Source: Oscillibacter sp. (GTDB taxonomy: Bacteria > Bacillota > Clostridia > Oscillospirales > Oscillospiraceae). Taken from it: DNA of 62,344 bases. The notes below the pieces were generated by a model. The model was given only the letters and a program-made list of their open reading frames with translations. It did no database searches and had not been told where the DNA came from. Location of the stretch: positions 1-62,344 of the forward strand of contig JAAVHC010000035.1 in assembly GCA_014799925.1 (NCBI GenBank), in the 5' to 3' direction. Shown in pieces: positions 1 through 62,344 of the stretch (the first letter of the stretch is position 1; every line of letters begins with the position of its first letter). A program made the translations under genes and the position numbers.

Positions 1-130
1 TGGGTCCAGGCGTCAGGCGGCCAAAGGCCGCCCCAGCCCTAAGCCGCGCAAAGCGCGGCCCACGGGGCAAAGCCCTGGTGGGTTTGGGCGAAGCCCAACA
101 CTTACTCGTTCTCAACCGCATCGACTATAG
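1..130. repeat. Right end of an inverted-repeat (MITE-like) element, cut by the window edge
   Basis: The last 30 bases (101-130) closely match the right terminus of the element at 50576-50737; both end in TCGACTATAG. Inside lie four short perfect hairpins with three-base loops: 16-32 (AAA loop), 43-59 (AAA), 65-75 (AAA) and 84-98 (GAA). The left end falls outside the window. No coding sequence is recognised here. The assignment as a non-autonomous transposable element rests on the shared terminus only. Confidence 0.55.
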
Positions 131-160
131 GCTGCAGATGAACCCCTGTGCGAAGATGTG

Positions 161-214
161 GATAGAGAGATATCCGGCCGCAGATTCTGCCGTGCGGCCG
201 GATATCTCTCTATC
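161..214. terminator. Strong hairpin downstream of the GH112 gene
   Basis: A perfect 22-bp stem (161-182 with 193-214) closes a 10-nt loop. It lies about 55 bp past the stop of the minus-strand phosphorylase gene, the last gene of its operon. There is no clear U-tract on the minus strand, so it could be a terminator or a 3' RNA-protecting hairpin. Confidence 0.5.
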
Positions 215-268
215 TTTGCCAATTCCGTCAGCGAGCAGGCGGGTGGTCAGCTCCCAATACGTTTTCTT

Positions 269-2437
269 TCAGGAAATTGTATCATACCACAGGATCTCAT
301 TGGCCGCCATATCCAGGCGGAAGCTTCCGCCATCGGTATAGACGGTTGTGGACTGGGGTTCGTACGTATTGTTCACTACACAGAACTTGCCGCTCTGGAG
401 GAAGGCGTGGACCTCTACGTTAAAATTGGAGGAGAACCACTTGTGCAGCTCTGCCTCTCCGTGTGCGCTCCAGAGGATAGCGCGGTACAGCAGGCGGCTG
501 TTCTCAAAGGTATAGGGCAGGCCGGAGAGATAAACCGCCCGGCCTTCGCCGAACCGGTTTACCGCCAGCTGCACTTCCTTCTCCCGCTGGACCAGGATTT
601 CCGTGCCCGGGAGGGCGTAAATGCTCTTTTTCCCCTCGCCGAAATCCACCGGTCCGGTGCAGTCCGCCAGCAGGAAGTGGTCCGGATGCTCCTCCCAGTT
701 GTATTTGTCATAACCCAGAGTAAATCCAGTTTCTTTTTCTACTCCCAGTACACCAGCCAGCTGCAAATACCGCCCCTGATACTGGTGTCCGGAGGGCTCG
801 CCCGCGCCGATGAAGCCGCCGCCATTCCAGACGAAGGCTTTCACCGCTGCCACAATGTCCGGGTCCTCCCAGACCGCGCCGCCGGTGTGGGCCGTGTCGC
901 CGTCCCCTACGTTGATAAGCACATCGACGCCGTCCAAGATGTGAGAATCGGCCTTAAGCTCGTCAAAACTGATGAATCTCACATCAAAGGGCGCGCCGGA
1001 CAATGCCTCGATGATCCCGGCATAGGAGTAGTTCTGCTTCTGGTACAGCGCGTGGTGGACCATGTGGCACCCCCAGGACCGGGCTCTGCCCCAGCTGTTG
1101 AGTACCGCTACAGTCTTTACGCAATAGGGCGTGCCGCCGTCAATATTGGCATACAGCTCCCGGAATTCCCCGCAGACGCTCTCCACGTAGTCAATAAACT
1201 CCGGGAACCGGCAGGCCAGCTTCAGATAGCCGCCGTAGCCGATGCGGTCAATGGGTTTACGGAGGATGGCCCGGCGGGCGGTGACCCAGTTCTCCTTGGC
1301 CTCCCGGACGGGATCGCCGCCCTCGTGGAAGGTATCGGGAAAGAAGTAGGGCAGAAAACGTCCCTCGGTGTACTTCACGCCGGGAATGTCGGAGATAAGC
1401 CGCAGAGTGGAGCCGTTGCCCACGCTGCCCACCACCGCGTCCAGACCGATGGAGGCAAATTCCGGCATGTAGGGCTCGGTGCCGATAAAGTGGTCGCCCA
1501 GAAACATCATGGCTTCCTTGCCCAGTTCGTGGGTAATATCCACCATCTCTTTCGCCAGCTTCGCCACCTCCCGCCGCTGGAAGGCCATGAAGTCCTTGAA
1601 TTCCCTGCCGGGGACCCGGTACTGGTTGTTGTAGTAGCCCTGGTCGATGATAAACTCGGGCCGGAACCTGTAGCCGGCCTCTTTCTCAAATTGCTCCAGA
1701 ATATACGGGGACACGGAGGCGGAGTAGCCGTACCAGTCTACGTACTTCTCCCGTTTCAGCTCATCGAAAACCAGCGTAAACTGGTGGAAGAACGTGGTGT
1801 AGCGGATCACATCCACATAAGGATGATCCGCAATGAACTTCCGCAGCCGCTCCATGGTGAACCTGTGGGTCTTGGGCTGGCGGACGTCGAAGGTGATCTG
1901 GTGCTCAAAGTCCTTCCAGCCGTTGGTAACGGCGTTGTACATATGCACCGGGTCCCAGATCAGGTAGGCAAGAAAGCTGACGGTATAATCGTGGAACGAT
2001 GCCGGCGTGTCAATGACCACGCAGCCGCTCTCTGCGTCATACCGCCAGTCCTCCGGGGACAGCGGCTGCCCGGCGGTGCGGTCCATAACCTCCCACCAGC
2101 GCTTGACGTCGTCCCGGGTGTTCACCTCCATCAGTTCCCTGCTGATCCCCTGCATGAGGGGAATGGACAGCGGCCCGCCGGAAGCGGTATGAAACCCCGT
2201 CATAATATAGCACTGCTGCACCTCGTCAGGGTTGGCCTTCGCCCAGGCGTTGTCCTTACGGGTGGTGTAGTAGGTGGAATAGACCTTCGCGTCTACGCTT
2301 TTCAGCTCTTCCGGGTAGTCGGTGCCGTCGCAGTCCCGGATGGCGTCCGCGCCCCAGCGCTTCACCAGCTCCAGGGTCTCGGGGACCACGTCCACGTCCG
2401 TGGGGATGGTCACGCGGCCAAATTGTTTTTTATCCAT
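269..2437 (-). CDS. GH112 beta-galactoside phosphorylase (galacto-N-biose/lacto-N-biose or galactosyl-rhamnose phosphorylase)
   Basis: A 722-residue cytoplasmic enzyme, the usual length for family GH112. It carries the family motif GDHFIGTEPY, which holds the catalytic acid, and a C-terminal glutamine-amidotransferase-like domain. GH112 enzymes cleave a beta-galactoside with phosphate to give galactose-1-phosphate and the acceptor sugar. Characterised members act on galacto-N-biose/lacto-N-biose or on D-galactosyl-beta-1,4-L-rhamnose. The rhamnogalacturonan setting favours the rhamnose-specific type; this is inference from neighbours, not from specificity residues. The start at 2437 is preferred over 2473 because AGGGGAAG lies just before this ATG and the longer form would overlap the upstream gene. 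It is the last gene of the operon beginning at 5946. Confidence 0.9.
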   Translation of the reverse strand: MDKKQFGRVTIPTDVDVVPETLELVKRWGADAIRDCDGTDYPEELKSVDAKVYSTYYTTRKDNAWAKANPDEVQQCYIMTGFHTASGGPLSIPLMQGISRELMEVNTRDDVKRWWEVMDRTAGQPLSPEDWRYDAESGCVVIDTPASFHDYTVSFLAYLIWDPVHMYNAVTNGWKDFEHQITFDVRQPKTHRFTMERLRKFIADHPYVDVIRYTTFFHQFTLVFDELKREKYVDWYGYSASVSPYILEQFEKEAGYRFRPEFIIDQGYYNNQYRVPGREFKDFMAFQRREVAKLAKEMVDITHELGKEAMMFLGDHFIGTEPYMPEFASIGLDAVVGSVGNGSTLRLISDIPGVKYTEGRFLPYFFPDTFHEGGDPVREAKENWVTARRAILRKPIDRIGYGGYLKLACRFPEFIDYVESVCGEFRELYANIDGGTPYCVKTVAVLNSWGRARSWGCHMVHHALYQKQNYSYAGIIEALSGAPFDVRFISFDELKADSHILDGVDVLINVGDGDTAHTGGAVWEDPDIVAAVKAFVWNGGGFIGAGEPSGHQYQGRYLQLAGVLGVEKETGFTLGYDKYNWEEHPDHFLLADCTGPVDFGEGKKSIYALPGTEILVQREKEVQLAVNRFGEGRAVYLSGLPYTFENSRLLYRAILWSAHGEAELHKWFSSNFNVEVHAFLQSGKFCVVNNTYEPQSTTVYTDGGSFRLDMAANEILWYDTIS

Positions 2438-2450
2438 GATTTCTTCCCCT

Positions 2451-2651
2451 TCAGCGCTTTTTCGGATCTTCAAAGGGCTTGTTGTACAGCGCCAGCGTGA
2501 CCAGCAGCAGGACCACGCCCACCAGCATCAGCCCCAGTCCGCCCAGCTTTCCGGTCTGCTTCCAGCCGTAAACCAGCAGGAAGATGCCCGCAATGAATGT
2601 TACCAGCATCAGAGCCACGCGCAGGGTGGTGTGTTCTTTCCAGAATTTCAT
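2451..2651 (-). CDS. Small two-helix membrane protein of the sugar-transport operon
   Basis: About 66 residues, with two hydrophobic helices (near residues 11-28 and 36-54) separated by a short GKLGG turn, a charged N-terminus and a PFEDPKKR tail. No catalytic motif is visible. It sits between the permease gene at 2737 and the GH112 gene, 14 bp upstream of the latter, so it is very likely co-transcribed. An accessory role in the importer is possible but unproven. The start is uncertain: ATG at 2651 lies nine bases after an AAGGATAGG site, and ATG at 2660 is also possible. Function not recognised. Confidence 0.7.
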   Translation of the reverse strand: MKFWKEHTTLRVALMLVTFIAGIFLLVYGWKQTGKLGGLGLMLVGVVLLLVTLALYNKPFEDPKKR

Positions 2652-2736
2652 AAAATTCATCCTATCCTTACTCAATTTTCGTTACCGGGCGGCAGGGCAG
2701 ACGGCCGCGGAGCGCATTGGCCGCCCGCCCAGGGCC

Positions 2737-3627
2737 TCAGCCTTTCAATCCGCCCACGGTCATACCCTGGGTCAGCTTCTTCTGCACGCAGATGTAGAGG
2801 ATCAGCGTGGGCAGCATCACCAGCACCAGGCCGGCGTACAGGATGCCGTATTCGGCGGAGGACTGCTGGGCCTGCATCAGATTCAGGAGGCCCACCGGCA
2901 GGGTCTTCTGCCCCGTGGCGCTGCTCATGAGGGTCATGGAGATAATGTACTCGTTCCAAAAAGAGAGGAAGTTAAAGAGAATAATGGTGATGATGGACGG
3001 CTGGGCCATGGGGAAGATGATCCGAACCATGGTGGCGCCGTAGCCCGCGCCGTCGATGTAGGCCGCCTCCTCGAAGTCGTGGGGCAGGGTGGCGAAGTAG
3101 CCGGAGAGGAGGTAGATGGTGAAGGGCAGCGCCGTGGAGGCGTAGACCACCGCCAGGACAAAAATATTGTTGAGCAGGAAGCCGCTGCCCAGAAGGCTTT
3201 TCAGCGCCGCGTCCCCGTCCTTCAGCATCAGGAAGATGGGAACCACAATATAGTTGACGTTGATGAACAGTCCCGCCATGAAGCAGGTATTGAGAAGCTT
3301 CCGTCCCGTAAACTCAAACCGGGACAGGCAATAGGCCGCCGGAAGGGCAATGACCAGCAGCAGCGCCAGACTCAGCGCCGTGACGACGACGGAGTTGAGC
3401 ATATAGCTGCCCATGCTGGCCGCGTTCCATGCGTTCACGAAGTTCTGCCAGTAAAACCCGGCGGGCAGGGCCCAGGGGTTGCCGTAGAACTCGCTGTTCT
3501 GCTTGACGGAGGCCAGGAATACCCAGGCCACAGGTACGATAATGAGGATCGCCAGGGTGATGAGGACCACGTAGATAAATACCTTAAAAATGGGCTCTGC
3601 AGAGCCGCGTTTCGCTTTTTCGTTCAT
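2737..3627 (-). CDS. Carbohydrate ABC transporter permease, MalG/LacG type (CUT1)
   Basis: A 296-residue inner-membrane permease with six hydrophobic helices. The cytoplasmic EAA loop reads EEAAYIDGAGYGATMVRIIFP-like around residues 185-205 and contacts the ATPase. The C-terminal TVGGLKG ending is typical of MalG-type partners. It forms the channel with the MalF-type protein encoded 13 bp upstream and takes substrate from the lipoprotein at 4612. AAGGAGGAG precedes the ATG. No ATPase gene lies in this operon; the MsmX/UgpC-like ATPases at 12250 or 17724 probably energise it, as shared ATPases do in Bacillus. Confidence 0.95.
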   Translation of the reverse strand: MNEKAKRGSAEPIFKVFIYVVLITLAILIIVPVAWVFLASVKQNSEFYGNPWALPAGFYWQNFVNAWNAASMGSYMLNSVVVTALSLALLLVIALPAAYCLSRFEFTGRKLLNTCFMAGLFINVNYIVVPIFLMLKDGDAALKSLLGSGFLLNNIFVLAVVYASTALPFTIYLLSGYFATLPHDFEEAAYIDGAGYGATMVRIIFPMAQPSIITIILFNFLSFWNEYIISMTLMSSATGQKTLPVGLLNLMQAQQSSAEYGILYAGLVLVMLPTLILYICVQKKLTQGMTVGGLKG

Positions 3628-3639
3628 GTCCGCTCCTCC

Positions 3640-4515
3640 TTACATTTCCAGGACATCCCGCCTGGTGACCCTGTTCACCATGGCCGAGAGCAGGAAGGAG
3701 AACAGGAAGATCACCACGCCCGCCGCCATGGCGTAGCCGTAGAGCCCCGCGTCCTTCTGGTTATACATGAAGCTGAGGCCCACGTCGGCCATGCCCTTGG
3801 CCACCATGGCCTTGACAAAGAGAAAGGCCATATTAATGGTGGAGATGATGAAGAAGGTCAGGGTGGTGCGGATGTTGGTCCAGATGAGGGGCAGGGTGAT
3901 CTGGAAGAACTGCGCCATGCGTCCCGCGCCGTCCAGGCCGGCGGACTCGTAGAGATCCGCCGGCACCGCCGACATGGAGGCCATGTACATGACCATGTAG
4001 TAACCGATGGCCTGCCAGACCATGGCGATGATGATGGAGGGAATGACCATCTGCTGGTCCTTCCAGAGGATCATAATATCCCGGCCCGACAGGAAGGAGA
4101 GGACGGAGTTAAGCATACCGTTCTCCGGCTTGTAGATGGCGGAGAAAATACCGGCAATGACCACCACGGAGAGGATATTGGGGATGTAGAAGATCACGCG
4201 GAAGAAATTCTGTCCCCTGATCTTCTCCTTGGTGAGAATGGCGGCAAAGAGGATGGCAAAGAAGAAGGTGACCAGGGTCACGATAACGATCAGCAGAATG
4301 GTGTTCTGCATGGCGGAGATAAATTTCGCGTCCTTGAACAGGACCTTGAAGTTGTTCAGACCCACGAAAGTCTCCGCGGGGGAGTAAGCTCCCCGCTCAA
4401 AGAGGGACATGCGGAAGACGTTCAGGGTGGGCAGGACCATGAAGATGAAAAACAGGATAGTGGCCGGGGCCACGCACAGAGCGATGAACCGGCTGCGGTC
4501 TTTGCTGCGGCGCAT
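3640..4515 (-). CDS. Carbohydrate ABC transporter permease, MalF/LacF type (CUT1)
   Basis: A 291-residue permease with six predicted membrane helices and an EAA-type loop (YESAGLDGAGRMAQFFQ) near residue 195. This is the MalF-side subunit of the first importer. The start at 4515 (MRRSKDRSRF) is chosen because AAGGGAGAG lies six bases upstream; the open frame runs 19 codons further up to 4572 but would run through the stop-proximal hairpin behind the binding-protein gene. The downstream permease begins 13 bp after its stop. The likely substrates are pectin-derived oligosaccharides, judged only from the enzymes encoded nearby. Confidence 0.94.
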   Translation of the reverse strand: MRRSKDRSRFIALCVAPATILFFIFMVLPTLNVFRMSLFERGAYSPAETFVGLNNFKVLFKDAKFISAMQNTILLIVIVTLVTFFFAILFAAILTKEKIRGQNFFRVIFYIPNILSVVVIAGIFSAIYKPENGMLNSVLSFLSGRDIMILWKDQQMVIPSIIIAMVWQAIGYYMVMYMASMSAVPADLYESAGLDGAGRMAQFFQITLPLIWTNIRTTLTFFIISTINMAFLFVKAMVAKGMADVGLSFMYNQKDAGLYGYAMAAGVVIFLFSFLLSAMVNRVTRRDVLEM

Positions 4516-4546
4516 GAAATCTCTCCCTTCTCTGTGAAAATAGAAG

Positions 4547-4579
4547 GGCGGCGGTGAGTAGGAACTACTCACCGCCGCC
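4547..4579. terminator. Perfect hairpin between binding-protein and permease genes
   Basis: A 15-bp perfect stem (4547-4561 with 4565-4579) with a GAA loop. It lies 33 bp after the stop of the solute-binding protein gene and before the first permease gene. Such hairpins commonly protect the abundant binding-protein mRNA or attenuate downstream transcription. It lacks a U-tract, so full termination is unlikely. Confidence 0.6.
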
Positions 4580-4611
4580 TACTTTACGGCTTGTGAAATT
4601 TTACGCCGGGA

Positions 4612-5946
4612 TTACTCCATGATATTCTCGCGCATCTGGTCGCTGGCGGTCTTGACGTCGGCGATCCACTGATCCTTGGTAATGGAGCCGTTGACCAGAC
4701 CGTTGACAGGATCCAGGAATACTTCGCGGACGGTGCCCAGGCCGGCCACGGCCTCATAGGCGGCGAAGTTGCCCATGGCGGCGTCAGCGCCGTTGTCATA
4801 GATGGAGTAGAACATCTTGTTGTCGCCGTCCAGGTTGTCGGTCAGGCCGGGGACGGGCTGGATAGCGCCGCCCTTGGCGAAGATGGCGCAGGCGGCATCA
4901 CTGTACAGGAAAGCCACAAACTGCTTGGCGGCGTCCAGGTGGGGAGCTTTGGCGGGAATCCACGCCTGCTCCAGCCAGCAGTAGCTGGCGCCGCTGCCGC
5001 CGGACTTGGCGGCGGGCAGTGCGGTCATGCCCCAGGAAAAGCCGTCGGCACGGGGAGCTTCCGACATCTCGCCCACGATCCAGGTGCCGTTGGGCATGAA
5101 CAGGGCCTTGTTGTCCAGCACCAGCTGCTGGTTCTGGGTGAAGTCCTGATCGTTGGCCTGAGCGGGGGTGACGGGGTTGGTGCAGCTGGCCAGCTTGGCG
5201 ATAATTTCAAAGCACTGCTGGGCCTCGGGGGTGTCCCAGACGCCCTCTTCATAACGCAGAGCCTTGTTATAGAAGTCGGGGCCGCCCACGGAGTACATCA
5301 GAGCGTACAGGAAGGCGTCAAAGTAACCGGTGGTGGGGTAAGTAAAGAGGTACTGGCCCTCGGGGAGGCTGTCGGCCAGGGCCCACATCTCGTCCCAGGT
5401 GGTGGGAACGGTCCAGTCATTCTGCTCAAAGAGGCCGGCGTTGTAGAACAGGCCGCAGGGAGAGTAGAACATGGGGGCCAGATAGGTGCGGCCGTCGTTG
5501 TAGGGGTTGGTGACGGAGGTGTCGGTAAAGCCGCCGACGATCTTGTCGGAGACCTTGACGCTCTCGCCGGGCACGGTCATGGACAGCACGTCGGTGATAT
5601 CGGCGATGTTGCGGTCCTTGATGAACTGCTCGGTGAGGCCCTTCTCACGGCCGGTGGCCAGGTGGATAACGTCGGGGAAATCGTTGCCCTGCATGGAGGG
5701 CCCGATCACGTCTTCCAGATTCTTATCGCAGATGAGATCCACCTTGATGCCGGTCTGAGCGGTGAAGGCGTCGCAGACCTCCCGCCACATGCCGGGATAG
5801 GCTTCCTCATAGCCGGAGGCCAGAGCGGCCACCTGGATGGTCACATCCCCGGCGGGGGTGTTGGCGTTGTTCCCGCCGCCGCCGCAGCCGGCCAGCAGGG
5901 ACAGGACCATGACGGATGCCAGGATCATGCTGAGAAACTTTTTCAT
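4612..5946 (-). CDS. Extracellular solute-binding lipoprotein of the first sugar importer
   Basis: A 444-residue family-1 solute-binding protein. A type II signal peptide ends in the lipobox LLAGC (residues about 17-21), followed by a Gly/Asn-rich linker, so it should be lipid-anchored outside the membrane. It captures an oligosaccharide and passes it to the permeases at 3640 and 2737. The start at 5946 follows GGAGGAATTGGAC directly and gives a normal signal peptide; the open frame up to 6024 adds a non-signal leader. It is the first gene of a five-gene operon, with a promoter at 6016-6043. Substrate unknown; a pectin or RG-I side-chain fragment is inferred. Confidence 0.93.
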   Translation of the reverse strand: MKKFLSMILASVMVLSLLAGCGGGGNNANTPAGDVTIQVAALASGYEEAYPGMWREVCDAFTAQTGIKVDLICDKNLEDVIGPSMQGNDFPDVIHLATGREKGLTEQFIKDRNIADITDVLSMTVPGESVKVSDKIVGGFTDTSVTNPYNDGRTYLAPMFYSPCGLFYNAGLFEQNDWTVPTTWDEMWALADSLPEGQYLFTYPTTGYFDAFLYALMYSVGGPDFYNKALRYEEGVWDTPEAQQCFEIIAKLASCTNPVTPAQANDQDFTQNQQLVLDNKALFMPNGTWIVGEMSEAPRADGFSWGMTALPAAKSGGSGASYCWLEQAWIPAKAPHLDAAKQFVAFLYSDAACAIFAKGGAIQPVPGLTDNLDGDNKMFYSIYDNGADAAMGNFAAYEAVAGLGTVREVFLDPVNGLVNGSITKDQWIADVKTASDQMRENIME

Positions 5947-6015
5947 GTCCAATTCCTCCAATTGTATTTTATAACGCTCCCTGGAAAGCAGCGCTGTTCC
6001 AGCGTTATGCTTATG

Positions 6016-6043
6016 ATTATACATGGGCGGCCGGCGTAATCAA
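6016..6043 (-). promoter_or_regulatory. Sigma-A promoter of the first importer operon
   Basis: On the minus strand, TTGATT (6043-6038) and a perfect TATAAT (6021-6016) are separated by 16 bp, about 70 bp before the lipoprotein start. The 5947-6301 gap between the divergent lipoprotein and araC-type genes is AT-rich and contains this promoter plus the one at 6215-6243; no gene is seen in it. Confidence 0.6.
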
Positions 6044-6214
6044 TTCTTTTGTTGCGCTCTTTTTTAGATATATTGCTTTTCTGCAATTTGCGGCAAACCT
6101 CGCGCCGTTCTCTGCTGAATTTTAGTCAAAACGTCAACCCGGTTCCCGCCGCTATTTTCATTTTGCCAATATCCTGTCATGAAATGCTGCTGTAAGTTGA
6201 ACAATTTTTCTGTA

Positions 6215-6243
6215 TTGCGTCACGAAAAAGCAGGCGCTATAAT
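6215..6243 (+). promoter_or_regulatory. Promoter of the AraC-family regulator gene
   Basis: TTGCGT (6215-6220), a 17-bp spacer and a perfect TATAAT (6238-6243) lie about 60 bp upstream of the GTG start at 6302. Confidence 0.6.
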
Positions 6244-6301
6244 AGAAGCTGAAACCGGAAGCAGTTCCATTTTATAATCTTGCGGCAAAGGAGAAGAGAA
6301 A

Positions 6302-7159
6302 GTGAGCACACAGCAATACATCATAGAGAGGCCATCTGCTCCGGAGAGCGAGGGCAGCGGGCGGGTCCTGCTGCGATACATCACCCGGGCGCACTACAGC
6401 GAGGAGTGGAACTCCACGCTTCATACCCACGCCCGCGCGGAACTGTTTTTTATTACCGGGGGCCACGGCGTATTTCAGGTCTGGCAGGACCGTTTTCCTG
6501 TGGCCATCAATGATCTGGTCGTGATCAACGCCGGTATTCCCCATACGGAGACCAGCCAGCAGGGCAGCCCCATGGAATACGTGGTGCTGGGTGTGGACGG
6601 CCTGGAAACCATGACGGACATCAGCGGCTGCGCCCTGCTGCATCTGGCAGCGGAGCAGGAGGCCGTGACCGCGTGCCTGCGGATGATGGTGCAGGAGATC
6701 CGGGTTCAGCAGGCCGGCTGTGATGAGATCTGTCAGAACCTGCTGGAGATCATACTGCTGCGTCTGCGGCGGCGGGAAGATTTTTCGCTGAGCAGCACAC
6801 CGTCGGGACCCCGCAGCAGCCGGAACTGCGACCTGGTGCGGCGGTACATCGACAACCATTTCAAGGAAAATCTGACCCTGGACCAGCTGGCAAAAATGGC
6901 GCATGTCAGCAAATATCACCTCTCCCACACCTTCCAGGAGGAGTTCCACATTTCTCCGATCAGCTATCTGATCGCCCGCCGCATCCAGGAGAGCCGTTTT
7001 CTGCTGCGGGAGACGGACCACAGCATATCCCAGATCGCACAGATCCTTGGATTTTCGTCTCTCAGTTATTTTTCCCAGAGCTTTCGGCGTCTGGAGGGAA
7101 TCAGCCCCATAGAGTTCCGCAGACGCTATCACAAAAAAAGCGGCGAACCCGGATCATGA
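6302..7159 (+). CDS. AraC-family transcriptional regulator
   Basis: A 285-residue regulator with an N-terminal cupin-like sugar-sensing domain (His-rich STLHTHARAELFFI near residue 40) and a C-terminal pair of helix-turn-helix motifs (about residues 185-280, with LDQLAKMAHVSKYHLSHTF and ISQIAQILGFSSLSYFSQSF). It probably senses an imported sugar and activates the divergent importer operon at 5946, the GH4 gene downstream, or both. The start is GTG at 6302, preceded by AAGGAGAAGAG. It sits between the two candidate targets, which supports but does not prove the assignment. Confidence 0.92.
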   Translation: MSTQQYIIERPSAPESEGSGRVLLRYITRAHYSEEWNSTLHTHARAELFFITGGHGVFQVWQDRFPVAINDLVVINAGIPHTETSQQGSPMEYVVLGVDGLETMTDISGCALLHLAAEQEAVTACLRMMVQEIRVQQAGCDEICQNLLEIILLRLRRREDFSLSSTPSGPRSSRNCDLVRRYIDNHFKENLTLDQLAKMAHVSKYHLSHTFQEEFHISPISYLIARRIQESRFLLRETDHSISQIAQILGFSSLSYFSQSFRRLEGISPIEFRRRYHKKSGEPGS

Positions 7160-7382
7160 TTTGCTCTCAACCGGTCAACCCAGGGAGGTTGTAAGGCAGG
7201 TATCCCGTTACGCGCTCCTCATCGCGGAATTGGAGACGGAAATTGTTACTCCGACATTGCATTTCCGCTTCCATTATGTTACTATTTCCACAGACGGCGC
7301 AATAGAACTTGATGAAGGTACCGCCACCTCGGGCCTCAAGATCTGAGGCCTGCCGGAAATGTAATTTGTGAGGGGTGTTTAC

Positions 7383-8786
7383 ATGATGAAATATGAGGGA
7401 AACAGGGTCAGCAATATCCGCCTGGCCTACATCGGCGGCGGCTCCAGGGGCTGGGCATGGAAATTTATGACCGATCTGGCTATTGAACCCGCTATGAGCG
7501 GTGAAGTCGCCCTTTACGACATCGACAAGCCCGCCGCGGAAGCCAATGCCATCATCGGCAACATGATCGACGCCCATCCCGCTGTGGTTGGCCATTGGAA
7601 ATACTCTGTTTCCGATACGCTGGAGGAGGCTCTGACCGGAGCGGACTTTGTGGTCATCTCCATTCTCCCCGGCACATTCGACGAGATGGAAATCGACGTC
7701 CATATGCCGGAGCGGTTGAATATCTGGCAGTCCGTGGGCGACACGGCCGGCCCCGGCGGTATGATGCGCGCTCTGCGGACTTTGCCCATGTTTATTCCTA
7801 TTGCGGAAGGGATTCGTGATATCTGCCCCGAGGCCTGGGTCATCAACTATACGAATCCCATGTCTCTCTGCGTACAGATCCTATACCACGTTTTCCCCGG
7901 CATCAAGGCTTTCGGCTGCTGCCATGAGGTGTTTGGCACCCAGAAGGTATTGGCCGCCGCTGCCGCGGAGTATCTGGGCATTCCCACGCCGCCTCGCCGT
8001 GATATTCATATCAATGTTCTCGGCATCAACCATTTCACATGGTTTGACGAAGCGTCCTATCAGGGGATAGATCTGTTCCCGGTTTACCGTGATTTTGCGG
8101 ATAAATACTACAGGGATGGCTTCCATGAGCCTGACCGCAACTGGGCAAACAGTTCCTTTGACTGTGCCCACAGGGTCAAGTTTGACCTGTTCCGCCGCTT
8201 TGGTTTCATTGCCGCGGCAGGGGACCGGCATCTGGCGGAGTTTATGCCCGGCGACGAGTATCTGAAGGACCCGGAGACGGTCAGAAGCTGGAAATTCGGC
8301 CTTACTTCCGTCGAGTGGCGGAAGTATGATCTGGCCGCCCGGATGGAGAAAAGCCGGCAGATCATCGCCGGTGAGCATGAAGTGGACAGGGAACCCTCCG
8401 GCGAGGAGGGAATCCTGCTGATGAAGGCCCTGGCGGGTATGGACAGAGTCGTCAGCAATGTGAATATTCCCAACGCGGGACAGATCGTCAACCTGCCGCT
8501 GGGAACCATTGTGGAAACCAACGCCGTTTTCTCCAGAAACAGCATCAAGCCTATGATGGCTGGCGCACTCTCTGATGAGCTTTATCAGCTGATGATTCCC
8601 CATGTGGAAAATCACAGGCTTATCCTTCAGGCGTCTCTGAGCTGTAACCGGGATCTGATCGTCAAGGCATTCCTGAATGATCCCAACATTATTTCCAAAT
8701 GCAGTGATGAAGCGGAGATCCGCAGGCTGGCGGACGATATGATTGCCGGTACAGCGGCCTATCTCCCCAAGGGCTGGATGGAATAA
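7383..8786 (+). CDS. GH4 family glycosidase, probable alpha-galacturonidase (LplD-like)
   Basis: A 467-residue GH4 enzyme. GH4 hydrolases use NAD and a divalent metal in an oxidation-elimination mechanism. Visible marks are the Rossmann loop GGGSRGWAWK near residue 15, the substrate/metal motif CCHEVFG (about residue 175) with its Cys, and GINHFTW with its His about 40 residues later. The CHEV-type motif and the pectin context resemble Bacillus LplD alpha-galacturonidase more than the 6-phospho-glucosidases (CN/CD motifs) or MelA (CHS). It would release galacturonate from imported oligogalacturonides for UxaC. The start is ATG 7383 after GAGGGGTG. The 223-bp gap after araC shows no convincing gene. 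Confidence 0.85.
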   Translation: MMKYEGNRVSNIRLAYIGGGSRGWAWKFMTDLAIEPAMSGEVALYDIDKPAAEANAIIGNMIDAHPAVVGHWKYSVSDTLEEALTGADFVVISILPGTFDEMEIDVHMPERLNIWQSVGDTAGPGGMMRALRTLPMFIPIAEGIRDICPEAWVINYTNPMSLCVQILYHVFPGIKAFGCCHEVFGTQKVLAAAAAEYLGIPTPPRRDIHINVLGINHFTWFDEASYQGIDLFPVYRDFADKYYRDGFHEPDRNWANSSFDCAHRVKFDLFRRFGFIAAAGDRHLAEFMPGDEYLKDPETVRSWKFGLTSVEWRKYDLAARMEKSRQIIAGEHEVDREPSGEEGILLMKALAGMDRVVSNVNIPNAGQIVNLPLGTIVETNAVFSRNSIKPMMAGALSDELYQLMIPHVENHRLILQASLSCNRDLIVKAFLNDPNIISKCSDEAEIRRLADDMIAGTAAYLPKGWME

Positions 8787-8815
8787 ACCCAGCGGAAACC
8801 ACTGCTCTTCAATTT

Positions 8816-8842
8816 GAGCCGCCCTCTTTTCGAGGGCGGCTC
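8816..8842. terminator. Bidirectional terminator between convergent genes
   Basis: An 11-bp perfect GC-rich stem (8816-8826 with 8832-8842) and TTTTC loop lie between the GH4 gene and the minus-strand gene ending at 8875. Confidence 0.75.
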
Positions 8843-8874
8843 TTGCGTTACATGAGGATTGATCCAATCCTTCC

Positions 8875-9732
8875 CTAAATTTTTTCGTACTCGCGCTGCA
8901 AAAATTCTCTGGACGTCTGGGCATTGTCATTGGTGGTGTTCTCCAGAGTGGCCTGGATATAGGGCTTGCGCTCCTTCATGAAGCGCAGAATCCGGGTATA
9001 ATCCATTTCCCCCAGCCCGGCGGCGACAGCCCGCAAATCGTCCCCGCTCCGGACAAAATCCTTGATATGGACCACTGCCACGTGCTCGCCCAGCTTGTCG
9101 ATGGCCTCTCCTATGACCCGATCCCGCTCCTCCGCGTTCCCGGAGTGCAGAAGGTTCACCGGGTCCAGGATAATGCGCAGATTGGGGCTGGCAATGGCGC
9201 GGAGGACCTGGACAGCCCGGTCCGCGTTATAAACAATATGTTTCCATACCGGCTCAATGGCTACGGAAACGCCCCAATGCTCGGCCCGCTCCACCACCGG
9301 AGCCAGGCCACGGATAAAGATGCTCAGAGCCTCCTCCGAGTGTGTGTTGGCGTCCATTTTATACTCTGGATTGGGCGCGCCCGTCTCGGTGCCTACCACG
9401 CCCGCGCCCATGTGGGCGGCGGCGCGGAGATGACCATAGTACCGGCTCTGAATCTCCCGGAGCTTTTCCGGGTCGGGGTGAGCCAGATTCAGGTAGCAGC
9501 CCAGTACCGCCACATCCAATTCGCTGCGGGCAAAGACCCTTCTGGCATACATAGCCAGTCCCTCCGTAAGGGCGCAGTCGTCAAAAGCCACCCCCCTTAT
9601 GACTTTGGAGAGAGCCAGGTGGACACAGGAAAAGCCCTCCTCCCTGGCTTTCGCTGCCCGGGCCTCCATGGTCTGGCGCTCCGGCGCAAGGCCGGCGTTT
9701 ACATCGTGCAGTCTGATTCCAATCTGCATCAT
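8875..9732 (-). CDS. Sugar phosphate isomerase/epimerase-like TIM-barrel protein
   Basis: A 285-residue protein of the xylose-isomerase-like TIM barrel (AP endonuclease 2) superfamily. Typical barrel segments are visible: GTETGAPNP near residue 116, SVAIEPVWKHIV (about 155), LRIILDPVNLLHSGN (about 188, Asp and His as metal ligands) and VAVVHIKDF (about 218). Family members isomerise or epimerise sugars or keto-acids; the substrate here is not evident. It lies last in the long minus-strand uronate operon, but a terminator-like hairpin separates it from the esterase gene, so it may be expressed partly alone. ATG at 9732 and 9729 are both possible; the second is better spaced from AGGAGG. Confidence 0.82.
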   Translation of the reverse strand: MMQIGIRLHDVNAGLAPERQTMEARAAKAREEGFSCVHLALSKVIRGVAFDDCALTEGLAMYARRVFARSELDVAVLGCYLNLAHPDPEKLREIQSRYYGHLRAAAHMGAGVVGTETGAPNPEYKMDANTHSEEALSIFIRGLAPVVERAEHWGVSVAIEPVWKHIVYNADRAVQVLRAIASPNLRIILDPVNLLHSGNAEERDRVIGEAIDKLGEHVAVVHIKDFVRSGDDLRAVAAGLGEMDYTRILRFMKERKPYIQATLENTTNDNAQTSREFLQREYEKI

Positions 9733-9749
9733 ATTCCTCCTTTACAGGA

Positions 9750-9781
9750 AAAAATGGGGCACAGATCCGCGCCCCATTTTT
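9750..9781. terminator. Terminator-like hairpin after the esterase gene
   Basis: An 11-bp stem (9750-9760 with 9771-9781) has a GGGGC core and A/T runs at its base. On the minus strand it ends in a T-run, as an intrinsic terminator would. It lies between the esterase stop and the isomerase/epimerase start. Confidence 0.65.
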
Positions 9782-9791
9782 CTTCCTTTTA

Positions 9792-10571
9792 TTATGGTGT
9801 GTATGAAAAAGTGCGGTTAAGCCATGTTTTGCACAGGGGTAGCCACGCCCGGCACACGTTGTCCGGTGTTTCAACTTCCTGCGTGCAGGTAGAAATCCCA
9901 TGGGCCCCCGACCCAAACAAATGGTACTCGAAAGGTATTCCGTTCTTTTTCAGCTCCACTGCCAGAAGCAGGCTGTTCTCCGGCGGTACGCTGGAATCCT
10001 CGCCGCCGTGCCAGAGAAAGGTGGGCGGGAAGTCCGGCGTGATCCGATCCAGAAGATGGAGCTTTTCCCGTACAGCCTCATCGCCTCCGGAAACCCATTC
10101 CGCCGACTCCTCATGGGCGAACATTCTGGTACTGATTACCGGGTAGCACAGCACTAACGCATCCGGTCTGGACTCTACGGGCAGGGTCAGCTCCGCATCG
10201 TTCCACAGGGCTCCCAGACTGGCGGCCAAGTGCCCTCCGGCAGAAAACCCAAGTACGGCGATTTTCTCCGGATCGATGTGCCATTCCTTATGGCGTCTGC
10301 GGATCTCGCACACGGCCTGTGCCAGCTCACGCAGAGGGCGATACCCGCCAGCCTGTTCCCGGCAGGAATATTCCAGGATGAACACCTGATACCCCATGGA
10401 CAGAAATTCAAACGCGGGCGGGTCCTTTTCCCTGGGAGAACGCCAGCGGTAGGCTCCGCCGGGACAGATGACCAGAGCGGGACGCACCTTATGGGCCGCC
10501 AGAGTATCGTAATCGTCCTGGAGACAGCCCTTGACCGGTGCACCGAGTGCCTCGAAGGAAACAATCTCCAT
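9792..10571 (-). CDS. Alpha/beta-hydrolase esterase, probable sugar-ester (acetyl) esterase
   Basis: A 259-residue alpha/beta hydrolase of the acetyl-xylan/BD-FAE esterase type. The oxyanion segment reads CPGGAY (about residues 35-40), the nucleophile elbow GFSAGG (about 108-113), the acid Asp lies in HGGEDSSVP and the His in GAHG near residue 226. No signal peptide is present, so it acts in the cytoplasm. Beside pectinesterase, GH28 and GH105 genes it most plausibly removes acetyl groups from imported pectin or rhamnogalacturonan oligomers; this role is inferred. Its ATG abuts the kduD stop codon (10572), suggesting translational coupling. Confidence 0.85.
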   Translation of the reverse strand: MEIVSFEALGAPVKGCLQDDYDTLAAHKVRPALVICPGGAYRWRSPREKDPPAFEFLSMGYQVFILEYSCREQAGGYRPLRELAQAVCEIRRRHKEWHIDPEKIAVLGFSAGGHLAASLGALWNDAELTLPVESRPDALVLCYPVISTRMFAHEESAEWVSGGDEAVREKLHLLDRITPDFPPTFLWHGGEDSSVPPENSLLLAVELKKNGIPFEYHLFGSGAHGISTCTQEVETPDNVCRAWLPLCKTWLNRTFSYTP

Positions 10572-11372
10572 TTAAGGCTGCTTGCCGATATAAGCCAGGA
10601 TGCCGCCGTCCACGTAGAGAACGTGGCCGTTGACAAAGTTGGAGGCGTCAGAGGCCAGGAACACCGCCGGGCCCATCAGATCCTCCGGAGTCCCCCAGCG
10701 GCCCGCCGGGGTCTTGGAGACGATGAACTGGTCGAAGGGGTGGCGGCTGCCGTCCGGCTGGCGCTCCCGCAGAGGGGCCGTCTGAGGCGTGGCGATATAG
10801 CCGGGGCCGATGCCGTTGCACTGGATGTTGGCCTCGCCGTACTCGGAGCAGATGTTCCGGGTCAGCATCTTCAGCCCGCCCTTTGCGGCGGCGTAGGCGG
10901 AGACCGTCTCCCGGCCCAGCTCGCTCATCATGGAGCAGATGTTGATGATCTTGCCGTGACCCTTTTTCAGCATCCCGGGGATCACCGCTTTCGCGCAGAC
11001 AAAGGGACCTACCAGATCAATGTCCACCACCTGCCGGAACTCCTCCACGCTCATCTCCGTCATGGGGATGCGCTTGATGATGCCGGCGTTGTTGACCAGA
11101 ATGTCCACGCCGCCCAGATCGGCTTCGATTCTGGCGATCAGGTCGTTGACCTGCGCCTCATCCGTCACGTCGGCAATATAGCCCTTCGCGTCGATGCCCT
11201 TGGCGGAATAGTCCGCCAGAGCTTTGTCCAGATTGGACTGGCTGCGGCAGTTGAACGCAATCCTTGCTCCAGCCCCCGCCAGAGCCTCCGCCATGGCAAA
11301 GCCGATGCCGTAGGCCGCGCCGGTGACCAGGGCAACCTTGCCTTCCAGGGAAAACACTTTCTGCATATCCAT
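10572..11372 (-). CDS. kduD: 2-dehydro-3-deoxy-D-gluconate 5-dehydrogenase
   Basis: A 266-residue short-chain dehydrogenase. It shows the NAD-binding TGAAYGIGFAMAEAL motif near the N-terminus, NNAG at about residue 92 and the catalytic YAAAK. KduD interconverts 2,5-diketo-3-deoxygluconate and 2-keto-3-deoxygluconate, the step after KduI in unsaturated galacturonate breakdown. The start at 11372 (MDMQKVFSLEGK) follows AAGGAG by eight bases; the open frame up to 11432 overlaps kduI and is rejected. Placement directly after kduI and KduD-like sequence make the call firm, although the SDR fold alone would not. Confidence 0.92.
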   Translation of the reverse strand: MDMQKVFSLEGKVALVTGAAYGIGFAMAEALAGAGARIAFNCRSQSNLDKALADYSAKGIDAKGYIADVTDEAQVNDLIARIEADLGGVDILVNNAGIIKRIPMTEMSVEEFRQVVDIDLVGPFVCAKAVIPGMLKKGHGKIINICSMMSELGRETVSAYAAAKGGLKMLTRNICSEYGEANIQCNGIGPGYIATPQTAPLRERQPDGSRHPFDQFIVSKTPAGRWGTPEDLMGPAVFLASDASNFVNGHVLYVDGGILAYIGKQP

Positions 11373-11391
11373 CGAAAAAACTCCTTTCAAC

Positions 11392-12234
11392 TCAACGCAG
11401 TTCAGGCGTGGGGATCGTGTCCATGTCGTCAAAGGCCTGGTTCTCGCCGCCCATAGCCCAGATGAAGGTATAATTGGAGGTGCCGCAGCCGCAGTGGATG
11501 GACCAGGAGGGAGAAATCACCGCGTCAAAATTGTGCATGACGATGTGCCGGGTTTCCTGTCCCTGACCCATCATATGGAAGACCACGTTATCCTCGGGAA
11601 TATTGAAGTAGGTATAGACCTCCATGCGCCGCTCGTGGGTGTGGGCGGGCATGGTGTTCCACACCGAACCGGGGGACAGCTGGGTCAGTCCCATGGACAG
11701 CTGGCAGGTGGGCAGCACATCGGGGTGGATGAACTGGTTGATGACCCGGGCGTTGGCGGTTTCCGGCGCGCCGCAGGGGCGCTTGTTGGCGTCCGCCATG
11801 GAGAGGAAGGTGGTCTGATAGGACCTGTGGGCGGGAGCGGACACCAGATAGAACCGGGCGGGATTCGCCGGATCCGCGCTGGCAAACGTCACTTCCTTCG
11901 CGCCCATGGTGATATACAGGCAGTCCTCAAAGTTCAGCTCGTACTTTGTCCCGTCCACCGAGATGGAGCCGGGTCCGCCCAGGTTGAACACGCCCGCCTC
12001 CCGGCGCTCCAGGAAGAAACCGGTGCCGAAGTTGGCCCACACGTCGATGCCCTGGTCAATCGAGACTTCCTTGCTGACCGGGCAGATGCCCAGCACCACC
12101 ATGCGGTCCACATGAGAGTAAACAGCCTTCACCTGATCGGGCTCGTAGAGGTTCTCAATGAGGAATTCCTTCCGAAGTTCATCGGTGGTATAGCGCTTTA
12201 CATCGTTGGGATTGGCAGAATAACGAATATCCAT
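11392..12234 (-). CDS. kduI: 5-dehydro-4-deoxy-D-glucuronate isomerase
   Basis: A 280-residue cupin enzyme matching KduI along its whole length. Zinc ligands are visible as His198, His200 and Glu205 in MPAHTHERRMEVY, with His247 in WSIHCG, two positions shifted from the E. coli numbering. It isomerises 4-deoxy-L-threo-5-hexosulose uronate, released from unsaturated oligogalacturonides by GH105, to 2,5-diketo-3-deoxygluconate. It lies 19 bp upstream of the kduD start and 15 bp downstream of an ABC ATPase gene in one operon. Confidence 0.97.
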   Translation of the reverse strand: MDIRYSANPNDVKRYTTDELRKEFLIENLYEPDQVKAVYSHVDRMVVLGICPVSKEVSIDQGIDVWANFGTGFFLERREAGVFNLGGPGSISVDGTKYELNFEDCLYITMGAKEVTFASADPANPARFYLVSAPAHRSYQTTFLSMADANKRPCGAPETANARVINQFIHPDVLPTCQLSMGLTQLSPGSVWNTMPAHTHERRMEVYTYFNIPEDNVVFHMMGQGQETRHIVMHNFDAVISPSWSIHCGCGTSNYTFIWAMGGENQAFDDMDTIPTPELR

Positions 12235-12249
12235 AGGATGCTCCTTTGC

Positions 12250-13362
12250 TTATCGAGTTGTTTGGAGAATCTTCTCAGCAGTTTTCTCAATGACGTTTTC
12301 CGTCTCCCCGTCAAAGAGGTATACGTCCGCATAGGGGATAGAAAAGATGATGTCGCTGTCGATCTCGGGCGTATCGTGGGGATCAACCTTAAGAATGGCC
12401 TTTTCTTCCCCGGCGGTGATATAGACGTTGGTGTTGTCGCCCAGCATCTCCGTCAGCTCCACCTGGGCCTGCACCCGGTAGGCGCCGTCCATTTCGCCCA
12501 GCTCAATGGCTTCGGGACGGAAGCCGAAGACGATCTCCTTGCCCTCATATTTCTTTGCGTTACCCCCCAGCCGCGGCACCACATCCAGCATATTGGGCCC
12601 GAAGGGGATCTTTCCGCCCTTCACCGTGGCGCGGATGAAGTTCATGGGCGGCTCACCAATAAAGCCCGCCACAAACACATTCACCGGATCGTGGTACAGC
12701 TCATAGGGGGTGCCGATCTGCTGGACGTAGCCGTCCTTCATGACCACGATGCGGTCAGCCAGAGTCATCGCCTCCGTCTGGTCATGGGTGACGTAGATCG
12801 TGGTGGCCCCGGTCTCCCGGTGGATCTGGGCGATCTCAGAGCGCATGGTCACGCGCTGCTTGGCGTCCAGGTTGCTCAGCGGCTCGTCCATGAGGAACAC
12901 GCCCACCTTGCGGATGATGGCCCGGCCAATGGCCACACGCTGGCGCTGACCGCCGGACAGGGCCCGGGGCAGACGGTCCAGGTAGTCCGTCAGACCCAGG
13001 ATGCGCGCCGTGTTCTTGACCTTCTCCTCGATGACTTCCTCGTCCACGCCCTGAAGGGTGAGGCCATAGGCGATGTTGTCAAATACGGTCATCTGGGGGT
13101 AGAGGGCGTAGCTCTGGAACACCATGGCCACCTCCCGCTCCCGGGGGCCCCACTCATTGGCCCGCTTGTCATTGATGAGGAAATCGCCGTTGGAGATGTC
13201 TTCCAGTCCCGCGATCATCCGCAGGGTGGTGGATTTCCCGCAGCCGGACGGCCCGACAAAGACGATGAACTCCCCTTTGTCGATTTCAAGGTTAAAGTTA
13301 TGAACCGCGTGATATCCGTTGGGGTAGATCTTATTGATATCTTTCAGTGTTAAGTACGCCAT
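12250..13362 (-). CDS. Sugar ABC transporter ATPase, MsmX/UgpC type (first copy)
   Basis: A 370-residue ATPase with Walker A GPSGCGKST (near residue 38), Q-loop, signature LSGGQRQRVAIGRAI, Walker B VFLMDEPLSNLD and a C-terminal TOBE/MalK regulatory domain. It energises carbohydrate importers of the CUT1 family and may serve several permease pairs. The start at 13362 (MAYLTLKDINKIY) follows AAGGAGAC; the frame upstream to 13449 crosses a dispersed repeat and is rejected. It is embedded among kduI and GH105 genes. A second ATPase at 17724 differs enough to be a distinct paralogue. Confidence 0.95.
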   Translation of the reverse strand: MAYLTLKDINKIYPNGYHAVHNFNLEIDKGEFIVFVGPSGCGKSTTLRMIAGLEDISNGDFLINDKRANEWGPREREVAMVFQSYALYPQMTVFDNIAYGLTLQGVDEEVIEEKVKNTARILGLTDYLDRLPRALSGGQRQRVAIGRAIIRKVGVFLMDEPLSNLDAKQRVTMRSEIAQIHRETGATTIYVTHDQTEAMTLADRIVVMKDGYVQQIGTPYELYHDPVNVFVAGFIGEPPMNFIRATVKGGKIPFGPNMLDVVPRLGGNAKKYEGKEIVFGFRPEAIELGEMDGAYRVQAQVELTEMLGDNTNVYITAGEEKAILKVDPHDTPEIDSDIIFSIPYADVYLFDGETENVIEKTAEKILQTTR

Positions 13363-13399
13363 AGTCTTTGTCTCCTTACACATGGATTTCCGGGGGGCA

Positions 13400-13484
13400 G
13401 ACGGCCAGTCCCGGGCGGACGGCCAAATTCGCTCCGTGCCGCCAGGCATATCTCAGCCTGCCGCGCGGTGACGAACGATACATC
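13400..13484. repeat. Copy of a dispersed GACGGCC/CACGGTGAC intergenic repeat
   Basis: The block from GGGCGGACGGCCAA to CGGTGAC and GATAC aligns with 43628-43694 with few changes, though the two loci are 30 kb apart and unrelated. A shorter GGCAGACGGCC unit lies just before it. Related pieces occur at about 2690-2720, 14650-14716 (reverse), 33588-33640 and 48445-48520. The 139-bp gap between the ATPase and GH105 genes contains nothing else recognisable. Confidence 0.55.
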
Positions 13485-13500
13485 TTATCGGGAAGCCATA

Positions 13501-14631
13501 TTACGCTTGCAGACGCTTGACCTCCGTATAGGCCAGCACAAAGGGGGCCACCCCCTTGGCGTCATTTTCCACCACCGGCTCGGAGATGTAATACGCATAG
13601 GAGCCGTCCCGGCGGCGGTTGCTTTCCGGACCCAGCCCGGCCACCAGGCAAATGCCGCCCAGGTTCAATCCGGTTTCCGTAAAGGTCAGGTATTTTTCCA
13701 TGATGCCGTCGAAGGTCTTCTTGCCCGCCGCAGCATCTTCTTCACCAAGGATGCCCAGCCGGGCGCCCTTGAGCATGGCGTAAGCCATCATGGCGCTGCC
13801 GCTGGTTTCCAGATAATTGCCTTCCCGGCCGCCCTGGTCGGGCACCTGCCAGTACAGGCCGGTATCCGGGTCGGCATAGCGGCTGACAGAGGCCATCAGC
13901 TCAGTAAAAATGGCGGCCAGGCTGTCCCGGTCCCCGCCCGAAGGCAGGATCTCCAGCAGATCGGCCAGCGCCACGGCAAACCAGCCCAGAGAACGCAGCC
14001 AGAAATTCTTGGAGCAGCCCGTTTCCGGGTCCGCCCAGAAGGCGGTTTTTGACGCGTCATAGCCGTGGAAATACAGCCCCTTCTCCTCCGAGAACATCTT
14101 CTTCCGCACGTTCTGGATCTGGCCCGCAATGCCGGAATAATTTCCGGCGCCGAAGTGCTTTTCATACAGGGCACAGAAGGGCTGGGCCATATAGATGCCG
14201 TCCAGCCATACCTGGTTGGGGTAGATGGCCTTGTGCCAGAAGTTTCCCTCCGGTGTGCGGGGCTGTTCCTCCAGCCGCCGGTGCAGAAAGTCCGCAGCGC
14301 GGCGGTACTTCTCCTCTCCGGTGCGCCGATAGAGCGCAAACAGCACCCTGCCCTCGTTGATGTCGTCGAGATTGTGCGCCTCCGGCTTGAACGTACGGAT
14401 GGAGCCGTCTTCTCCCACAAAATGGTCCACGCACTCCTTCACAAACCGGAAATAGCGCTCGTCTCCTGTGAGGCCCTCCATCTCCATCAGCGCGGTGAGC
14501 ATACAGCCGTCTATATAGTTCCAGGAGGCCGGTTTCCCCTCCCGGATTTTTTCCATGTTCCACGCCGTGCGCTCGGGGGTGGAGTTCTCCACCAGCTGGA
14601 GGACAAATTCGTCTATTTTCTGATAATTCAT
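13501..14631 (-). CDS. GH105 unsaturated rhamnogalacturonyl/glucuronyl hydrolase (YteR/YesR-like)
   Basis: A 376-residue (alpha/alpha)6-barrel enzyme of family GH105. Candidate catalytic acids match YteR: Asp89/Asp90 in HNLDDINEG and Asp144 in VWLDGIYM; LRSLGWFAVAL and SGSAMMAYA are further family marks. GH105 enzymes remove the 4,5-unsaturated uronate that pectate or rhamnogalacturonan lyases leave on oligosaccharides. The freed uronate feeds KduI. No signal peptide is present, so it acts on imported fragments in the cytoplasm. It lies between the GH28 and ATPase genes on the same strand. Confidence 0.94.
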   Translation of the reverse strand: MNYQKIDEFVLQLVENSTPERTAWNMEKIREGKPASWNYIDGCMLTALMEMEGLTGDERYFRFVKECVDHFVGEDGSIRTFKPEAHNLDDINEGRVLFALYRRTGEEKYRRAADFLHRRLEEQPRTPEGNFWHKAIYPNQVWLDGIYMAQPFCALYEKHFGAGNYSGIAGQIQNVRKKMFSEEKGLYFHGYDASKTAFWADPETGCSKNFWLRSLGWFAVALADLLEILPSGGDRDSLAAIFTELMASVSRYADPDTGLYWQVPDQGGREGNYLETSGSAMMAYAMLKGARLGILGEEDAAAGKKTFDGIMEKYLTFTETGLNLGGICLVAGLGPESNRRRDGSYAYYISEPVVENDAKGVAPFVLAYTEVKRLQA

Positions 14632-14716
14632 ACGATTCCTCGATTAAAAGTGCAATATCGTTACCGTGCGTCAGGACCGGGTCCCTGCCGCAGTCAGGGG
14701 CGCGCCGGCCGTCTGC

Positions 14717-16291
14717 CTAGGACTTTTCCTCAAAGTCCTCAGTGACAACATCCTCATAATGGTCCGCTACCAGCGACCTGCCCTCCACGCCGTGAAGCTT
14801 CACATTTTTTACCCGGATTTTCTTCACGTTGTCCAGGTACAGCCCCAGGCGGCACTGCTCCTCAGCAAAGTTTTTCATGGAGGGCATACCGGGTTTGGCG
14901 TCCTCGGCAAAGGAAATGCTGATATTTTCCAGCGTCACCTCGTCGATGGGACTCTCTGGCAGTCCGTCGATGTAACAGGCCGCCACCTCCGCGCCGGTAC
15001 ACTCCATGTCCCGGAAGGCAAAGGAACCCAGGTGGGGCGTCCTGTGATCCACCGGAAGCGGGTCCCGGCACCAGACGTACTCCTCATACCGGTCGGGGTC
15101 GCAGCAGTTGTACCACATGTTGATGACGATAGGGGTGAGCACACGATCCATGCGGATGCCGTCAAAGAGCACGTTGTCGATCACGCTGTCCTTTCCCCGG
15201 CCCCGGCGGGTTTTGATGCGCAGTCCCCGGTCGGTGGCACGGAAATAGCAGTTGGTCACGCTGAGATTGTGGATACCGGCGGACAGCTCGCTGCCCAGGG
15301 TCACCGCCCCGTGGCCAAATTCCATCAGACAGTTGCTGATGTTGTGACGGCAGGCCGGCCTCCGGTATTTCCGCGCCATGTCAATCTTCCCGGACTTTAC
15401 CGCAACGCAGTCGTCCCCCACGGAAAACCGGCAGCCGATGATGTCCACCTGGTCGCAGCTCTCCGGGTCGATGCCGTCGGTATTGGGGCTGTCCTTGGGA
15501 GCGGTGACGAGGCAGTCCGCCATGAGGAAATTCCGGGAATAGAAGGGATGGATATGCCACGAGGGTCCGTTCTTTACCGTCACGCCGTGAAGCTTCACGC
15601 CCTGCGTGTGATTGAGGAAGATCACCCGGGGCCGGGAAGCCGGGAAGCTCCTGAAGTCCTTCCACCAGTCTCCGTTCTGGCCGTTGCCGTCGATGACGCC
15701 CGTGCCCACGATGGCAATATCCTCCGCGTATGAGGCGTGGAGCAGGGACTGGTAGCAGTTCAGCTCCTGACCCTCAAATCCCACCTGGAGGACAGGCCGT
15801 CCGGTTTTCGAATCCTCAATGACGCTGGGGATGATGGGGTAGCGCTCCCGGGCCGGGGAGCCAAGAATGACTGCGCCCTCATCCAGGTCCAGCGTGATAT
15901 GGCTCTTCAGCGACAGGGGCAGAGTCAGATAGGTCCCCGCCGGGAACCACAGCCGTCCGCCCTCGGGCAGAAAGCTGATGGCGGCCTGGATGGCGGCGGT
16001 GTCCTCATGGACGCCGTCCCCCACCGCGCCGAAGTCCCTGACGTTGACACAGCAGGACTCCGAAGGAGTCTTCAGCTTGATGATTTCCTCCTCTGCGCTC
16101 CCGTCAAAGCGGATGGCGACGGTATATTCCGTATCGGGCGTCAGGCCGAACAGGGAGAACACGTTTGTGTCGCGCCGGAGGCGCTCCTCTCCGTTCACAA
16201 AAACGGTGTAGCCGCTTTTGGCGTAGTACGGGGTATCCCCGTCCAGCAGGAAGCAGACGGAACTGCTCCCGCTGTAGATTGTACGTGTCAT
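14717..16291 (-). CDS. GH28 polygalacturonase-family glycoside hydrolase, cytoplasmic
   Basis: A 524-residue protein with an N-terminal fibronectin-III-like segment (about residues 1-78) and a pectin-lyase-fold beta-helix. All GH28 active-site blocks are visible: NTDGIDPESC, VGDDCVAVKSG, GHGAVTLGSE and RIKTRRGRG. There is no signal peptide. It therefore probably acts as an exo-enzyme on imported oligogalacturonides or rhamnogalacturonan pieces rather than on polymer outside the cell. A cluster of hairpins (16349-16472) separates it from the transporter genes upstream on the same strand, so it may have its own promoter. The 85-bp gap to GH105 contains a reverse copy of the dispersed repeat. 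Confidence 0.93.
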   Translation of the reverse strand: MTRTIYSGSSSVCFLLDGDTPYYAKSGYTVFVNGEERLRRDTNVFSLFGLTPDTEYTVAIRFDGSAEEEIIKLKTPSESCCVNVRDFGAVGDGVHEDTAAIQAAISFLPEGGRLWFPAGTYLTLPLSLKSHITLDLDEGAVILGSPARERYPIIPSVIEDSKTGRPVLQVGFEGQELNCYQSLLHASYAEDIAIVGTGVIDGNGQNGDWWKDFRSFPASRPRVIFLNHTQGVKLHGVTVKNGPSWHIHPFYSRNFLMADCLVTAPKDSPNTDGIDPESCDQVDIIGCRFSVGDDCVAVKSGKIDMARKYRRPACRHNISNCLMEFGHGAVTLGSELSAGIHNLSVTNCYFRATDRGLRIKTRRGRGKDSVIDNVLFDGIRMDRVLTPIVINMWYNCCDPDRYEEYVWCRDPLPVDHRTPHLGSFAFRDMECTGAEVAACYIDGLPESPIDEVTLENISISFAEDAKPGMPSMKNFAEEQCRLGLYLDNVKKIRVKNVKLHGVEGRSLVADHYEDVVTEDFEEKS

Positions 16292-16348
16292 GTTTCAAAA
16301 CCTCATTGGATCGGTTTTTTTCCTGGGCGATGGATTGACCGGCTGATA

Positions 16349-16472
16349 TTATTTCCGAATTAAAAATTCGGAAATAACGCATTTGATTTAAGCCGTTTTG
16401 CTCGCCGCTGTAAACAGCGGCAATCGCAAAACATGGCAGCTATTACTTCCAACCTTTCGGTCTGGAAGTAAT
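16349..16472. terminator. Three consecutive hairpins between transporter and GH28 transcription units
   Basis: Hairpin 1: 16349-16361 with 16365-16377 (13 bp, AAA loop). Hairpin 2: 16395-16401 and 16404-16410 pair with 16426-16432 and 16415-16421 around a TAAA loop, with an internal bulge. Hairpin 3: 16442-16451 with 16463-16472, overlapping the last codons of the gene ending at 16443. Together they probably end transcription coming from 17066. Confidence 0.6.
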
Positions 16473-17066
16473 AAAACGCTTCACCTGGAGCAGGAGCAGA
16501 TCGAAGCCCAGGCAGAACAGGCCAAAGAAAATAGGTCCCACTCCCAGCACCACGCCATCCGCCGTTTCGATCAGCCGGCTGGCGGCGATGTTGATCCCGT
16601 TGTACAGAAGATAGACCAGGATCAGCACCAGATAGCCATAGAGGACATTGAGAAACAGTCCGGAGGTACCCTTCCGGGTCACCATCATCCAGCGGGCGTT
16701 CTCTCCAGGCGTTTTCTCAAAAAAGCGGAGCACAGGGTTTGTCAGGAGATCGGTGACGATGCCCAGGGCCATACCGGTGACAAACAGCATATCCAGCTCG
16801 CTGCCCAGCAGTCCGCCCAGGCCCCAGATAAAGAAAAAGCACACCGCTCCCGCGAACCATGCCTTGATAAACAGCATTTTCACCCAGTCGGCCACCTTCA
16901 TTTTGGGGCCGGAGCGATAGGCGCGCAGCTCCTCCTCAGATACCTGGGGGGAGTTCTCCTCGTTAGCGGAAACAAGGTCCTCCACCGCCTGCGTCTTGAG
17001 CCTGTAGTATTCTGACTGCTTCTCCACCCCGGGTTTCTCCGGTTTGGTCCTGCGACTCTTACTCAT
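16443..17066 (-). CDS. Multi-pass membrane protein of the oligosaccharide-transport operon (unknown)
   Basis: 207 residues. The first 60 or so are highly charged and hydrophilic, beginning MSKSRRTKPEKPG. About four hydrophobic helices follow (roughly residues 67-85, 90-110, 133-155 and 172-192). The C-terminus is basic (VKRFITSRPKGWK). I do not recognise the family. It is the last of four small membrane-protein genes flanking an MsmX-type ATPase gene, 95 bp after the preceding one. A link to oligosaccharide import or sensing is inferred from position only. Resemblance to YesL (DUF624) of Bacillus rhamnogalacturonan loci was considered but no convincing motif was seen. Confidence 0.75.
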   Translation of the reverse strand: MSKSRRTKPEKPGVEKQSEYYRLKTQAVEDLVSANEENSPQVSEEELRAYRSGPKMKVADWVKMLFIKAWFAGAVCFFFIWGLGGLLGSELDMLFVTGMALGIVTDLLTNPVLRFFEKTPGENARWMMVTRKGTSGLFLNVLYGYLVLILVYLLYNGINIAASRLIETADGVVLGVGPIFFGLFCLGFDLLLLQVKRFITSRPKGWK

Positions 17067-17160
17067 GTCTTCTCCTCTGCGTTGTCAATGGGAGGCCCGA
17101 ACGGCGGGCCTCCCTGTTTTGTCGATCCGTTACCCGGCTTCATATCGCGCGGGTTTTTGC

Positions 17161-17724
17161 TTACGCCTCGCCGGAAATGTCGATGGCTTCCATGCTGCCG
17201 TTGTCCCCCACGTCAATGGAGGTCTTGATTTTCCGCAGCCACTTGGAATACACCGGCAGCAGCAGGGTCAACACAATGCCGGATACCAGGATGCCGATAT
17301 GGATGCGCAGATAATACTCGGCAAAGGCGATATAGGCGGTCTCCGCCTTCACCTCGATGGGGTTGTCCGGCCGGCTGATAGCGGTCCAGATGGCGTTGAT
17401 GTAATACGCGTCCGCGAAGATCACAATCGCCAGCAGGGCGAACATCAGCCCCATCATGGGGATGTTGGGCTTTTTCCGGTAAGGGAACGCGTTGAGGAAG
17501 CACATAAAGGACAACATGGAGAAGAGCATGGTGGCAAAACCCGCCAGCCCCATGCCGGGCCCCTGGATACGGGCGGTGGTGTCCGAAATGTACATCAGGT
17601 TCAGCGAGTAAAACAGGAACCCGGCTACCAGCACCGCCAGAGGAATCATCTGCGGACGGCGTTTGAGGGCAACAAGGAACTTACGCCAGATCTCTTTCAG
17701 GCCGCGGCTCTTTTTCTGCTCCAT
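17161..17724 (-). CDS. Four-helix membrane protein of the oligosaccharide-transport operon (unknown)
   Basis: 187 residues with a basic N-terminus and about four membrane helices (residues 26-45, 58-78, 88-106 and 141-163). The helix 1-2 loop contains the SDTTARIQGPG segment. Its ATG overlaps the stop codon of the ATPase gene by one base (TAATG), so translation is coupled to the ATPase. Its layout resembles the 196-residue protein at 19310: helix 1 ends near a polar loop, and an aromatic helix pair follows (YINAIWTAI...EYYLRIHIGIL here, YNAWF...FWFDLHYLVF there). They could be distant paralogues. Function unknown; the coupling suggests assembly with the importer. Confidence 0.75.
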   Translation of the reverse strand: MEQKKSRGLKEIWRKFLVALKRRPQMIPLAVLVAGFLFYSLNLMYISDTTARIQGPGMGLAGFATMLFSMLSFMCFLNAFPYRKKPNIPMMGLMFALLAIVIFADAYYINAIWTAISRPDNPIEVKAETAYIAFAEYYLRIHIGILVSGIVLTLLLPVYSKWLRKIKTSIDVGDNGSMEAIDISGEA

Positions 17725-18809
17725 TAACCCTCACCTCCCTTGATGGCGTTGGTGGTTTCTTTATCAAAGAAATGCTTGCGTTTGAAGGTAAAGGAGGCCG
17801 TATCCCCTACCTTGTAATCCCGCCAGCCCTTCAGCTTGGCGGAAATTTTCGTGTTGGGCGCCCTGGAAGCCCCAATGTGGCCGTGTACCAGGGTGTTCAT
17901 CCCCAGATTCTCATTGGAGTTCACCGTGACGGGTACGTCCGAGCCCTCCACAATGTTCTCCGGGCGGACGCCCAGAATAATCTCCCTGCCGTTGTAAGCG
18001 CGCAGCGTATGCTGTTCCTCTGCGGTCAGGTCCACCTGGAAGCCCTCGCCCACCAGCTTGCCGCTATTCACCCGCACATCGTAGAAATTCATGGGCGGCA
18101 GGCCAATAAAGCTGGCCACAAACACGTTGGCGGGAGAGTCGTACAGCTCCAGAGGCGTGCCCACCTGCTGGACATGGCCCATGGACATGCAGACGATGCG
18201 GTCGGCCAGGGTCAGCGCCTCCGTCTGATCGTGGGTCACGTAGAGCATCGTGGCCTGCAGCCTCTTGTGAAGGAGCAGGATCTCCCGGCGGGTCGCGCCG
18301 CGGAGCTTGGCATCCAGGTTGCTGAGAGGCTCGTCAAACAGAAACACCTTGGGGTTGCGCACGATGGAGCGGCCCATGGCCACCCGCTGGCGCTGTCCGC
18401 CGGAAAGCTGGGCGGGCTTCTTGTTCAGCTGGCTGGTCAGGCCCAGGATCTCCGCCGCCGCCAGGACCTTCTTGTGGATCACGTTGGGATTTTCCTTGCG
18501 CAGGGTGAGGGAGAACGCCATGTTCTCGTAGATGGTCATGTGACCGTAAAGGGCGTAGCTCTGGAACACCATGGCCATATCCCGGTCCTTGGCCGGAGCG
18601 GCGGTGATGTCCTTTCCGTCCAGCAGCAGCTTACCGCCGGAGATGTCTTCCAGGCCGGCCACCATGCGCAGGGTAGTGGACTTTCCGCAGCCGGAAGGTC
18701 CCACCAATACGATGAGCTCGCCGTCCTTCACGTCCAGGTTGAAGTCAAAGACCGCCTGCACGTTGTTGTCATAGATCTTATCAATGTGCTGCAAATTCAG
18801 TGTCGCCAT
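17724..18809 (-). CDS. Sugar ABC transporter ATPase, MsmX/UgpC type (second copy)
   Basis: A 361-residue ATPase with Walker A GPSGCGKST, signature LSGGQRQRVAMGRSI, Walker B VFLFDEPLSNLD, the switch His in VTHDQTEALTLADR and a C-terminal TOBE domain. AAGGAGGCGAAGAG precedes the ATG. It is placed between small membrane-protein genes downstream of the LplABC-type importer, which lacks its own ATPase elsewhere, so it is the natural motor of that importer. It may also serve the first importer. Confidence 0.95.
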   Translation of the reverse strand: MATLNLQHIDKIYDNNVQAVFDFNLDVKDGELIVLVGPSGCGKSTTLRMVAGLEDISGGKLLLDGKDITAAPAKDRDMAMVFQSYALYGHMTIYENMAFSLTLRKENPNVIHKKVLAAAEILGLTSQLNKKPAQLSGGQRQRVAMGRSIVRNPKVFLFDEPLSNLDAKLRGATRREILLLHKRLQATMLYVTHDQTEALTLADRIVCMSMGHVQQVGTPLELYDSPANVFVASFIGLPPMNFYDVRVNSGKLVGEGFQVDLTAEEQHTLRAYNGREIILGVRPENIVEGSDVPVTVNSNENLGMNTLVHGHIGASRAPNTKISAKLKGWRDYKVGDTASFTFKRKHFFDKETTNAIKGGEG

Positions 18810-18821
18810 CTCTTCGCCTCC

Positions 18822-19313
18822 TTATACACCCTGGGCGTCCAGGGTTTTGAGGTGCTCCGCCAGCTCCCTGCAGCGGACAAGGTTCACTGCCGCCGACGCG
18901 ATCAGGCATACCGCAGACAGGACCAGATAAACCACAACCCGGAAGAACTGCCCGTCCTGCATGACAGTGACGGCCTCTCCATTGATTACGGCAGCAGCGG
19001 TATGCGCCTGCGTGGGGATGATAAAGATCCGCACGATCTGAAGCGCCCCCATCACAGCCAGCAGATAAGAATACTGCTTCTTATAATTCTTCACACCTTC
19101 CGAGGACAGGAACACCGCCAGCATGAACACCAGGTTATAGACGATGGAAGCGCCGATGAGAATGCTGTAATACCAGGAGCCTACGTCGGACTTGTAGATG
19201 CTGACAAAATAGAATACGTTGAGCAGGATGCCCAGGATGGCAAGGTTCGAAGCCAGGGAATTTTTAATAAAGCGCATCCTGTCCCGCTGTATGGTGCGTT
19301 CTTCGGCTGTCAT
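18822..19313 (-). CDS. Small multi-pass membrane protein of the oligosaccharide-transport operon (unknown)
   Basis: 163 residues with about four helices (roughly residues 22-40, 50-68, 80-98 and 125-148) and a short cytoplasmic tail. The start at 19313 is chosen because its ATG overlaps the upstream stop as ATGA, the usual coupled arrangement; the open frame to 19478 lies inside the upstream gene. It ends 12 bp before the ATPase start. No family recognised. Together with its three neighbours it may be an accessory subunit of the importer; this is inference. Confidence 0.72.
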   Translation of the reverse strand: MTAEERTIQRDRMRFIKNSLASNLAILGILLNVFYFVSIYKSDVGSWYYSILIGASIVYNLVFMLAVFLSSEGVKNYKKQYSYLLAVMGALQIVRIFIIPTQAHTAAAVINGEAVTVMQDGQFFRVVVYLVLSAVCLIASAAVNLVRCRELAEHLKTLDAQGV

Positions 19314-19900
19314 CCGGCAATCCTCCTTCCTTCTCCTATCAGCTTCGCCTCGTCCTTCATCAGCTGCACCTTCCACACCGCGTTGACCACCAGCAGGACG
19401 CATACGATCAGCAGCAGCGCGAACACCAGGTAGTGCAGATCGAACCAGAAGGTGGACTCCGTGTACAGGGTGCCCCACATCTCGGCGTGCTCCTTCAGCG
19501 CCGCGAAGTCCACCTGGAGGAACTGGGCCTTGAAGATCTCGATGTAGGTGTGGGCGAACCAGGCGTTATACAGGCCGCCTGCCACGAACAGACCGGTGGC
19601 GACATAATTTCCGATGTAATATCTCCTCCGGCTGTGGGTGTTGGTGATATAGAGCAGAAGCCCCAACAGGATCTGGCCGATGCTGTACATCAGGAACATC
19701 CGGTTGAACTCCTGCATGTTGTAGTAAACGATAGAGCCGGGAACGTCGGTCTGGGTCACGTTGTTGGGATTGCGCATGGTATCATAGAGGCTATCATACA
19801 GATCGGTCATGATCCCGAGCGTATAGAGGAAAAACATCGCGCTCACAATGATAGCCGCCATACAAAGGAACTTTTGCGCGGTCATTTGCTTTTTATACAT
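19310..19900 (-). CDS. Four-helix membrane protein following the binding-protein gene (unknown)
   Basis: 196 residues with four hydrophobic helices (about residues 9-30, 68-86, 95-115 and 151-175) and a basic tail ending KLIGEGRRIAG. A strong GGAGGCTGCT site precedes the ATG. It is the first gene after the solute-binding lipoprotein, from which it is separated by a hairpin, and its stop overlaps the next start. The polar loop after helix 1 carries a run of Asn, Thr and Asp residues. I do not recognise the family; it may be related to the protein at 17161. Confidence 0.75.
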   Translation of the reverse strand: MYKKQMTAQKFLCMAAIIVSAMFFLYTLGIMTDLYDSLYDTMRNPNNVTQTDVPGSIVYYNMQEFNRMFLMYSIGQILLGLLLYITNTHSRRRYYIGNYVATGLFVAGGLYNAWFAHTYIEIFKAQFLQVDFAALKEHAEMWGTLYTESTFWFDLHYLVFALLLIVCVLLVVNAVWKVQLMKDEAKLIGEGRRIAG

Positions 19901-19930
19901 AGCAGCCTCCTCCGGGAAATCATGGCTCCC

Positions 19931-19959
19931 CTGGCCCGGGAGTGAGGCTCCCAGGCCAG
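19931..19959. terminator. Hairpin after the second binding-protein gene
   Basis: A 12-bp stem with one mismatch (19931-19942 with 19948-19959) and TGAGG loop follows the lipoprotein gene (stop at 20002). It matches the position of the hairpin at 4547 in the first importer operon and probably protects or partly terminates the lipoprotein mRNA. Confidence 0.5.
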
Positions 19960-20001
19960 GCGGAGGATCGAAATGGTTCCGTTATCTGGCGTATGCCAGC
20001 A

Positions 20002-22185
20002 TTACTTCAGGGTGTTGTAGTAGGCGATGTCCTTCTGCCAGGCGCTTTCCTTGATGGCCAGATACTGACGGCCGGACCAGGAGTTGGCCACGGTGTCGGC
20101 GGTGCTGGCAGCGTCCTGCATACCGGACTCGGTATAGCCGTTGACGATGATCTCCAGCAGCATGTTGCTGCCGTCCTTCTGCTGGTTGAACCGGTCGGTG
20201 AGCTCGGTATAGCCGCTGATGGTGGAGTTCTCAACGGTGGTGGTGGGCAGAACGGTGGGGACGATGGTGTACCAGGGGTTGCTGGCCATGGCCAGCTCGG
20301 GGTGCTTGATGGTGCCCAGGCCGATGGCGTTGGAGATGTAGCCCGCGCCCTCCTTGCCGACCTCGTGGGTGCACTGATACTCAAAGGCCTGGCTCTTCAG
20401 GAAGGACAGGGTGGAGCCCAGGTAGTTGCGGGCGTAGTTGGTGTAGTTGCCGCCGGACTTATCCCACAGCTCCGCGTAGGTCTCGTCGGCGATGACGGGC
20501 ATCTGCTTGCCGTTGAAGTTGAAGGTCTCGCCGCCCTTGATGAAAGCGTCGGGGCCGTAGCTCATCAGGATCTGGCCTTTCTCGGAGTAAGCGAAGTCGA
20601 TGAGGGCCAGAGCGGCGTTCAGCTTGTTCTCGTCGCTGCCCACGCCGGCCTTGGAGATGCCCCAGCCGTCGGTCTTGACGGAACGCCAGGACTCGGTGAA
20701 GCGCATATACACGCCGTCGTCATTGGTGCCGTCATACCAGCGAGCCACGGGGACCATGGCGGCCATGTACTTCTCACCCTCATCGCCGTCCTTGTTCAGC
20801 TTGGTGGCGTTCATCAGGGTCTGGGTCTGGTTGTAGTCGTAGTGCATGAAGCCCAGGTCGTTCTCCAGGTAGGTGCCGGAGTTCTCGGTGGACATATCAA
20901 CGAAAGCCTTGGAAATCAAGCCCTCCTTGACCATGGCGTTCATCCGCTCCATGGCCTCGTAGGTGTCGGCCTCCTGGCGGGCATCGTGCATCGCATTGTC
21001 GGCGCCTACGTACAGGTAGTCCTGACGGGACTCCAGGCCGCGCACGCCGAACAGGGTGCCGGCAAAGCGGAACATATCCACGCGGCGCTGGTTGTTGTCG
21101 TCCTCACGGGAAAACAGGCCCTGGATGGTGTCGGTGCCGTTGAGGGTCTGGGGATTGGCCACCACGCAGCGCAGCAGGGCCACCAGCTCGTCGGCGTCCC
21201 AGGCGGCGTTCTGGCCGATAAACAGGTTGGCGCGGTCAGTGCCGTAGTAGCCGTTGTAAGCCAGATCGATGTAGTTGCGGAGCATATTGACGGCGTCCAC
21301 GCCGTTCAGGGCGCCGGCGGCGTTCATGGACGCTACGATGTTGCCGGCGGCGTCATAGTCCTTGGTCACCTGTTCCACGGCGGTACCAGCGGCATTGACC
21401 ACGTCCACAGTCACCTTGCCGGAGGTGGGCATATAGGGCTGATAGACGGCGGCGGCCAGGTTCTTGCTGGCGCTGGCGGTGAAGTCGCCCTCGCCGTTGA
21501 GCAGCTTCTCCACCCAGTCGGTGCGCATCAGGGGCATACGCTCGATGTCGTCCACGCCGTCAAAGTAGGGGCTGAAGTAGATGGCTCCGGTATCGGTGTT
21601 GCCGGTGATGGACATGTGGACGATGGGGTTGGCTTCCAGATAGGCCTTGAAGTTGGGCATCTTATCCAGATACTCGGCGATGTTCACCATGTTGCCGGCC
21701 TCACCGTTCTCGGTGAGCTTGGTAGCGGTGCCGCTGACCATGTCCACGTCGCTCAGGCGCTCTTTCCAGAAGTCAAATTCCTTGCTGGCGCTGTTGCCCT
21801 GGTACTTGTCCTCGAAGACGATGTTCAGCTGGTTCTGGACCTCAACCCAGGTGGGCTTCAGCTCGCCGGTGTGGTAGGTCACGCCGTCGGCCAGAGTCAC
21901 GCCCTCGCCGGCGGTCTCCGCGTCGAACGCGATACCGGTCTTGGCGTTGTTATAGCCGGTGGCCATGCGCAGGGTCGTACCGGCGGCATAGGTCAGGGTG
22001 TTGTCAGCGGGAGTGGTATCGCTGGGAGTGTTGGAATCACTGGGGGTGCTGGGGGTATTGTTGGTGGTATTGTTCTGCGCAGGGGTGCTGTCCTCATACT
22101 GAATGCTGGGACCGCAGCCGCTCAGCAGGGCGGCCGCCATCACGACGACAAGAATCGCCGCAAGCAGGGACTTATACTTTTTCAT
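20002..22185 (-). CDS. Large extracellular solute-binding lipoprotein (LplA/YtcQ-like)
   Basis: A 727-residue lipoprotein, long for the class, as in the family that binds complex oligosaccharides. Lipobox LLSGC lies at about residues 20-24, followed by a Thr/Ser/Pro/Asn-rich linker to about residue 65 that tethers the binding domain to the membrane. GGATTATC precedes the ATG. It lies directly after the two LplB/LplC-type permease genes. In Bacillus the equivalent YtcQ-YteP-YtcP importer takes up rhamnogalacturonan fragments with MsmX; the same role fits the GH105, GH28 and GH112 genes here. Substrate identity remains inferred. Confidence 0.92.
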   Translation of the reverse strand: MKKYKSLLAAILVVVMAAALLSGCGPSIQYEDSTPAQNNTTNNTPSTPSDSNTPSDTTPADNTLTYAAGTTLRMATGYNNAKTGIAFDAETAGEGVTLADGVTYHTGELKPTWVEVQNQLNIVFEDKYQGNSASKEFDFWKERLSDVDMVSGTATKLTENGEAGNMVNIAEYLDKMPNFKAYLEANPIVHMSITGNTDTGAIYFSPYFDGVDDIERMPLMRTDWVEKLLNGEGDFTASASKNLAAAVYQPYMPTSGKVTVDVVNAAGTAVEQVTKDYDAAGNIVASMNAAGALNGVDAVNMLRNYIDLAYNGYYGTDRANLFIGQNAAWDADELVALLRCVVANPQTLNGTDTIQGLFSREDDNNQRRVDMFRFAGTLFGVRGLESRQDYLYVGADNAMHDARQEADTYEAMERMNAMVKEGLISKAFVDMSTENSGTYLENDLGFMHYDYNQTQTLMNATKLNKDGDEGEKYMAAMVPVARWYDGTNDDGVYMRFTESWRSVKTDGWGISKAGVGSDENKLNAALALIDFAYSEKGQILMSYGPDAFIKGGETFNFNGKQMPVIADETYAELWDKSGGNYTNYARNYLGSTLSFLKSQAFEYQCTHEVGKEGAGYISNAIGLGTIKHPELAMASNPWYTIVPTVLPTTTVENSTISGYTELTDRFNQQKDGSNMLLEIIVNGYTESGMQDAASTADTVANSWSGRQYLAIKESAWQKDIAYYNTLK

Positions 22186-22269
22186 GATAATCCTCCTTAA
22201 AAGTCTGTCTGTATGAATGAAACGTCAGGGAGCGCCCGGACGAAACATACATGGATGCCGGGGACCGCC

Positions 22270-23160
22270 TTACTCCTTCACGCCGCCAACATTGGTGCCC
22301 TTGGCGAAATACTTCTGAATGAAGGGGTAGATAACCAGAATCGGTACGATGGAGCAGACGATGAGAGCGTAGATCATGGAGTCAGAGGCGAACACCTCGT
22401 TCCAGCCCGCAATCGTCTCAGGATCGGTGTACTGCTCCAGCTGAAGCCGGATGAATACCTGCAGGGGCTGTTCGCTGGAGTTGGAAATCATCTGCCGGGC
22501 CCAGAAGTAGCCGTTCCAGCGGGAAATGGCGAAGAACAGGGCCACGGTGGCGATGGTGGATTTGCTCATGGGGATGTATACGGTGCTCAGCACCTGCATC
22601 TCGGTGGCTCCGTCCACGATGGCCGCCTCCTCGATCTCGGAGGGCACGCCCTCGAAGGCGTTGCGCAGCAGGATGATGTTCATGGCCGCCATGCCCATGG
22701 CGATAACCACCAGCCACTTGTCGTCCTTGATGCCCACGGCGGTGAACACATCCCGGGTAGCCAGGTAGTTCAGGTACTGGGGCACAATGCCCGCGGAGAA
22801 CCACATGGTGAACACCAGGAAGAAGTTGAAGAACTTCCGGAACAGCAGCCGCCGCTTGGACAGGGCGTAAGCGCCCAGGATGGCGGTGAACATGGACCAC
22901 AGGGTGCCGTACAGCGTGAGGAACAGGGTGTTGGAATAGGCGTTCCAGAACATGTTGTTCTTGAACATCCGGGCGAACGCCTCAAACTGCAGGTCCTTGG
23001 GAAACAGCACCACGGAGCCGTACTCCACGGCGGACCGGCCGCTGATGGACGCGGACACGGCATAGACGAAGGGGTACAGGCAGCACAGGGCGAACATGGT
23101 CAGCAGGGTGTAACTGATGATCTTGAAGATCAGCTCAGAAATCTCTAGTTTTCTTTTCAT
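22270..23160 (-). CDS. Oligosaccharide ABC transporter permease, LplC/YtcP type
   Basis: A 296-residue permease with six helices. It has the EAA loop EIEEAAIVDGATEMQVLSTVYIPM (shown in part, near residue 180) and the TNVGGVKE C-terminus typical of LplC-like proteins. It pairs with the permease encoded 12 bp upstream. The 84-bp gap to the lipoprotein gene carries no gene. It forms half of the membrane channel of the second importer. Confidence 0.95.
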   Translation of the reverse strand: MKRKLEISELIFKIISYTLLTMFALCCLYPFVYAVSASISGRSAVEYGSVVLFPKDLQFEAFARMFKNNMFWNAYSNTLFLTLYGTLWSMFTAILGAYALSKRRLLFRKFFNFFLVFTMWFSAGIVPQYLNYLATRDVFTAVGIKDDKWLVVIAMGMAAMNIILLRNAFEGVPSEIEEAAIVDGATEMQVLSTVYIPMSKSTIATVALFFAISRWNGYFWARQMISNSSEQPLQVFIRLQLEQYTDPETIAGWNEVFASDSMIYALIVCSIVPILVIYPFIQKYFAKGTNVGGVKE

Positions 23161-23172
23161 AGCGCCCTCCCG

Positions 23173-24231
23173 TCAGTACAGCGAGGTGTTGGATGCCTTG
23201 CGCGCAATGGTATTGGCTCCGATGACCAGCAGCATTCCGATGACGTTGTTCATCATCTCCGCCGCCGCCGCGATGCCGGTGCCCGCGCCGTTGGCTCCCA
23301 TGCCCTGCCGGTTGGCGAAGGTGGACACCACATCGGCGGTGACATAGGTGTTGGTGTTGTACAGCAGCAATACCTTTTCATAGCCGATGTTCAGCAGGGA
23401 GCCGATACGGGTGATGAGCATGATGACGATGGTGGACAGGATGCTGGGCAGTACCACGTACCGCATCTGGGCCATCTTGTCCGCGCCGTCGATCTGGGCG
23501 GCCTCGTAGCTGGTGGGCGAGATGGCGATGATGGCCGCGAAGAACACGATGCTGTCATAGCCCGCGCCCTCCCAGATGCCGCTGATCTGATAGATGGCAC
23601 GGAAGAAGGACGGGTTGTTCAGCAGTCCCGCGTTGGCCACCTCTCCGCTGAGAAGTCCCAGGCCGGACAGCGCCTGGCTGACAATGCCCATACCGGTGGT
23701 CAGGGAGCCCTGCTTCACCAGCATGGTCACCAGCGAGGTCATGACGACGGTGGACATGAACTTCGGCAGGTACGTGAGCACCTGGTAGACGCTCCGGGCG
23801 GCGTTTGAGCGGATCTCATTGAAAAACAGCGCCAGGATGATCGGGATGGGGAAGCCGAAGCACAGTCCGTAGAAGCTCAGGATAAAGGTGTTGCGCATCG
23901 CTCTCCAGAAATCGGTGGAGAGCTGGTCTCCGCCAACCAGCAGCCGCTTGAAATACGAGAAGCCGGAAAACAGCTGCTGCGAGACAGGAATGACATCGTT
24001 GGACACCTTGAAGCAGCCCAGAAGCTCATACATGGGGAAATAGCGCCAGAACAGGAACACCAGGATCATGGGGACCAGCATCAGATACAGCCGCCAGTCC
24101 TTCAGAATGGTAGTACCTACGTGACGCCAATAGTGTTTTTCCACGTCGTCCCGGACCGCCTGTTCCGGGCTGATCCGGTAGACTTTGGCTTCCTTGTCAA
24201 ATTCAAGGAAATCCGCTGCCCTAACTTTCAT
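23173..24231 (-). CDS. Oligosaccharide ABC transporter permease, LplB/YteP type
   Basis: 352 residues, longer than its partner owing to an N-terminal extension of about 55 residues before the first helix, as in LplB/YteP proteins. The EAA loop (SYEAAQIDGADKMAQMRYVV) lies near residue 240. It is encoded 15 bp after the six-helix membrane protein gene and 12 bp before the second permease. It carries imported oligosaccharide from the lipoprotein at 20002. Confidence 0.95.
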   Translation of the reverse strand: MKVRAADFLEFDKEAKVYRISPEQAVRDDVEKHYWRHVGTTILKDWRLYLMLVPMILVFLFWRYFPMYELLGCFKVSNDVIPVSQQLFSGFSYFKRLLVGGDQLSTDFWRAMRNTFILSFYGLCFGFPIPIILALFFNEIRSNAARSVYQVLTYLPKFMSTVVMTSLVTMLVKQGSLTTGMGIVSQALSGLGLLSGEVANAGLLNNPSFFRAIYQISGIWEGAGYDSIVFFAAIIAISPTSYEAAQIDGADKMAQMRYVVLPSILSTIVIMLITRIGSLLNIGYEKVLLLYNTNTYVTADVVSTFANRQGMGANGAGTGIAAAAEMMNNVIGMLLVIGANTIARKASNTSLY

Positions 24232-24246
24232 AGTTTACCTCCTTTT

Positions 24247-24810
24247 TTATTCCTCCTCCGCGTGGATACGGAGAAGGTAATGTTTTTGATCCTCATAGAC
24301 ACCGTCCAGCTTTCGCGCTATCCAGATGATCACAAAGGTGAATAGGAGGGAGAGGCTGTCGGTGGTGAAAAAGCCAACCGTATCAGCCGGACGGGCTCCC
24401 AGCAGAAGAGCCACAGCCGCCCTCCCCCCCTGCATCAGCACTTGTACCAGCAGGGGGAAAATCAGGGACAAATGTCCCGTGCGCACCCGCTCCCTGCCGA
24501 AAGCGTTCAGCAGGAGCACGGCAAACAGGGAAAACAGGTTGCCGGCGCAGTAAATAAGAAACTGTCCTCCGGTGGCCCCGGAGAAAAAGCAGAAAACAAA
24601 GCCCGCCTCCACCGCGTGGATGGCGCCCCAGGCGCCCCAGCGCATATAGACAATGGCGGTAATCGCCGCCGCCAGGGATACCGTGAAGGGCTGGCCCGGA
24701 AACCACCAGTTGGCGGCGCGTACAATGACGAACTCAAAAACAGCCAGCGCCATTCCCAGCAGGGTCAGGTCTATGGCGCGATATTCCTTCCATGTGCGCT
24801 GCCGTTTCAT
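24247..24810 (-). CDS. Six-helix integral membrane protein (unknown; S-component-like layout)
   Basis: 187 residues with about six hydrophobic segments, a charged N-terminus and a charged tail. Size, helix number and the YMRWGAWGAIHAVEAG loop recall the substrate-binding S-components of ECF transporters, but no ECF ATPases or T-component are encoded nearby and no diagnostic motif is certain. The ATG overlaps the pectinesterase stop (ATGA) and the gene ends 15 bp before the LplB-type permease. It is thus co-translated with pectin genes. It could be an accessory transporter for a small pectin product such as rhamnose or galacturonate; that is speculation. Confidence 0.65.
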   Translation of the reverse strand: MKRQRTWKEYRAIDLTLLGMALAVFEFVIVRAANWWFPGQPFTVSLAAAITAIVYMRWGAWGAIHAVEAGFVFCFFSGATGGQFLIYCAGNLFSLFAVLLLNAFGRERVRTGHLSLIFPLLVQVLMQGGRAAVALLLGARPADTVGFFTTDSLSLLFTFVIIWIARKLDGVYEDQKHYLLRIHAEEE

Positions 24811-25673
24811 TCGGGTTCCACCTGCCTTGTCCAGCTTACCCGGCCCTGTACGGGGGGGTGTTCATAAAACCGGGCGGTGCGGTCCCGATGGGTATCGTTC
24901 CACTTGTCGAAGCCCAGAGGAGAAATATGATCCTCATAGGAGCAGTTCTGAAAGACGCACAATCCATAGTCCCGCCAGGGGCGGGCCAGGTAGATGGAAC
25001 CGGGGGTGACCCCCTCTTCCGCCGTAAACCGGCAGTTCTGAAAACGGAAGCCCTCCGTCTGGTCCGGACTGTGGGCGGGGGCGGCGGCATAGCCCACGTC
25101 CCGGGCGTCTGCCAGCGAACGGATCTCGCAGTTTTCAAACACCGCTTCGCCGCAGCCGAAGATGAAATCCACCGTTCCCTCAATAAGGCAGCCCGTAAAC
25201 CGCTGGCGGCACGGCTTATCCCGGCGCAGATGAGGCGGCAGGAAGTCCCTGTACCGCTCGATGAGGTCGGACGGCAGCGGACCCAGGAAAAGCGTGTCCT
25301 GTGTGGAGGTCAGCCGGCAGCGCTCCATTGTAAAATCGTCGCCGTATACGGTGAGGGCCACCTCCTGGCCTTTCTCCTCCGGGCGGAGAGCGTCGTTAAC
25401 GATGGACAGATTCCGCATGGCAACGCCGTCGGCGCATACCGCCAGCGTCCAGGTGCGGAAGGTGTTGTACTCTACGCCCCTGTCATCCAGCTTTTTGGCG
25501 TAGTCGTCCCAGATGATGCGGGTACGATCCGCCCCGGCCCCAAGCAGGGTCAGGCCCGGGGTGAAAATGGCGGACTTAGCGCGGTACTCCCCCTCGGCCA
25601 GTTGAATGACATCACCGGGGCGGGCACGGTCAAATGCCGCCTGGAGGTCGCCGCACGCGTCAATATGAATCAC
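24807..25673 (-). CDS. Pectinesterase (CE8), cytoplasmic
   Basis: A 288-residue right-handed beta-helix enzyme of family CE8. It shows the conserved blocks STQDTLFLG (Gln of the oxyanion hole), GTVDFIFGCGEAVF (catalytic Asp), AAPAHSP and LARPWRDYG (substrate-binding Arg and Trp). It removes methyl esters from homogalacturonan pieces, making them accessible to GH28 and GH4 enzymes. The start is GTG at 25673 directly after AAGGAGGGG; the longer open frame to 25829 would overlap lacI. No signal peptide is present, unlike typical secreted pectinesterases, so the substrate must be imported oligomers. Confidence 0.92.
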   Translation of the reverse strand: MIHIDACGDLQAAFDRARPGDVIQLAEGEYRAKSAIFTPGLTLLGAGADRTRIIWDDYAKKLDDRGVEYNTFRTWTLAVCADGVAMRNLSIVNDALRPEEKGQEVALTVYGDDFTMERCRLTSTQDTLFLGPLPSDLIERYRDFLPPHLRRDKPCRQRFTGCLIEGTVDFIFGCGEAVFENCEIRSLADARDVGYAAAPAHSPDQTEGFRFQNCRFTAEEGVTPGSIYLARPWRDYGLCVFQNCSYEDHISPLGFDKWNDTHRDRTARFYEHPPVQGRVSWTRQVEPE

Positions 25674-25728
25674 AAAAGCCCCTCCTTGCCGAAATCCCCG
25701 GCGGTCCGTTGCCGCGGACTTCCCGCGC

Positions 25729-26730
25729 TCAGAAATCCGTGGTACCCCGGCGGATGAAGCAGCCCTTGGCGGATACCTTCCCGCCGGCGGGCCTGCCGCT
25801 GAGATGCAGCTTAATAAAGTCAACGGCAATCTGGCACAGCCGCTGCTCCCTGCTGTCGATCGTGGACAATTCCGGGTTGCAGCAAACGGACAGCTCCGAG
25901 TTGTTATAGCCGATGATGCACAGGTCGCCGGGAACGGACAGCCCCTTGCGCTTGGCGTATTTCAGCGCGCCGGCCGCCAGAGCGTCGTTGGCGGCGAAAA
26001 TGCCGTCCACATCCAGTTCCCGGAGCCTCAGCAGATGGTTGCAGGTCTGATTGATCTGGTTGGACAGGCCCACGTTTATGTCCCCGCGCAGCCCCAGTCC
26101 GGCCTGGGCCAGGGCTTCCTGACAGCCCTGACGCTTCAGGTTGGTGCTCACGGTATCCATATCGGTAAGGAACAAAACCTTCCGCCGCCCGGAGGCAATC
26201 ATCTCAGCCGTCGCCATGCGGGAAGCCTCATAGTCGTCACAGACGGCGCAGCAGATATTATCCCCCCGGACATAGCCGTTGACGAGGACCACGGGAACCA
26301 GCTTCGCCGCCTCCCGGATATAGTCCGCCCGCTCGGAATCCGGATCGTCATCGGCGTAGACCGAGCCGATGAGCATCAGCGCGTCCACCTGCCGGTGAAG
26401 CAGGGAGGTCACCGCAAACCGGCAGTCCTCGTAGCCATAGCCGCTGCAATACAGCAGGCTGTCATACCCGTAATCCCGAAGGCTGCGCTCCAGAGCGGCA
26501 ACCGCTTTCGCCATATAGTCGTCCGCCGCGTCCGGGCAGATCAGACCGATGGTCTTCAGCGCGTTCAATCCCAGCCGCCGGGAGAAGCCGCTGGGGACAT
26601 ATCCGTACTCCTCCATGATCCTGCGTACCCGCAGCTTGGTCTTTTCCGCCACATTGGGACTGTCGTTGAGCACCCGTGAAACGGTGGCGATGGAAACGCC
26701 CGCTAACTCCGCAACATCATAGATGTTCAT
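25729..26730 (-). CDS. LacI-family transcriptional repressor of the pectin/uronate locus
   Basis: A 333-residue repressor. The N-terminal helix-turn-helix and hinge read YDVAELAGVSIATVSRVLN, and a periplasmic-binding-protein-like effector domain follows, ending in the usual RRGTTDF. It is the first gene of the long minus-strand run and divergent from uxaA. The two palindromes at 26755 and 26926, one behind each promoter, are its likely operators, so it would control itself with the pectinesterase and importer genes and also the uxa operon. The inducer is probably an intermediate such as 2-keto-3-deoxygluconate or a uronate; this is inferred from the pathway. Confidence 0.93.
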   Translation of the reverse strand: MNIYDVAELAGVSIATVSRVLNDSPNVAEKTKLRVRRIMEEYGYVPSGFSRRLGLNALKTIGLICPDAADDYMAKAVAALERSLRDYGYDSLLYCSGYGYEDCRFAVTSLLHRQVDALMLIGSVYADDDPDSERADYIREAAKLVPVVLVNGYVRGDNICCAVCDDYEASRMATAEMIASGRRKVLFLTDMDTVSTNLKRQGCQEALAQAGLGLRGDINVGLSNQINQTCNHLLRLRELDVDGIFAANDALAAGALKYAKRKGLSVPGDLCIIGYNNSELSVCCNPELSTIDSREQRLCQIAVDFIKLHLSGRPAGGKVSAKGCFIRRGTTDF

Positions 26731-26754
26731 TCCGACACCCCCCGGATCAGACTA

Positions 26755-26768
26755 TGTAAATTCTTACA
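26755..26768. promoter_or_regulatory. LacI-type operator in front of the repressor gene
   Basis: TGTAAATTCTTACA, an imperfect 14-bp palindrome with LacI-style TGTAA/TTACA arms. It begins seven bases after the -10 of the lacI promoter on the minus strand, where a bound repressor would block transcription. Confidence 0.6.
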
Positions 26769-26775
26769 CAAGGAT

Positions 26776-26804
26776 ATGATAAACTGCCGCAACTTTCATT
26801 TCAA
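26776..26804 (-). promoter_or_regulatory. Promoter of the lacI-pectinesterase-importer operon
   Basis: On the minus strand TTGAAA (26804-26799) and TATCAT (26781-26776) are spaced by 17 bp, with the operator immediately downstream and the start codon at 26730. Confidence 0.65.
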
Positions 26805-26888
26805 GTTATTTTTTCTACAAATTTTTGGGCGCGGCTTTGTGCATGACACCAAAAACTCAAAAAAAGCCCGGGGATATTTTAATTGTTG

Positions 26889-26917
26889 TTGACATTTTTA
26901 ACCTTACAAATTATGAT
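26889..26917 (+). promoter_or_regulatory. Promoter of the uxaA operon
   Basis: A near-consensus sigma-A promoter: TTGACA (26889-26894), a 17-bp spacer and TATGAT (26912-26917). It lies 113 bp upstream of uxaA. The 26731-27029 gap contains only the two promoters and two operators. Confidence 0.8.
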
Positions 26918-26925
26918 ATCTATTG

Positions 26926-26939
26926 TGTAAGAGCTTACA
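26926..26939. promoter_or_regulatory. LacI-type operator in front of uxaA
   Basis: TGTAAGAGCTTACA has perfect six-base arms around a two-base centre. It begins nine bases past the -10 of the uxaA promoter, so it covers the start site. It matches the operator at 26755 except at four inner positions. Confidence 0.7.
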
Positions 26940-27029
26940 TTATTGGCTGAAAATGCCGGCGCCAAGTGCCGGAAACCGCTCCGGCGCGCGGCAGGTTCCG
27001 CCAAGAAAACGAGAGGGTAACGTGATTTT

Positions 27030-28511
27030 ATGAGAACTTTTATCAAAATCCATCCCGAAGACTCGGTGGCGGTGGCTCTGACGCCGCTGCCCGCAGGAAC
27101 CGCGCTCCAGGTGGAGGAACAGTCTGTAACGCTCCTGGAGGACATTCCGCAGGGGCATAAGTTCGCCCTGACCCTGATCCCGGCGGGCGGCCCCGTTATC
27201 AAGTACGGCGCGCCCATCGGCGCGGCGAAAGCGGACATCCCGGCCGGAAGCTGGGTACACACGCACAACGTAAAGACCGGCCTGGGAGAGGTGCTGGACT
27301 ACGCCTATGAGCCGGACAGCGCCCCCCTGATGCCCACGGACGACGTCCTGTTTCAGGGCTACCGCCGGGAGGACGGACGGGCGGCAGTGCGCAACGAGAT
27401 TTGGATCATTCCCACGGTGGGCTGCGTCAACGACGTGGCCCGCGCCATCGAGCAGCAGGCCCAGCGCTTCAGGACGGGGAGCATCGACGGCATCTTCGCT
27501 TTCCCCCATCCCTATGGCTGTTCCCAGATGGGCGATGATCAGGAAAATACACGGAAGATCCTGGCCGGTCTGATCAACCATCCCAATGCGGGAGGCGTGC
27601 TGGTCCTGGGGCTGGGGTGCGAAAACAGCAATATTGACGAGCTCAAGCCTTATATCGGCCAGTGGAATGAGGACCGGGTGAAATTCCTGGTATGCCAGGA
27701 ATCCGACGACGAGATCGCCGACGGCGTGGCCCTGGTGGAGCAGCTGGCCCGGTACGCGGGGCGGTTCCGCCGGGAGGGCATCAGCTGCGGCGAGCTGGTC
27801 ATCGGCATGAAATGCGGCGGCTCGGACGGGCTGTCCGGCATCACCGCCAACCCCACAGTGGGCGCTTTCTCCGACCTGCTCATTTCCAAGGGGGGCACCA
27901 CCATCCTCACCGAGGTCCCCGAGATGTTCGGCGCGGAGACCCTGCTGATGGACCGCTGTGAAAACGAGCGGATTTTCGCCGACACCGTCCAGCTCATCAA
28001 CGGGTTCAAGGACTACTTTACCCGCCACGGCCAGACCATCTACGAAAACCCCTCCCCCGGCAACAAAAAGGGCGGCATCACCACGCTGGAGGACAAATCC
28101 CTGGGCTGCACCCAGAAATCCGGCAGCGCCCCGGTGACCGGCGTGCTTGCCTACGGGGAATGCGTTCAGCGCCAGGGCCTCAACCTGCTCAGCGCGCCGG
28201 GCAACGACCTGGTGGCTTCCACCGCCCTGGCGGCTTCGGGCGCGCACATCGTGCTGTTCACCACCGGACGGGGCACCCCCTTCGCCTGCCCGGTGCCCAC
28301 GGTGAAGATCGCCAGCAACTCGGCGCTGGCGGCAAAAAAGCGGAACTGGATCGACTTTGACTGCGGCGTTCTGGTGGAGGACGGCACGGTCGAGGAGCTG
28401 GGCAGGCGCCTCTTCGACTTCGTGCTGGAGACCGCCTCCGGGAAGCGGGTCAAGGCCGAGGAGGCCGGATTCCACGACATGGCGATTTTCAAGCAGGGCG
28501 TCACTCTCTAA
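27030..28511 (+). CDS. uxaA: Altronate dehydratase
   Basis: A 493-residue UxaA. An N-terminal SAF domain (about residues 1-85, ending GSWVHTHNVKT) is followed by the GD-AH dehydratase domain. The metal/substrate segment GCVNDVAR, the Cys motif HPYGCSQMGDD, and CGGSDGLSGITANP are visible. It dehydrates D-altronate to 2-keto-3-deoxygluconate, the last galacturonate-specific step. It is the first gene of the uxaA-uxaB-uxaC-kdgA-VOC-kdgK operon, under the promoter and operator at 26889-26939. Full length, with no anomaly. Confidence 0.96.
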   Translation: MRTFIKIHPEDSVAVALTPLPAGTALQVEEQSVTLLEDIPQGHKFALTLIPAGGPVIKYGAPIGAAKADIPAGSWVHTHNVKTGLGEVLDYAYEPDSAPLMPTDDVLFQGYRREDGRAAVRNEIWIIPTVGCVNDVARAIEQQAQRFRTGSIDGIFAFPHPYGCSQMGDDQENTRKILAGLINHPNAGGVLVLGLGCENSNIDELKPYIGQWNEDRVKFLVCQESDDEIADGVALVEQLARYAGRFRREGISCGELVIGMKCGGSDGLSGITANPTVGAFSDLLISKGGTTILTEVPEMFGAETLLMDRCENERIFADTVQLINGFKDYFTRHGQTIYENPSPGNKKGGITTLEDKSLGCTQKSGSAPVTGVLAYGECVQRQGLNLLSAPGNDLVASTALAASGAHIVLFTTGRGTPFACPVPTVKIASNSALAAKKRNWIDFDCGVLVEDGTVEELGRRLFDFVLETASGKRVKAEEAGFHDMAIFKQGVTL

Positions 28512-28546
28512 CGATTATAATATTATAAAGGAAGGCAGGAATTTTT

Positions 28547-30046
28547 ATGAAGCAGCTTTCTTACCAGACCCTGAAGGAGATCGGCTACAGCGGCTATCTC
28601 CTGGAAAACGCGCCGGAAAAGGTGCTCCAGTTCGGCGAGGGCAACTTCTTGCGGGCGTTTGTTGACTACTGGTTCGACGTGGCCAACGAAAAGGCCGGCT
28701 GGAACGGCAAGTGCGTTCTGGTCCAGCCCATCAACGCCGGCTTCAGCCTGGCGCCGATCATCAACAAACAGGACGGGCTCTATACCCTTTACCTCCGGGG
28801 CCGTGAGAACGGGGAAAAGGTGGACCGCAAGCGGGTGATCTCCTCCGTGTCCCGGTGCCTCAATCCCTATGAAAAGGCGGATTTTGACGCCATGATGGAA
28901 GTGGCGGTGTCCGATGATCTGGAGTACGTGGCGTCCAATACCACCGAGGCGGGCATCGTGTACGATCCCGCCTGCCAGCTGAGCGATACCCCCGCCGCCT
29001 CCTTCCCCGGCAAGCTGACGCAGGTCCTCTACAAGCGCTGGCAGGCCGGCAAGAGCGGCCTGGTCATCCTCTCCTGCGAGCTCATCGACAACAACGGCAA
29101 AGAACTTCTCAAGTGCGTCAACCAGTACGTTGACCAGTGGGGCCTGGAGGACGGCTTCCGCAAGTACGTCAACGAGGACTGCACCTTCTGCTCCACCCTG
29201 GTGGACCGCATCGTCCCCGGCCGGGTGAAGGACCCCGCCGAGGCGGCGAAGATGGAGGAAGAAAACGGCTACCATGACGAGCTCATCGACGTGGGCGAGA
29301 TTTTCGGCGTGTGGAATATCGAGGGTCCCGCGTGGCTGGAGGAGAAGCTGCCCTTCAAGGCCGCGGGCGTCAACTGCCCCGTCGTGCCCGACGTCACGCC
29401 CTACAAGAAGCGCAAGGTGCGCATCCTCAACGGCGCGCACACCGGCTTTGTGCTGGGCGCCTATCTGGCGGGCTTCGACATTGTGCGGGACTGCATGCAG
29501 GACGACACGGTGCGGGGCTACATGAACAAGATGCTCTACGAGGAGGTCATCCCCACCCTGCCTCTGGATAAGCAGGATCTGGAGAACTTCGCCTCCGCCG
29601 TTCAGGACCGGTTCAACAACCCCTTTGTCGAGCACGAGCTCATGAGCATTTCCCTGAACTCCACCTCCAAGTGGCGGGCGCGGAACATGCCCAGCTTTCT
29701 GGAGTACGTGGAGAAGGCCGGCAAGCTGCCCCCGTGCCTGACCATGAGCTTCGCCGCTTATATCGCTTTCTTCTCCAACGACGTTCAGGAGCTGACCGAC
29801 AAGGGCCTGGTGTGCAAACGCCCCAAGGGCAACGTGTATACCTGCTCCGACGACCGCTGGGCGCTGGAGTTCTACTATGACCATCGGAATGACAGCGCGG
29901 AGGACCTGGTCCATGCCGTCATGACCAACGAGCAGATGTGGGGGCAGGATCTGACGAAGGTGGCCGGCTTCGAGGCGGCTGTCGCGGCCGATCTGAAGCT
30001 GATCCGGGAGCAGGGCGCTCTGGCGGCCTACGCCGCCTGCCTGTAA
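28547..30046 (+). CDS. uxaB: Tagaturonate reductase
   Basis: A 499-residue member of the mannitol dehydrogenase family. The N-terminal NAD-binding stretch includes LQFGEGNFLRAF, and RILNGAHTGFVLGAY marks the C-terminal domain active-site region. It reduces D-tagaturonate to D-altronate with NADH. Length and position between uxaA and uxaC distinguish it from mannitol or fructuronate reductases of the same family. AAAGGAAGG precedes the ATG, 35 bp after uxaA. Confidence 0.95.
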   Translation: MKQLSYQTLKEIGYSGYLLENAPEKVLQFGEGNFLRAFVDYWFDVANEKAGWNGKCVLVQPINAGFSLAPIINKQDGLYTLYLRGRENGEKVDRKRVISSVSRCLNPYEKADFDAMMEVAVSDDLEYVASNTTEAGIVYDPACQLSDTPAASFPGKLTQVLYKRWQAGKSGLVILSCELIDNNGKELLKCVNQYVDQWGLEDGFRKYVNEDCTFCSTLVDRIVPGRVKDPAEAAKMEEENGYHDELIDVGEIFGVWNIEGPAWLEEKLPFKAAGVNCPVVPDVTPYKKRKVRILNGAHTGFVLGAYLAGFDIVRDCMQDDTVRGYMNKMLYEEVIPTLPLDKQDLENFASAVQDRFNNPFVEHELMSISLNSTSKWRARNMPSFLEYVEKAGKLPPCLTMSFAAYIAFFSNDVQELTDKGLVCKRPKGNVYTCSDDRWALEFYYDHRNDSAEDLVHAVMTNEQMWGQDLTKVAGFEAAVAADLKLIREQGALAAYAACL

Positions 30047-30063
30047 GGGAGGGATCGCCTGTT

Positions 30064-31485
30064 ATGAAACCATTTATGGACCAGGATTTCCTGCTGAAGT
30101 CCGACACCGCAAAAGCTCTGTACCACGACTACGCGGAGCGGATGCCCATTGTTGACTACCACTGCCACATCAACCCCATGGAGATTTACGAGGACAAGCG
30201 TTACGAGACCATCACCGAGGTCTGGCTGGGGGGCGACCACTACAAATGGCGGGCCATGCGCTCCTGCGGCGTGCCGGAGAAGTACATCACCGGGGACGCC
30301 TCCCCCGCGGAAAAATTCCAGAAGTGGGCGGAAACTCTCCCCAGCCTCATCGGCAACCCCCTGTACCACTGGACTCACCTGGAGCTCCAGCGCTATTTCG
30401 GCATCACCGAGCCCCTGAACGGGGACAACGCCATGGAGATCTATGAGAAGTGCAACGCCATTCTGGCCCAGCCGGACATGTCCACCAGAGGGATCATCCG
30501 CAAGTCCAACGTGAAAGTGATCTGCACCACCGACGATCCCGCCGACGACCTGAAAGCCCACGAGCTGCTGGCCGCCGACCCGGACACACCGGCGGCGGTG
30601 CTGCCCGCCTTCCGCCCCGACAAGGCCATGCGGGCGGACAAGGCGGACTTCCCCCAGTACGTGGCCCGTCTGGAGGGCGTGGTGGGCTATCCCATCGAAA
30701 AGATGGAGGATATGCGCCGCGCCCTGCGGGACCGCATCGAGTACTTCGCCCAGCACCGCTGCCGGGTATCCGACCACGCTCTGGACTACTGCTTCTGCGT
30801 TCCGGCGGACGAAGCCCGGCTGGACGACATCCTGGCCCGGGCCAAGGCGGGCAGGGGCATTACCTGGGAAGAGCAGCTGGCCTATCACACCGCCCTGCTG
30901 CTGACCGTGGGCCAGGAGTACACCAGGCGCGACTGGGTGATGCAGCTCCACTTTGGCTGCATCCGGGACAATTCCTCCGCCATGTTTGGAAAGCTGGGAC
31001 CGGACACCGGCTTTGACGCCGTCAATGACGCCTCCAGCGCCGTAGGGCTTGCCCGACTGCTGGACGCGCTGGAGCAGGCCGGAGCGCTGGGGAAGACCAT
31101 CCTCTACTCCCTGAACCCCTCCGACAACGCCGTCATCGGCACCATCATGGGCGCGTTCCAGACGAACAGCGCCATCCCCGGCAAGATCCAGCATGGCTCC
31201 GCCTGGTGGTTCAACGACCATAAACCCGGCATGGAAGCCCAGATGACCAGTCTGATGACTCTGGGTGCTATGGGCTCCTTCAACGGAATGCTCACCGATT
31301 CCCGCAGCTTCCTGAGCTATACCCGGCACGAGTACTTCCGCCGCATCCTGTGCAACCTGTTCGGCCAGATGGTAGAGGACGGGGAGTACCCAGCGGACAT
31401 GGCACAGCTGGGACAGATGGTGGAAAACATCAGCTACCGCAACGCTGTGCGCTATTTCCGCTTCGACGAGGTCATCGGCGCGTAA
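30064..31485 (+). CDS. uxaC: Glucuronate/galacturonate isomerase
   Basis: A 473-residue uronate isomerase of the amidohydrolase superfamily. The metal motif DYHCHINP (His33 and His35) lies near the N-terminus, and HFGCIRDNSS and DSRSFLSYTRHEYFRR near the C-terminus match UxaC. It converts D-galacturonate to D-tagaturonate. The start at 30064 follows GGGAGGGATC; the open frame extends back into uxaB but without a site. It receives galacturonate from the GH4 and GH28 enzymes. Confidence 0.96.
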   Translation: MKPFMDQDFLLKSDTAKALYHDYAERMPIVDYHCHINPMEIYEDKRYETITEVWLGGDHYKWRAMRSCGVPEKYITGDASPAEKFQKWAETLPSLIGNPLYHWTHLELQRYFGITEPLNGDNAMEIYEKCNAILAQPDMSTRGIIRKSNVKVICTTDDPADDLKAHELLAADPDTPAAVLPAFRPDKAMRADKADFPQYVARLEGVVGYPIEKMEDMRRALRDRIEYFAQHRCRVSDHALDYCFCVPADEARLDDILARAKAGRGITWEEQLAYHTALLLTVGQEYTRRDWVMQLHFGCIRDNSSAMFGKLGPDTGFDAVNDASSAVGLARLLDALEQAGALGKTILYSLNPSDNAVIGTIMGAFQTNSAIPGKIQHGSAWWFNDHKPGMEAQMTSLMTLGAMGSFNGMLTDSRSFLSYTRHEYFRRILCNLFGQMVEDGEYPADMAQLGQMVENISYRNAVRYFRFDEVIGA

Positions 31486-31526
31486 TACCGCGGCGGAGGC
31501 CGCAATCATAAATGGAGGAGATTATC

Positions 31527-32171
31527 ATGAACAGTTTCAATCAGGCTATTTCCAATATCGGCGTGGTGCCCGTCATCAAGCTGAACCATCCGGAGCGGGA
31601 CGCCGCCCCCCTGGCAAAGGCTCTCTGCGCCGGAGGCGTGCCGGTGGCGGAGGTCACCTTCCGCGCCGCCGGAGCGGATAAGGCCATCCGGCTGATGAAG
31701 GAAGCGTGCCCCGATATGATCGTGGGCGCGGGCACCGTCACCGCGAAGGAGCAGATCGACGCCACCATCGCCGCCGGCGGACAGTTCATCGTCACCCCGG
31801 GCTTTGACCCGGAGCTGGTGGCCTACGCCCAGGAGAAAAATATCCCCATCTTCCCCGGCTGCACCACCCCCACCGACTACCACGCCGCGCTGAAGTTCGG
31901 CCTGGAGGTCCTGAAGTTCTTCCCCGCCGAGCAGTCCGGCGGCCTGGCCAAGATCAAGGCCATGAGCGCCCCCTTCCCCCAGTTCAAGGTCATGCCCACC
32001 GGCGGCGTCTCTCTGAAGAATCTGGCGGAGTATATCAAGTCCCCGGTGATCGCCGCCTGCGGCGGCTCCTATATGGTCACCGCCGACCTGATCGACAACC
32101 AGAAGTGGGACGAGATCACCGCGCTGTGCAAGCAGTCCCGTGACATCGTCGAGGAGGCGCGCCGTGGCTGA
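31527..32171 (+). CDS. kdgA: KDPG aldolase (2-keto-3-deoxy-6-phosphogluconate / 4-hydroxy-2-oxoglutarate aldolase)
   Basis: A 214-residue class I aldolase. The Schiff-base Lys is Lys130 in EVLKFFPAE, and the general acid/base is Glu42 in AEVTFRA (three positions lower than E. coli Eda). It splits KDPG to pyruvate and glyceraldehyde-3-phosphate, the final step of both uronate branches. ATG 31527 is chosen because GGAGGAG lies eight bases upstream. The last eight bases overlap the start of the VOC gene. Confidence 0.95.
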   Translation: MNSFNQAISNIGVVPVIKLNHPERDAAPLAKALCAGGVPVAEVTFRAAGADKAIRLMKEACPDMIVGAGTVTAKEQIDATIAAGGQFIVTPGFDPELVAYAQEKNIPIFPGCTTPTDYHAALKFGLEVLKFFPAEQSGGLAKIKAMSAPFPQFKVMPTGGVSLKNLAEYIKSPVIAACGGSYMVTADLIDNQKWDEITALCKQSRDIVEEARRG

Positions 32172-32508
32172 GTACAAACTGGCCCACGTGGGCATCAACG
32201 GAGCGAATCCCGAGGAGGCATTGAAGGCCGCAAAAATGTTTGAAACGCTTTTCGGCCTGACCGTGAAGGAGGGGAACAGCTCTGTCTTCGCCGGGACGGC
32301 AGTGGAGGTCATGAAGGCTCCCTACAAGGGGACCCACGGCCATATCGGCATCGGCACGCCCGACGTGGCCGCCGCCCAGGCGGAGCTGGAGGCAAAGGGC
32401 TTCGCTTTTGACCCCGACACCGCCAAGCATAAGCCCGACGGCACGCTCAATGCCATCTATCTTAAAGATGAGATCTGCGGATTTGCCGTGCATCTGGTCA
32501 AAATTTAA
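32164..32508 (+). CDS. VOC-superfamily (glyoxalase/dioxygenase fold) protein coupled to KDPG aldolase
   Basis: A 114-residue single-domain VOC protein, with beta-alpha-beta-beta-beta repeats starting YKLAHVGINGANPEEA and His residues at HVGI and THGHIGIG. Its GTG start at 32164 lies inside the end of kdgA, preceded by GAGGAGG, so translation is coupled. Metal-dependent VOC enzymes act on dicarbonyls and related small molecules. A role in handling an unstable keto-acid intermediate of this pathway fits the position but is inferred. No substrate can be named. Confidence 0.75.
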   Translation: MAEYKLAHVGINGANPEEALKAAKMFETLFGLTVKEGNSSVFAGTAVEVMKAPYKGTHGHIGIGTPDVAAAQAELEAKGFAFDPDTAKHKPDGTLNAIYLKDEICGFAVHLVKI

Positions 32509-32535
32509 TCGTTATTGTACGGAAAGGAATATATT

Positions 32536-33564
32536 ATGGCTAAGGTTGTTACTTTTGGTGAATTGATGATTCGCCTCCAGCCCTACAACTATGAGCGCTT
32601 TGTCCAGGCGGACCATCTGGAGTTCACCTTCGGCGGCGGCGAGGCCAATGTGGCGGTCTCTCTGGCCAACTACGGGCTGGACGCGGTCTATGTGACCAAG
32701 CTGCCTGCCCACGCCATCGGACAGTGCGCTGTCAACTCTCTGCGCCGCTACGGCGTGGACACCAGCAAGATCGTCCGGGGCGGCGACCGCGTGGGCATCT
32801 ACTTCAACGAGAAGGGCGCCTCCCAGCGGGGCAGCGTGTGCATCTATGACCGCGCCCATTCCGCCATTCAGGAGGCCACTACTGCCGACTTTGACTGGGA
32901 CGCCATCTTTGAGGGCGCGGAGTGGTTCCACTTCACCGGCATCACTCCGGCCCTGGGCCCCAACGTGGTGGATATCTGCCGTGAGGCCTGCAAGGCCGCC
33001 AAGGCCAAGGGCATCAAGATCTCCTGCGACCTGAACTACCGCGGCAAGCTGTGGACCCGCGAGCAGGCAAGAGAGGCCATGACCGACCTGTGCCAGTACG
33101 TGGACGTGTGCATCTCCAACGAGGAGGACGCCAAGGACGTGTTCGGCATCGAGGCCGAGGCCACCGACATCTACGCCGGCGAGATCAACCGGGAGGGCTA
33201 CAAGAGCGTGGCCAAGCAGCTGGCGGATAAATTTGGCTTTGAGAAGGTAGCGATCACCCTGCGGGAGAGCCACTCCGCCTTTGACAACGGCTGGAGCGCC
33301 ATGCTGTACGATGTGGCTTCCGGCGAGTACTGCTTCTCCAAGAAGTACGAGCTGCACATCATCGACCGGGTAGGCGGCGGCGACAGCTTCGGCGGCGGCC
33401 TGATCTACTCCCTGATCAGCGGGAAGAGCACCCAGGCGGCGGTGGAGTTCGCCGTGGCGGCCTCCGCGCTGAAGCACTCCATTGAGGGCGACTACAACAT
33501 GGTCACCGTGGCCGAGGTGGAGAAGCTGGCCGGCGGCGACGGTTCCGGCCGCATTCAGCGGTAA
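32536..33564 (+). CDS. kdgK: 2-keto-3-deoxygluconate kinase (PfkB family)
   Basis: A 342-residue PfkB/ribokinase-fold sugar kinase. It opens with the substrate-lid region FGELMIRLQP and GGGEANVAVSLANYG, and carries the ATP/anion-hole motif RVGGGDSFGGGL with catalytic Asp. It phosphorylates KDG to KDPG for the aldolase encoded two genes upstream. The start at 32536 follows GGAAAGGAATATATT. Specificity is inferred from the complete pathway around it; ribokinase-family sequence alone would leave it open. Confidence 0.92.
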   Translation: MAKVVTFGELMIRLQPYNYERFVQADHLEFTFGGGEANVAVSLANYGLDAVYVTKLPAHAIGQCAVNSLRRYGVDTSKIVRGGDRVGIYFNEKGASQRGSVCIYDRAHSAIQEATTADFDWDAIFEGAEWFHFTGITPALGPNVVDICREACKAAKAKGIKISCDLNYRGKLWTREQAREAMTDLCQYVDVCISNEEDAKDVFGIEAEATDIYAGEINREGYKSVAKQLADKFGFEKVAITLRESHSAFDNGWSAMLYDVASGEYCFSKKYELHIIDRVGGGDSFGGGLIYSLISGKSTQAAVEFAVAASALKHSIEGDYNMVTVAEVEKLAGGDGSGRIQR

Positions 33565-33708
33565 CCCTGATTCCGCAGCAGTAAGCAGACGGCCGGCCCC
33601 GCTCATTTCCACGCAGCATAACTAAGGAAGCCGTGCGGGAATCAAATGATTGATTGGAAGAGCGTCCGGCTGGAAACCATTGGCCCGGAGGCGGTTTACA
33701 ACAACGCG

Positions 33709-33756
33709 ATAAACTTTCACCCCTTTTTCCGCAGGGAAAAAGGGGTGAAAGTTTAT
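33709..33756. terminator. Terminator hairpin of the uxa-kdg operon
   Basis: A 22-bp stem (33709-33730 with 33735-33756) closes a GCAG tetraloop. It lies 145 bp after kdgK and just before the next promoter. The stem includes A/T runs. The 33565-33708 stretch holds a GCAGACGGCC repeat fragment and no gene. Confidence 0.7.
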
Positions 33757-33775
33757 AAACCGACAAAACCACGTC

Positions 33776-33804
33776 TTGACAAGATGAAATGATACCTATA
33801 TTAT
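33776..33804 (+). promoter_or_regulatory. Promoter of the SpoU-type methyltransferase gene
   Basis: TTGACA (33776-33781), 17-bp spacer and TATTAT (33799-33804) lie 30 bp upstream of the ATG at 33835. Confidence 0.8.
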
Positions 33805-33834
33805 AAGGTAGAATCAAAAGAGGGGGAGAGCACT

Positions 33835-34593
33835 ATGGCGGAACGCATCACCAGCCGCGCCAATCCTCTCATGACCCATATCCGAAAACTGGCGGCTTCC
33901 CGCTCCTACCGATGTGAGACGGGGGAGTATCTGGGCGACGGGGTGAAGCTGCTGGAGGAGGCCGTCCGCTGGAATGCGGCGCTGACGGTGGTGGTCCATA
34001 CGCCGGGGACGGCGCTGCCGGTCCTGCCGGAGACAGCGCGGCAGGTGGAGGTCCCCACCGATCTCATGCGCTCCATCAGTCCCATGGAGTCCCCCCAGGG
34101 CGCCCTGTTCCTGGCCCGTATCCCGGACATGGCCGCGCCGGAGACACTGCCCGGCAGGCGGTACCTGGCTCTGGAAGGCGTTCAGGACCCCGGAAATGTA
34201 GGAACGATCCTCCGCACGGCGGACGCCTATGAGGCGGACGGCCTCATCCTCCTGCCGGGATGTGCGGACCTTTATAACCATAAGACAGTAAGAAGCTCCA
34301 TGGGCGCCGTTTTCCGGCTCCCGGCCTGGAATTGCGGTCTGGCCCAGCTCCAGGCGCTGGCGGAGCGGTCGAAGCTCCCACTGCTGGGCGCCGCCCTCCG
34401 GGCGGATACCATTGACGTCCGGGAAGCGGACCTTCGCCGGGGCATTATCCTTCTCGGCAGCGAGGGGAAGGGGCTCAGCGAAGCGGCGCTGTCCGCCTGC
34501 GGGCAGACAGTCCGCATCCCCATGGGGGAGCGGTGTGAGTCACTGAATGTGGCGGCGGCCGCCGCCACGCTGCTGTGGGAGGGGTATCGGTAG
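33835..34593 (+). CDS. SpoU/TrmH-family RNA 2'-O-methyltransferase
   Basis: A 252-residue SPOUT methyltransferase. An N-terminal substrate-binding domain of about 95 residues is followed by the knotted catalytic domain. The three motifs are EGVQDPGNVGTILRTADA, IILLGSEGKGLS and IPMGERCESLNVAAAAA, with the catalytic Arg in motif 1. It methylates a ribose in rRNA or tRNA using S-adenosylmethionine; which nucleotide cannot be told (RlmB-like or YsgA-like). It has its own promoter and is followed by a hairpin terminator. Confidence 0.92.
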   Translation: MAERITSRANPLMTHIRKLAASRSYRCETGEYLGDGVKLLEEAVRWNAALTVVVHTPGTALPVLPETARQVEVPTDLMRSISPMESPQGALFLARIPDMAAPETLPGRRYLALEGVQDPGNVGTILRTADAYEADGLILLPGCADLYNHKTVRSSMGAVFRLPAWNCGLAQLQALAERSKLPLLGAALRADTIDVREADLRRGIILLGSEGKGLSEAALSACGQTVRIPMGERCESLNVAAAAATLLWEGYR

Positions 34594-34600
34594 GCTTTTC

Positions 34601-34621
34601 TTCGCGCCCTTTTGGCGCGAA
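34601..34621. terminator. Terminator after the SpoU methyltransferase gene
   Basis: An 8-bp stem (34601-34608 with 34614-34621) with CTTTT loop, eight bases past the stop codon. There is no downstream U-run. Confidence 0.5.
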
Positions 34622-34639
34622 TGAGAGTGGTTTCGATTT

Positions 34640-35170
34640 GCAGCCCCGGGGCCTGCGCGGCCCCGGACCCTGCGGGTACTTTTGCCGCGCGGCAAAAGTA
34701 CCCAAAAACGCGCTTAAACCTACGGTTTAAGAATCCCTTTTGGGCGTCGCCCGATGGGCGACACCTCATGTTTTGATTTGTTTTGCGCGGGTCCTGTAGT
34801 CTGTCCGGTCTAAACCGGGCTATGGGTGCGGTTTCTGCTGCGGTACGTCTATTACAGGATGTTGTCGGGGGTCCCTACCGTCTTGCTTTGGGTTCTCCCG
34901 CGTGAAACTGCACGGTTCTGGCGGTGGGTAGGTAGTCAAGAGAGAAGCGGCTGAGCTTCCTCTGGCTCTCGATAGAATCCGTGGGTAGACGAACAATCCG
35001 GCGCACCAACGAAGGCATTGAAACAGAACAGACCAGTCATCGTCGGAGCGAAAACAATAACCCCCGTAGTTCAGGGGGATTCTCAAGGGGGCCCGCCCCC
35101 TTGAGGGCACTTTTGGTACTTTTCCTGCAAGGGAAAAGTACGCCCCGCCCGGCAGGGCGAGGCCGGGATA
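34640..35170 (+). repeat. Large structured intergenic element, copy A (candidate ncRNA or mobile DNA)
   Basis: About 530 bp without a credible gene between the methyltransferase and dprA. Hairpins in order: 34646-34653 with 34659-34666; a GGGTACTTTTGCC stem at about 34674-34703; CTTAAACC-TAC-GGTTTAAG at about 34713-34731; TCGCCC-GAT-GGGCGA; then, after a roughly 300-nt middle, CTCAAGGGGG-CCCG-CCCCCTTGAG and GTACTTTTCC-TGCAA-GGGAAAAGTAC. Every one of these except the first has a counterpart, in order, in copy B at 40745-41365, and paired bases differ in a compensating way. A conserved core near 34944-35012 (AAGCGGCT.AGCTTCCTCTGG, then GTAGACGA and AATCCGGCGC) is shared. The strand is assigned by convention only. 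Confidence 0.65.
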
Positions 35171-35212
35171 AGATAAGAGTTGCCCCGAAGGGCGCGGGAG
35201 AAAGGAGCCTCA

Positions 35213-36424
35213 ATGGCGCAGTTGAAGTATTGGATCTGGCTGTCAAATCTTCCCAGGCTCAGCAACCAGATGAGACTCTCCCTGCTGGAGCATTTTGGCG
35301 AGCCGGACAAAATCTACTATGGGGAAAAAGAGGAATACTTTCTGGTGCGGGGGATGACCCGCTCCATGGCCGAGGCCCTGGAGGATAAAAGCCTGGAGGC
35401 CGCCAACCGGATTCTGGGGGACTGTGACAAGCTGGGAGTGAGAATTATTACGCTCCGGGACACCGAGTACCCGGACCGCCTGCGGAACATCTACGATCCG
35501 CCGCTGCTCCTCTACGTGCAGGGACGAATGCCCCGGTTTGACGATGAGGTGGCCATCGCCATGGTAGGCACCCGGCGGGCCTCGCCCTACGCCATGGAGA
35601 TGGGGGAGAAGCTGGCCTTTCAAATGGCCGGGCTGGGAGCGGTCATTGTCTCCGGACTGGCCGCCGGCGGAGACGCCGCGGCCCATCGGGGCGCGCTGCG
35701 CGCCGGGGGCTTTACCGCGGCGGTTATTGGCGGCGGGCATGACGTTGTTTACCCCAGGGAGAACCGGCCTCTCTATGAGGATATTGCCGCCCGGGGCGTG
35801 ATCCTCTCCGAGTACCCGCCCGGGACGGAGCATAAGGGGGAGCACTTCCCCGTGCGCAACCGCATCATCAGCGGCCTGAGCGTGGGCGTGGTGGTCATCG
35901 AGGCCCCGGAGCGCAGCGGCGCCCTGATCACCGCCGGCCGGGCCCTGGATCAGGACAGGGACCTTTTCGTCATCCCCGGCCAGGTGGGGGACCACCGGTG
36001 CGCCGGCAGCAACGCCCTGCTCCGGGACGGCGCGGGCGTGGTGACCGACGCCTGGGACGTGCTCAGCGTCTACGCGGGAAAATTTCCCCACAAGGTCCGC
36101 TCCCTGCGGATGAAGGAGCCCCGGCGCTTCGGCGGCGCGCCCGCGCCGGCGGAGAAGCCAAACGCCGGCGGAAGGAAGAAGCCGGACGCGCCCGGGGAGC
36201 CGAAGCTGCCCGTTCTGGACCTTTCCGGGGACCACGGGCTCACCGACGACCAGCTGCGGATCGTCAGGGCCCTGCGGGGCCGCACGGTGCAGGTGGATGA
36301 CCTTATTGAGGAAACCCAGATCCCCACCAGGCGGATTTTGTCCGCCCTCACCGTATTGGAACTGGACCGGATCGTGACCCAGGAGAGCGGCAAGCGGTTC
36401 TCTCTGGCGGTTACGCTCAAATAA
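35213..36424 (+). CDS. dprA: DNA processing protein DprA
   Basis: A 403-residue DprA/Smf. An N-terminal helix-hairpin-helix/SAM-like part is followed by the Rossmann domain (VAMVGTRRASPYAMEMG near residue 112, SGLAAGGDAAAHRGAL, VVVIEAPERSGALITA). A Pro/Lys/Ala-rich linker (about residues 305-345) leads to a C-terminal winged helix. DprA loads RecA on incoming single-stranded DNA in natural transformation. ATG 35213 follows AAAGGAGCC closely. It begins a core block with topA, as in many Clostridia. Confidence 0.95.
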   Translation: MAQLKYWIWLSNLPRLSNQMRLSLLEHFGEPDKIYYGEKEEYFLVRGMTRSMAEALEDKSLEAANRILGDCDKLGVRIITLRDTEYPDRLRNIYDPPLLLYVQGRMPRFDDEVAIAMVGTRRASPYAMEMGEKLAFQMAGLGAVIVSGLAAGGDAAAHRGALRAGGFTAAVIGGGHDVVYPRENRPLYEDIAARGVILSEYPPGTEHKGEHFPVRNRIISGLSVGVVVIEAPERSGALITAGRALDQDRDLFVIPGQVGDHRCAGSNALLRDGAGVVTDAWDVLSVYAGKFPHKVRSLRMKEPRRFGGAPAPAEKPNAGGRKKPDAPGEPKLPVLDLSGDHGLTDDQLRIVRALRGRTVQVDDLIEETQIPTRRILSALTVLELDRIVTQESGKRFSLAVTLK

Positions 36425-36518
36425 ATCAATCTAGTATAAGAATCAGGGACCGTCGTTCAGCCGCTTTCAGCGTCTGAACGGCCGTCCCGGCGGCCTGCCG
36501 GCCGCCCAGGAGGAAAGA

Positions 36519-38879
36519 ATGGCAAAATCGAGTCTCGTGATCGTGGAGTCTCCCGCCAAAGCGAAGACCATCGGCAAGTATCTGGGTCCCGGCTATCAGG
36601 TGAAGGCCTGCATGGGCCACCTGCGGGATCTGCCCAAAAGTACGCTGGGCGTTGATATCGAAAATAACTTCGAGCCCAGGTACGGCCCCATCAAGGGGAA
36701 AGAGGACATCATCAGCGACCTGAAAAAAACCGCCAAAGCCAGCGACATCGTCTATCTGGCAACCGACCCGGACCGGGAGGGGGAGGCCATCAGCTGGCAC
36801 CTGAAGGAGCTCCTGGGCCTGGAAGACAAAAAGGCCCGCCGGGTGACCTTCAACGAGATCACCAAGCGGGTGGTCAGCGAGTCTATCGCGCGGCCCCGCG
36901 AAATCGACCAGAGCCTGGTGGACGCCCAGCAGGCCCGGCGCATTCTGGACCGCATCGTCGGTTATCAGCTCTCCCCCCTGCTGTGGAAGAAAATCCGCAG
37001 CGGCCTGTCCGCCGGACGGGTCCAGTCCGTGGCAACCCGGATGGTCTGCGACCGGGAGCATGAGATCGCCGCCTTCCAGCCCCAGGAGTACTGGTCCCTG
37101 GACGCAAGACTGACCCCCGACGGCACCGAGCGGAATTCGTTCCTCGCCCACTACTACGGAGAGAACGGGAAGAAAAAAGAGCTGAACGCCATCGAGGAGG
37201 TCAATCAGGTGGTGGAGGCCGTGAAAAGCGCCGCCTTTGCCGTCAGGACCGTGAAGCGGCAGGAAAAGCAGCGCTCTCCCGCCGCCCCCTTCACCACGTC
37301 CACCTTGCAGCAGGAGGCCAGCCGGAAGCTGAGCATGACCCCCCGCCGCACCATGGCCATCGCCCAGCAGCTCTATGAGGGCGTGGACATCTCCGGCGAG
37401 GGCACAGTGGGCCTCATCACCTACATGCGTACCGACTCCCTGCGGCTCAGCGACGAGGCGCTGGACGCCGCCAGAGGCTTTATTCAGGGCCGTTACGGCC
37501 AGGAATACTGCCCCGCCGCCCCGCGGACCTACAAGACCAAGGCCGGAGCCCAGGACGCCCACGAGGCGATCCGTCCCAGCGATGTGAACCTGACCCCCGA
37601 ACGGGTAAAGAAGGACCTGACCAACGACCAGTACCGGCTGTACTGGCTCATCTGGAGCCGCTTTGTGGCCTGCCAGATGTCCAACGCCCGCTATGACGCC
37701 GTGTCGGTGGAGGTGGAGGCCGCGGGCCACAGCTTCCGCGCCAGCAGCAGCAGCCTGAAGTTTTCCGGCTACACCGCCGTTTATGAGGAAGGCAAAGACG
37801 AGGAGAAAGAGGAAAAAGAGGCGCGGCTCCCGCCCCTTGCCGAGGGACAAAGCCTGCAAAGCCTGGACTTCCTGCCGGGGCAGCACTTTACCCAGCCCCC
37901 GCCCCGGTATACCGACGCGTCCCTGATCCGGGCCATGGAGGAAAACGGCATCGGCCGCCCCTCTACTTACGCGCCCACCGTCAGCACCATTCTGGACCGG
38001 GAATACGTCGTCAAGGATGGCAAGTACCTGCATACCACCCCCCTGGGCGAGGTGGTCAACGGCCTGATGGCGGATAAATTCTCCGATATCGTGGATACCG
38101 GCTTCACCGCCAACATGGAGAAGGGGCTGGACGACGTGGAGGCGGGGAACAAGCAGTGGAAAGAGCTGCTGCGGGAGTTCTACGCCCCCTTCCGGGCGGA
38201 GCTGGATCAGGCGGAGAAGGACCTGGAGGGCGTGCGGCTGAAGGTGCCCGACGAGGAGTCCGACGAGGTCTGCGACGAGTGCGGCCGGAAGATGGTGGTC
38301 AAGAGCGGACGCTTTGGCCGCTTCCTGGCCTGTCCGGGATACCCGGAGTGTACCTTTACCAAACCGCTGGTGGTGGCCATGCCGGGACGGTGCCCCAAGT
38401 GCGGGGGAAGGCTGATGAAGCGCACCGGCAACAGCAAGAAGACCGGGAAACAGTACACCTATTACTGCTGTGAACGGCTGACCAGCAGGGACGAGAACAA
38501 CAAGTGCGATTTCATGACATGGGATGTGCCGGTGGCGGACGACTGCCCGGTCTGCGGCGAGACCATGTTCAAAAAGGCTGGGAAGGGCTTCAAGCGGCCC
38601 TTCTGCATCAACGAGAAGTGCGAAAACTTCACCCCGGAGGAGAAACGGGGCGGATGGAAGAAGAAGCCCGCCGGGGAAGACGCCGGGGCGGCGGAGGCCG
38701 AGCCCGCGAAGGCGGAGAAACCGGCGGCGAAGAAGAGCGCCGCGGCGAAGAAAGCAACGACCACGAAGAAGACCACCGCCGCGAAAAAGACAACAACCGC
38801 GAAGAAGCCTGCCACGGCGAAAAAGACAACAACCGCCAAGAAGACAACGACGAAAAAGACGGCGGCGGCAAAGGAATGA
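36519..38879 (+). CDS. topA: DNA topoisomerase I with a histone H1-like tail
   Basis: A 786-residue type IA topoisomerase. The Toprim domain opens at LVIVESPAKAKTIGKYLG, the catalytic Tyr is Tyr302 in TYMRTDSLRLS, and three C-terminal zinc-binding modules follow (CDECG...CPGYPEC, CPKCG...CCERL, CPVCG...CINEKC). The last 55 or so residues are an almost pure Lys/Thr/Ala repeat (AAKKTTTAKK-type units), like eukaryotic H1 tails; this should add non-specific DNA binding. The enzyme relaxes negative supercoils. GAGGAAAGA precedes the ATG. Confidence 0.97.
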   Translation: MAKSSLVIVESPAKAKTIGKYLGPGYQVKACMGHLRDLPKSTLGVDIENNFEPRYGPIKGKEDIISDLKKTAKASDIVYLATDPDREGEAISWHLKELLGLEDKKARRVTFNEITKRVVSESIARPREIDQSLVDAQQARRILDRIVGYQLSPLLWKKIRSGLSAGRVQSVATRMVCDREHEIAAFQPQEYWSLDARLTPDGTERNSFLAHYYGENGKKKELNAIEEVNQVVEAVKSAAFAVRTVKRQEKQRSPAAPFTTSTLQQEASRKLSMTPRRTMAIAQQLYEGVDISGEGTVGLITYMRTDSLRLSDEALDAARGFIQGRYGQEYCPAAPRTYKTKAGAQDAHEAIRPSDVNLTPERVKKDLTNDQYRLYWLIWSRFVACQMSNARYDAVSVEVEAAGHSFRASSSSLKFSGYTAVYEEGKDEEKEEKEARLPPLAEGQSLQSLDFLPGQHFTQPPPRYTDASLIRAMEENGIGRPSTYAPTVSTILDREYVVKDGKYLHTTPLGEVVNGLMADKFSDIVDTGFTANMEKGLDDVEAGNKQWKELLREFYAPFRAELDQAEKDLEGVRLKVPDEESDEVCDECGRKMVVKSGRFGRFLACPGYPECTFTKPLVVAMPGRCPKCGGRLMKRTGNSKKTGKQYTYYCCERLTSRDENNKCDFMTWDVPVADDCPVCGETMFKKAGKGFKRPFCINEKCENFTPEEKRGGWKKKPAGEDAGAAEAEPAKAEKPAAKKSAAAKKATTTKKTTAAKKTTTAKKPATAKKTTTAKKTTTKKTAAAKE

Positions 38880-38889
38880 GCGCGGAGCG

Positions 38890-39144
38890 TCAGAGCCGGG
38901 ACAATTCCTGGCCGATGGCAAGCCCGGCCTGAAAGGCGGCTTCCTGTGTGATGGAGGAACAGAATTCCCAGTTCTGGCGAAGCTCGTCCAGAAGCTTCAG
39001 CTGGTCCGGGGGAAGAAGCTGACGGAGCTTTGTTTCCGTCTTTTCCTCCGCATGAGCATACTGGTTGTATTCCGCTAGGTCCAGATACGGGTGGAAGCTC
39101 TTTTCTGAGACGTGGAGGAAAAGTTTTTCTACTGTGGCTGTCAT
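38890..39144 (-). CDS. Small helical protein, DUF6809-like (unknown)
   Basis: About 84 residues, soluble and mostly helical, with the EKTETKLRQLLPPDQLKLLDEL centre and an AAFQAGLAIGQEL ending that recall small Clostridial proteins of the DUF6809 kind; family assignment is from memory and uncertain. ATG at 39144 is supported by GAGGTGATTTTT. It is divergent from an XRE-type regulator gene, and the palindromic operator at 39178 lies between the two starts, so it is a likely target of that regulator. It resembles the broken gene at 62160 in general character. Confidence 0.65.
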   Translation of the reverse strand: MTATVEKLFLHVSEKSFHPYLDLAEYNQYAHAEEKTETKLRQLLPPDQLKLLDELRQNWEFCSSITQEAAFQAGLAIGQELSRL

Positions 39145-39170
39145 AAAAATCACCTCAAATTTACTGTTTC

Positions 39171-39206
39171 GGACCGATTGGTCCGGTTATAGTATAACCG
39201 GACCAA
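39171..39206. promoter_or_regulatory. Palindromic operator between the small protein and XRE genes
   Basis: A perfect 14-bp inverted repeat around a single G (39178-39191 and 39193-39206, arms TTGGTCCGGTTATA). A further GGACC half-site at 39171 makes three GGACC/GGTCC units. It lies in the 92-bp divergent promoter region and is the probable binding site of the XRE protein. Confidence 0.7.
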
Positions 39207-39236
39207 ATGTTCCTGTCAACCCCTTTGGAGAAAAAT

Positions 39237-39446
39237 ATGTCAAAATTATCAGAGAGATTGCTTCTACTGAGAAAAGAGAAAAATTTGAAACAGGAAGATT
39301 TATTAGAGCCGTTTGCAGTTACTGTCCGGACGTACCGGCGTTATGAAACCGGGGAACGGGAACCAACTGCGTCATCCTTATGGAAAATTGCGGACTTCTA
39401 TGGTGTTTCCGTTGACTACTTGATTGGACGGTCTGACGAACGATGA
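39237..39446 (+). CDS. Small XRE-family DNA-binding protein
   Basis: 69 residues consisting almost only of a Cro/CI-type helix-turn-helix (LKQEDLLEPFAVTVRTYRRYETGEREP), ending VDYLIGRSDER. ATG 39237 follows TTTGGAG; the longer frame from 39207 is not supported. Its stop overlaps the trmFO start (ATGA), so the two are translationally coupled. It probably represses itself, and with it trmFO and the divergent small gene, through the operator at 39178. Confidence 0.88.
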   Translation: MSKLSERLLLLRKEKNLKQEDLLEPFAVTVRTYRRYETGEREPTASSLWKIADFYGVSVDYLIGRSDER

Positions 39447-40810
39447 ATGTAACTGTAATCGGCGCGGGCCTCGCGGGAAGCGAGGCGGCGTGGCAGCTGG
39501 CAAACCGGGGCGTCCGCGTGACCCTGTGCGAGATGAAGCCCCGGAAGATGACCCCCGCGCATACCAGCGGGGACTTCGCGGAGCTGGTCTGCTCCAACTC
39601 CCTGCGGGGCGCCGGTCTTGAGAACGCGGTTGGCCTGCTGAAGGAGGAGCTGCGCCGTCTGGGCAGCATCATCCTGGAGGCGGCGGACGCCACCCGGGTG
39701 GAGGCCGGCGGCGCGCTGGCGGTGGACAGGCACGGCTTTGCCGCCTACGTCACCAAAGCGATCCGCTCCCATCCCAATATTACCGTGGCGGAAGGAGAGG
39801 TCACGGAGCTTCCGGAAGGGGAGGTGCTGGTGGCAACCGGCCCTCTGACCAGCGACGCGCTGGCGGAGACGCTGGGAAGCCTCACCGGCGGGGAGGACGC
39901 GGCCCTGCATTTCTTTGACGCCGCCGCGCCGCTGGTGACCTTCGACAGCATCGACATGACAAGGGCCTGGTTCGCCTCCCGGTACGACAAGGGAACGGCG
40001 GATTATGTCAACTGCGCCATGTCGGAGGAAGAGTATCATGCCTTCTGGCAGGAGCTGTGCCAGGCGGAGGAGGCGGAGGTCCACGGCTTTGAGGACAAAA
40101 ACGTCTTCGAGGGCTGTATGCCCGTGGAGGTCATGGCAAGGCGGGGAAAGGATACCCTGCGCTATGGGCCGCTGAAGCCCAGAGGGCTGAAGGACCCGGC
40201 CACCGGGCGGGAGCCCTACGCCGTGGTCCAGCTGCGAAAGGACAACGGGTCCGGCACCGTCTATAACCTGGTGGGGTTCCAGACCCATTTGAAGTTCGGG
40301 GAGCAGAAGCGGGTGTTCTCCATGATCCCCGCCCTGCGCAACGCGGAATATGTGCGCTACGGCGTCATGCACCGGAATACTTATCTGGACTCGCCCCGCC
40401 TGCTGGACCGCTACTACCGGCTGAAAAGCCAGCCCCGCATTACCTTCGCCGGACAGATGACCGGCGTGGAGGGCTATGTGGAGTCCGCCGGGTCGGGATT
40501 CCTGGCGGGCGTGGAGCTGGCGCGGAGGCTGAGCGGGCAGGAGCCTGTCAACTTCCCCAGGGAGACCGCGCTGGGCGCCCTGAGCCTCTACATTTCAGAC
40601 GAGACGGTGAAAGTCTTCCAGCCCATGAACGTCAACTTCGGGATCATCACCCCGCTGGGGTATAAGGTGAGGGGAAAACGGAATAAGAATCAGGAGATTT
40701 CCAGAAGGTCGCTGGAAATTATTGACCAGCTGAAGCCTGAGATTTGTCCCGGGGGCTCCTCGCCCCCTGGATTCTGCAACGGCCCCATCGAGGGGCCGTG
40801 CAGAATTTGA
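39443..40810 (+). CDS. trmFO: Folate-dependent tRNA (uracil-54-C5)-methyltransferase TrmFO
   Basis: A 455-residue flavoprotein with FAD-binding GAGLAGSEAAWQLANRG at the N-terminus, CEMKPRKMTPAHTSGDFAELVCSNSLR next to it (read in two halves) and GQMTGVEGYVESAGSG near residue 340. It makes m5U54 in tRNA using methylene-tetrahydrofolate. The final 20 or so residues (from PEICPGG on) are encoded by hairpins of the intergenic element copy B and look like an added tail; typical members end near residue 435. Expression is tied to the XRE gene by an ATGA overlap. Confidence 0.95.
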   Translation: MNVTVIGAGLAGSEAAWQLANRGVRVTLCEMKPRKMTPAHTSGDFAELVCSNSLRGAGLENAVGLLKEELRRLGSIILEAADATRVEAGGALAVDRHGFAAYVTKAIRSHPNITVAEGEVTELPEGEVLVATGPLTSDALAETLGSLTGGEDAALHFFDAAAPLVTFDSIDMTRAWFASRYDKGTADYVNCAMSEEEYHAFWQELCQAEEAEVHGFEDKNVFEGCMPVEVMARRGKDTLRYGPLKPRGLKDPATGREPYAVVQLRKDNGSGTVYNLVGFQTHLKFGEQKRVFSMIPALRNAEYVRYGVMHRNTYLDSPRLLDRYYRLKSQPRITFAGQMTGVEGYVESAGSGFLAGVELARRLSGQEPVNFPRETALGALSLYISDETVKVFQPMNVNFGIITPLGYKVRGKRNKNQEISRRSLEIIDQLKPEICPGGSSPPGFCNGPIEGPCRI

Positions 40811-41365
40811 TTGTGCATGACCCCTCGATGGGGTCATTGCACAATCGTGGACCCCTCGGTTACTTTTGTCCTGTGACAAAAGTAACCGAAAACACACCAA
40901 AACCTACGGTTTTGGATTCCCTTGGGCATCGCCTGCGGCGACGCTTTATGTGTTGATTATTTTGCACAACGAGGTCCTCCACTCTTTTGTAAGTGCCTAT
41001 CAGAACCCGCCGGTGCTTACTTCTACGCACGACGCGCTAACGGTTGTCGTTGGGCAACATGCTGGGGGTCTCTGCGTCTACCGGTTTTGACTTTTCGTCA
41101 GCGCTGCGTCTTATGGCGATGGTCAAAAACCGATTGGAGAAGCGGCTTAGCTTCCTCTGGCTCTCGTTAGAACAAGCGGGTAGACGAAAAATCCGGCGCG
41201 TTCTGATCGGTGCTGTCGGTAGAACTAAACCAGTCAGGTCGCAGCGCAAATAAACAGACAATTCAGGGGATTCTCAAGGGCGGCGAAGCCCCCTTGAGCG
41301 TGCTTTTGCTGCTTTTCCCACGAGGGAAAAGCAGGCCCTGCGGCGGCAGCCGCAAAGCTGATTTC
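40745..41365 (+). repeat. Large structured intergenic element, copy B (candidate ncRNA or mobile DNA)
   Basis: Homologous to copy A at 34640-35170. Hairpins: GGGGGC-TCCTC-GCCCCC near 40751, then two back-to-back long stems at 40771-40806 and 40809-40846. The GGTTACTTTTGTC stem (about 40857-40886), CCAAAACC-TAC-GGTTTTGG (about 40898-40916) and TCGCC-TGC-GGCGA follow. After a 300-nt middle come CTCAAGGG...CCCTTGAG (41272-41297) and CTGCTTTTCC-CACGA-GGGAAAAGCAG. Compared with copy A, stem pairs change together (T-A to C-G, G-C to C-G). The first hairpins overlap the 3' end of trmFO. No gene is seen in 40811-41414. Confidence 0.65.
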
Positions 41366-41414
41366 AGCAGAGAGGCAGCTTTCCCCGCAGGGCAGAAAAG
41401 AAAAGAGGGAAAAA

Positions 41415-42431
41415 ATGAAAATCATCGTAGACGCCATGGGCGGCGACAACGCCCCCCAGGAAATCGTAAAAGGAGCCATCAACGCCGCCAGGGCCCGCCC
41501 TGGCCTGGAGATCGTGCTGGTGGGTAAAGAGGCGGAAGTGAAGGCCGCCGCCGCGGAGTGCGGGCCGCTGCCGGAGACGGTGAAAATCGTCAACGCTACC
41601 GAGGTCATTGAGATGCACGACGACCCGGCTACGGCGTTCAAAACCAAAAAGGATTCCTCCATGACGGTGGGACTGACCATGCTGAAGAACGGGGAGGGCG
41701 ACGCCTTTGTCTCCGCCGGCAGCACCGGCGCGCTGCTGAGCGCGGGCACGCTACTGGTCAAACGGGTCCGGGGCATCCGCCGGGCCGCTATGGCGCCTCT
41801 GGTGCCGGTGTCGGGCAAGGGTCTGGTCCTGGTGGACTGCGGGGCCAACGCGGAGTGTACGGTGGAATACCTCCTCCAGTTCGCCTATCTGGGCAGCTTC
41901 TACGCGTCCAGGGCTTTGGGAATGGAAAAGCCCCGGGTGGGCCTGCTGAATATCGGCACGGAGGACACCAAGGGCGATCAGCTGCGGCTGGACGCGTATC
42001 AGGCCCTGAAGGCGGCGGGAGACGCCGGCCATCTGAACTTTATCGGCAATATCGAGGCCAAGGAGGCCATCAAGGGCGGCTGCGACGTGGTGGTGGCCGA
42101 CGGGTTCTCCGGCAACGTGATGCTGAAAACCATCGAGGGCGTGGGCTCCTTTGTGGGGAAGGAATTAAAGGGCATGTTCCTCCAGAGCGTCGGAACCAAG
42201 GTGGCGGCCCTCCTGGTGAAGAGCGGGCTGCGCGCCTTCAAGGAGCGGCTGGATCCGGACACCATCGGCGGTACGCCGTTCCTGGGCCTCCAGAAGCCGG
42301 TGATCAAGGCCCATGGCTCCAGTAAGGCGCGGGCCATCGAAAACGCGGTTTATCAGGCGATTACCGCGGCGGAGGCGGATCTGGCCGGCCAGATCGAGGC
42401 CAATATCGAGCTGATGAAGGTGGGACGCTGA
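41415..42431 (+). CDS. plsX: Phosphate acyltransferase PlsX
   Basis: A 338-residue PlsX beginning with the signature MKIIVDAMGGDNAP, with SAGSTGALL near residue 100 and DGFSGNVMLKT near 230. It converts acyl-ACP to acyl-phosphate for phospholipid synthesis at the membrane. AGAGGGAAAAA precedes the ATG. The acpP and rnc genes follow, as in many Firmicutes. Confidence 0.97.
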   Translation: MKIIVDAMGGDNAPQEIVKGAINAARARPGLEIVLVGKEAEVKAAAAECGPLPETVKIVNATEVIEMHDDPATAFKTKKDSSMTVGLTMLKNGEGDAFVSAGSTGALLSAGTLLVKRVRGIRRAAMAPLVPVSGKGLVLVDCGANAECTVEYLLQFAYLGSFYASRALGMEKPRVGLLNIGTEDTKGDQLRLDAYQALKAAGDAGHLNFIGNIEAKEAIKGGCDVVVADGFSGNVMLKTIEGVGSFVGKELKGMFLQSVGTKVAALLVKSGLRAFKERLDPDTIGGTPFLGLQKPVIKAHGSSKARAIENAVYQAITAAEADLAGQIEANIELMKVGR

Positions 42432-42469
42432 TATCCGCGCGGAAAATGGAAGAAATCTGCCCCGGCCTA

Positions 42470-42498
42470 TTGACAGACGCGGGGAAAAGTTTTATCAT
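42470..42498 (+). promoter_or_regulatory. Promoter of acpP
   Basis: TTGACA (42470-42475), a 17-bp spacer and TATCAT (42493-42498) lie 48 bp before the acpP start, so ACP can be expressed separately from plsX. A second TTGACA occurs at 42503. Confidence 0.75.
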
Positions 42499-42546
42499 TC
42501 CATTGACACTATTCTTGTATCCCCTTGCGAAAGGAGGGAAAACGAC

Positions 42547-42789
42547 ATGCAGGACATCTTTGAGCGTATGCAGAAAATCATCTCGGAGCAGTTCTCTGTG
42601 GAGGAGGACGAGATTACCATGGATACGTCCTTTGAGGAGGATCTGGGCGCTGACTCCGTTGACCTGGTTGAGCTGGTCATGAGTATGGAGGAGGCCTTTG
42701 ACATCGGCGAGGTGCAGGAGGACGAGCTGAGCGGACTGTCCACCGTGGGCGACTGCGTCAATTTCCTGACGAGCAAGCTGGACGACTGA
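42547..42789 (+). CDS. acpP: Acyl carrier protein
   Basis: An 80-residue acidic ACP. The phosphopantetheine attachment Ser37 lies in GADSVDLVELVM. It carries acyl chains in fatty-acid synthesis and supplies PlsX. GAAAGGAGGG lies about seven bases upstream of the ATG. An imperfect hairpin (about 42826-42880) in the 111-bp gap before rnc may partly terminate the abundant acpP message. Confidence 0.97.
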   Translation: MQDIFERMQKIISEQFSVEEDEITMDTSFEEDLGADSVDLVELVMSMEEAFDIGEVQEDELSGLSTVGDCVNFLTSKLDD

Positions 42790-42900
42790 GGGCGGAGACG
42801 CCGCTTTCACAGCCGTGCATACAGATGCAAAAAGGGCTTCGTCAAGGGGATGTATCATCCCGTGGCGGGGCCTTTCCCTTAAAATGGAGGCGAAGATCGT

Positions 42901-43587
42901 ATGGAATCTCTGGAGAAGAAGCTGGGCTACCACTTTCAGGACCTGATGCTGCTCAGCGAGGCGCTGAACCACAGCTCCTATGCCAACGAGCACCGAGGCG
43001 GGCTGGGGAGCAATGAACGGCTGGAATTTTTAGGCGACAGTGTGCTGGGCTTTGTATCGGCGGAATATCTGTTCCAGGGGCATAAGGACCTGCCGGAGGG
43101 CGATCTGACCCGAATGCGGGCGTCCCTGGTGTGCGAGCAGAGCCTCTATGAGGTGGCCAGGGAGCTGGATCTGGGCAGCTATCTGAAGCTGGGACGGGGC
43201 GAGGAGGCCGGAGGAGGCCGGGAGCGGCAGTCCATTCTGGCGGACGCGGTGGAGGCGGTGTTCGCCGCCGTGTATCTGGACGGGGGCATCGAGCCGGTCC
43301 GGGAGCTGATCATCCGGGTGCTGCTCAGCCGCGCGCCCGCCGCCGAGGAGCGGAAGGATTACAAAACTACCCTGCAGGAGGTGGTCCAGCGTCAGAGCGG
43401 CCAGGTGCTGACCTATCACATGGTATCCCAGAGCGGACCGGACCACAATAAAACCTTCCTCTTTGAGGTGCGCCTCAACGATCACCCCGTGGGCCAGGGC
43501 ACAGGCCGCAGCAAGAAGGAGGCCGAGCAGGCCGCTGCGAAAGACGCGCTGGAGCAGTCCTGGGCGGACGGCCAATCTCGTTCTTGA
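42901..43587 (+). CDS. rnc: Ribonuclease III
   Basis: A 228-residue RNase III. The catalytic domain carries the signature NERLEFLGDSVLGFV (about residues 38-52) and the second acidic cluster ADAVEAVFAAVYLDGG near residue 113. A C-terminal dsRNA-binding domain (about 155-222) ends in SKKEAEQAAAKDALE. It cuts double-stranded RNA in rRNA maturation. The last codons (from SWADG) lie within a dispersed repeat unit that recurs 66 bp downstream, so its tail may have been altered by repeat insertion. Confidence 0.96.
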   Translation: MESLEKKLGYHFQDLMLLSEALNHSSYANEHRGGLGSNERLEFLGDSVLGFVSAEYLFQGHKDLPEGDLTRMRASLVCEQSLYEVARELDLGSYLKLGRGEEAGGGRERQSILADAVEAVFAAVYLDGGIEPVRELIIRVLLSRAPAAEERKDYKTTLQEVVQRQSGQVLTYHMVSQSGPDHNKTFLFEVRLNDHPVGQGTGRSKKEAEQAAAKDALEQSWADGQSRS

Positions 43588-43694
43588 CTGCGGTGTTTGA
43601 TCCTTTTTCTTGAAAGAAAAAGATCCTGGGCGGACGGCCAATCCGCTCTTTTCCGCGCAGGCTGGCGCGGCCTGCCGCACGGTGACTTTGATAC
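43558..43694. repeat. Dispersed GGGCGGACGGCC repeat, duplicated at the end of rnc
   Basis: The 20-bp unit TCCTGGGCGGACGGCCAATC occurs at 43558-43577 (inside the end of rnc) and again at 43624-43643. Between them lies a hairpin near 43599-43625 (TTTTTCT-TGAA-AGAAAAA). The part from 43628 to 43694 aligns with 13417-13484 and, less well, with 48447-48520. Confidence 0.55.
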
Positions 43695-43716
43695 CTATAA
43701 TTGAAAAAAGTATAGG

Positions 43717-43765
43717 AAACCGCTGGATCGGTCCCCGCGTTTCGCGGGGACCGATCCAGCGGTTT
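43717..43765. terminator. Bidirectional terminator between rnc and the convergent gene
   Basis: A perfect 23-bp stem (43717-43739 with 43743-43765) with TTT loop and flanking A and T runs. It lies between convergent genes. Confidence 0.85.
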
Positions 43766-43769
43766 TGCT

Positions 43770-44114
43770 CTATTGATGCCGCTCTATTTTAACAGATGAT
43801 ACAACCGCATAGACAACGGCAATTATGACGGCCAAAGAGAAAGCGAACAGCGTCCATATCCAGCCGGTGGCAAGATAGACGGCAAATACCAGGAAGAGAA
43901 TTCCGATGAGCAGAAACGCAAAACCGGATTGGCGATAATAAGGCATTTTGCTCTCCGGAGCCTCGTCCATTCTTCTGCGCTCCTCCTGAGTGGCCCAGAA
44001 GTACGCGTTGTGAAAAAGGTATCCCTTTTCCCTGAACTGAAAACAGCTGATGACAAATGAACCGATAGAAAACGCCAGAATGATCACGCAATTGATTATT
44101 TGGACAGGTTCCAT
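43770..44114 (-). CDS. DUF3784-like small membrane protein
   Basis: 114 residues with three hydrophobic helices (about residues 6-23, 66-84 and 86-106). The loop KGYLFHNAYFWATQEERRRMDE after helix 1 (given in part) resembles the GKGYxxIxGYNTMxxEEK pattern of DUF3784 membrane proteins. Function unknown. It overlaps nothing and lies 39 bp downstream of the ftsK stop on the opposite side of the convergent terminator; the transcription direction is away from ftsK's start. Family assignment is moderate. Confidence 0.7.
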   Translation of the reverse strand: MEPVQIINCVIILAFSIGSFVISCFQFREKGYLFHNAYFWATQEERRRMDEAPESKMPYYRQSGFAFLLIGILFLVFAVYLATGWIWTLFAFSLAVIIAVVYAVVSSVKIERHQ

Positions 44115-44153
44115 TCATGCTCCCCTCCTCCATAAGTTCCACGCGATCCGTAT

Positions 44154-46871
44154 TTACTCCTCATCCCAGGGCGCGTCCTCTTCCGGTTCCGGCATGTCCT
44201 CCCCGGACGCCGCGCCGGAGCCGCCCATCTTGATCTCCTGCCATCTGGCCTTGGTAATGAGAAGCTGGCGGGGCTTGGAGCCCTCAAAGGGTCCCACGTA
44301 GCCCTTCTGCTCCATCTGGTCCACCAGACGGGCGGCACGGGAGTACCCCAGCTTCAGCCGCCGCTGGAGCATGGACACGGACGCCTGGCCGGTCTCCAGA
44401 ATGACCTCCACGGCGGCGGGGAGCAGCTCGTCAACGCTCTCGTCCTCCGCCGGCTCGCCGGCGGGAGCGGGAGAGCCGCTCTTCCGCTCCTTCTCCTGGA
44501 CGTTCTCCTCGATCTTCTGCATGACCTCGTCGGAATACTGGACCTCGCCGGTGGATTTGACATAGCTGACGACCCGCTCGATCTCCTCGGGGGTGATGTA
44601 GCAGCCCTGGACCCGCAGGGACCGGCTGCTGCCAATGGGAGCGTAGAGCATATCGCCCCGTCCCACCAGCTTCTCCGCGCCGGTGGCGTCCAGAATGATG
44701 CGGGAGTTGACCGCGTCCCGGACGGCGAAAGCAATACGGCTGGGAATATTGGCCTTCATCAGGCCGGTGATCACGTCGGCACGGGGGCTCTGGGTGGCGA
44801 TGACCAGGTGCATCCCGGCGGCGCGGCCCATCTGGGCCACCCGGCAGATGGATTCCTCCACCTCTTTGGCTGCCTCGGTCATCAGATCCGCCAGCTCGTC
44901 AATGACTACCACCACCGAGGCCATATGCGGCACGTCCTCCCGCTGTGCGGCCAGGACGTTGTATTCCTCCAGCTTTTTGACGCCAAGCCCGGAGAAGGTC
45001 TTGTACCGCTTGAGCATCTCGTAGACCGCCCACTGCAGAGCGCCGGCGGCCTTCTTGGGATCGGTAACCACCGGGATCAGAAGATGGGGAATCCCGTTGT
45101 AAGGGGCCAGCTCCACCATCTTGGGGTCCACCATAATGAAGCGGACGTCCTCAGGGCTGGATTTATAAAGCAGGCTGATGATCAAAGAGTTGGTACAGAC
45201 GGATTTGCCGGAGCCGGTGGTGCCGGCGATGAGCAGATGGGGCAGCTTGGCGATGTCGCCCACAATGTCCCGGTTGTTGATGTCCCGGCCCACGGCGAAA
45301 GCCACCTGGGACCTGTAATTGGTAAAGGCGGCGGACTCGATGACGTCCCGGATCAGCACCGGGCTCACCGTCTTGTTGGGCACCTCAATGCCCACCACGG
45401 AGCTCTTGTCCGGAATAGGCGCGATGCGCACGCCCACGGCCCCCAGGGCCAGGGCGATATCATTGGCCAGGTTGGTCACCTTGCTGAGCTTCACGCCCTG
45501 GGCCAGGGTAAACTCGTATTGGGTGATGGCCGGCCCCCGGATCACGTCTCCGGGGGCGGCGTCCACGCCGAAGCTGCGGAGAGTCTCCGCCAGCCGCTGG
45601 GCGGTGGAGCGCAGCTCCGCGCCGGCCTCAATGTAGTTGTTCTGGAGGTTTTCCTCCAGCAGAGTGATGGGCGGATAGCTGTAGGAATCCCCGCGGTTGG
45701 CAATCGCGCTGGCAATTTCCGCCGTTACCTGAGCGGTAGCCTCCTCCAACGCCTCGGCGGCGTTTTTCTTTTTCCGGCGCTCCTCCGGCGGGGGAGCGGG
45801 AACGGGAGCGGGCTCCGGTTCCGGGATGGGGACCGGCTCCGGCACAGGTTCCGGCTCCGGAGAAGGCGGAGGAACAGGGTCAGGCGTGGGAGCCAGGATA
45901 CGGATGGGTTCTGGCTCAGGAGCGGGCGCAGCGGGCGGAGGCGTGGGAACGTGGATGGAAACCGGCTCCGGCACGGGAGCGGGGACAGCCTCCTTCTGAG
46001 CGGGCGCCTCCTGATGGATGACGGCTATGTCGGCGGGGGTCATCTGTTCCTTCTCACGGGGACGGAAGAAGCCGCCCTTCTCCGGCTTCTGCTTCACTGC
46101 GGTCTCCGGCGGGGCGGACGCCCCCCCCAGGGGAGTGCCGTCCAGCGGAATGTCAATGACGGCATGGGATTTGGCAGCCTGCGCCGCCTTTCTGGGCGGC
46201 GCGGGACGGCGGGGGGGCGGTTCGGGGTAATCCTCCTCATGGTAGTCCTCCCGCTCCCGCCACAGCTCCAGCAGCATGGCCGGGGTTACCTGGCTGACCA
46301 CCATCAGAAGGGCGGCCAGCAGCACGAGAAACACGATCACCGACGCCGGCTTCCCCAGCACGGCCATGAATCCGTGGGCCGTGGCCCCGGAGAGGACGCC
46401 GCCGGATTCCAGGGTATAGCCGCTCGCCCACAACGTGGGAAACAGTCCCGCCGGGTCGCTCAGATCCAGCTTGCAGAACAGCATATGGCAGATTCCGCCG
46501 AACAGATACGGCGTCAGCAGCGCGCAGGCCACCCGCAGCGCCACAGGCCGCCCACGATGGTTCAGCAGCACCCAGGACGCCGCCGCCAGAGCGGGAACCG
46601 TCAGATAATAGCCCACGCCGAACAGGCCCTTGAACGCTTTGGGGATGAGGTTGATGAGCCAGCCGTCCCCGGTGAAATAGCTGACCAGCACGATCAGCGC
46701 CGCCAGCAGCAGCGTTACGCCCCCCACCTCCCGGCGGATGGGGCGCTTTGTGTTTTTCGCGGCGGAGGCGCGGGATTTGGACCCGCCCCCGGAACGGGAC
46801 CCGCTCCGGCTGCCGCCGGATCGGCTCCCGCCTCTTCCGCTGGATGTGGTTTTCCTTTGTGTTGTTGCCAT
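44154..46871 (-). CDS. ftsK: FtsK/SpoIIIE DNA translocase
   Basis: A 905-residue translocase. A basic Ser/Gly/Arg-rich N-terminus is followed by about four membrane helices (residues 50-200). A long Pro/Glu linker (about 255-385) contains many PEP and PVPEP units. The motor domain has Walker A GTTGSGKSVCTNS near residue 550 and Walker B VVVIDELADLM. The C-terminal gamma winged helix (LQRRLKLGYSRAARLVDQME) reads polar DNA signals. It pumps chromosome ends across the septum in division or sporulation. SpoIIIE and FtsK cannot be told apart here. Confidence 0.95.
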   Translation of the reverse strand: MATTQRKTTSSGRGGSRSGGSRSGSRSGGGSKSRASAAKNTKRPIRREVGGVTLLLAALIVLVSYFTGDGWLINLIPKAFKGLFGVGYYLTVPALAAASWVLLNHRGRPVALRVACALLTPYLFGGICHMLFCKLDLSDPAGLFPTLWASGYTLESGGVLSGATAHGFMAVLGKPASVIVFLVLLAALLMVVSQVTPAMLLELWREREDYHEEDYPEPPPRRPAPPRKAAQAAKSHAVIDIPLDGTPLGGASAPPETAVKQKPEKGGFFRPREKEQMTPADIAVIHQEAPAQKEAVPAPVPEPVSIHVPTPPPAAPAPEPEPIRILAPTPDPVPPPSPEPEPVPEPVPIPEPEPAPVPAPPPEERRKKKNAAEALEEATAQVTAEIASAIANRGDSYSYPPITLLEENLQNNYIEAGAELRSTAQRLAETLRSFGVDAAPGDVIRGPAITQYEFTLAQGVKLSKVTNLANDIALALGAVGVRIAPIPDKSSVVGIEVPNKTVSPVLIRDVIESAAFTNYRSQVAFAVGRDINNRDIVGDIAKLPHLLIAGTTGSGKSVCTNSLIISLLYKSSPEDVRFIMVDPKMVELAPYNGIPHLLIPVVTDPKKAAGALQWAVYEMLKRYKTFSGLGVKKLEEYNVLAAQREDVPHMASVVVVIDELADLMTEAAKEVEESICRVAQMGRAAGMHLVIATQSPRADVITGLMKANIPSRIAFAVRDAVNSRIILDATGAEKLVGRGDMLYAPIGSSRSLRVQGCYITPEEIERVVSYVKSTGEVQYSDEVMQKIEENVQEKERKSGSPAPAGEPAEDESVDELLPAAVEVILETGQASVSMLQRRLKLGYSRAARLVDQMEQKGYVGPFEGSKPRQLLITKARWQEIKMGGSGAASGEDMPEPEEDAPWDEE

Positions 46872-46883
46872 GGTTCTCCCTCT

Positions 46884-47423
46884 TTATTTGAAATGCTCCG
46901 TCATGATCCGGTCAAAATCCGTCTGGTAGTCCAGAAAGCGGACGCGGACAACGTCCACAAACCGGTCCTCCATCAAGAACCGCTTGAAATCTTCATAGGG
47001 CAGCAGGTCATAGTCCACTGTCTCCCCCTCCTGGAGCCGGATGGTCTGCTCCGACGGATCGAAAAATACCACAAAGCTGTGATAAATATCAGCATCCATC
47101 CCCTTCATCCTTGGCCAGACATCCACATAAACCGGGTGAAGGTCCTGAGTGGAAACAATAATACCCGTTTCTTCCCGCAGCTCCCGCAGCGCGCCCTGAA
47201 CGGGCGTTTCTCCCTTTACCACGGACCCGCCGGTATACTCCCAACAGCCGCCCCAAGCCTTATCCGGGTGCCGCCTGGTGATGAGCACCCGGCCGTCGTG
47301 GGTCACGGACAGGACCTCCACCACCAGATGATACACGCCCTCCGGCAGAGGCTCGCCCCGCACCAGGTCGAACCCCAGCGGGCTGCCCTCCCGGTCATAA
47401 GCGTCCCACAATTCTCTCGCCAT
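46884..47423 (-). CDS. NUDIX hydrolase
   Basis: A 179-residue NUDIX protein. The box reads GGSVVKGETPVQGALRELRE (plus ETGI) near residue 68, with the expected Gly, Glu and Arg residues. The N-terminal DAYDREGSPLGFDLVRGEPLPEG resembles isopentenyl-diphosphate isomerase-like NUDIX proteins, yet the short length and context fit a general nucleotide or prenyl pyrophosphatase. Substrate not assigned. It is encoded 12 bp upstream of ftsK and 31 bp downstream of uppP's region, probably one transcript. Confidence 0.9.
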   Translation of the reverse strand: MARELWDAYDREGSPLGFDLVRGEPLPEGVYHLVVEVLSVTHDGRVLITRRHPDKAWGGCWEYTGGSVVKGETPVQGALRELREETGIIVSTQDLHPVYVDVWPRMKGMDADIYHSFVVFFDPSEQTIRLQEGETVDYDLLPYEDFKRFLMEDRFVDVVRVRFLDYQTDFDRIMTEHFK

Positions 47424-47454
47424 GATATCTCCCTCCTCCTGTGTACCCCAGGCA

Positions 47455-48327
47455 TCAGGCCGCGGCCTGGAGCCAGGGCAGCAGGTTCAGGACCTTCAGC
47501 AGGCTCAGGATCACTGTGACGGCGCCGGCGGCCCAGCAGTAATAGGCAAACGCGCCAAACTTTCCCTTGTCCGCCACTATCCGTACCAGCCGGATGGAAA
47601 GGTATCCGCTGACTGCCGCCGCAGCCACGCCCAGAAGATAGGCGGGGAGCAGCTTCACGTCAATGCCGCCGGCCTCGACCACGTCCTTGATTTGCAGGAT
47701 ATTGGCCCCCAGCACGGCGGGGATGGACAGCAGAAAGGCGAACCGCACGGCAAACCGCCGCTCAAAGCCGCGGAAGCAACCCGCGCAGATGGTCATGCCG
47801 GACCGTGAGATGCCGGGGCAGGTGGCGACGGCCTGCCCCACGCCCACGATCAGCACGTCGGCCATGGTGGCGGTGCGCTCGTTCTTCCGGCCTTTCCTGA
47901 GGCGGTCACAGAAATACAGCAGAAGCCCCGTGACCAGCAAAGCTCCGCCCACAAAGAAGGTGTTGCCGTACAGCCCCTCCACCAGGTCCTTGACCGGCAG
48001 GATCAGGAACAGGGGCAGCGTGCCAACCACAATCAGCAGAATCATCCGCCGGGCGGAGGGGATTCTACGGGGCGTCCTGCCGCCGGCCATATCGCCGATC
48101 ATACGGAAAAATTCCAGAATCATCTCTTTGATATCGGACCAGTAAGCGACGAATACCGCCGCCAGAGTGCCCAGATGGAGCAGCACGTCAAAAAATACGT
48201 CGTCAGCGCCCTCCATCCCCATACCCAGCAGATTCTGGGCGATGGAGAGATGGCCGGAGCTGGAGATGGGCAGAAATTCTGCCACGCCCTGGATGATTCC
48301 CAGGAGCAAAGCGTTGATCACGGTCAC
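47455..48327 (-). CDS. uppP: Undecaprenyl-diphosphatase UppP (BacA)
   Basis: A 290-residue membrane enzyme with about eight helices. The active-site motifs are GIIQGVAEFLPISSSGHL near the N-terminus (Glu and the PISSSGH stretch) and PGISRSGMTICAG near residue 195 (catalytic Ser/Arg). It recycles undecaprenyl diphosphate to the monophosphate for peptidoglycan synthesis and contributes to bacitracin resistance. Full length. Confidence 0.97.
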   Translation of the reverse strand: MTVINALLLGIIQGVAEFLPISSSGHLSIAQNLLGMGMEGADDVFFDVLLHLGTLAAVFVAYWSDIKEMILEFFRMIGDMAGGRTPRRIPSARRMILLIVVGTLPLFLILPVKDLVEGLYGNTFFVGGALLVTGLLLYFCDRLRKGRKNERTATMADVLIVGVGQAVATCPGISRSGMTICAGCFRGFERRFAVRFAFLLSIPAVLGANILQIKDVVEAGGIDVKLLPAYLLGVAAAAVSGYLSIRLVRIVADKGKFGAFAYYCWAAGAVTVILSLLKVLNLLPWLQAAA

Positions 48328-48884
48328 GGCACAGCCTCCTCAGTTTCATGTCTTACGTCTATGATAGCACAACTGTTTGCGATTTTCCATAGTTTTTTGC
48401 CAGGGAATTTCGGATTTGGAAAATCTTAATACTTTTTTGAAGGACAAAGGTCCTGGACGGAGAGCCAGTCCCGCTCTTTCCTGCGCAGGCTGTCCCAGCC
48501 CGCGCGCAGCCGGTTCTCGGCTCCTCTCACTTACGGCGCTGTGTGCGCATTGGTTTAATCCTTTGGTCCGGGCCGTGTATGTCCTCGCAAGCCGGGATAT
48601 TAGTGAACCGGCGGCTCTGCCGCCGATACGGGGGATACAAGCCATTCAGCGGCGAGAACCGCTGCCGCTCCGATGTTCCGCTCCGCTCCGCGCTCTCCGC
48701 TCTCGCTGATCTCACCGCTGGCGATGGACGCTATACGCCGTTCGTAGGGGTTCTGGCTTGTGAGCGGCGGCGCAAAAATGGACACCCAGTTAAGGGTGCC
48801 CATCAGCTGTGTTTATTCGGTTTTTATGCAAATCAAGCCTGTCAACCAGCCTAACATAACTATGCGAACTAACCTTGAGAAGTT
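48328..48884. other. Intergenic stretch with a repeat copy and a gene fragment
   Basis: From about 48440 to 48520 lies a diverged copy of the GACGGCC repeat (TCCTGGACGGAGAGCCAGTCC, then CGCTCTTTCCTGCGCAGGCTG). It is followed by the M56-like fragment at 48515-48615. The remainder (to 48884) is rich in CCGCTC/CTCGC units and shows no recognisable gene. Confidence 0.4.
48515..48615 (+). pseudogene. Fragment resembling an M56 (BlaR1-type) peptidase
   Basis: One frame encodes LTALCAHWFNPLVRAVYVL followed by ASRDISE. This matches the membrane segment of BlaR1/M56 antirepressor peptidases (HWFNPLVW...NRDIE). The HExxH region and everything downstream are missing. It seems a short remnant carried with the surrounding repeat. 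Confidence 0.35.
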
Positions 48885-50054
48885 TCAGCGGGAATTTTCA
48901 TTCTCTCTTAATTCCGCAATAAAAGCATCCATGTCAGCTTCTATACGTGCTTCTTCTGCCGCTATTTCTTCGGGGGTCAAAGTGCATCCACGGTATAAAA
49001 ATGTTACGATTTCAGCGCGGGTACAGATTTTACCCGGTGAAAATGTGTTCTCACCTGTTCCATTTGTGATTCCCTGCTGCACTGCCCAGGACATAGCCGG
49101 AGCATCCCCCCTTGTAGGCAAAACATCAGAAAATTCCACCGTTTCTGTTGGCGCAGGCGCTCCGGCTGCCAACCACATGTAAAGTACAGCCATACTTCTG
49201 GAACACTCGGAGTCCGCCTTGAAACTGGAACTGCCTTGCGCTGAAAAACCTGCCTGTCCACGTTTCTCATAAATCCACAGAGCCGGTTTATAGTAATATT
49301 CGTTTCCTGTCAGATCAGAAAAAGGATTGCTTATGGACGGTTCCGGGGAGCCATATGCACGCCATATAAAGGTTATGACCTGAGCGGTCGTACAATTTTC
49401 GTTCGGCGAAAAACTGTACTTGCCTGTCCCATTTGTAATTCCCTTCTGGATTGCCCACGTTACAGGATCTGCAAAATAATCACCGGGCTTAACATCTACA
49501 AAGCGGGTGCCGTTTACATTTAACGTGTTTGTTTCATCCACGCCAACGACATAGAAAGTATAAACGATATCAGAAAGGCGATTACTGTTCGATCCAACCA
49601 TTATATATAATCCCTCGTCGCCACGGTCCTGATACGCAAAAATGCCATACAGCGTTCGCTCTGCTGATTCAATTTTTATTTGTGCAGAACTGTGATTCTC
49701 GATGAAATCAGGCACCATGGAACTACTGGTAAATACTGTATCCAATTCCTTTGTAATGTGGTATTTGTTCGAGTTGTCCCCCAAATTGGGCTGCAAAGTT
49801 ACGGTTGTTCCTACCGGCACATAAACAATAGGCCGATAGAACAATTCTTTTTCCACACCAATGATATTGGCATCTGTATCTGGATAATCCATATATGGTT
49901 CCCATTCAACGTGCAGCACTTCCTGGTCAAATGTAATCCAATTTACATAATCTCGTTCTTTCGTTTTTGACTTCGCATAAGCGGTTACTTCAAACATACT
50001 CATTACAAGTACCAGAAGCAACAGTTGGGCTAACCTCCTTTTGTGATTCCTCAT
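48885..50054 (-). CDS. Secreted S-layer-homology (SLH) domain protein
   Basis: 389 residues. A signal peptide (basic MRNHKRR, hydrophobic core, cut after VTAYA) is followed by a beta-rich domain of unknown type to about residue 195. Three SLH repeats then follow (FVDVKPGDYFADPVTWAIQKGITNGTG, a degenerate second, and FSDVLPTRGDAPAMSWAVQQGITNGTG, quoted in part). A helical Glu-rich tail closes the protein. SLH domains bind pyruvylated cell-wall polymers, so it should sit on the cell surface. The start at 50054 is chosen for the signal peptide; the frame extends to 50222 without one. The ligand of the N-terminal domain is unknown. Confidence 0.88.
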   Translation of the reverse strand: MRNHKRRLAQLLLLVLVMSMFEVTAYAKSKTKERDYVNWITFDQEVLHVEWEPYMDYPDTDANIIGVEKELFYRPIVYVPVGTTVTLQPNLGDNSNKYHITKELDTVFTSSSMVPDFIENHSSAQIKIESAERTLYGIFAYQDRGDEGLYIMVGSNSNRLSDIVYTFYVVGVDETNTLNVNGTRFVDVKPGDYFADPVTWAIQKGITNGTGKYSFSPNENCTTAQVITFIWRAYGSPEPSISNPFSDLTGNEYYYKPALWIYEKRGQAGFSAQGSSSFKADSECSRSMAVLYMWLAAGAPAPTETVEFSDVLPTRGDAPAMSWAVQQGITNGTGENTFSPGKICTRAEIVTFLYRGCTLTPEEIAAEEARIEADMDAFIAELRENENSR

Positions 50055-50575
50055 CTTCTCACTTCTCACTTTCCGCAACACTATAATCGTATTGCTCATA
50101 ATCTCAACAGCTTCCGCCATAGGGGCGACACATTCGTTATGTGTACCCTCTATGGCTTCCACTGTCGAGACAACAAAAGCGGCGCAGGGGCAATAATCCC
50201 CTGCACCGCCGAAGCTACGCACACCATAAATCTCCCCCTTGATAATCGCAGGGAAAACCGTTATAATGGTTTTGGGCGCAGAATTTCTGCTGTGCGGGAA
50301 GATGCCTTAACACTAGGTCCTGCATAGGGGCGCATGGGACGGCCATCCTGTGCGCCCTGCCTTTATGCTTCTGTCATCCCGTGAGTTTATTGTACCGCAT
50401 ATCCCGGAAGAATGCAAGCATATATTTCGGCATAATTCTACACGGGAGTTTTTTGAGGTTGACAAGGTGGATTGGTGCAGGGGCCGTGGCGCTGATTGTC
50501 GACGTGACTACCGTTTTCGCAGCCTCCGCCTTTGCAAGTTTCGCCAATGAAGGCGAGAGTCAGGCAGACCTTGGT
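50055..50575. other. Gene-poor stretch upstream of the SLH gene
   Basis: It contains the promoter region of the SLH gene and a GC-rich hairpin near 50319-50362 (GCATAGGGGCGCA paired with TGCGCCCTGC). A short open stretch at about 50470-50580 (IGAGAVALIVDVTTVFAA...) runs into the inverted-repeat element. No gene could be recognised. Confidence 0.3.
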
Positions 50576-50737
50576 TTATAGTCGAAGCAGTTGAAAAAGA
50601 GTAAAGTTCGATGGCGAAAATGAGGTGCAGCTTCGCTGTCGTCCTTGACGGGCGTCAGCCCGCCTGCGTCCTCCGTCTTGCTGCGCCCCATTTTTCCCTG
50701 CCTCCTTTTTACCCTTTCTCAACCGCGTCGACTATAG
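50576..50737. mobile_element. MITE-like element with 30-bp terminal inverted repeats
   Basis: The left end (50576-50605) and right end (50707-50737) are inverted repeats sharing TATAGTCGA, GTTGA, AAAG and GTAAA blocks. Inner parts also pair (AAAATGAGGTGCAGC near 50617 with GCTGCGCCCCATTTTT near 50680), so the whole element can fold into one long hairpin. No transposase is encoded, and a target duplication is not obvious. The right end matches positions 101-130 of the window. Confidence 0.6.
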
Positions 50738-51083
50738 AGCTGACCCTGTCCAGCAGCGGGCAGATTACGGAAAAGAGTATCAATGTGACAGACAGCAATA
50801 ATACCGCCGGCTTGGTTCAGTTTGTTGGCGATCAGGCTGTTGATAGACAAGTTGCGCCCCCCTCAACGGCCTGAGCCGCGAAGATACCGCAGGCATTTCA
50901 GAAAATGCCCAAGGCAGCCTGTCGGCTAAGCCGGCCGCGGGCCGGCCCACGGATGCGGTCACTGCACAATCTATACAAGCCTGAACCTATTGCGATTCCT
51001 GGATTTTTGCCCGGTTACGATATTGCACTTTTAATCGAGGAATCGTATAATAGGGGAGAAAGAGACTTCTGTAAGAAAATGAC
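50738..51083. other. Remnant-rich stretch before the tRNA-Ser region
   Basis: Positions 50738-50872 keep a short frame (SGQITEKSINVTDSNNTAG...) that may be the tail of a surface protein. 50930-50950 is a CCGGCCGCGGGCCGG palindrome. Nothing intact is seen. Confidence 0.3.
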
Positions 51084-51112
51084 TTGCGCAGAAGGGAAAA
51101 TTGTGGTATGAT
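51084..51112 (+). promoter_or_regulatory. Probable original promoter of the tRNA-Ser locus
   Basis: TTGCGC (51084-51089), 17-bp spacer and TATGAT (51107-51112) lie 33 bp before the first tRNA-Ser 5' half. No comparable promoter is seen before the intact tRNA at 51630. Confidence 0.55.
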
Positions 51113-51145
51113 ATTGTCAGCGGTTATAGCTGCGACATGAGATAT

Positions 51146-51187
51146 GCAGCGGCATCGAAGCGGTCATAACGGGGCTGACTCGAAATC
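51146..51187 (+). repeat. tRNA-Ser 5'-half copy 1 (att remnant)
   Basis: GCAGCGG, D-arm and anticodon loop (CTCGAAA) of tRNA-Ser(CGA) are present, ending after AAATC; the 3' half is missing. It carries the variant AAGCGGTCATAACGGGGCTGA. Confidence 0.75.
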
Positions 51188-51247
51188 GTGTGGGTCAGGC
51201 GGGTGGTCATCGGCGGAAAGCCTTGGTATTACTGGATTCTTGGAATT

Positions 51248-51314
51248 ATCTACGGTTTTCTACGGCTTCATATCTACGGATTTTCTACGTTTTTTCTACG
51301 GTTTCTACGCGGCA
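51248..51314. repeat. Cluster of TCTACG direct repeats
   Basis: Six TCTACG units (mostly TCTACGG followed by T-runs) occur in about 65 bp between tRNA-half copies 1 and 2. Such spacing resembles arm-type binding sites of tyrosine recombinases near an attachment core; this is inference. Confidence 0.45.
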
Positions 51315-51358
51315 CCCGCTCATGGCATTGGGCGGGCAAAGCATTGGAAATAAAGCAT

Positions 51359-51398
51359 GCAGCGGTATCGAAGTGGTTATAACGGCCCTGACTCGAAA
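51359..51398 (+). repeat. tRNA-Ser 5'-half copy 2 (att remnant)
   Basis: Identical to the intact gene from GCAGCGGTATCGAAG through CCCTGACTCGAAA, then diverging at the 3' side of the anticodon loop. Confidence 0.75.
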
Positions 51399-51550
51399 AC
51401 AAGTAACCACTTCGGAACCAGTTTTCCGAAAAGTCTTGATTTTGCAAGGCTTTGGAGGTATCATTTAGGAGAAAAATTTTAGTTGTTCTCTCCATCAGTT
51501 CTCTCCTTTTTCCGGTGTACTTTTTGGGGCTGATGTTGCGAAAAATATAC

Positions 51551-51592
51551 GCAGCGGTATCGAAGTGGTCATAACGGGGCTGACTCGAAATC
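51551..51592 (+). repeat. tRNA-Ser 5'-half copy 3 (att remnant)
   Basis: Same 5' half as copy 1 in the anticodon stem (GGGGCTGACTCGAAATC) and as copy 2 in GCAGCGGTATC. It diverges directly after AAATC. Confidence 0.75.
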
Positions 51593-51629
51593 ATATTTTT
51601 TGATGCCGCACTCCCCAAAAATTGAATAC

Positions 51630-51720
51630 GCAGCGGTATCGAAGTGGTTATAACGGCCCTGACTCGAAATCAGGTGTATCAGCAATGATACCGTGGGTTC
51701 GAATCCCACCCGCTGCGCCA
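51630..51720 (+). tRNA. tRNA-Ser (anticodon CGA)
   Basis: Complete class II tRNA with encoded CCA. Acceptor GCAGCGG (51630-51636) pairs with CCGCTGC (51710-51716), with G as discriminator. The anticodon stem CCTGA/TCAGG encloses CTCGAAA, giving anticodon CGA (51665-51667) for UCG. The long variable arm GTATCA/TGATAC and the T-arm GTGGG-TTCGAAT-CCCAC are typical of tRNA-Ser. Three 5'-half copies precede it, so this copy was probably rebuilt by an integrating element. Confidence 0.95.
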
Positions 51721-51722
51721 AA

Positions 51723-51756
51723 AAACCCTTGTAGACGACTGTTTACAAGGGTTTTC
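51723..51756 (+). terminator. Terminator after tRNA-Ser
   Basis: A 12-bp stem (51723-51734 with 51745-51756), A-run before and TTTTCTT after: an intrinsic terminator three bases past the CCA end. From 51757 to 52001 the DNA is AT-rich and no gene was recognised. Confidence 0.85.
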
Positions 51757-52001
51757 TTATTGAAAAGTTTGAAAAGCAAATTGTCATTCGTCCTGTCATT
51801 TGTTATTACAAAAGAACTGTTATCACACTTTTTCTGAATAACAATTCCGGCAAAGAGCGTTTTGAACTCAGCGAAATTGTTTGCCGAAATTTGTTTTGAT
51901 TGAAAAATGTTATAAAACACTCCATCAAGAGCAGTAAAGAGAAGCGGCGAGATATGAGGCAATACATAACAGAAAGGATTTTTGATTAGGAGGTATTCAT
52001 C

Positions 52002-52607
52002 ATGGAAAGACAAAATACTGTACTCCCCCCTGCCGCTATGGAAGTCATCAATCAAATATCAGGAACCTATTCCGCCAAGTTCTGGGACGGCCTTTTGGCT
52101 GTTACGGAATCATTAGATACGGTTAAGTCCGTGAACGATTCTATTAAAGACGATGATCTGATCGTGGTGAAAGTGACCAAGGCAAACGTGGCGCAGAAGG
52201 GCGTTATCAAAATCAGCAAGACCGGCGAGGTGTTCTCTACCGTAACTGCAAACAGCGGCATCTACCAGCCTGTTTACGAAGTGCGGGGACTTCCCGGCGC
52301 TGTGTTTGAGATTACCGCCGCCGAGGACATTTACACGCCTGATGGCACTCTGCGCTACTCTGCTGGTCAGGTAGTGGACACTGTGACCTCCGACAAGGCG
52401 GGCAATGCGGTGAGCAAGTCTCTCTACCTGGGGAAATACAAAATCCGGGAAGTCACCGCGCCCGCTGGCATGATTGCCAGTAAGGAAGTCCAAAGAACTG
52501 TTCGGCAAGGTGCGTTCCGGGCAGATACGGGTACTGATTGGCTCCACACAAAAGATGGGAGCCGGGACGAATGTGCAGCACAAATTGATTGCGCTCCACC
52601 ATCTTGA
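52002..52607 (+). pseudogene. Chimeric open frame: unknown leader, SpaA-like surface-protein piece, helicase-region tail
   Basis: 201 codons behind a good site (TAGGAGGTATTCATC). Residues 1-55 (MERQNTVLPPAAMEVINQ...) are of unknown origin. Residues about 55-155 match SpaA/prealbumin-like repeats of cell-surface adhesins (PGAVFEITAAEDIYTPDGT and YLGKYKIREVTAPAGM). The last 40 or so residues are an out-of-frame reading of a helicase fragment that in its own frame is meaningful. The open frame is therefore probably a recombination product and not a functional protein, although it could be translated. Confidence 0.6.
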
Positions 52608-52725
52608 TTGTCCGTGGCGACCCTCAGACCTTCAGCAGCGGGAGGGCCGCATTATCCGGCAGCGCAACGAAAATGACGAGGTGGACATCTACACCTACGT
52701 TACCGAGAACACTTCGGCTCCAGCA
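52480..52725 (+). pseudogene. Fragment of an SNF2-type helicase / DNA methylase of conjugative elements
   Basis: In its own frame it encodes KSKELFGKVRSGQIRVLIG, STQKMGAGTNVQ and WRPSDLQQREGRIIRQ, which are helicase motifs V and VI of the very large helicase-methylase proteins carried by Clostridial conjugative elements. Only about 80 residues remain. It is fused upstream to the SpaA-like piece and downstream to a reversed PrgI gene. Confidence 0.7.
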
Positions 52726-52984
52726 GTTCCGAGCGCAGCCACGCCCACAAAAACTGCTCCGCCGTCATGCCGTGATAGGTGAAAAAGCCCAACGCCGCAA
52801 AGGGAGCCGCACCCAAGACGCACATCCAGGATACGGTTTCCGTGCCGACGCAGGGTTTCAGCAGAAAGTACAATCCCACGGCTACGACCACCGCCAGCAG
52901 TGAGAAAATACACTGCCGCAGGGACAGGCCGAAAAACATACTTTCCGTGTAGTTGCGGATTTCATGGTTGATTTTGACTTCCAA
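52700..52984 (-). pseudogene. PrgI family conjugation protein, 3' end lost
   Basis: About 94 codons. The N-terminal EVKINHEIRNYTESMFFGLS and two membrane helices (about residues 25-42 and 52-70) match PrgI, a small inner-membrane protein of type IV secretion systems. The frame loses homology after LWAWLRSELL, where it meets the helicase fragment, so the protein's C-terminus and the following VirB4 gene are missing. Confidence 0.75.
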
Positions 52985-52998
52985 AAATTTAACCTCCT

Positions 52999-53208
52999 TT
53001 ACCGTTCCATATCCCGTTTACTCCTGGGCGGTTTTCGCTGAGAGGGGTATGGGACAAATTCTTCCTCCCCCTCAATGATGCTGAACTCTGCCCGCAGGAT
53101 AGGGTGCGTTTCGAGTTTTTGATTTTGACGGATCATATCAATCGCCAGTTCTCTTGTGGCGGTAATTCCATGTTTCGTTCCGTCTTTGAAAACAAAAAAT
53201 CTTTTCAT
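52999..53208 (-). CDS. Small conjugation-region protein (unknown)
   Basis: 69 residues, soluble and charged: MKRFFVFKDGTKHGITATRE... with a basic, Pro-rich tail (YPSQRKPPRSKRDMER). It sits between the VirB6-like and PrgI genes, 14 bp and 12 bp from its neighbours, the usual place for a small accessory gene in CTn-type transfer modules. Function not recognised. Confidence 0.65.
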   Translation of the reverse strand: MKRFFVFKDGTKHGITATRELAIDMIRQNQKLETHPILRAEFSIIEGEEEFVPYPSQRKPPRSKRDMER

Positions 53209-53220
53209 TGGCGTTTTCCC

Positions 53221-54057
53221 TTATAGGCCCATCATTTCCCGCACAACACGGTCAGCCATTTTGACGCTGCCTACCAGGATAAGCATATTGAACACCAATT
53301 CTCCGATATAGCTCCACACCATAGAAGCCACGGCTGCATCAGGGTCAACGGTTGGCGGTGCGCAGGCGAATACGGAGAAGATAATGCAGGCCAACACAAT
53401 GACGGCTCCCTCCAGGCAGACGGCGGCATAGCTTTTGAGAAAACTTTTACCCACGTTCTGGCTGGGTTCCCCGGCAAAGCTGGACAGGGGAATCGGTGCC
53501 AGCGCAGCGTACATATACATCTTGAAAAAGCGCCCGTAGACGCTCAAAATCATCACAAATGACAGCACCCAAATGAACAGCCCGCCGATTAGCGTCACCG
53601 CCCAAAGTGGGATGCTCTCAAAAAAGCCGCAGTTTTCAATGGCGGTCACGATCTCCGCAGGCAGGACGGTAGAGTTTGGAGCGCCGAAGCCCGCCGCGTT
53701 CATAATAGAGGACACCACGCCCTGGATGACGCTCAACAAAGCCAGCATCAGCTCCATACCATAAGTGATAAGGGCCTTTGCCAACGCGAAGCGAACAAAC
53801 AGCTTGATAGCGTGTTCCGGCTTTTTGACCTCCGCAAAGCTGCCGCAGGTCTTGACTACGCCTACCACAAAGAACAGCACCAGCAGGGCGTAGCCAATAG
53901 CCTGGAGTCCGCCGTGGATGTTCACCACCACGCTCCAGATCGCGCCGCCCTTGAAATCCTGTGGAGACTGCGTAATGAGCTGCCATATCTCGGTCAGCTT
54001 GCCGTTCCAGACCTCCAGCGCATTTTCTAAATTCTGGACTACCCAATTATCCGACAC
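53221..54057 (-). CDS. VirB6/TrbL-like conjugal transfer membrane protein
   Basis: 278 residues with about six helices and a Gly/Ala-rich middle. It resembles the VirB6-like channel proteins of Clostridial conjugative elements (opening SDNWVVQNLENALEVWNGKL, ending VKMADRVVREMMGL). The start is GTG at 54057 behind AAAGGAGGTG. It would form part of the inner-membrane transfer channel, but neighbours needed for transfer are missing, so it is likely stranded. Intact in frame. Confidence 0.85.
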   Translation of the reverse strand: MSDNWVVQNLENALEVWNGKLTEIWQLITQSPQDFKGGAIWSVVVNIHGGLQAIGYALLVLFFVVGVVKTCGSFAEVKKPEHAIKLFVRFALAKALITYGMELMLALLSVIQGVVSSIMNAAGFGAPNSTVLPAEIVTAIENCGFFESIPLWAVTLIGGLFIWVLSFVMILSVYGRFFKMYMYAALAPIPLSSFAGEPSQNVGKSFLKSYAAVCLEGAVIVLACIIFSVFACAPPTVDPDAAVASMVWSYIGELVFNMLILVGSVKMADRVVREMMGL

Positions 54058-54129
54058 GCAAAGCACCTCCTTTTAAGGGGCAGGCCCATCCTGTGAGCCT
54101 GCCCCGTGTGTTCGGATAACTTTGTGAAA

Positions 54130-54495
54130 TCAACCGGTGATAAGGGTCAGAATCTCCTTGGCGAAGGTAATGATAACGCCGCCCGCCAGGGTCAGGAAGC
54201 CGTTGGAACGCTGGGACGGGTCGTGGCTTTGGAGGGAGAGGCCCACCTGGACAATGCCCCAACCCAGCAGAATCAGGCCCACGGCGCGGATCAGGCCGAA
54301 GATGAAGTCGGACAGGTTGTTGATAACGGTGAGGGGATCACCGCCAGCGGGAGCGGCAAAGGCGGTCATGGTGCAGCAGCCCATCAGCGCCACCGCAGCC
54401 ACCAGGGAGCAGTAGTAGCGGTAGCCCTTCTTCACCTTATCAGGTGTGGGCAGACGGTTCTCATTCTTTTTCTCGTTTTTCTTGAAAATGTTCAT
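54130..54495 (-). CDS. Maff2 family membrane protein
   Basis: 121 residues. An N-terminal basic segment and a signal-like helix ending at TAFAAP precede the conserved block DPLTVINNLSDFIFGLIRAVG and QSHDPSQRSNGFLTLAGG, which are diagnostic of Maff2 (VirB2-like small membrane proteins). It is always found between the VirD4 and VirB6-like genes in CTn-type elements, as here. Its start overlaps the VirD4 stop (ATGA). Confidence 0.88.
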   Translation of the reverse strand: MNIFKKNEKKNENRLPTPDKVKKGYRYYCSLVAAVALMGCCTMTAFAAPAGGDPLTVINNLSDFIFGLIRAVGLILLGWGIVQVGLSLQSHDPSQRSNGFLTLAGGVIITFAKEILTLITG

Positions 54496-54989
54496 TGTGT
54501 GTTTCCTCCATGATTTTTGATATATTCCTCCAATTCTTCCTCGGTCAGAAGAATGAAGTCGTGATTTCCGGCATCCAGCTCCATTTCCGCTGCCTGTTTC
54601 AGCAGTTGCGGGTCAAACTGGATAGATGCGATACTATGGGAGTCCTCGCCGTGCCGGTACGGTTCGGCCCCGCCGTCTGTGGTCAGCTTCACATGGGGAT
54701 GTTTGAGGATGTCGTACTTAAAGTCCTGGATGGGACGTTCCCCGCGAATAAAAAGGAGCGCATACCGGTTATCCAGCATACGCACCTCATCTGGTAATAA
54801 AAGTTCGCGGCCTGCTAATTGCCAGTTAGTGGAGTAGCTGCCGCTCCGCCCCTTGGACTGACCGTAGGTGTTGGTATCAATCGTGGCTTTTCCCAACAGT
54901 TTGGAAACGTACTCGTGCGTCGATTGCTCATTTCCACCGAGATAGATAAATTCATCACAGTTTGCTGGAGCATATTGTTTGGGGACGAT
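54492..54989 (-). pseudogene. VirD4/TraG coupling protein, C-terminal fragment
   Basis: The frame carries NCDEFIYLGGNEQSTHEYVS, then GKATIDTNTYGQSKGRSGSY, then ELLLPDEVRMLDNRYALLFIRGERP (quoted in part), the C-terminal third of VirD4-type ATPases. It ends upstream at a stop codon at 54990-54992; the Walker motifs and membrane part are missing. An internal ATG at 54896 gives a 134-residue frame, but this is not a complete protein. Confidence 0.82.
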
Positions 54990-55090
54990 CTACCAAGGAA
55001 ATCGCTAAGGAAATGAGATGTTCCGTGAGAAACGTTGTGAAGCACCGGCAGGCAGCGCTGGATCGGGTGCGGAGGGCTATAAAGGAATAG
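54962..55090 (+). pseudogene. Sigma-70-like region 4 helix-turn-helix fragment
   Basis: On the plus strand one frame reads LLEHIVWGRSTKEIAKEMRC then SVRNVVKHRQAALDRVRRAIKE and stops. This is the promoter-recognition helix-turn-helix and tail of a sigma factor-like protein as found on conjugative elements. The 5' part is replaced by the reversed VirD4 fragment, giving a recombination junction at about 54962-54989. Confidence 0.6.
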
Positions 55091-55127
55091 CCATACCCGG
55101 AAAATTGAAAAAGGGCAAAGCCGTCCC

Positions 55128-55156
55128 TTGCGGCTCTGCCCGAAAGATGATATATT
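55128..55156 (+). promoter_or_regulatory. Promoter of the zinc-ribbon/restriction operon
   Basis: TTGCGG (55128-55133), 17-bp spacer and TATATT (55151-55156), 32 bp before the ATG at 55188. It could transcribe the genes to 62072. Confidence 0.55.
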
Positions 55157-55187
55157 GATTACAAGAGTTACATGGAGGATATCTGTT

Positions 55188-55907
55188 ATGGAACTGAATG
55201 CTTTATTTCCGAATCTGAATGTTATGTGGACCCGGTGGTCAGAGTATACGCTGGTGAAGAACGAGATCAGCGGGCCTTATATAGATTTTCTGGTGCCTGC
55301 ACCAGGTGCAGCTGCCTTGACTTTCAACTGCGCAGATCACCCGGAGACGCTGGTTGCGGACGCTCTGGAACTGGGGCGGCAGCTCTTTCTCGACGAGCCG
55401 GAGAAAGACCGCCTGTGCGCCGCTTTTGCGGCCCGTCACGGGCTTTTGGGACTGGAGGCGGAAAAGGACACGCCCTTCGATGACCGGCCCGAAATGCCGC
55501 CTTTTTGCCAGCCGTTGAACAGCCGGGAGTATGGGGAGGACATCGGCCTGTTTCAGACCAGCTTTATGGAATTGTACCAGCACTTCCTGTCGACCAGAGG
55601 AGAACTGGCAGCAACGCCAAATCCGCAGGTGATGGATGTGTCTGGTCTGATCGGCTACCGCCTGACCAGCGGACAGACCCCACAGCTGGTGTGGGAGGTG
55701 CGGAGTATGCAGTCCGTCCTCCGCTTGGCTTATGCGGCGATGGTGACAAGCGAAAAATCTGGTCTGCGGGTTTGCAAAAATTGTGGAAAGGTGTATTATA
55801 ATAGTCATGCGAAAAGTGAGTTTTGCGGGAGTAGATGCAGGAATTATTTTAATGTGAGGGTATTTCGTCAAAAAGAGCGTAACGCTGAAAACGACACAAC
55901 ACTGTAA
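55188..55907 (+). CDS. CGNR-like zinc-ribbon protein (DUF6076-type, unknown)
   Basis: 239 residues, soluble. The C-terminal domain carries a zinc site, CKNCGKVYYNSHAKSEFCGS with the fourth Cys just after, followed by basic residues (RNYFNVRVFRQKERN). This recalls CGNR zinc fingers that bind DNA. The N-terminal 190 residues have no motif I recognise. ATG 55188 follows ATGGAGGATATCT. It ends 24 bp before the restriction gene. It may regulate or assist the R-M operon, but such proteins also occur as single genes on mobile elements. Confidence 0.7.
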   Translation: MELNALFPNLNVMWTRWSEYTLVKNEISGPYIDFLVPAPGAAALTFNCADHPETLVADALELGRQLFLDEPEKDRLCAAFAARHGLLGLEAEKDTPFDDRPEMPPFCQPLNSREYGEDIGLFQTSFMELYQHFLSTRGELAATPNPQVMDVSGLIGYRLTSGQTPQLVWEVRSMQSVLRLAYAAMVTSEKSGLRVCKNCGKVYYNSHAKSEFCGSRCRNYFNVRVFRQKERNAENDTTL

Positions 55908-55931
55908 GCAGCATGATGGAGGAAAAAATCC

Positions 55932-58793
55932 GTGTTTTACCAGATGATAACAAATGCCCGTAATCGTTGGCTCGGATCAGATCAATGTACAGTTAAGGAT
56001 TTGATTACTTATATTGAGTCTGCCAGTCAGATGCGTGATGCTCAGATAGATGCAATAAAAACATACCTGTTTCTCAAGATTGCATGTGACTGTAAACCAC
56101 TTTCCCAACTTTTTCAGGAGGGATGTTTCAACACGCTTGATTTGCAGTCTGTTGAACTTATGGGCAGTACAAAAGCCTATTTAGAGAAACACCCGGCGGC
56201 GGCAGCACTATTAGAGTATGCCGCTCTCAAAAACGATCGTGAAGAGCAGGTATCAAAAAAGCTGGAAGATCAAATCCGCAAGGCCCCGGAGAGCATTGAT
56301 TACCGGCGTTTCTTCCACGATGCTTTCTACGGCGTCTCCTACACAGATTATCTGTTCAGCCTCCCTATGGGTGCAGGGAAAACCTACCTGATGGCGGCGT
56401 TTATCTATTTGGATTTGTACTTCGCGATGAACGAGCCACAAAACCCGGCTTTTGCTCATAACTTTATCATCTTCGCCCCTTCTGGCTTAAAGTCATCTGT
56501 AGTGCCAAGCCTGAAGACAATTCAGAAGTTTGATCCGGCGTGGGTGATCCCGGAGCCGTCAGCATCTGCAATCAAAAGGATGCTTTCTTTTGAGGTGTTG
56601 GACCAGGGAAAGACAGCCAACAAATCCAACAAGACAAAGAACCCCAATGTCCAGAAAATTGCTAACCACCAGCCGCTCTCTGAGCTGTTTGGGCTGGTAG
56701 CCGTTACCAATGCGGAGAAAGTCATCCTTGACCGCATTCAGGAGAAAAACGGGCAGATCAGTATGTATGAGGAAAGCGACGACGAGAAAGACCGTCAGGC
56801 CAACGAGTTGCGCAACCTGATCGGCAAGCTGCCGGCCCTCGCTGTCTTCATCGACGAGGTACATCATGCAGTCAGTGACGAGATCAAGCTGCGGGCTGTG
56901 GTCAACCGTTGGACAGAGGAAGGGACGGTCAACTCTATCATCGGCTTTTCTGGTACACCTTATCTGGAAAAGGCGGAGAAAATCACGGTAACAGACAAGC
57001 TCACCGTTGGCACCGTCGAAATCACCAATACGGTTTACTACTATCCTCTGGTGGATGGCGTGGGCAACTTCCTCAAGTACCCAACAGTGAAAATTGCCGA
57101 TATTGCCGACAGCAGCCGGATTATTGAAAACGGTGTGCGGGAGTTTCTGGATACCTATAGGGACACAATGTACCAGGATGGCACTGCCGCCAAGCTGGGT
57201 ATCTATTGCGGCACCATTGAAAAGCTGGAGGAACTGGTCTATCCACTCGTCTCCCGTATTGCGGGAGAATATGGATTTTCTGCCGACTGCATTTTGAAGT
57301 TCCATAAGGGCAACAAGCAGTATCCCCAGCCAGCCGACAGTCAGATGCAGTTTGACACATTGGACAACCCCATCTCGAAGATCCGTATTGTCCTGCTGGT
57401 GCAGATCGGCAAAGAGGGCTGGGACTGCCGTAGCTTGACGGGCATCATTCTTTCCCAAGAGGGTGACTGCCCCAAAAACATGGTGCTGCAAACCTCCTGC
57501 CGGTGCTTACGTCAAGTGGACAAGGGCCAGCCGGAATCGGCGATTATTTATCTCAACAATACAAATGGCGATAAGCTGACCGCCCAGCTTGAGCAGCGCC
57601 ATCACATCTCCTTGAAAGAATTTACCGAGGGCGGCCCGGGGAATGTGGAATTGAAACGCTATGACCGGACAGGGTACCTGAAGCTGCCAAAAGTGGATTT
57701 TTATCAGTTGAAGATTAATTTTGAGACTGTCACAGTGGAGAAAGCTGACCCGGCAAGAAAACTCATTGAAGCAGCTGTTAAGCGTGCAAGAAGCATCATC
57801 AGAAGCACAAATTTGTCGCTGGAAAATCTTGGAACCGATGTTGATGATGAAGAACATGGGACAGAGCCTGCTGTATTTTCTCAATGGCTGTATGGCCTGA
57901 CGCGGAGCAGTATTGTTTCTCTCCCTATGGCGCAGCTTAACGACTATCGGGACAAACTGCGTTTTGTTTTTGAAGAAATCACCTATGAACGCGCTGGAAC
58001 GAGGTATTTCAGTTCCAAGTATGACCTCCTACTGACGGAGGCCAATATCCGCAAGGCGTTCTGCGATAAGCGCACCTATAAGACCCGTTCCGAGCGCATC
58101 CCGGAAGCGGCTTCTCTGCTGAATATTGCCAATTTTTCGCCCGTGATTCATGCGCAAAACAAAGCAGACTATTTCCCGGCACAGGATACAGTAGAAAACA
58201 TTGTACTGGAAGACAGAGGCCAGTTTGAATTCCGGCCAGATATTTTAAGCACAATTCAGCTTTTAGAAGAAGACGGGGATACTGAGACTGCAAACAGGCT
58301 AAGAAAAAGATATTCCTCCCACCCGCAGAAAGACCGGTCATTTCACTATCTGCCTTATCACATGGACAGTGATTTTGAACAAAGATTTCTGGATCTGGTG
58401 CTGCCGCTTCCAGAAGTGGAGAGGTTCGGTCTGGAGGTCTACTATAACGGCGACCGGGCCATGACGGAGTTCAAGATCAAGTGCTACAAAGCTACTGGTC
58501 ACGGGTGGTCATACATCGGGATGTATACCCCAGATTTCCTTATCATCCAGCGCAAAGCTGGGAAAATCCATAAGGCACTGATCGTGGAGACAAAGGGAAA
58601 AATCTACGCTAACGATCCCACATTCAAGGATAAGCGGGCCTTTGTAGAATCCGAGTTCCTGCGGCAGAACAACACCGCTTTCGGCTATGAGCGGTTTGAG
58701 TATCTGTATTTGGAGGATACTATGCCGGATAATGAACGAGTTGTAAAAACACATGATAAAATTTGTGAGTTCTTTAAGGGGTGTTGCCAATGA
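55932..58793 (+). CDS. Type III restriction endonuclease subunit Res
   Basis: A 953-residue helicase-nuclease of the usual Res size. Walker A PMGAGKTYL lies near residue 145, the Walker B/DEVHH box near 307, GFSGTPYLE near 335 and the arginine-rich QTSCRCLRQ motif VI near 520. A C-terminal PD-(D/E)XK nuclease site follows (PDFLII near 867, LIVETKGK near 883). Type III Res with Mod cuts unmodified DNA after ATP-driven sliding from two sites. The start is GTG 55932 after TGGAGGAAAAAATCC. It overlaps the next gene by four bases, so the proteins are made together. GC is lower than in the core genome. Confidence 0.93.
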   Translation: MFYQMITNARNRWLGSDQCTVKDLITYIESASQMRDAQIDAIKTYLFLKIACDCKPLSQLFQEGCFNTLDLQSVELMGSTKAYLEKHPAAAALLEYAALKNDREEQVSKKLEDQIRKAPESIDYRRFFHDAFYGVSYTDYLFSLPMGAGKTYLMAAFIYLDLYFAMNEPQNPAFAHNFIIFAPSGLKSSVVPSLKTIQKFDPAWVIPEPSASAIKRMLSFEVLDQGKTANKSNKTKNPNVQKIANHQPLSELFGLVAVTNAEKVILDRIQEKNGQISMYEESDDEKDRQANELRNLIGKLPALAVFIDEVHHAVSDEIKLRAVVNRWTEEGTVNSIIGFSGTPYLEKAEKITVTDKLTVGTVEITNTVYYYPLVDGVGNFLKYPTVKIADIADSSRIIENGVREFLDTYRDTMYQDGTAAKLGIYCGTIEKLEELVYPLVSRIAGEYGFSADCILKFHKGNKQYPQPADSQMQFDTLDNPISKIRIVLLVQIGKEGWDCRSLTGIILSQEGDCPKNMVLQTSCRCLRQVDKGQPESAIIYLNNTNGDKLTAQLEQRHHISLKEFTEGGPGNVELKRYDRTGYLKLPKVDFYQLKINFETVTVEKADPARKLIEAAVKRARSIIRSTNLSLENLGTDVDDEEHGTEPAVFSQWLYGLTRSSIVSLPMAQLNDYRDKLRFVFEEITYERAGTRYFSSKYDLLLTEANIRKAFCDKRTYKTRSERIPEAASLLNIANFSPVIHAQNKADYFPAQDTVENIVLEDRGQFEFRPDILSTIQLLEEDGDTETANRLRKRYSSHPQKDRSFHYLPYHMDSDFEQRFLDLVLPLPEVERFGLEVYYNGDRAMTEFKIKCYKATGHGWSYIGMYTPDFLIIQRKAGKIHKALIVETKGKIYANDPTFKDKRAFVESEFLRQNNTAFGYERFEYLYLEDTMPDNERVVKTHDKICEFFKGCCQ

Positions 58794-59524
58794 GAAGAAA
58801 CAACTTATTTATGTGGGCATATATATCTTTCGTTTTTATATCTGTAGTTGTGCGTTTGCTTGTTGATTATTCTTTATGGGCACCGCTTGTGATAGCAATA
58901 ACTATTTCAAGTATCCCATTTGGGATTGAAGATTTATTCATATCTCTATCAAAATCACTAAATGATTCGTGTGATATTAAGGAAAATTTTACCTCAATTT
59001 TCCGCAGAAGGGCAGAAAAGGAACTATGTTTTTTTGAAAACGTGAGTCAACGTAAAGAGTTCTTCAAAAATGAGATGTATGATATATCATCTTTGCAGGA
59101 GACATGGGAACACTCTAAGGACCGGTTATCTGGAATGATACAACGTATCGCATATGTAGAGAATGCTTCAAAGGTTGAAAGAGAGCGCCAAAAGCGATAC
59201 GAGAAAACTGCGAATGTTTTTTCTTATTTGGGGTTTTTGAGCCTTTTTTGCTCACTGATTTTTACCTCTTTGATTACTATACCTACTCACATACAGGAAG
59301 TTTTTACTGTTTTCTCCTTTGGAATTATTCTTATGACGCATCAAATTAATGTTGATATATCTACGAAAATTAAGGATGACTCAATAAAGTTTCAGGACAT
59401 CTTACAGGATCAGGATCAAGTGGAAGATGGATTATCCAGCGCAGAAAACTGTTTTAATATTCTAACCGAGTTTATAGAGGATTACGCAAATAGCCCAGAG
59501 GAGGAGCTCGACCATGCCAATTAA
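58790..59524 (+). CDS. Membrane coiled-coil protein inserted between res and mod (unknown)
   Basis: 244 residues, AT-rich. Two helices lie at about residues 8-26 and 30-47. A charged helical middle (about 55-155) is likely coiled-coil. A second helix pair sits at about 163-181 and 186-205. A helical acidic tail ends [14 protein letters not shown]. The ATG overlaps the res stop (ATGA) and the mod ATG lies 11 bases inside its end, so it is locked into the R-M operon. I do not recognise a family. A membrane partner is not a known part of type III systems; it could be an effector or a separate defence gene. Confidence 0.75.
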
Positions 59525-61373
59525 ATACGTTCCTTTCATCCCCGAACCCATTGAGGGCCAAGCCGTTCTTGGCAACTTCAACCGCATTCTCAAATACAAG
59601 GGTGCGGACGATACCTCCATGGTACTCCAGCGCGGGATGCCCCTCTATGAGATGGAGAAGCAGGAAACCGTCGGCGAGAACGCCGACGGCAACATGGTCA
59701 TTCGCGGCGAGTGCGTCTCAGCCTGCGCTTATCTGAAAGAACAGGGCGTCCAGGTCGATCTGGTCTACATAGATCCACCCTTTGCCAGCGGCGCAGACTA
59801 CGCCAAAAAGGTCTACATCCGCCGTAATCCCAAGGTAGCAGAGGCCATAACTCGGGCAGAGCAAGAGTTGGACATAGACGAGCTGAAAGCCTTTGAGGAA
59901 AAGATGTACGGCGATGTATGGGATAAGGAAAAGTATCTCAACTGGATGTACGAAAATCTGATGGCAATCAAATCCGTCATGAGTGAGACGGCATCCATCT
60001 ATGTGCATTTGGATTTTAATTTGTCGCATTATGTAAAAATACTTATGGATGAAATTTTTGGAGAAGAAAATTTCAAAAACGATATTATCTGGTTTTATGA
60101 AAACAAGCCCCAATTTGGTTTTATGAAACACCTTCCACATGATTATGACAGCATTTTACTATACACCAAAACAGATGAGCATACTTTGAACCATCAGCTT
60201 GTTCCCGTTAAGGCTGTACAAAAACAGGCGGTTGTATCTTGGGACCCCGTTTTGAAAAAGCGCATTGCAAAAAGAGACTCGAATGGCAATATTATTTATG
60301 AAGAGCGGTCGGAAAAGTATATGGGAAGCGTGTGGACATTACCCCTAATACACCCTTTGGCAAAAGAACGATTGGATTATCCCACGCAGAAACCAGAAAC
60401 CCTTTTAGAGCGAGTGTTAAATGTATCTTCTGATGAAAATATGCTCGTCGCCGACTTCTTCGGCGGCAGCGGCGTCACCGCCGCCGTTGCCCACAAGCTG
60501 GACCGCCGCTTCATCCACTGTGACATTGGCCTCAATTCCATCCAGACCACCCGCGACCGTCTCAAAGCTGATGGCGCGGAGTTTGATGTGTTGGAGATCA
60601 AGGACGGCGTGCAGCTCTACCGCAACCCGGTTCAGACCATGGAGAAGATCAAGTCTCTGATCCCCGGCCTGAAAAATGAAGATGCCCTGGATTCTTTCTG
60701 GGAAGGGGCCATCTCCGACAGTAAGCTGGGCACCGTTCCGGTTTACGTCCCCAACCTGATGGACAGTTCCTCCAAGCTGCTTGATGTGGTGCTGATGAAT
60801 CGCATCATCCACCAGGCAATCCCAGACCTGGATACCTCGGTCAAAAAGGTCATTGTCTACTATATCGACATCACCAGCGAGGAGGAACTCCGCAAATTTA
60901 TCGCGGATGACGACAGCACTACGGTAGAGATTGAACTGCGGGATTTGAAAACCATTCTGGACGATGTGGTGATCGGCGACCATGCGGAGTTTCATGTGGA
61001 GGAGGCCCACGATGATCTATACGGCGGTTATGCTGTTTTTGTGGACAAGTTCCTCAGTGACCGGGTGATGCAGAAGATTTTTGAGTTCAATGAAAAGGCC
61101 CGGATGAACGCTACTGCGAAGAAGCCCTTCAAGCCCATTGAAATCAGCGAGGATGGGCTTGAGCTGATCGAATATCTGAGCGTGGATTGTACCGCCGCTG
61201 AGGGCGAGTGGCACTCGGATGGTGAGATCAAGATTGACAAACTGGGGTATGTTATCCGTAATGGTACGAAAATAAAAGATTTCTGGGATGGGACCGTCCG
61301 GAGCGATAGACTGCCTTTGCGGCTGAAGATTCGGAATATCTGCGGGGACGAAACAACATGGTGTATCACTTGA
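59514..61373 (+). CDS. Type III DNA methyltransferase subunit Mod
   Basis: A 619-residue beta-class amino-methyltransferase. Catalytic motif [14 protein letters not shown] (Asp87) precedes the SAM-binding motif [15 protein letters not shown] near residue 315, with the target recognition domain between them (about 165-300). It methylates adenine (N6) in an asymmetric site and guides Res. The stretch 60005-60440, coding for the recognition domain, is visibly more AT-rich than the flanks, suggesting domain replacement. The ATG lies within the end of the membrane protein gene, after GAGGAG. Confidence 0.93.
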
Positions 61374-61388
61374 TGGAGGATATGACGA

Positions 61389-62072
61389 ATGATATATATT
61401 GATGATTTGATTTCTGAGATGAAATCCCTATACCAGGTGGAAGGTACGATCCGTTTTTGCCATCCCGCATATGAAAAGTTTCATCAAGATCTCATGGATT
61501 TCATCTATGAAAATCATTTTGAAAATACCCAGGAGTGGGAAACTATTTCTCAGAACTTGGTATATAAGTCGACACAGTATATGAGCAGATCGGAAGGCGA
61601 TATTATCCTGGTACAGCTTGATTTACTAAAGCGGCGTGTATTGGCAAAAGAGAATGAAGGTTTTTGGTCATATATCCACCCTTTAATTTATCAGGTCTCC
61701 GAAGAAAGATTTCATGGCGGTTTTTATGCCGATGCGGTAGAATCTGCGTTAAAAGAAGTTAATTCCCGAGTAAAGAAACTCTATAGAAAATATCGCAATG
61801 AGGAAAAAGACGGCCAAGATTTAATGCGCAAAGCATTCACACCTTCGAATCCTTTCCTTATTTTTGAAGGAATCGACACGGAAAGTGGTAGAAATGTCCA
61901 AGAAGGATATATGCAGATTTTTGCCGGTGCAATGCAGGGAATACGCAATCCTAAGGCTCATGAAAATTTGAGCATATCTCGTGAAGATGCTATAAAGCGT
62001 CTTGTCCTTGCAAGTCTTCTTATGGATAAGATAGATGAAGCAGTCAGATTTGCAAGCCTTTCGGAGTTGTGA
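61389..62072 (+). CDS. TIGR02391 (Ymh) family protein of the defence island
   Basis: 227 residues. The C-terminal region shows the family's marks: GQDLMRKAFTPSNPFLIFEG (about 145-165), EGYMQIFAGAMQGIRNPKAH (about 180-200) and a final helical stretch. Members are often found in phage-defence and restriction loci and may be RNA- or DNA-cleaving (HEPN-like RNPKAH motif); the role here is unknown. ATG 61389 follows TGGAGGATATGACGA, 15 bp after mod, so it belongs to the operon. The R-x4-6-H-like motif within RNPKAH is intact. Confidence 0.8.
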   Translation: MIYIDDLISEMKSLYQVEGTIRFCHPAYEKFHQDLMDFIYENHFENTQEWETISQNLVYKSTQYMSRSEGDIILVQLDLLKRRVLAKENEGFWSYIHPLIYQVSEERFHGGFYADAVESALKEVNSRVKKLYRKYRNEEKDGQDLMRKAFTPSNPFLIFEGIDTESGRNVQEGYMQIFAGAMQGIRNPKAHENLSISREDAIKRLVLASLLMDKIDEAVRFASLSEL

Positions 62073-62159
62073 CAACATATATTGAAAGGCATAGGGAAAA
62101 AGCAGTAGCTATTTCTCTCCTTCTGTGGTATTGTGTTTTGCTACAAGGAGGCGAGGCGT

Positions 62160-62344
62160 ATGTACCAAACGCTTAAAGCGCTATATGACAGTTTTTATAG
62201 GCCACAGACAATGGAAAAGCTGGAGCAGGAAATCTCAAACGCTCATCGGCAGCTGATTTCCAATCTCGAAAAATCTGACCGGAGACTTGTGCTTTAAATT
62301 ATTGATGCAAAGGATTCAATTATCAACGCCAGTTCGCTAGATGG
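62160..62344 (+). pseudogene. Small DUF6809-like gene interrupted by an in-frame stop
   Basis: Behind AAGGAGGCGAGGCGT, a 45-codon frame (MYQTLKALYDSFYRPQTMEK... ending SDRRLVL) stops with TAA at 62295. The same frame continues past the stop as IIDAKDSIINASSLD to the window edge, as expected for the rest of the family. One base change (AAA to TAA) would explain it. Either a pseudogene or a shortened protein. It lies about 87 bp after the TIGR02391 gene. Confidence 0.5.

Follow-up and report, generated by a model that had tools for sequence, protein, structure and literature searches.

Structured, inverted intergenic elements in an Oscillibacter genome: a large family best read as non-autonomous mobile DNA

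Introduction

Two intergenic regions of the window (the whole 62,344-nucleotide stretch of Oscillibacter DNA analysed), hereafter copies A and B, raise the question of what kind of element changes its paired bases in concert while carrying no shared reading frame. A preliminary description, made from the letters of the window, offered two answers, a large structured RNA or a structure-driven mobile DNA. The observation behind it is confirmed here and is larger than described; of the two answers, mobile DNA is supported and the large structured RNA is not, and the best reading of the sequences is that of a large new family of mobile DNA, structured, inverted and non-autonomous.

Results

Architecture of copies A and B

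The two copies were said to share blocks in one common order, and they align accordingly, at 75% over 122 nt and 74% over 221 nt. Each of the three compensated stems named for the pair was found at its position, and no open frame of at least 80 aa spans either copy; in any frame, only 8 seven-residue words are common to both, and these derive from a short conserved core. The GC content of the two copies measured (A 58.0%, B 54.8%) brackets that of the window (57.3%), so that neither is AT-rich. The interval first given for A (34640-35170) does hold a real element but is too short, as the inserted unit, defined by HMM hits and by visual comparison with the empty site of G019 (L145) and of others, extends from ∼34594 to ∼35167 on the + strand with approximate boundaries, the left one lying directly behind the upstream gene's stop codon.

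Reading copy A from left to right (all features on the + strand), an outer GC hairpin (TTCGCGCC..GGCGCGAA, 34601-34621), which resembles outer hairpins of other copies and could be partly target-derived, is followed by the left module. This consists of hairpin 1 (34646-34666), hairpin 2 with its TACTTTT stem (34674-34703) and GCGC tetraloop (34687-34690), a CGCGC strand (34709-34713) that is complementary to the hairpin 2 loop as its pseudoknot partner, and hairpin 3 (CTTAAACC-TAC-GGTTTAAG, 34713-34731). The interior HMM then covers two half-interiors (34743-35061) that include the conserved core AGAAGCGGCTGAGCTTCCTCTGG (34943-34965). The right module is inverted and comprises hairpin 3 (35082-35105), the strand opposite the hairpin 2 loop (35105-35109, here with 3 matched bases) and hairpin 2 (GTACTTTTCC..GGAAAAGTAC, 35116-35141), after which a second outer GC hairpin (35142-35163) closes the element. 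Copy B (40747-41375, + strand, boundaries approximate) has its left hairpin 2 at 40856-40889, its left hairpin 3 (CCAAAACC-TAC-GGTTTTGG) at 40897-40915 and its right hairpin 2 (CTGCTTTTCCC..GGGAAAAGCAG) at 41309-41334. Its left end also holds a nested double-hairpin repeat (40770-40846, + strand) that is unrelated to the element family. This repeat, two tandem hairpins with ATCGA loops, is found elsewhere in the genome (e.g. C65:29149-29261 and C16:24344-24465), and in G003 and G019 is lodged within right-hand modules of the site A and site B elements (L147, L154). An Rfam hit to mir-BART10 (40769-40846; 43.9 bits against a gathering score of 70) falls on it and was taken as chance hairpin similarity.

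The preliminary description had missed that the two ends of an element are inverted versions of one module. In an alignment of 45 copies from the same genome, the left end is composed of hairpin 1 (CCGGGGC..GCCCCGG), hairpin 2 (NNTACTTTTNNN, with a tetraloop), an A-tract, a short strand, hairpin 3 and the word GAATCCC, and the right end is composed of inverted hairpins 2 and 3 and the strand, together with its own outer GC hairpin. Beyond hairpin 1 lie variable GC hairpins, and the element ends have no sharp boundary. Like the ends, the interior has two sides: some copies (L207, L223) contain a facing pair of similar half-interiors, and in A and B a single run of the interior model, made of two different halves, lies between the ends. 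Two-sided ends and a two-sided interior imply that the element is made of two half-elements placed head to head, each comprising an end module (hairpins and the GAATCCC word) and a half-interior, with a standard copy of about 460-590 nt. Terminal inverted repeats and inverted pairs of palindromic units are thus present in the family, and a transposase gene inside the element is absent.

Copy number and distribution

In its own 2.97-Mb genome, BLAST at E ≤ 0.001 gave 66 matches for A and 72 for B, fragments and palindromic double hits included. A search with a covariance model of the end module returned 144 matches at E ≤ 0.01, some of which match by construction since the model was built from the A/B family. 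After removal of overlaps these resolve into 40 inward-facing pairs (each a + hit with a - hit after it at no more than 2.5 kb) and 38 single modules. The spans of 36 of the 40 pairs fall between 460 and 587 nt, and the others measure 1001, 1098, 1574 and 2162 nt. By clustering of HMM hits in 70 loci of this genome, a count that leaves aside B's locus and others from B's BLAST search, 52 distinct elements of at least 250 nt were obtained. With elements of roughly 500 nt, the 40 paired and 38 single ends would bring the family to the order of 1% of the genome.

Presence within the genus is patchy: 15 of 25 genomes, this one counted, match the right half of A. Across the order, matches at E ≤ 1e-6 come from 11 of 295 genomes (this one again counted), which belong to 7 of 149 genera; under the strict filters applied, these counts are lower bounds. 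Five genomes of another family of the order (genus g23 of f7) each hold from 10 to at least 14 matches among the matches listed. In one of them (G054), 12 inward pairs spanning 515-526 nt account for 24 of the 35 matches, and their interior differs from that of own-genus elements; as judged from these sequences, the end architecture in the second family is the same and the interior different. A phage or plasmid origin was not indicated: A had no match among 50,697 phage records or 72,556 plasmid records, and two exact-pattern scans of viral contigs returned nothing. Among the papers listed by literature searches on such repeats or on these bacteria, titles and the opening parts of abstracts give no description of the family.

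Insertion sites

Relatives keep the gene order around both copies, namely a SpoU-like gene and dprA at site A and a trmFO-like gene and plsX at site B. The name dprA rests on a Pfam scan of the neighbours (DNA_processg_A), and the SpoU-like, trmFO-like and plsX genes are presumed to be such from recognition of their reading frames. Empty sites in relatives, the observation suggested for distinguishing a mobile DNA, are found at both positions. Among 11 relatives' stretches for site A, 2 carry an element (in opposite orientation in G006 and rearranged in G003) and 9 have no recognisable element; among 9 stretches for site B, the corresponding numbers are 4 and 5. Two of these 'empty' stretches (L143 of G021 at A and L158 of G020 at B) hold similarly designed hairpins, in which strand-plus-hairpin modules (CTTTTTG, then CTTTTTC..GAAAAAG) lie upstream of the dprA-like and plsX-like genes and are perhaps a smaller relative of the end module. 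The matched ends at site A lie about 600 nt apart here, compared with about 40 nt in G019 and 33 nt in G009. At site B, roughly the final 20 codons of the upstream TrmFO-like frame (39443-40810) come from the left end of the element; in relatives such as G009 and G019 this frame ends earlier.

The dozens of copies lie beside unrelated genes: 102 neighbours gave 95 Pfam families, none of which occurs in more than two among the matches listed (25 of the 95). Together with the inverted-repeat ends, the empty orthologous sites and the opposite orientation at one site, this makes mobility of the family well supported by sequence comparison. Gene orientations around 50 elements (<< 16, >> 15, >< 12, <> 7) were taken from the longest open frame, a crude guide in GC-rich DNA; where the neighbours are co-directional, the element points the same way in 19 cases and the opposite way in 12. 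No target-site duplication was found in 103 flank pairs. Direct flank similarity was 19.9 within elements versus 17.9 between elements (p = 0.11) with ends that are not sharply defined and one artefact row (L160, score 200) that inflates the within-element mean, and inverted flank similarity was 21.0 versus 22.0.

Covariation and the loop-strand match

That paired bases change together was borne out, and the covariation extends to the family-wide alignment of end modules. In alignment A1, which retains 37 of 44 left-type modules (4 are omitted, B among them, with the nested double hairpin in place of hairpin 1, and 3 were moved to A2), 97.1% of cells are paired, and the covariation score is 0.441 versus 0.156 for shuffled and 0.017-0.081 for slid partners. 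A further covariation, missed before, is that the loop of the TACTTTT hairpin (hairpin 2) pairs with the strand just inside it, as in GTGG/CCAC, CACG/CGTG and GCGCG/CGCGC. The three core loop-strand pairs are standard in 37 of 37 A1 modules; they are represented by two, three and four pair types, without exception Watson-Crick. Of 225 parsed modules, 164 have at least 4 matched loop/strand bases (shuffled mean 37.6, maximum 54), as do 100 of 137 distinct loop/strand combinations (shuffled mean 23.1, maximum 37); a recount over the genus with shorter strands gave 85 of 128 distinct combinations (shuffled mean 20.2, maximum 31). As the copies are related, shuffles overstate the significance, an effect that slid controls and counts of distinct combinations lessen but do not remove; dropping modules with a similarity ratio over 0.90 to another kept 81 of 203. 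In the other family (f7), 6 of 8 distinct combinations from 33 modules match versus a shuffled mean of 4.0 and maximum of 7, a comparison of few combinations.

Orthologous copies in sister species of f7 exhibit two-sided stem changes (left hairpin 2 of L280/L231 and right hairpin 2 of L287/L295), and the same comparison also yields one-sided changes that create mismatches (left hairpin 2 of L282 and L287). The two-sided changes hint at selection on resident copies, gene conversion or arm-to-arm templated correction. The last of these bears on a doubtful but serious alternative, in which the elements are ordinary double-stranded MITEs (miniature inverted-repeat transposable elements) moved by a DDE-type transposase and the hairpins are long, partly palindromic terminal repeats whose fold is not read. 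Quasi-palindrome correction, i.e. template switching between the arms, would keep these repeats perfect. The two-sided changes, the inverted-repeat ends, the central symmetry and the strict Watson-Crick stems, in which A1 exceptions are nearly equal (14 G-T and 15 A-C in 1,153 cells, about 1% each way), all agree with such an origin. The loop-strand pairs do not, as these 3-5 bases lie outside the stem, are left unexplained by arm-to-arm correction and hold in every A1 module; the base composition of A and B and the flanks, with no target-site duplication seen, also speak against it.

Folding and strand preference

A functional RNA on one strand is expected to fold better on that strand and to tolerate common, one-sided G-U pairs. 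The reading of the elements as multiplied members of a functional structured RNA family, which would act either from one strand or as the 3' ends of outward transcripts, draws on the strong compensatory evolution described above and on the folding of A, which beats shuffles on both strands (z -6.9 on the + strand, -4.7 on the other). It also draws on the A-rich linker between hairpin 2 and its partner strand, such linkers being typical of RNA pseudoknots, and on 6 terminator-like sites in A versus 1.0 expected, counted on both strands. Over copies, however, folding energy has no strand preference: 18 of 36 favour the given strand, with a mean advantage of -0.09 kcal/mol, and among 80 halves the inward strand is favoured in 41 (mean -0.5, s.e. 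0.48). The 36 copies were drawn from 45, L025, L032, L044, L058 and L060 being out as truncated or misaligned at one end and L013, L014, L018 and L021 having been excluded on visual inspection with no strict rule; the halves number 80 of 89. As folding favours neither strand, a single functional RNA is unlikely.

The few wobble-type exceptions give a more divided picture. The A1 counts are balanced, whereas over all copies hairpin 2 stems have 36 A-C versus 10 G-T exceptions (33 of the 36 A-C at one position), loop-strand pairs 16 versus 2, and A2 11 versus 1. A-C exceptions are G-U when read outwards, and these all-copy counts therefore lean towards RNA; over distinct loops the lean is smaller (8 A-C versus 6 G-T). 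Against an RNA stand the absence of promoter-like sites in A in a simple scan (0 versus 0.3 expected), the unclear orientation relative to co-directional genes (19 versus 12) and the 10 of 25 genomes of the genus without a match. At the gathering score, the Rfam scan of the window yielded only a tRNA (51630-51717), with further hits solely below threshold, so that known RNA families were rejected for the two copies. The large structured RNA reading of A and B is not supported, and we consider a multiplied RNA family improbable.

Longer forms and small genes

Some of the longer forms carry small genes, either between two half-interiors (L215, L258) or between two ends, only one of which adjoins a recognised half-interior (L120, L216, L259). 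Pfam identifies an XRE-type HTH (HTH_26/HTH_3) in all five, and DUF6809 in L216 and L258 and, below the cut-off, in L120; the remaining longer forms have another small protein. Among the papers searched, none mentions DUF6809. XRE-type frames also adjoin the site B elements of G006 and G019 (L151, L154). The genes within these forms, together with gene 3' ends that extend up to or into the half-interior in L215, L216, L258 and L259, are what would be expected if half-elements were 3'-end cassettes of small regulator genes (XRE-type and DUF6809) and standard copies their gene-less leftovers. The cases are few in independent terms, however, since L258/L216 and L259/L215 each represent a single site shared by G000 and G003, and the site of L120 is common to L327 of G004. 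Moreover, among 12 relatives at the L258 site, 5 have element ends, 5 have neither element nor genes and 2 have DUF6809 genes but no element, which indicates that genes and halves can part; G009 has the full XRE-DUF6809 pair there and no element. A module or interior hit lies near only 8 of 30 DUF6809 loci. We thus regard the cassette explanation as very improbable.

The L258 site itself (G000:C9:33996-35091, intergenic) is, by species, empty or occupied by the XRE-DUF6809 pair alone, the element alone or both, and it behaves as a hot spot in that elements of different sequence lie there in different lineages (G021, G001). A DUF6809-like frame is also present in the window at 38902-39084, between topA-like and trmFO-like genes (24.1 bits versus a cut-off of 27). 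Such matches at apparently the same place in several relatives suggest that DUF6809 is an ordinary resident gene as well. Other long spans contain what we take, by inspection, to be ribbon-helix-helix-like or sigma/anti-sigma genes (L260, L257), although the L260 proteins gave no Pfam hit; these genes may be chance neighbours.

No autonomous partner or transposase was recognised in the longer forms read, which carry small regulators. The transposase search covered one family, Y1_Tnp (PF01797), which is present in 6 of 25 genomes tested (G003, G004, G020, G022, G060, G079) and absent from the genome of A and B (G000), from G006, G009, G019 and G021, and from five f7 genomes. A Y1/RAYT transposase was rejected as the mover, as its presence does not track the element family.

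Discussion

We place at roughly 60% the reading that A and B, with their repetition, inverted ends, co-varying folds, empty sites, insertion at a gene's 3' end and strand symmetry, are copies of one non-autonomous mobile DNA family whose folded ends would be recognised by a putative enzyme supplied in trans. Such a candidate enzyme would recognise each end in its folded, single-stranded form, in which the short A-tract would need to span a 13-bp stem. The loop-strand pairing may then serve as a self-check for a true end, comparable to guide/cleavage pairing in IS200/IS605, and joint movement of two ends would carry whatever lies between them. A bolder version, which we put forward tentatively, is a new class of bacterial mobile DNA with ends that are proof-read by an internal pseudoknot and moved as folded single strands by a new enzyme family. 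With proof-reading of this kind the match can be any sequence, so that dozens of end variants could coexist in one genome and be swapped between elements. If the loop-strand match is recognised, a nucleic-acid fold rather than a sequence may define a transposon end. Strong covariation in bacterial intergenic repeats need not signal RNA, a point that matters for RNA discovery by comparative genomics.

Several known systems share part of this design. Bacterial MITEs are described as short, non-coding and multicopy with terminal inverted repeats (PMC3049150, PMC10969869) and as AT-rich (PMC3049150). The present family is likewise short, non-coding and abundant, with terminal inverted repeats, heavy base pairing and empty sites. 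In contrast to MITEs, it is not AT-rich, no partner insertion sequence (Y1_Tnp being the one sought) or target-site duplication was found, its ends are hairpin sets with a co-varying loop-strand match, and its length is nearly constant in two families. For pneumococcal repeats, one report describes BOX elements that encode a gene's stop codon in 36 cases, notes no IS with ends similar to those of SPRITE, and presents BOX, RUP and SPRITE as proposed parasitic, non-autonomous elements (PMC3049150). In a comparison by layout only, the present elements resemble these in being intergenic, structured and modular, and BOX likewise can give the upstream gene its stop codon; they differ in bacterial order, in the inverted half-element design and in the loop-strand covariation.

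REP sequences, BIMEs and REPINs consist of palindromic units in inverted pairs. They are moved by RAYT (Y1) transposases (PMC3733652). The present elements are much larger, and Y1_Tnp is missing from their own genome and from several element-rich relatives. The ends of IS200/IS605 elements combine hairpins with short pairing between two end pieces (guide and cleavage sequences), and hairpin ends with a short base-pairing check are found here too; however, the present ends are inverted rather than in the same orientation, the pairing runs through a hairpin loop, and no Y1 transposase was found. In size class and richness of structure, the family is comparable to ROOL, GOLLD and OLE. These are large ornate RNAs (PMC12286853). 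Unlike them, the family has no Rfam match, dozens of copies per genome and no strand preference.

Two minor observations concern the relatives. The elements of G021 (L338, L217, L219, L221) have the common ends and an interior with a long central inverted repeat around GTTGCTCCGTTCCACTACGCAATTGATG. The f7 elements (L280, L282 and L287 and their orthologues L231, L248, L292 and L295) are flanked by arrays of short GC-rich hairpins that vary in number between sister species and that, by their sequences, appear to be very small palindromes with fast turnover.
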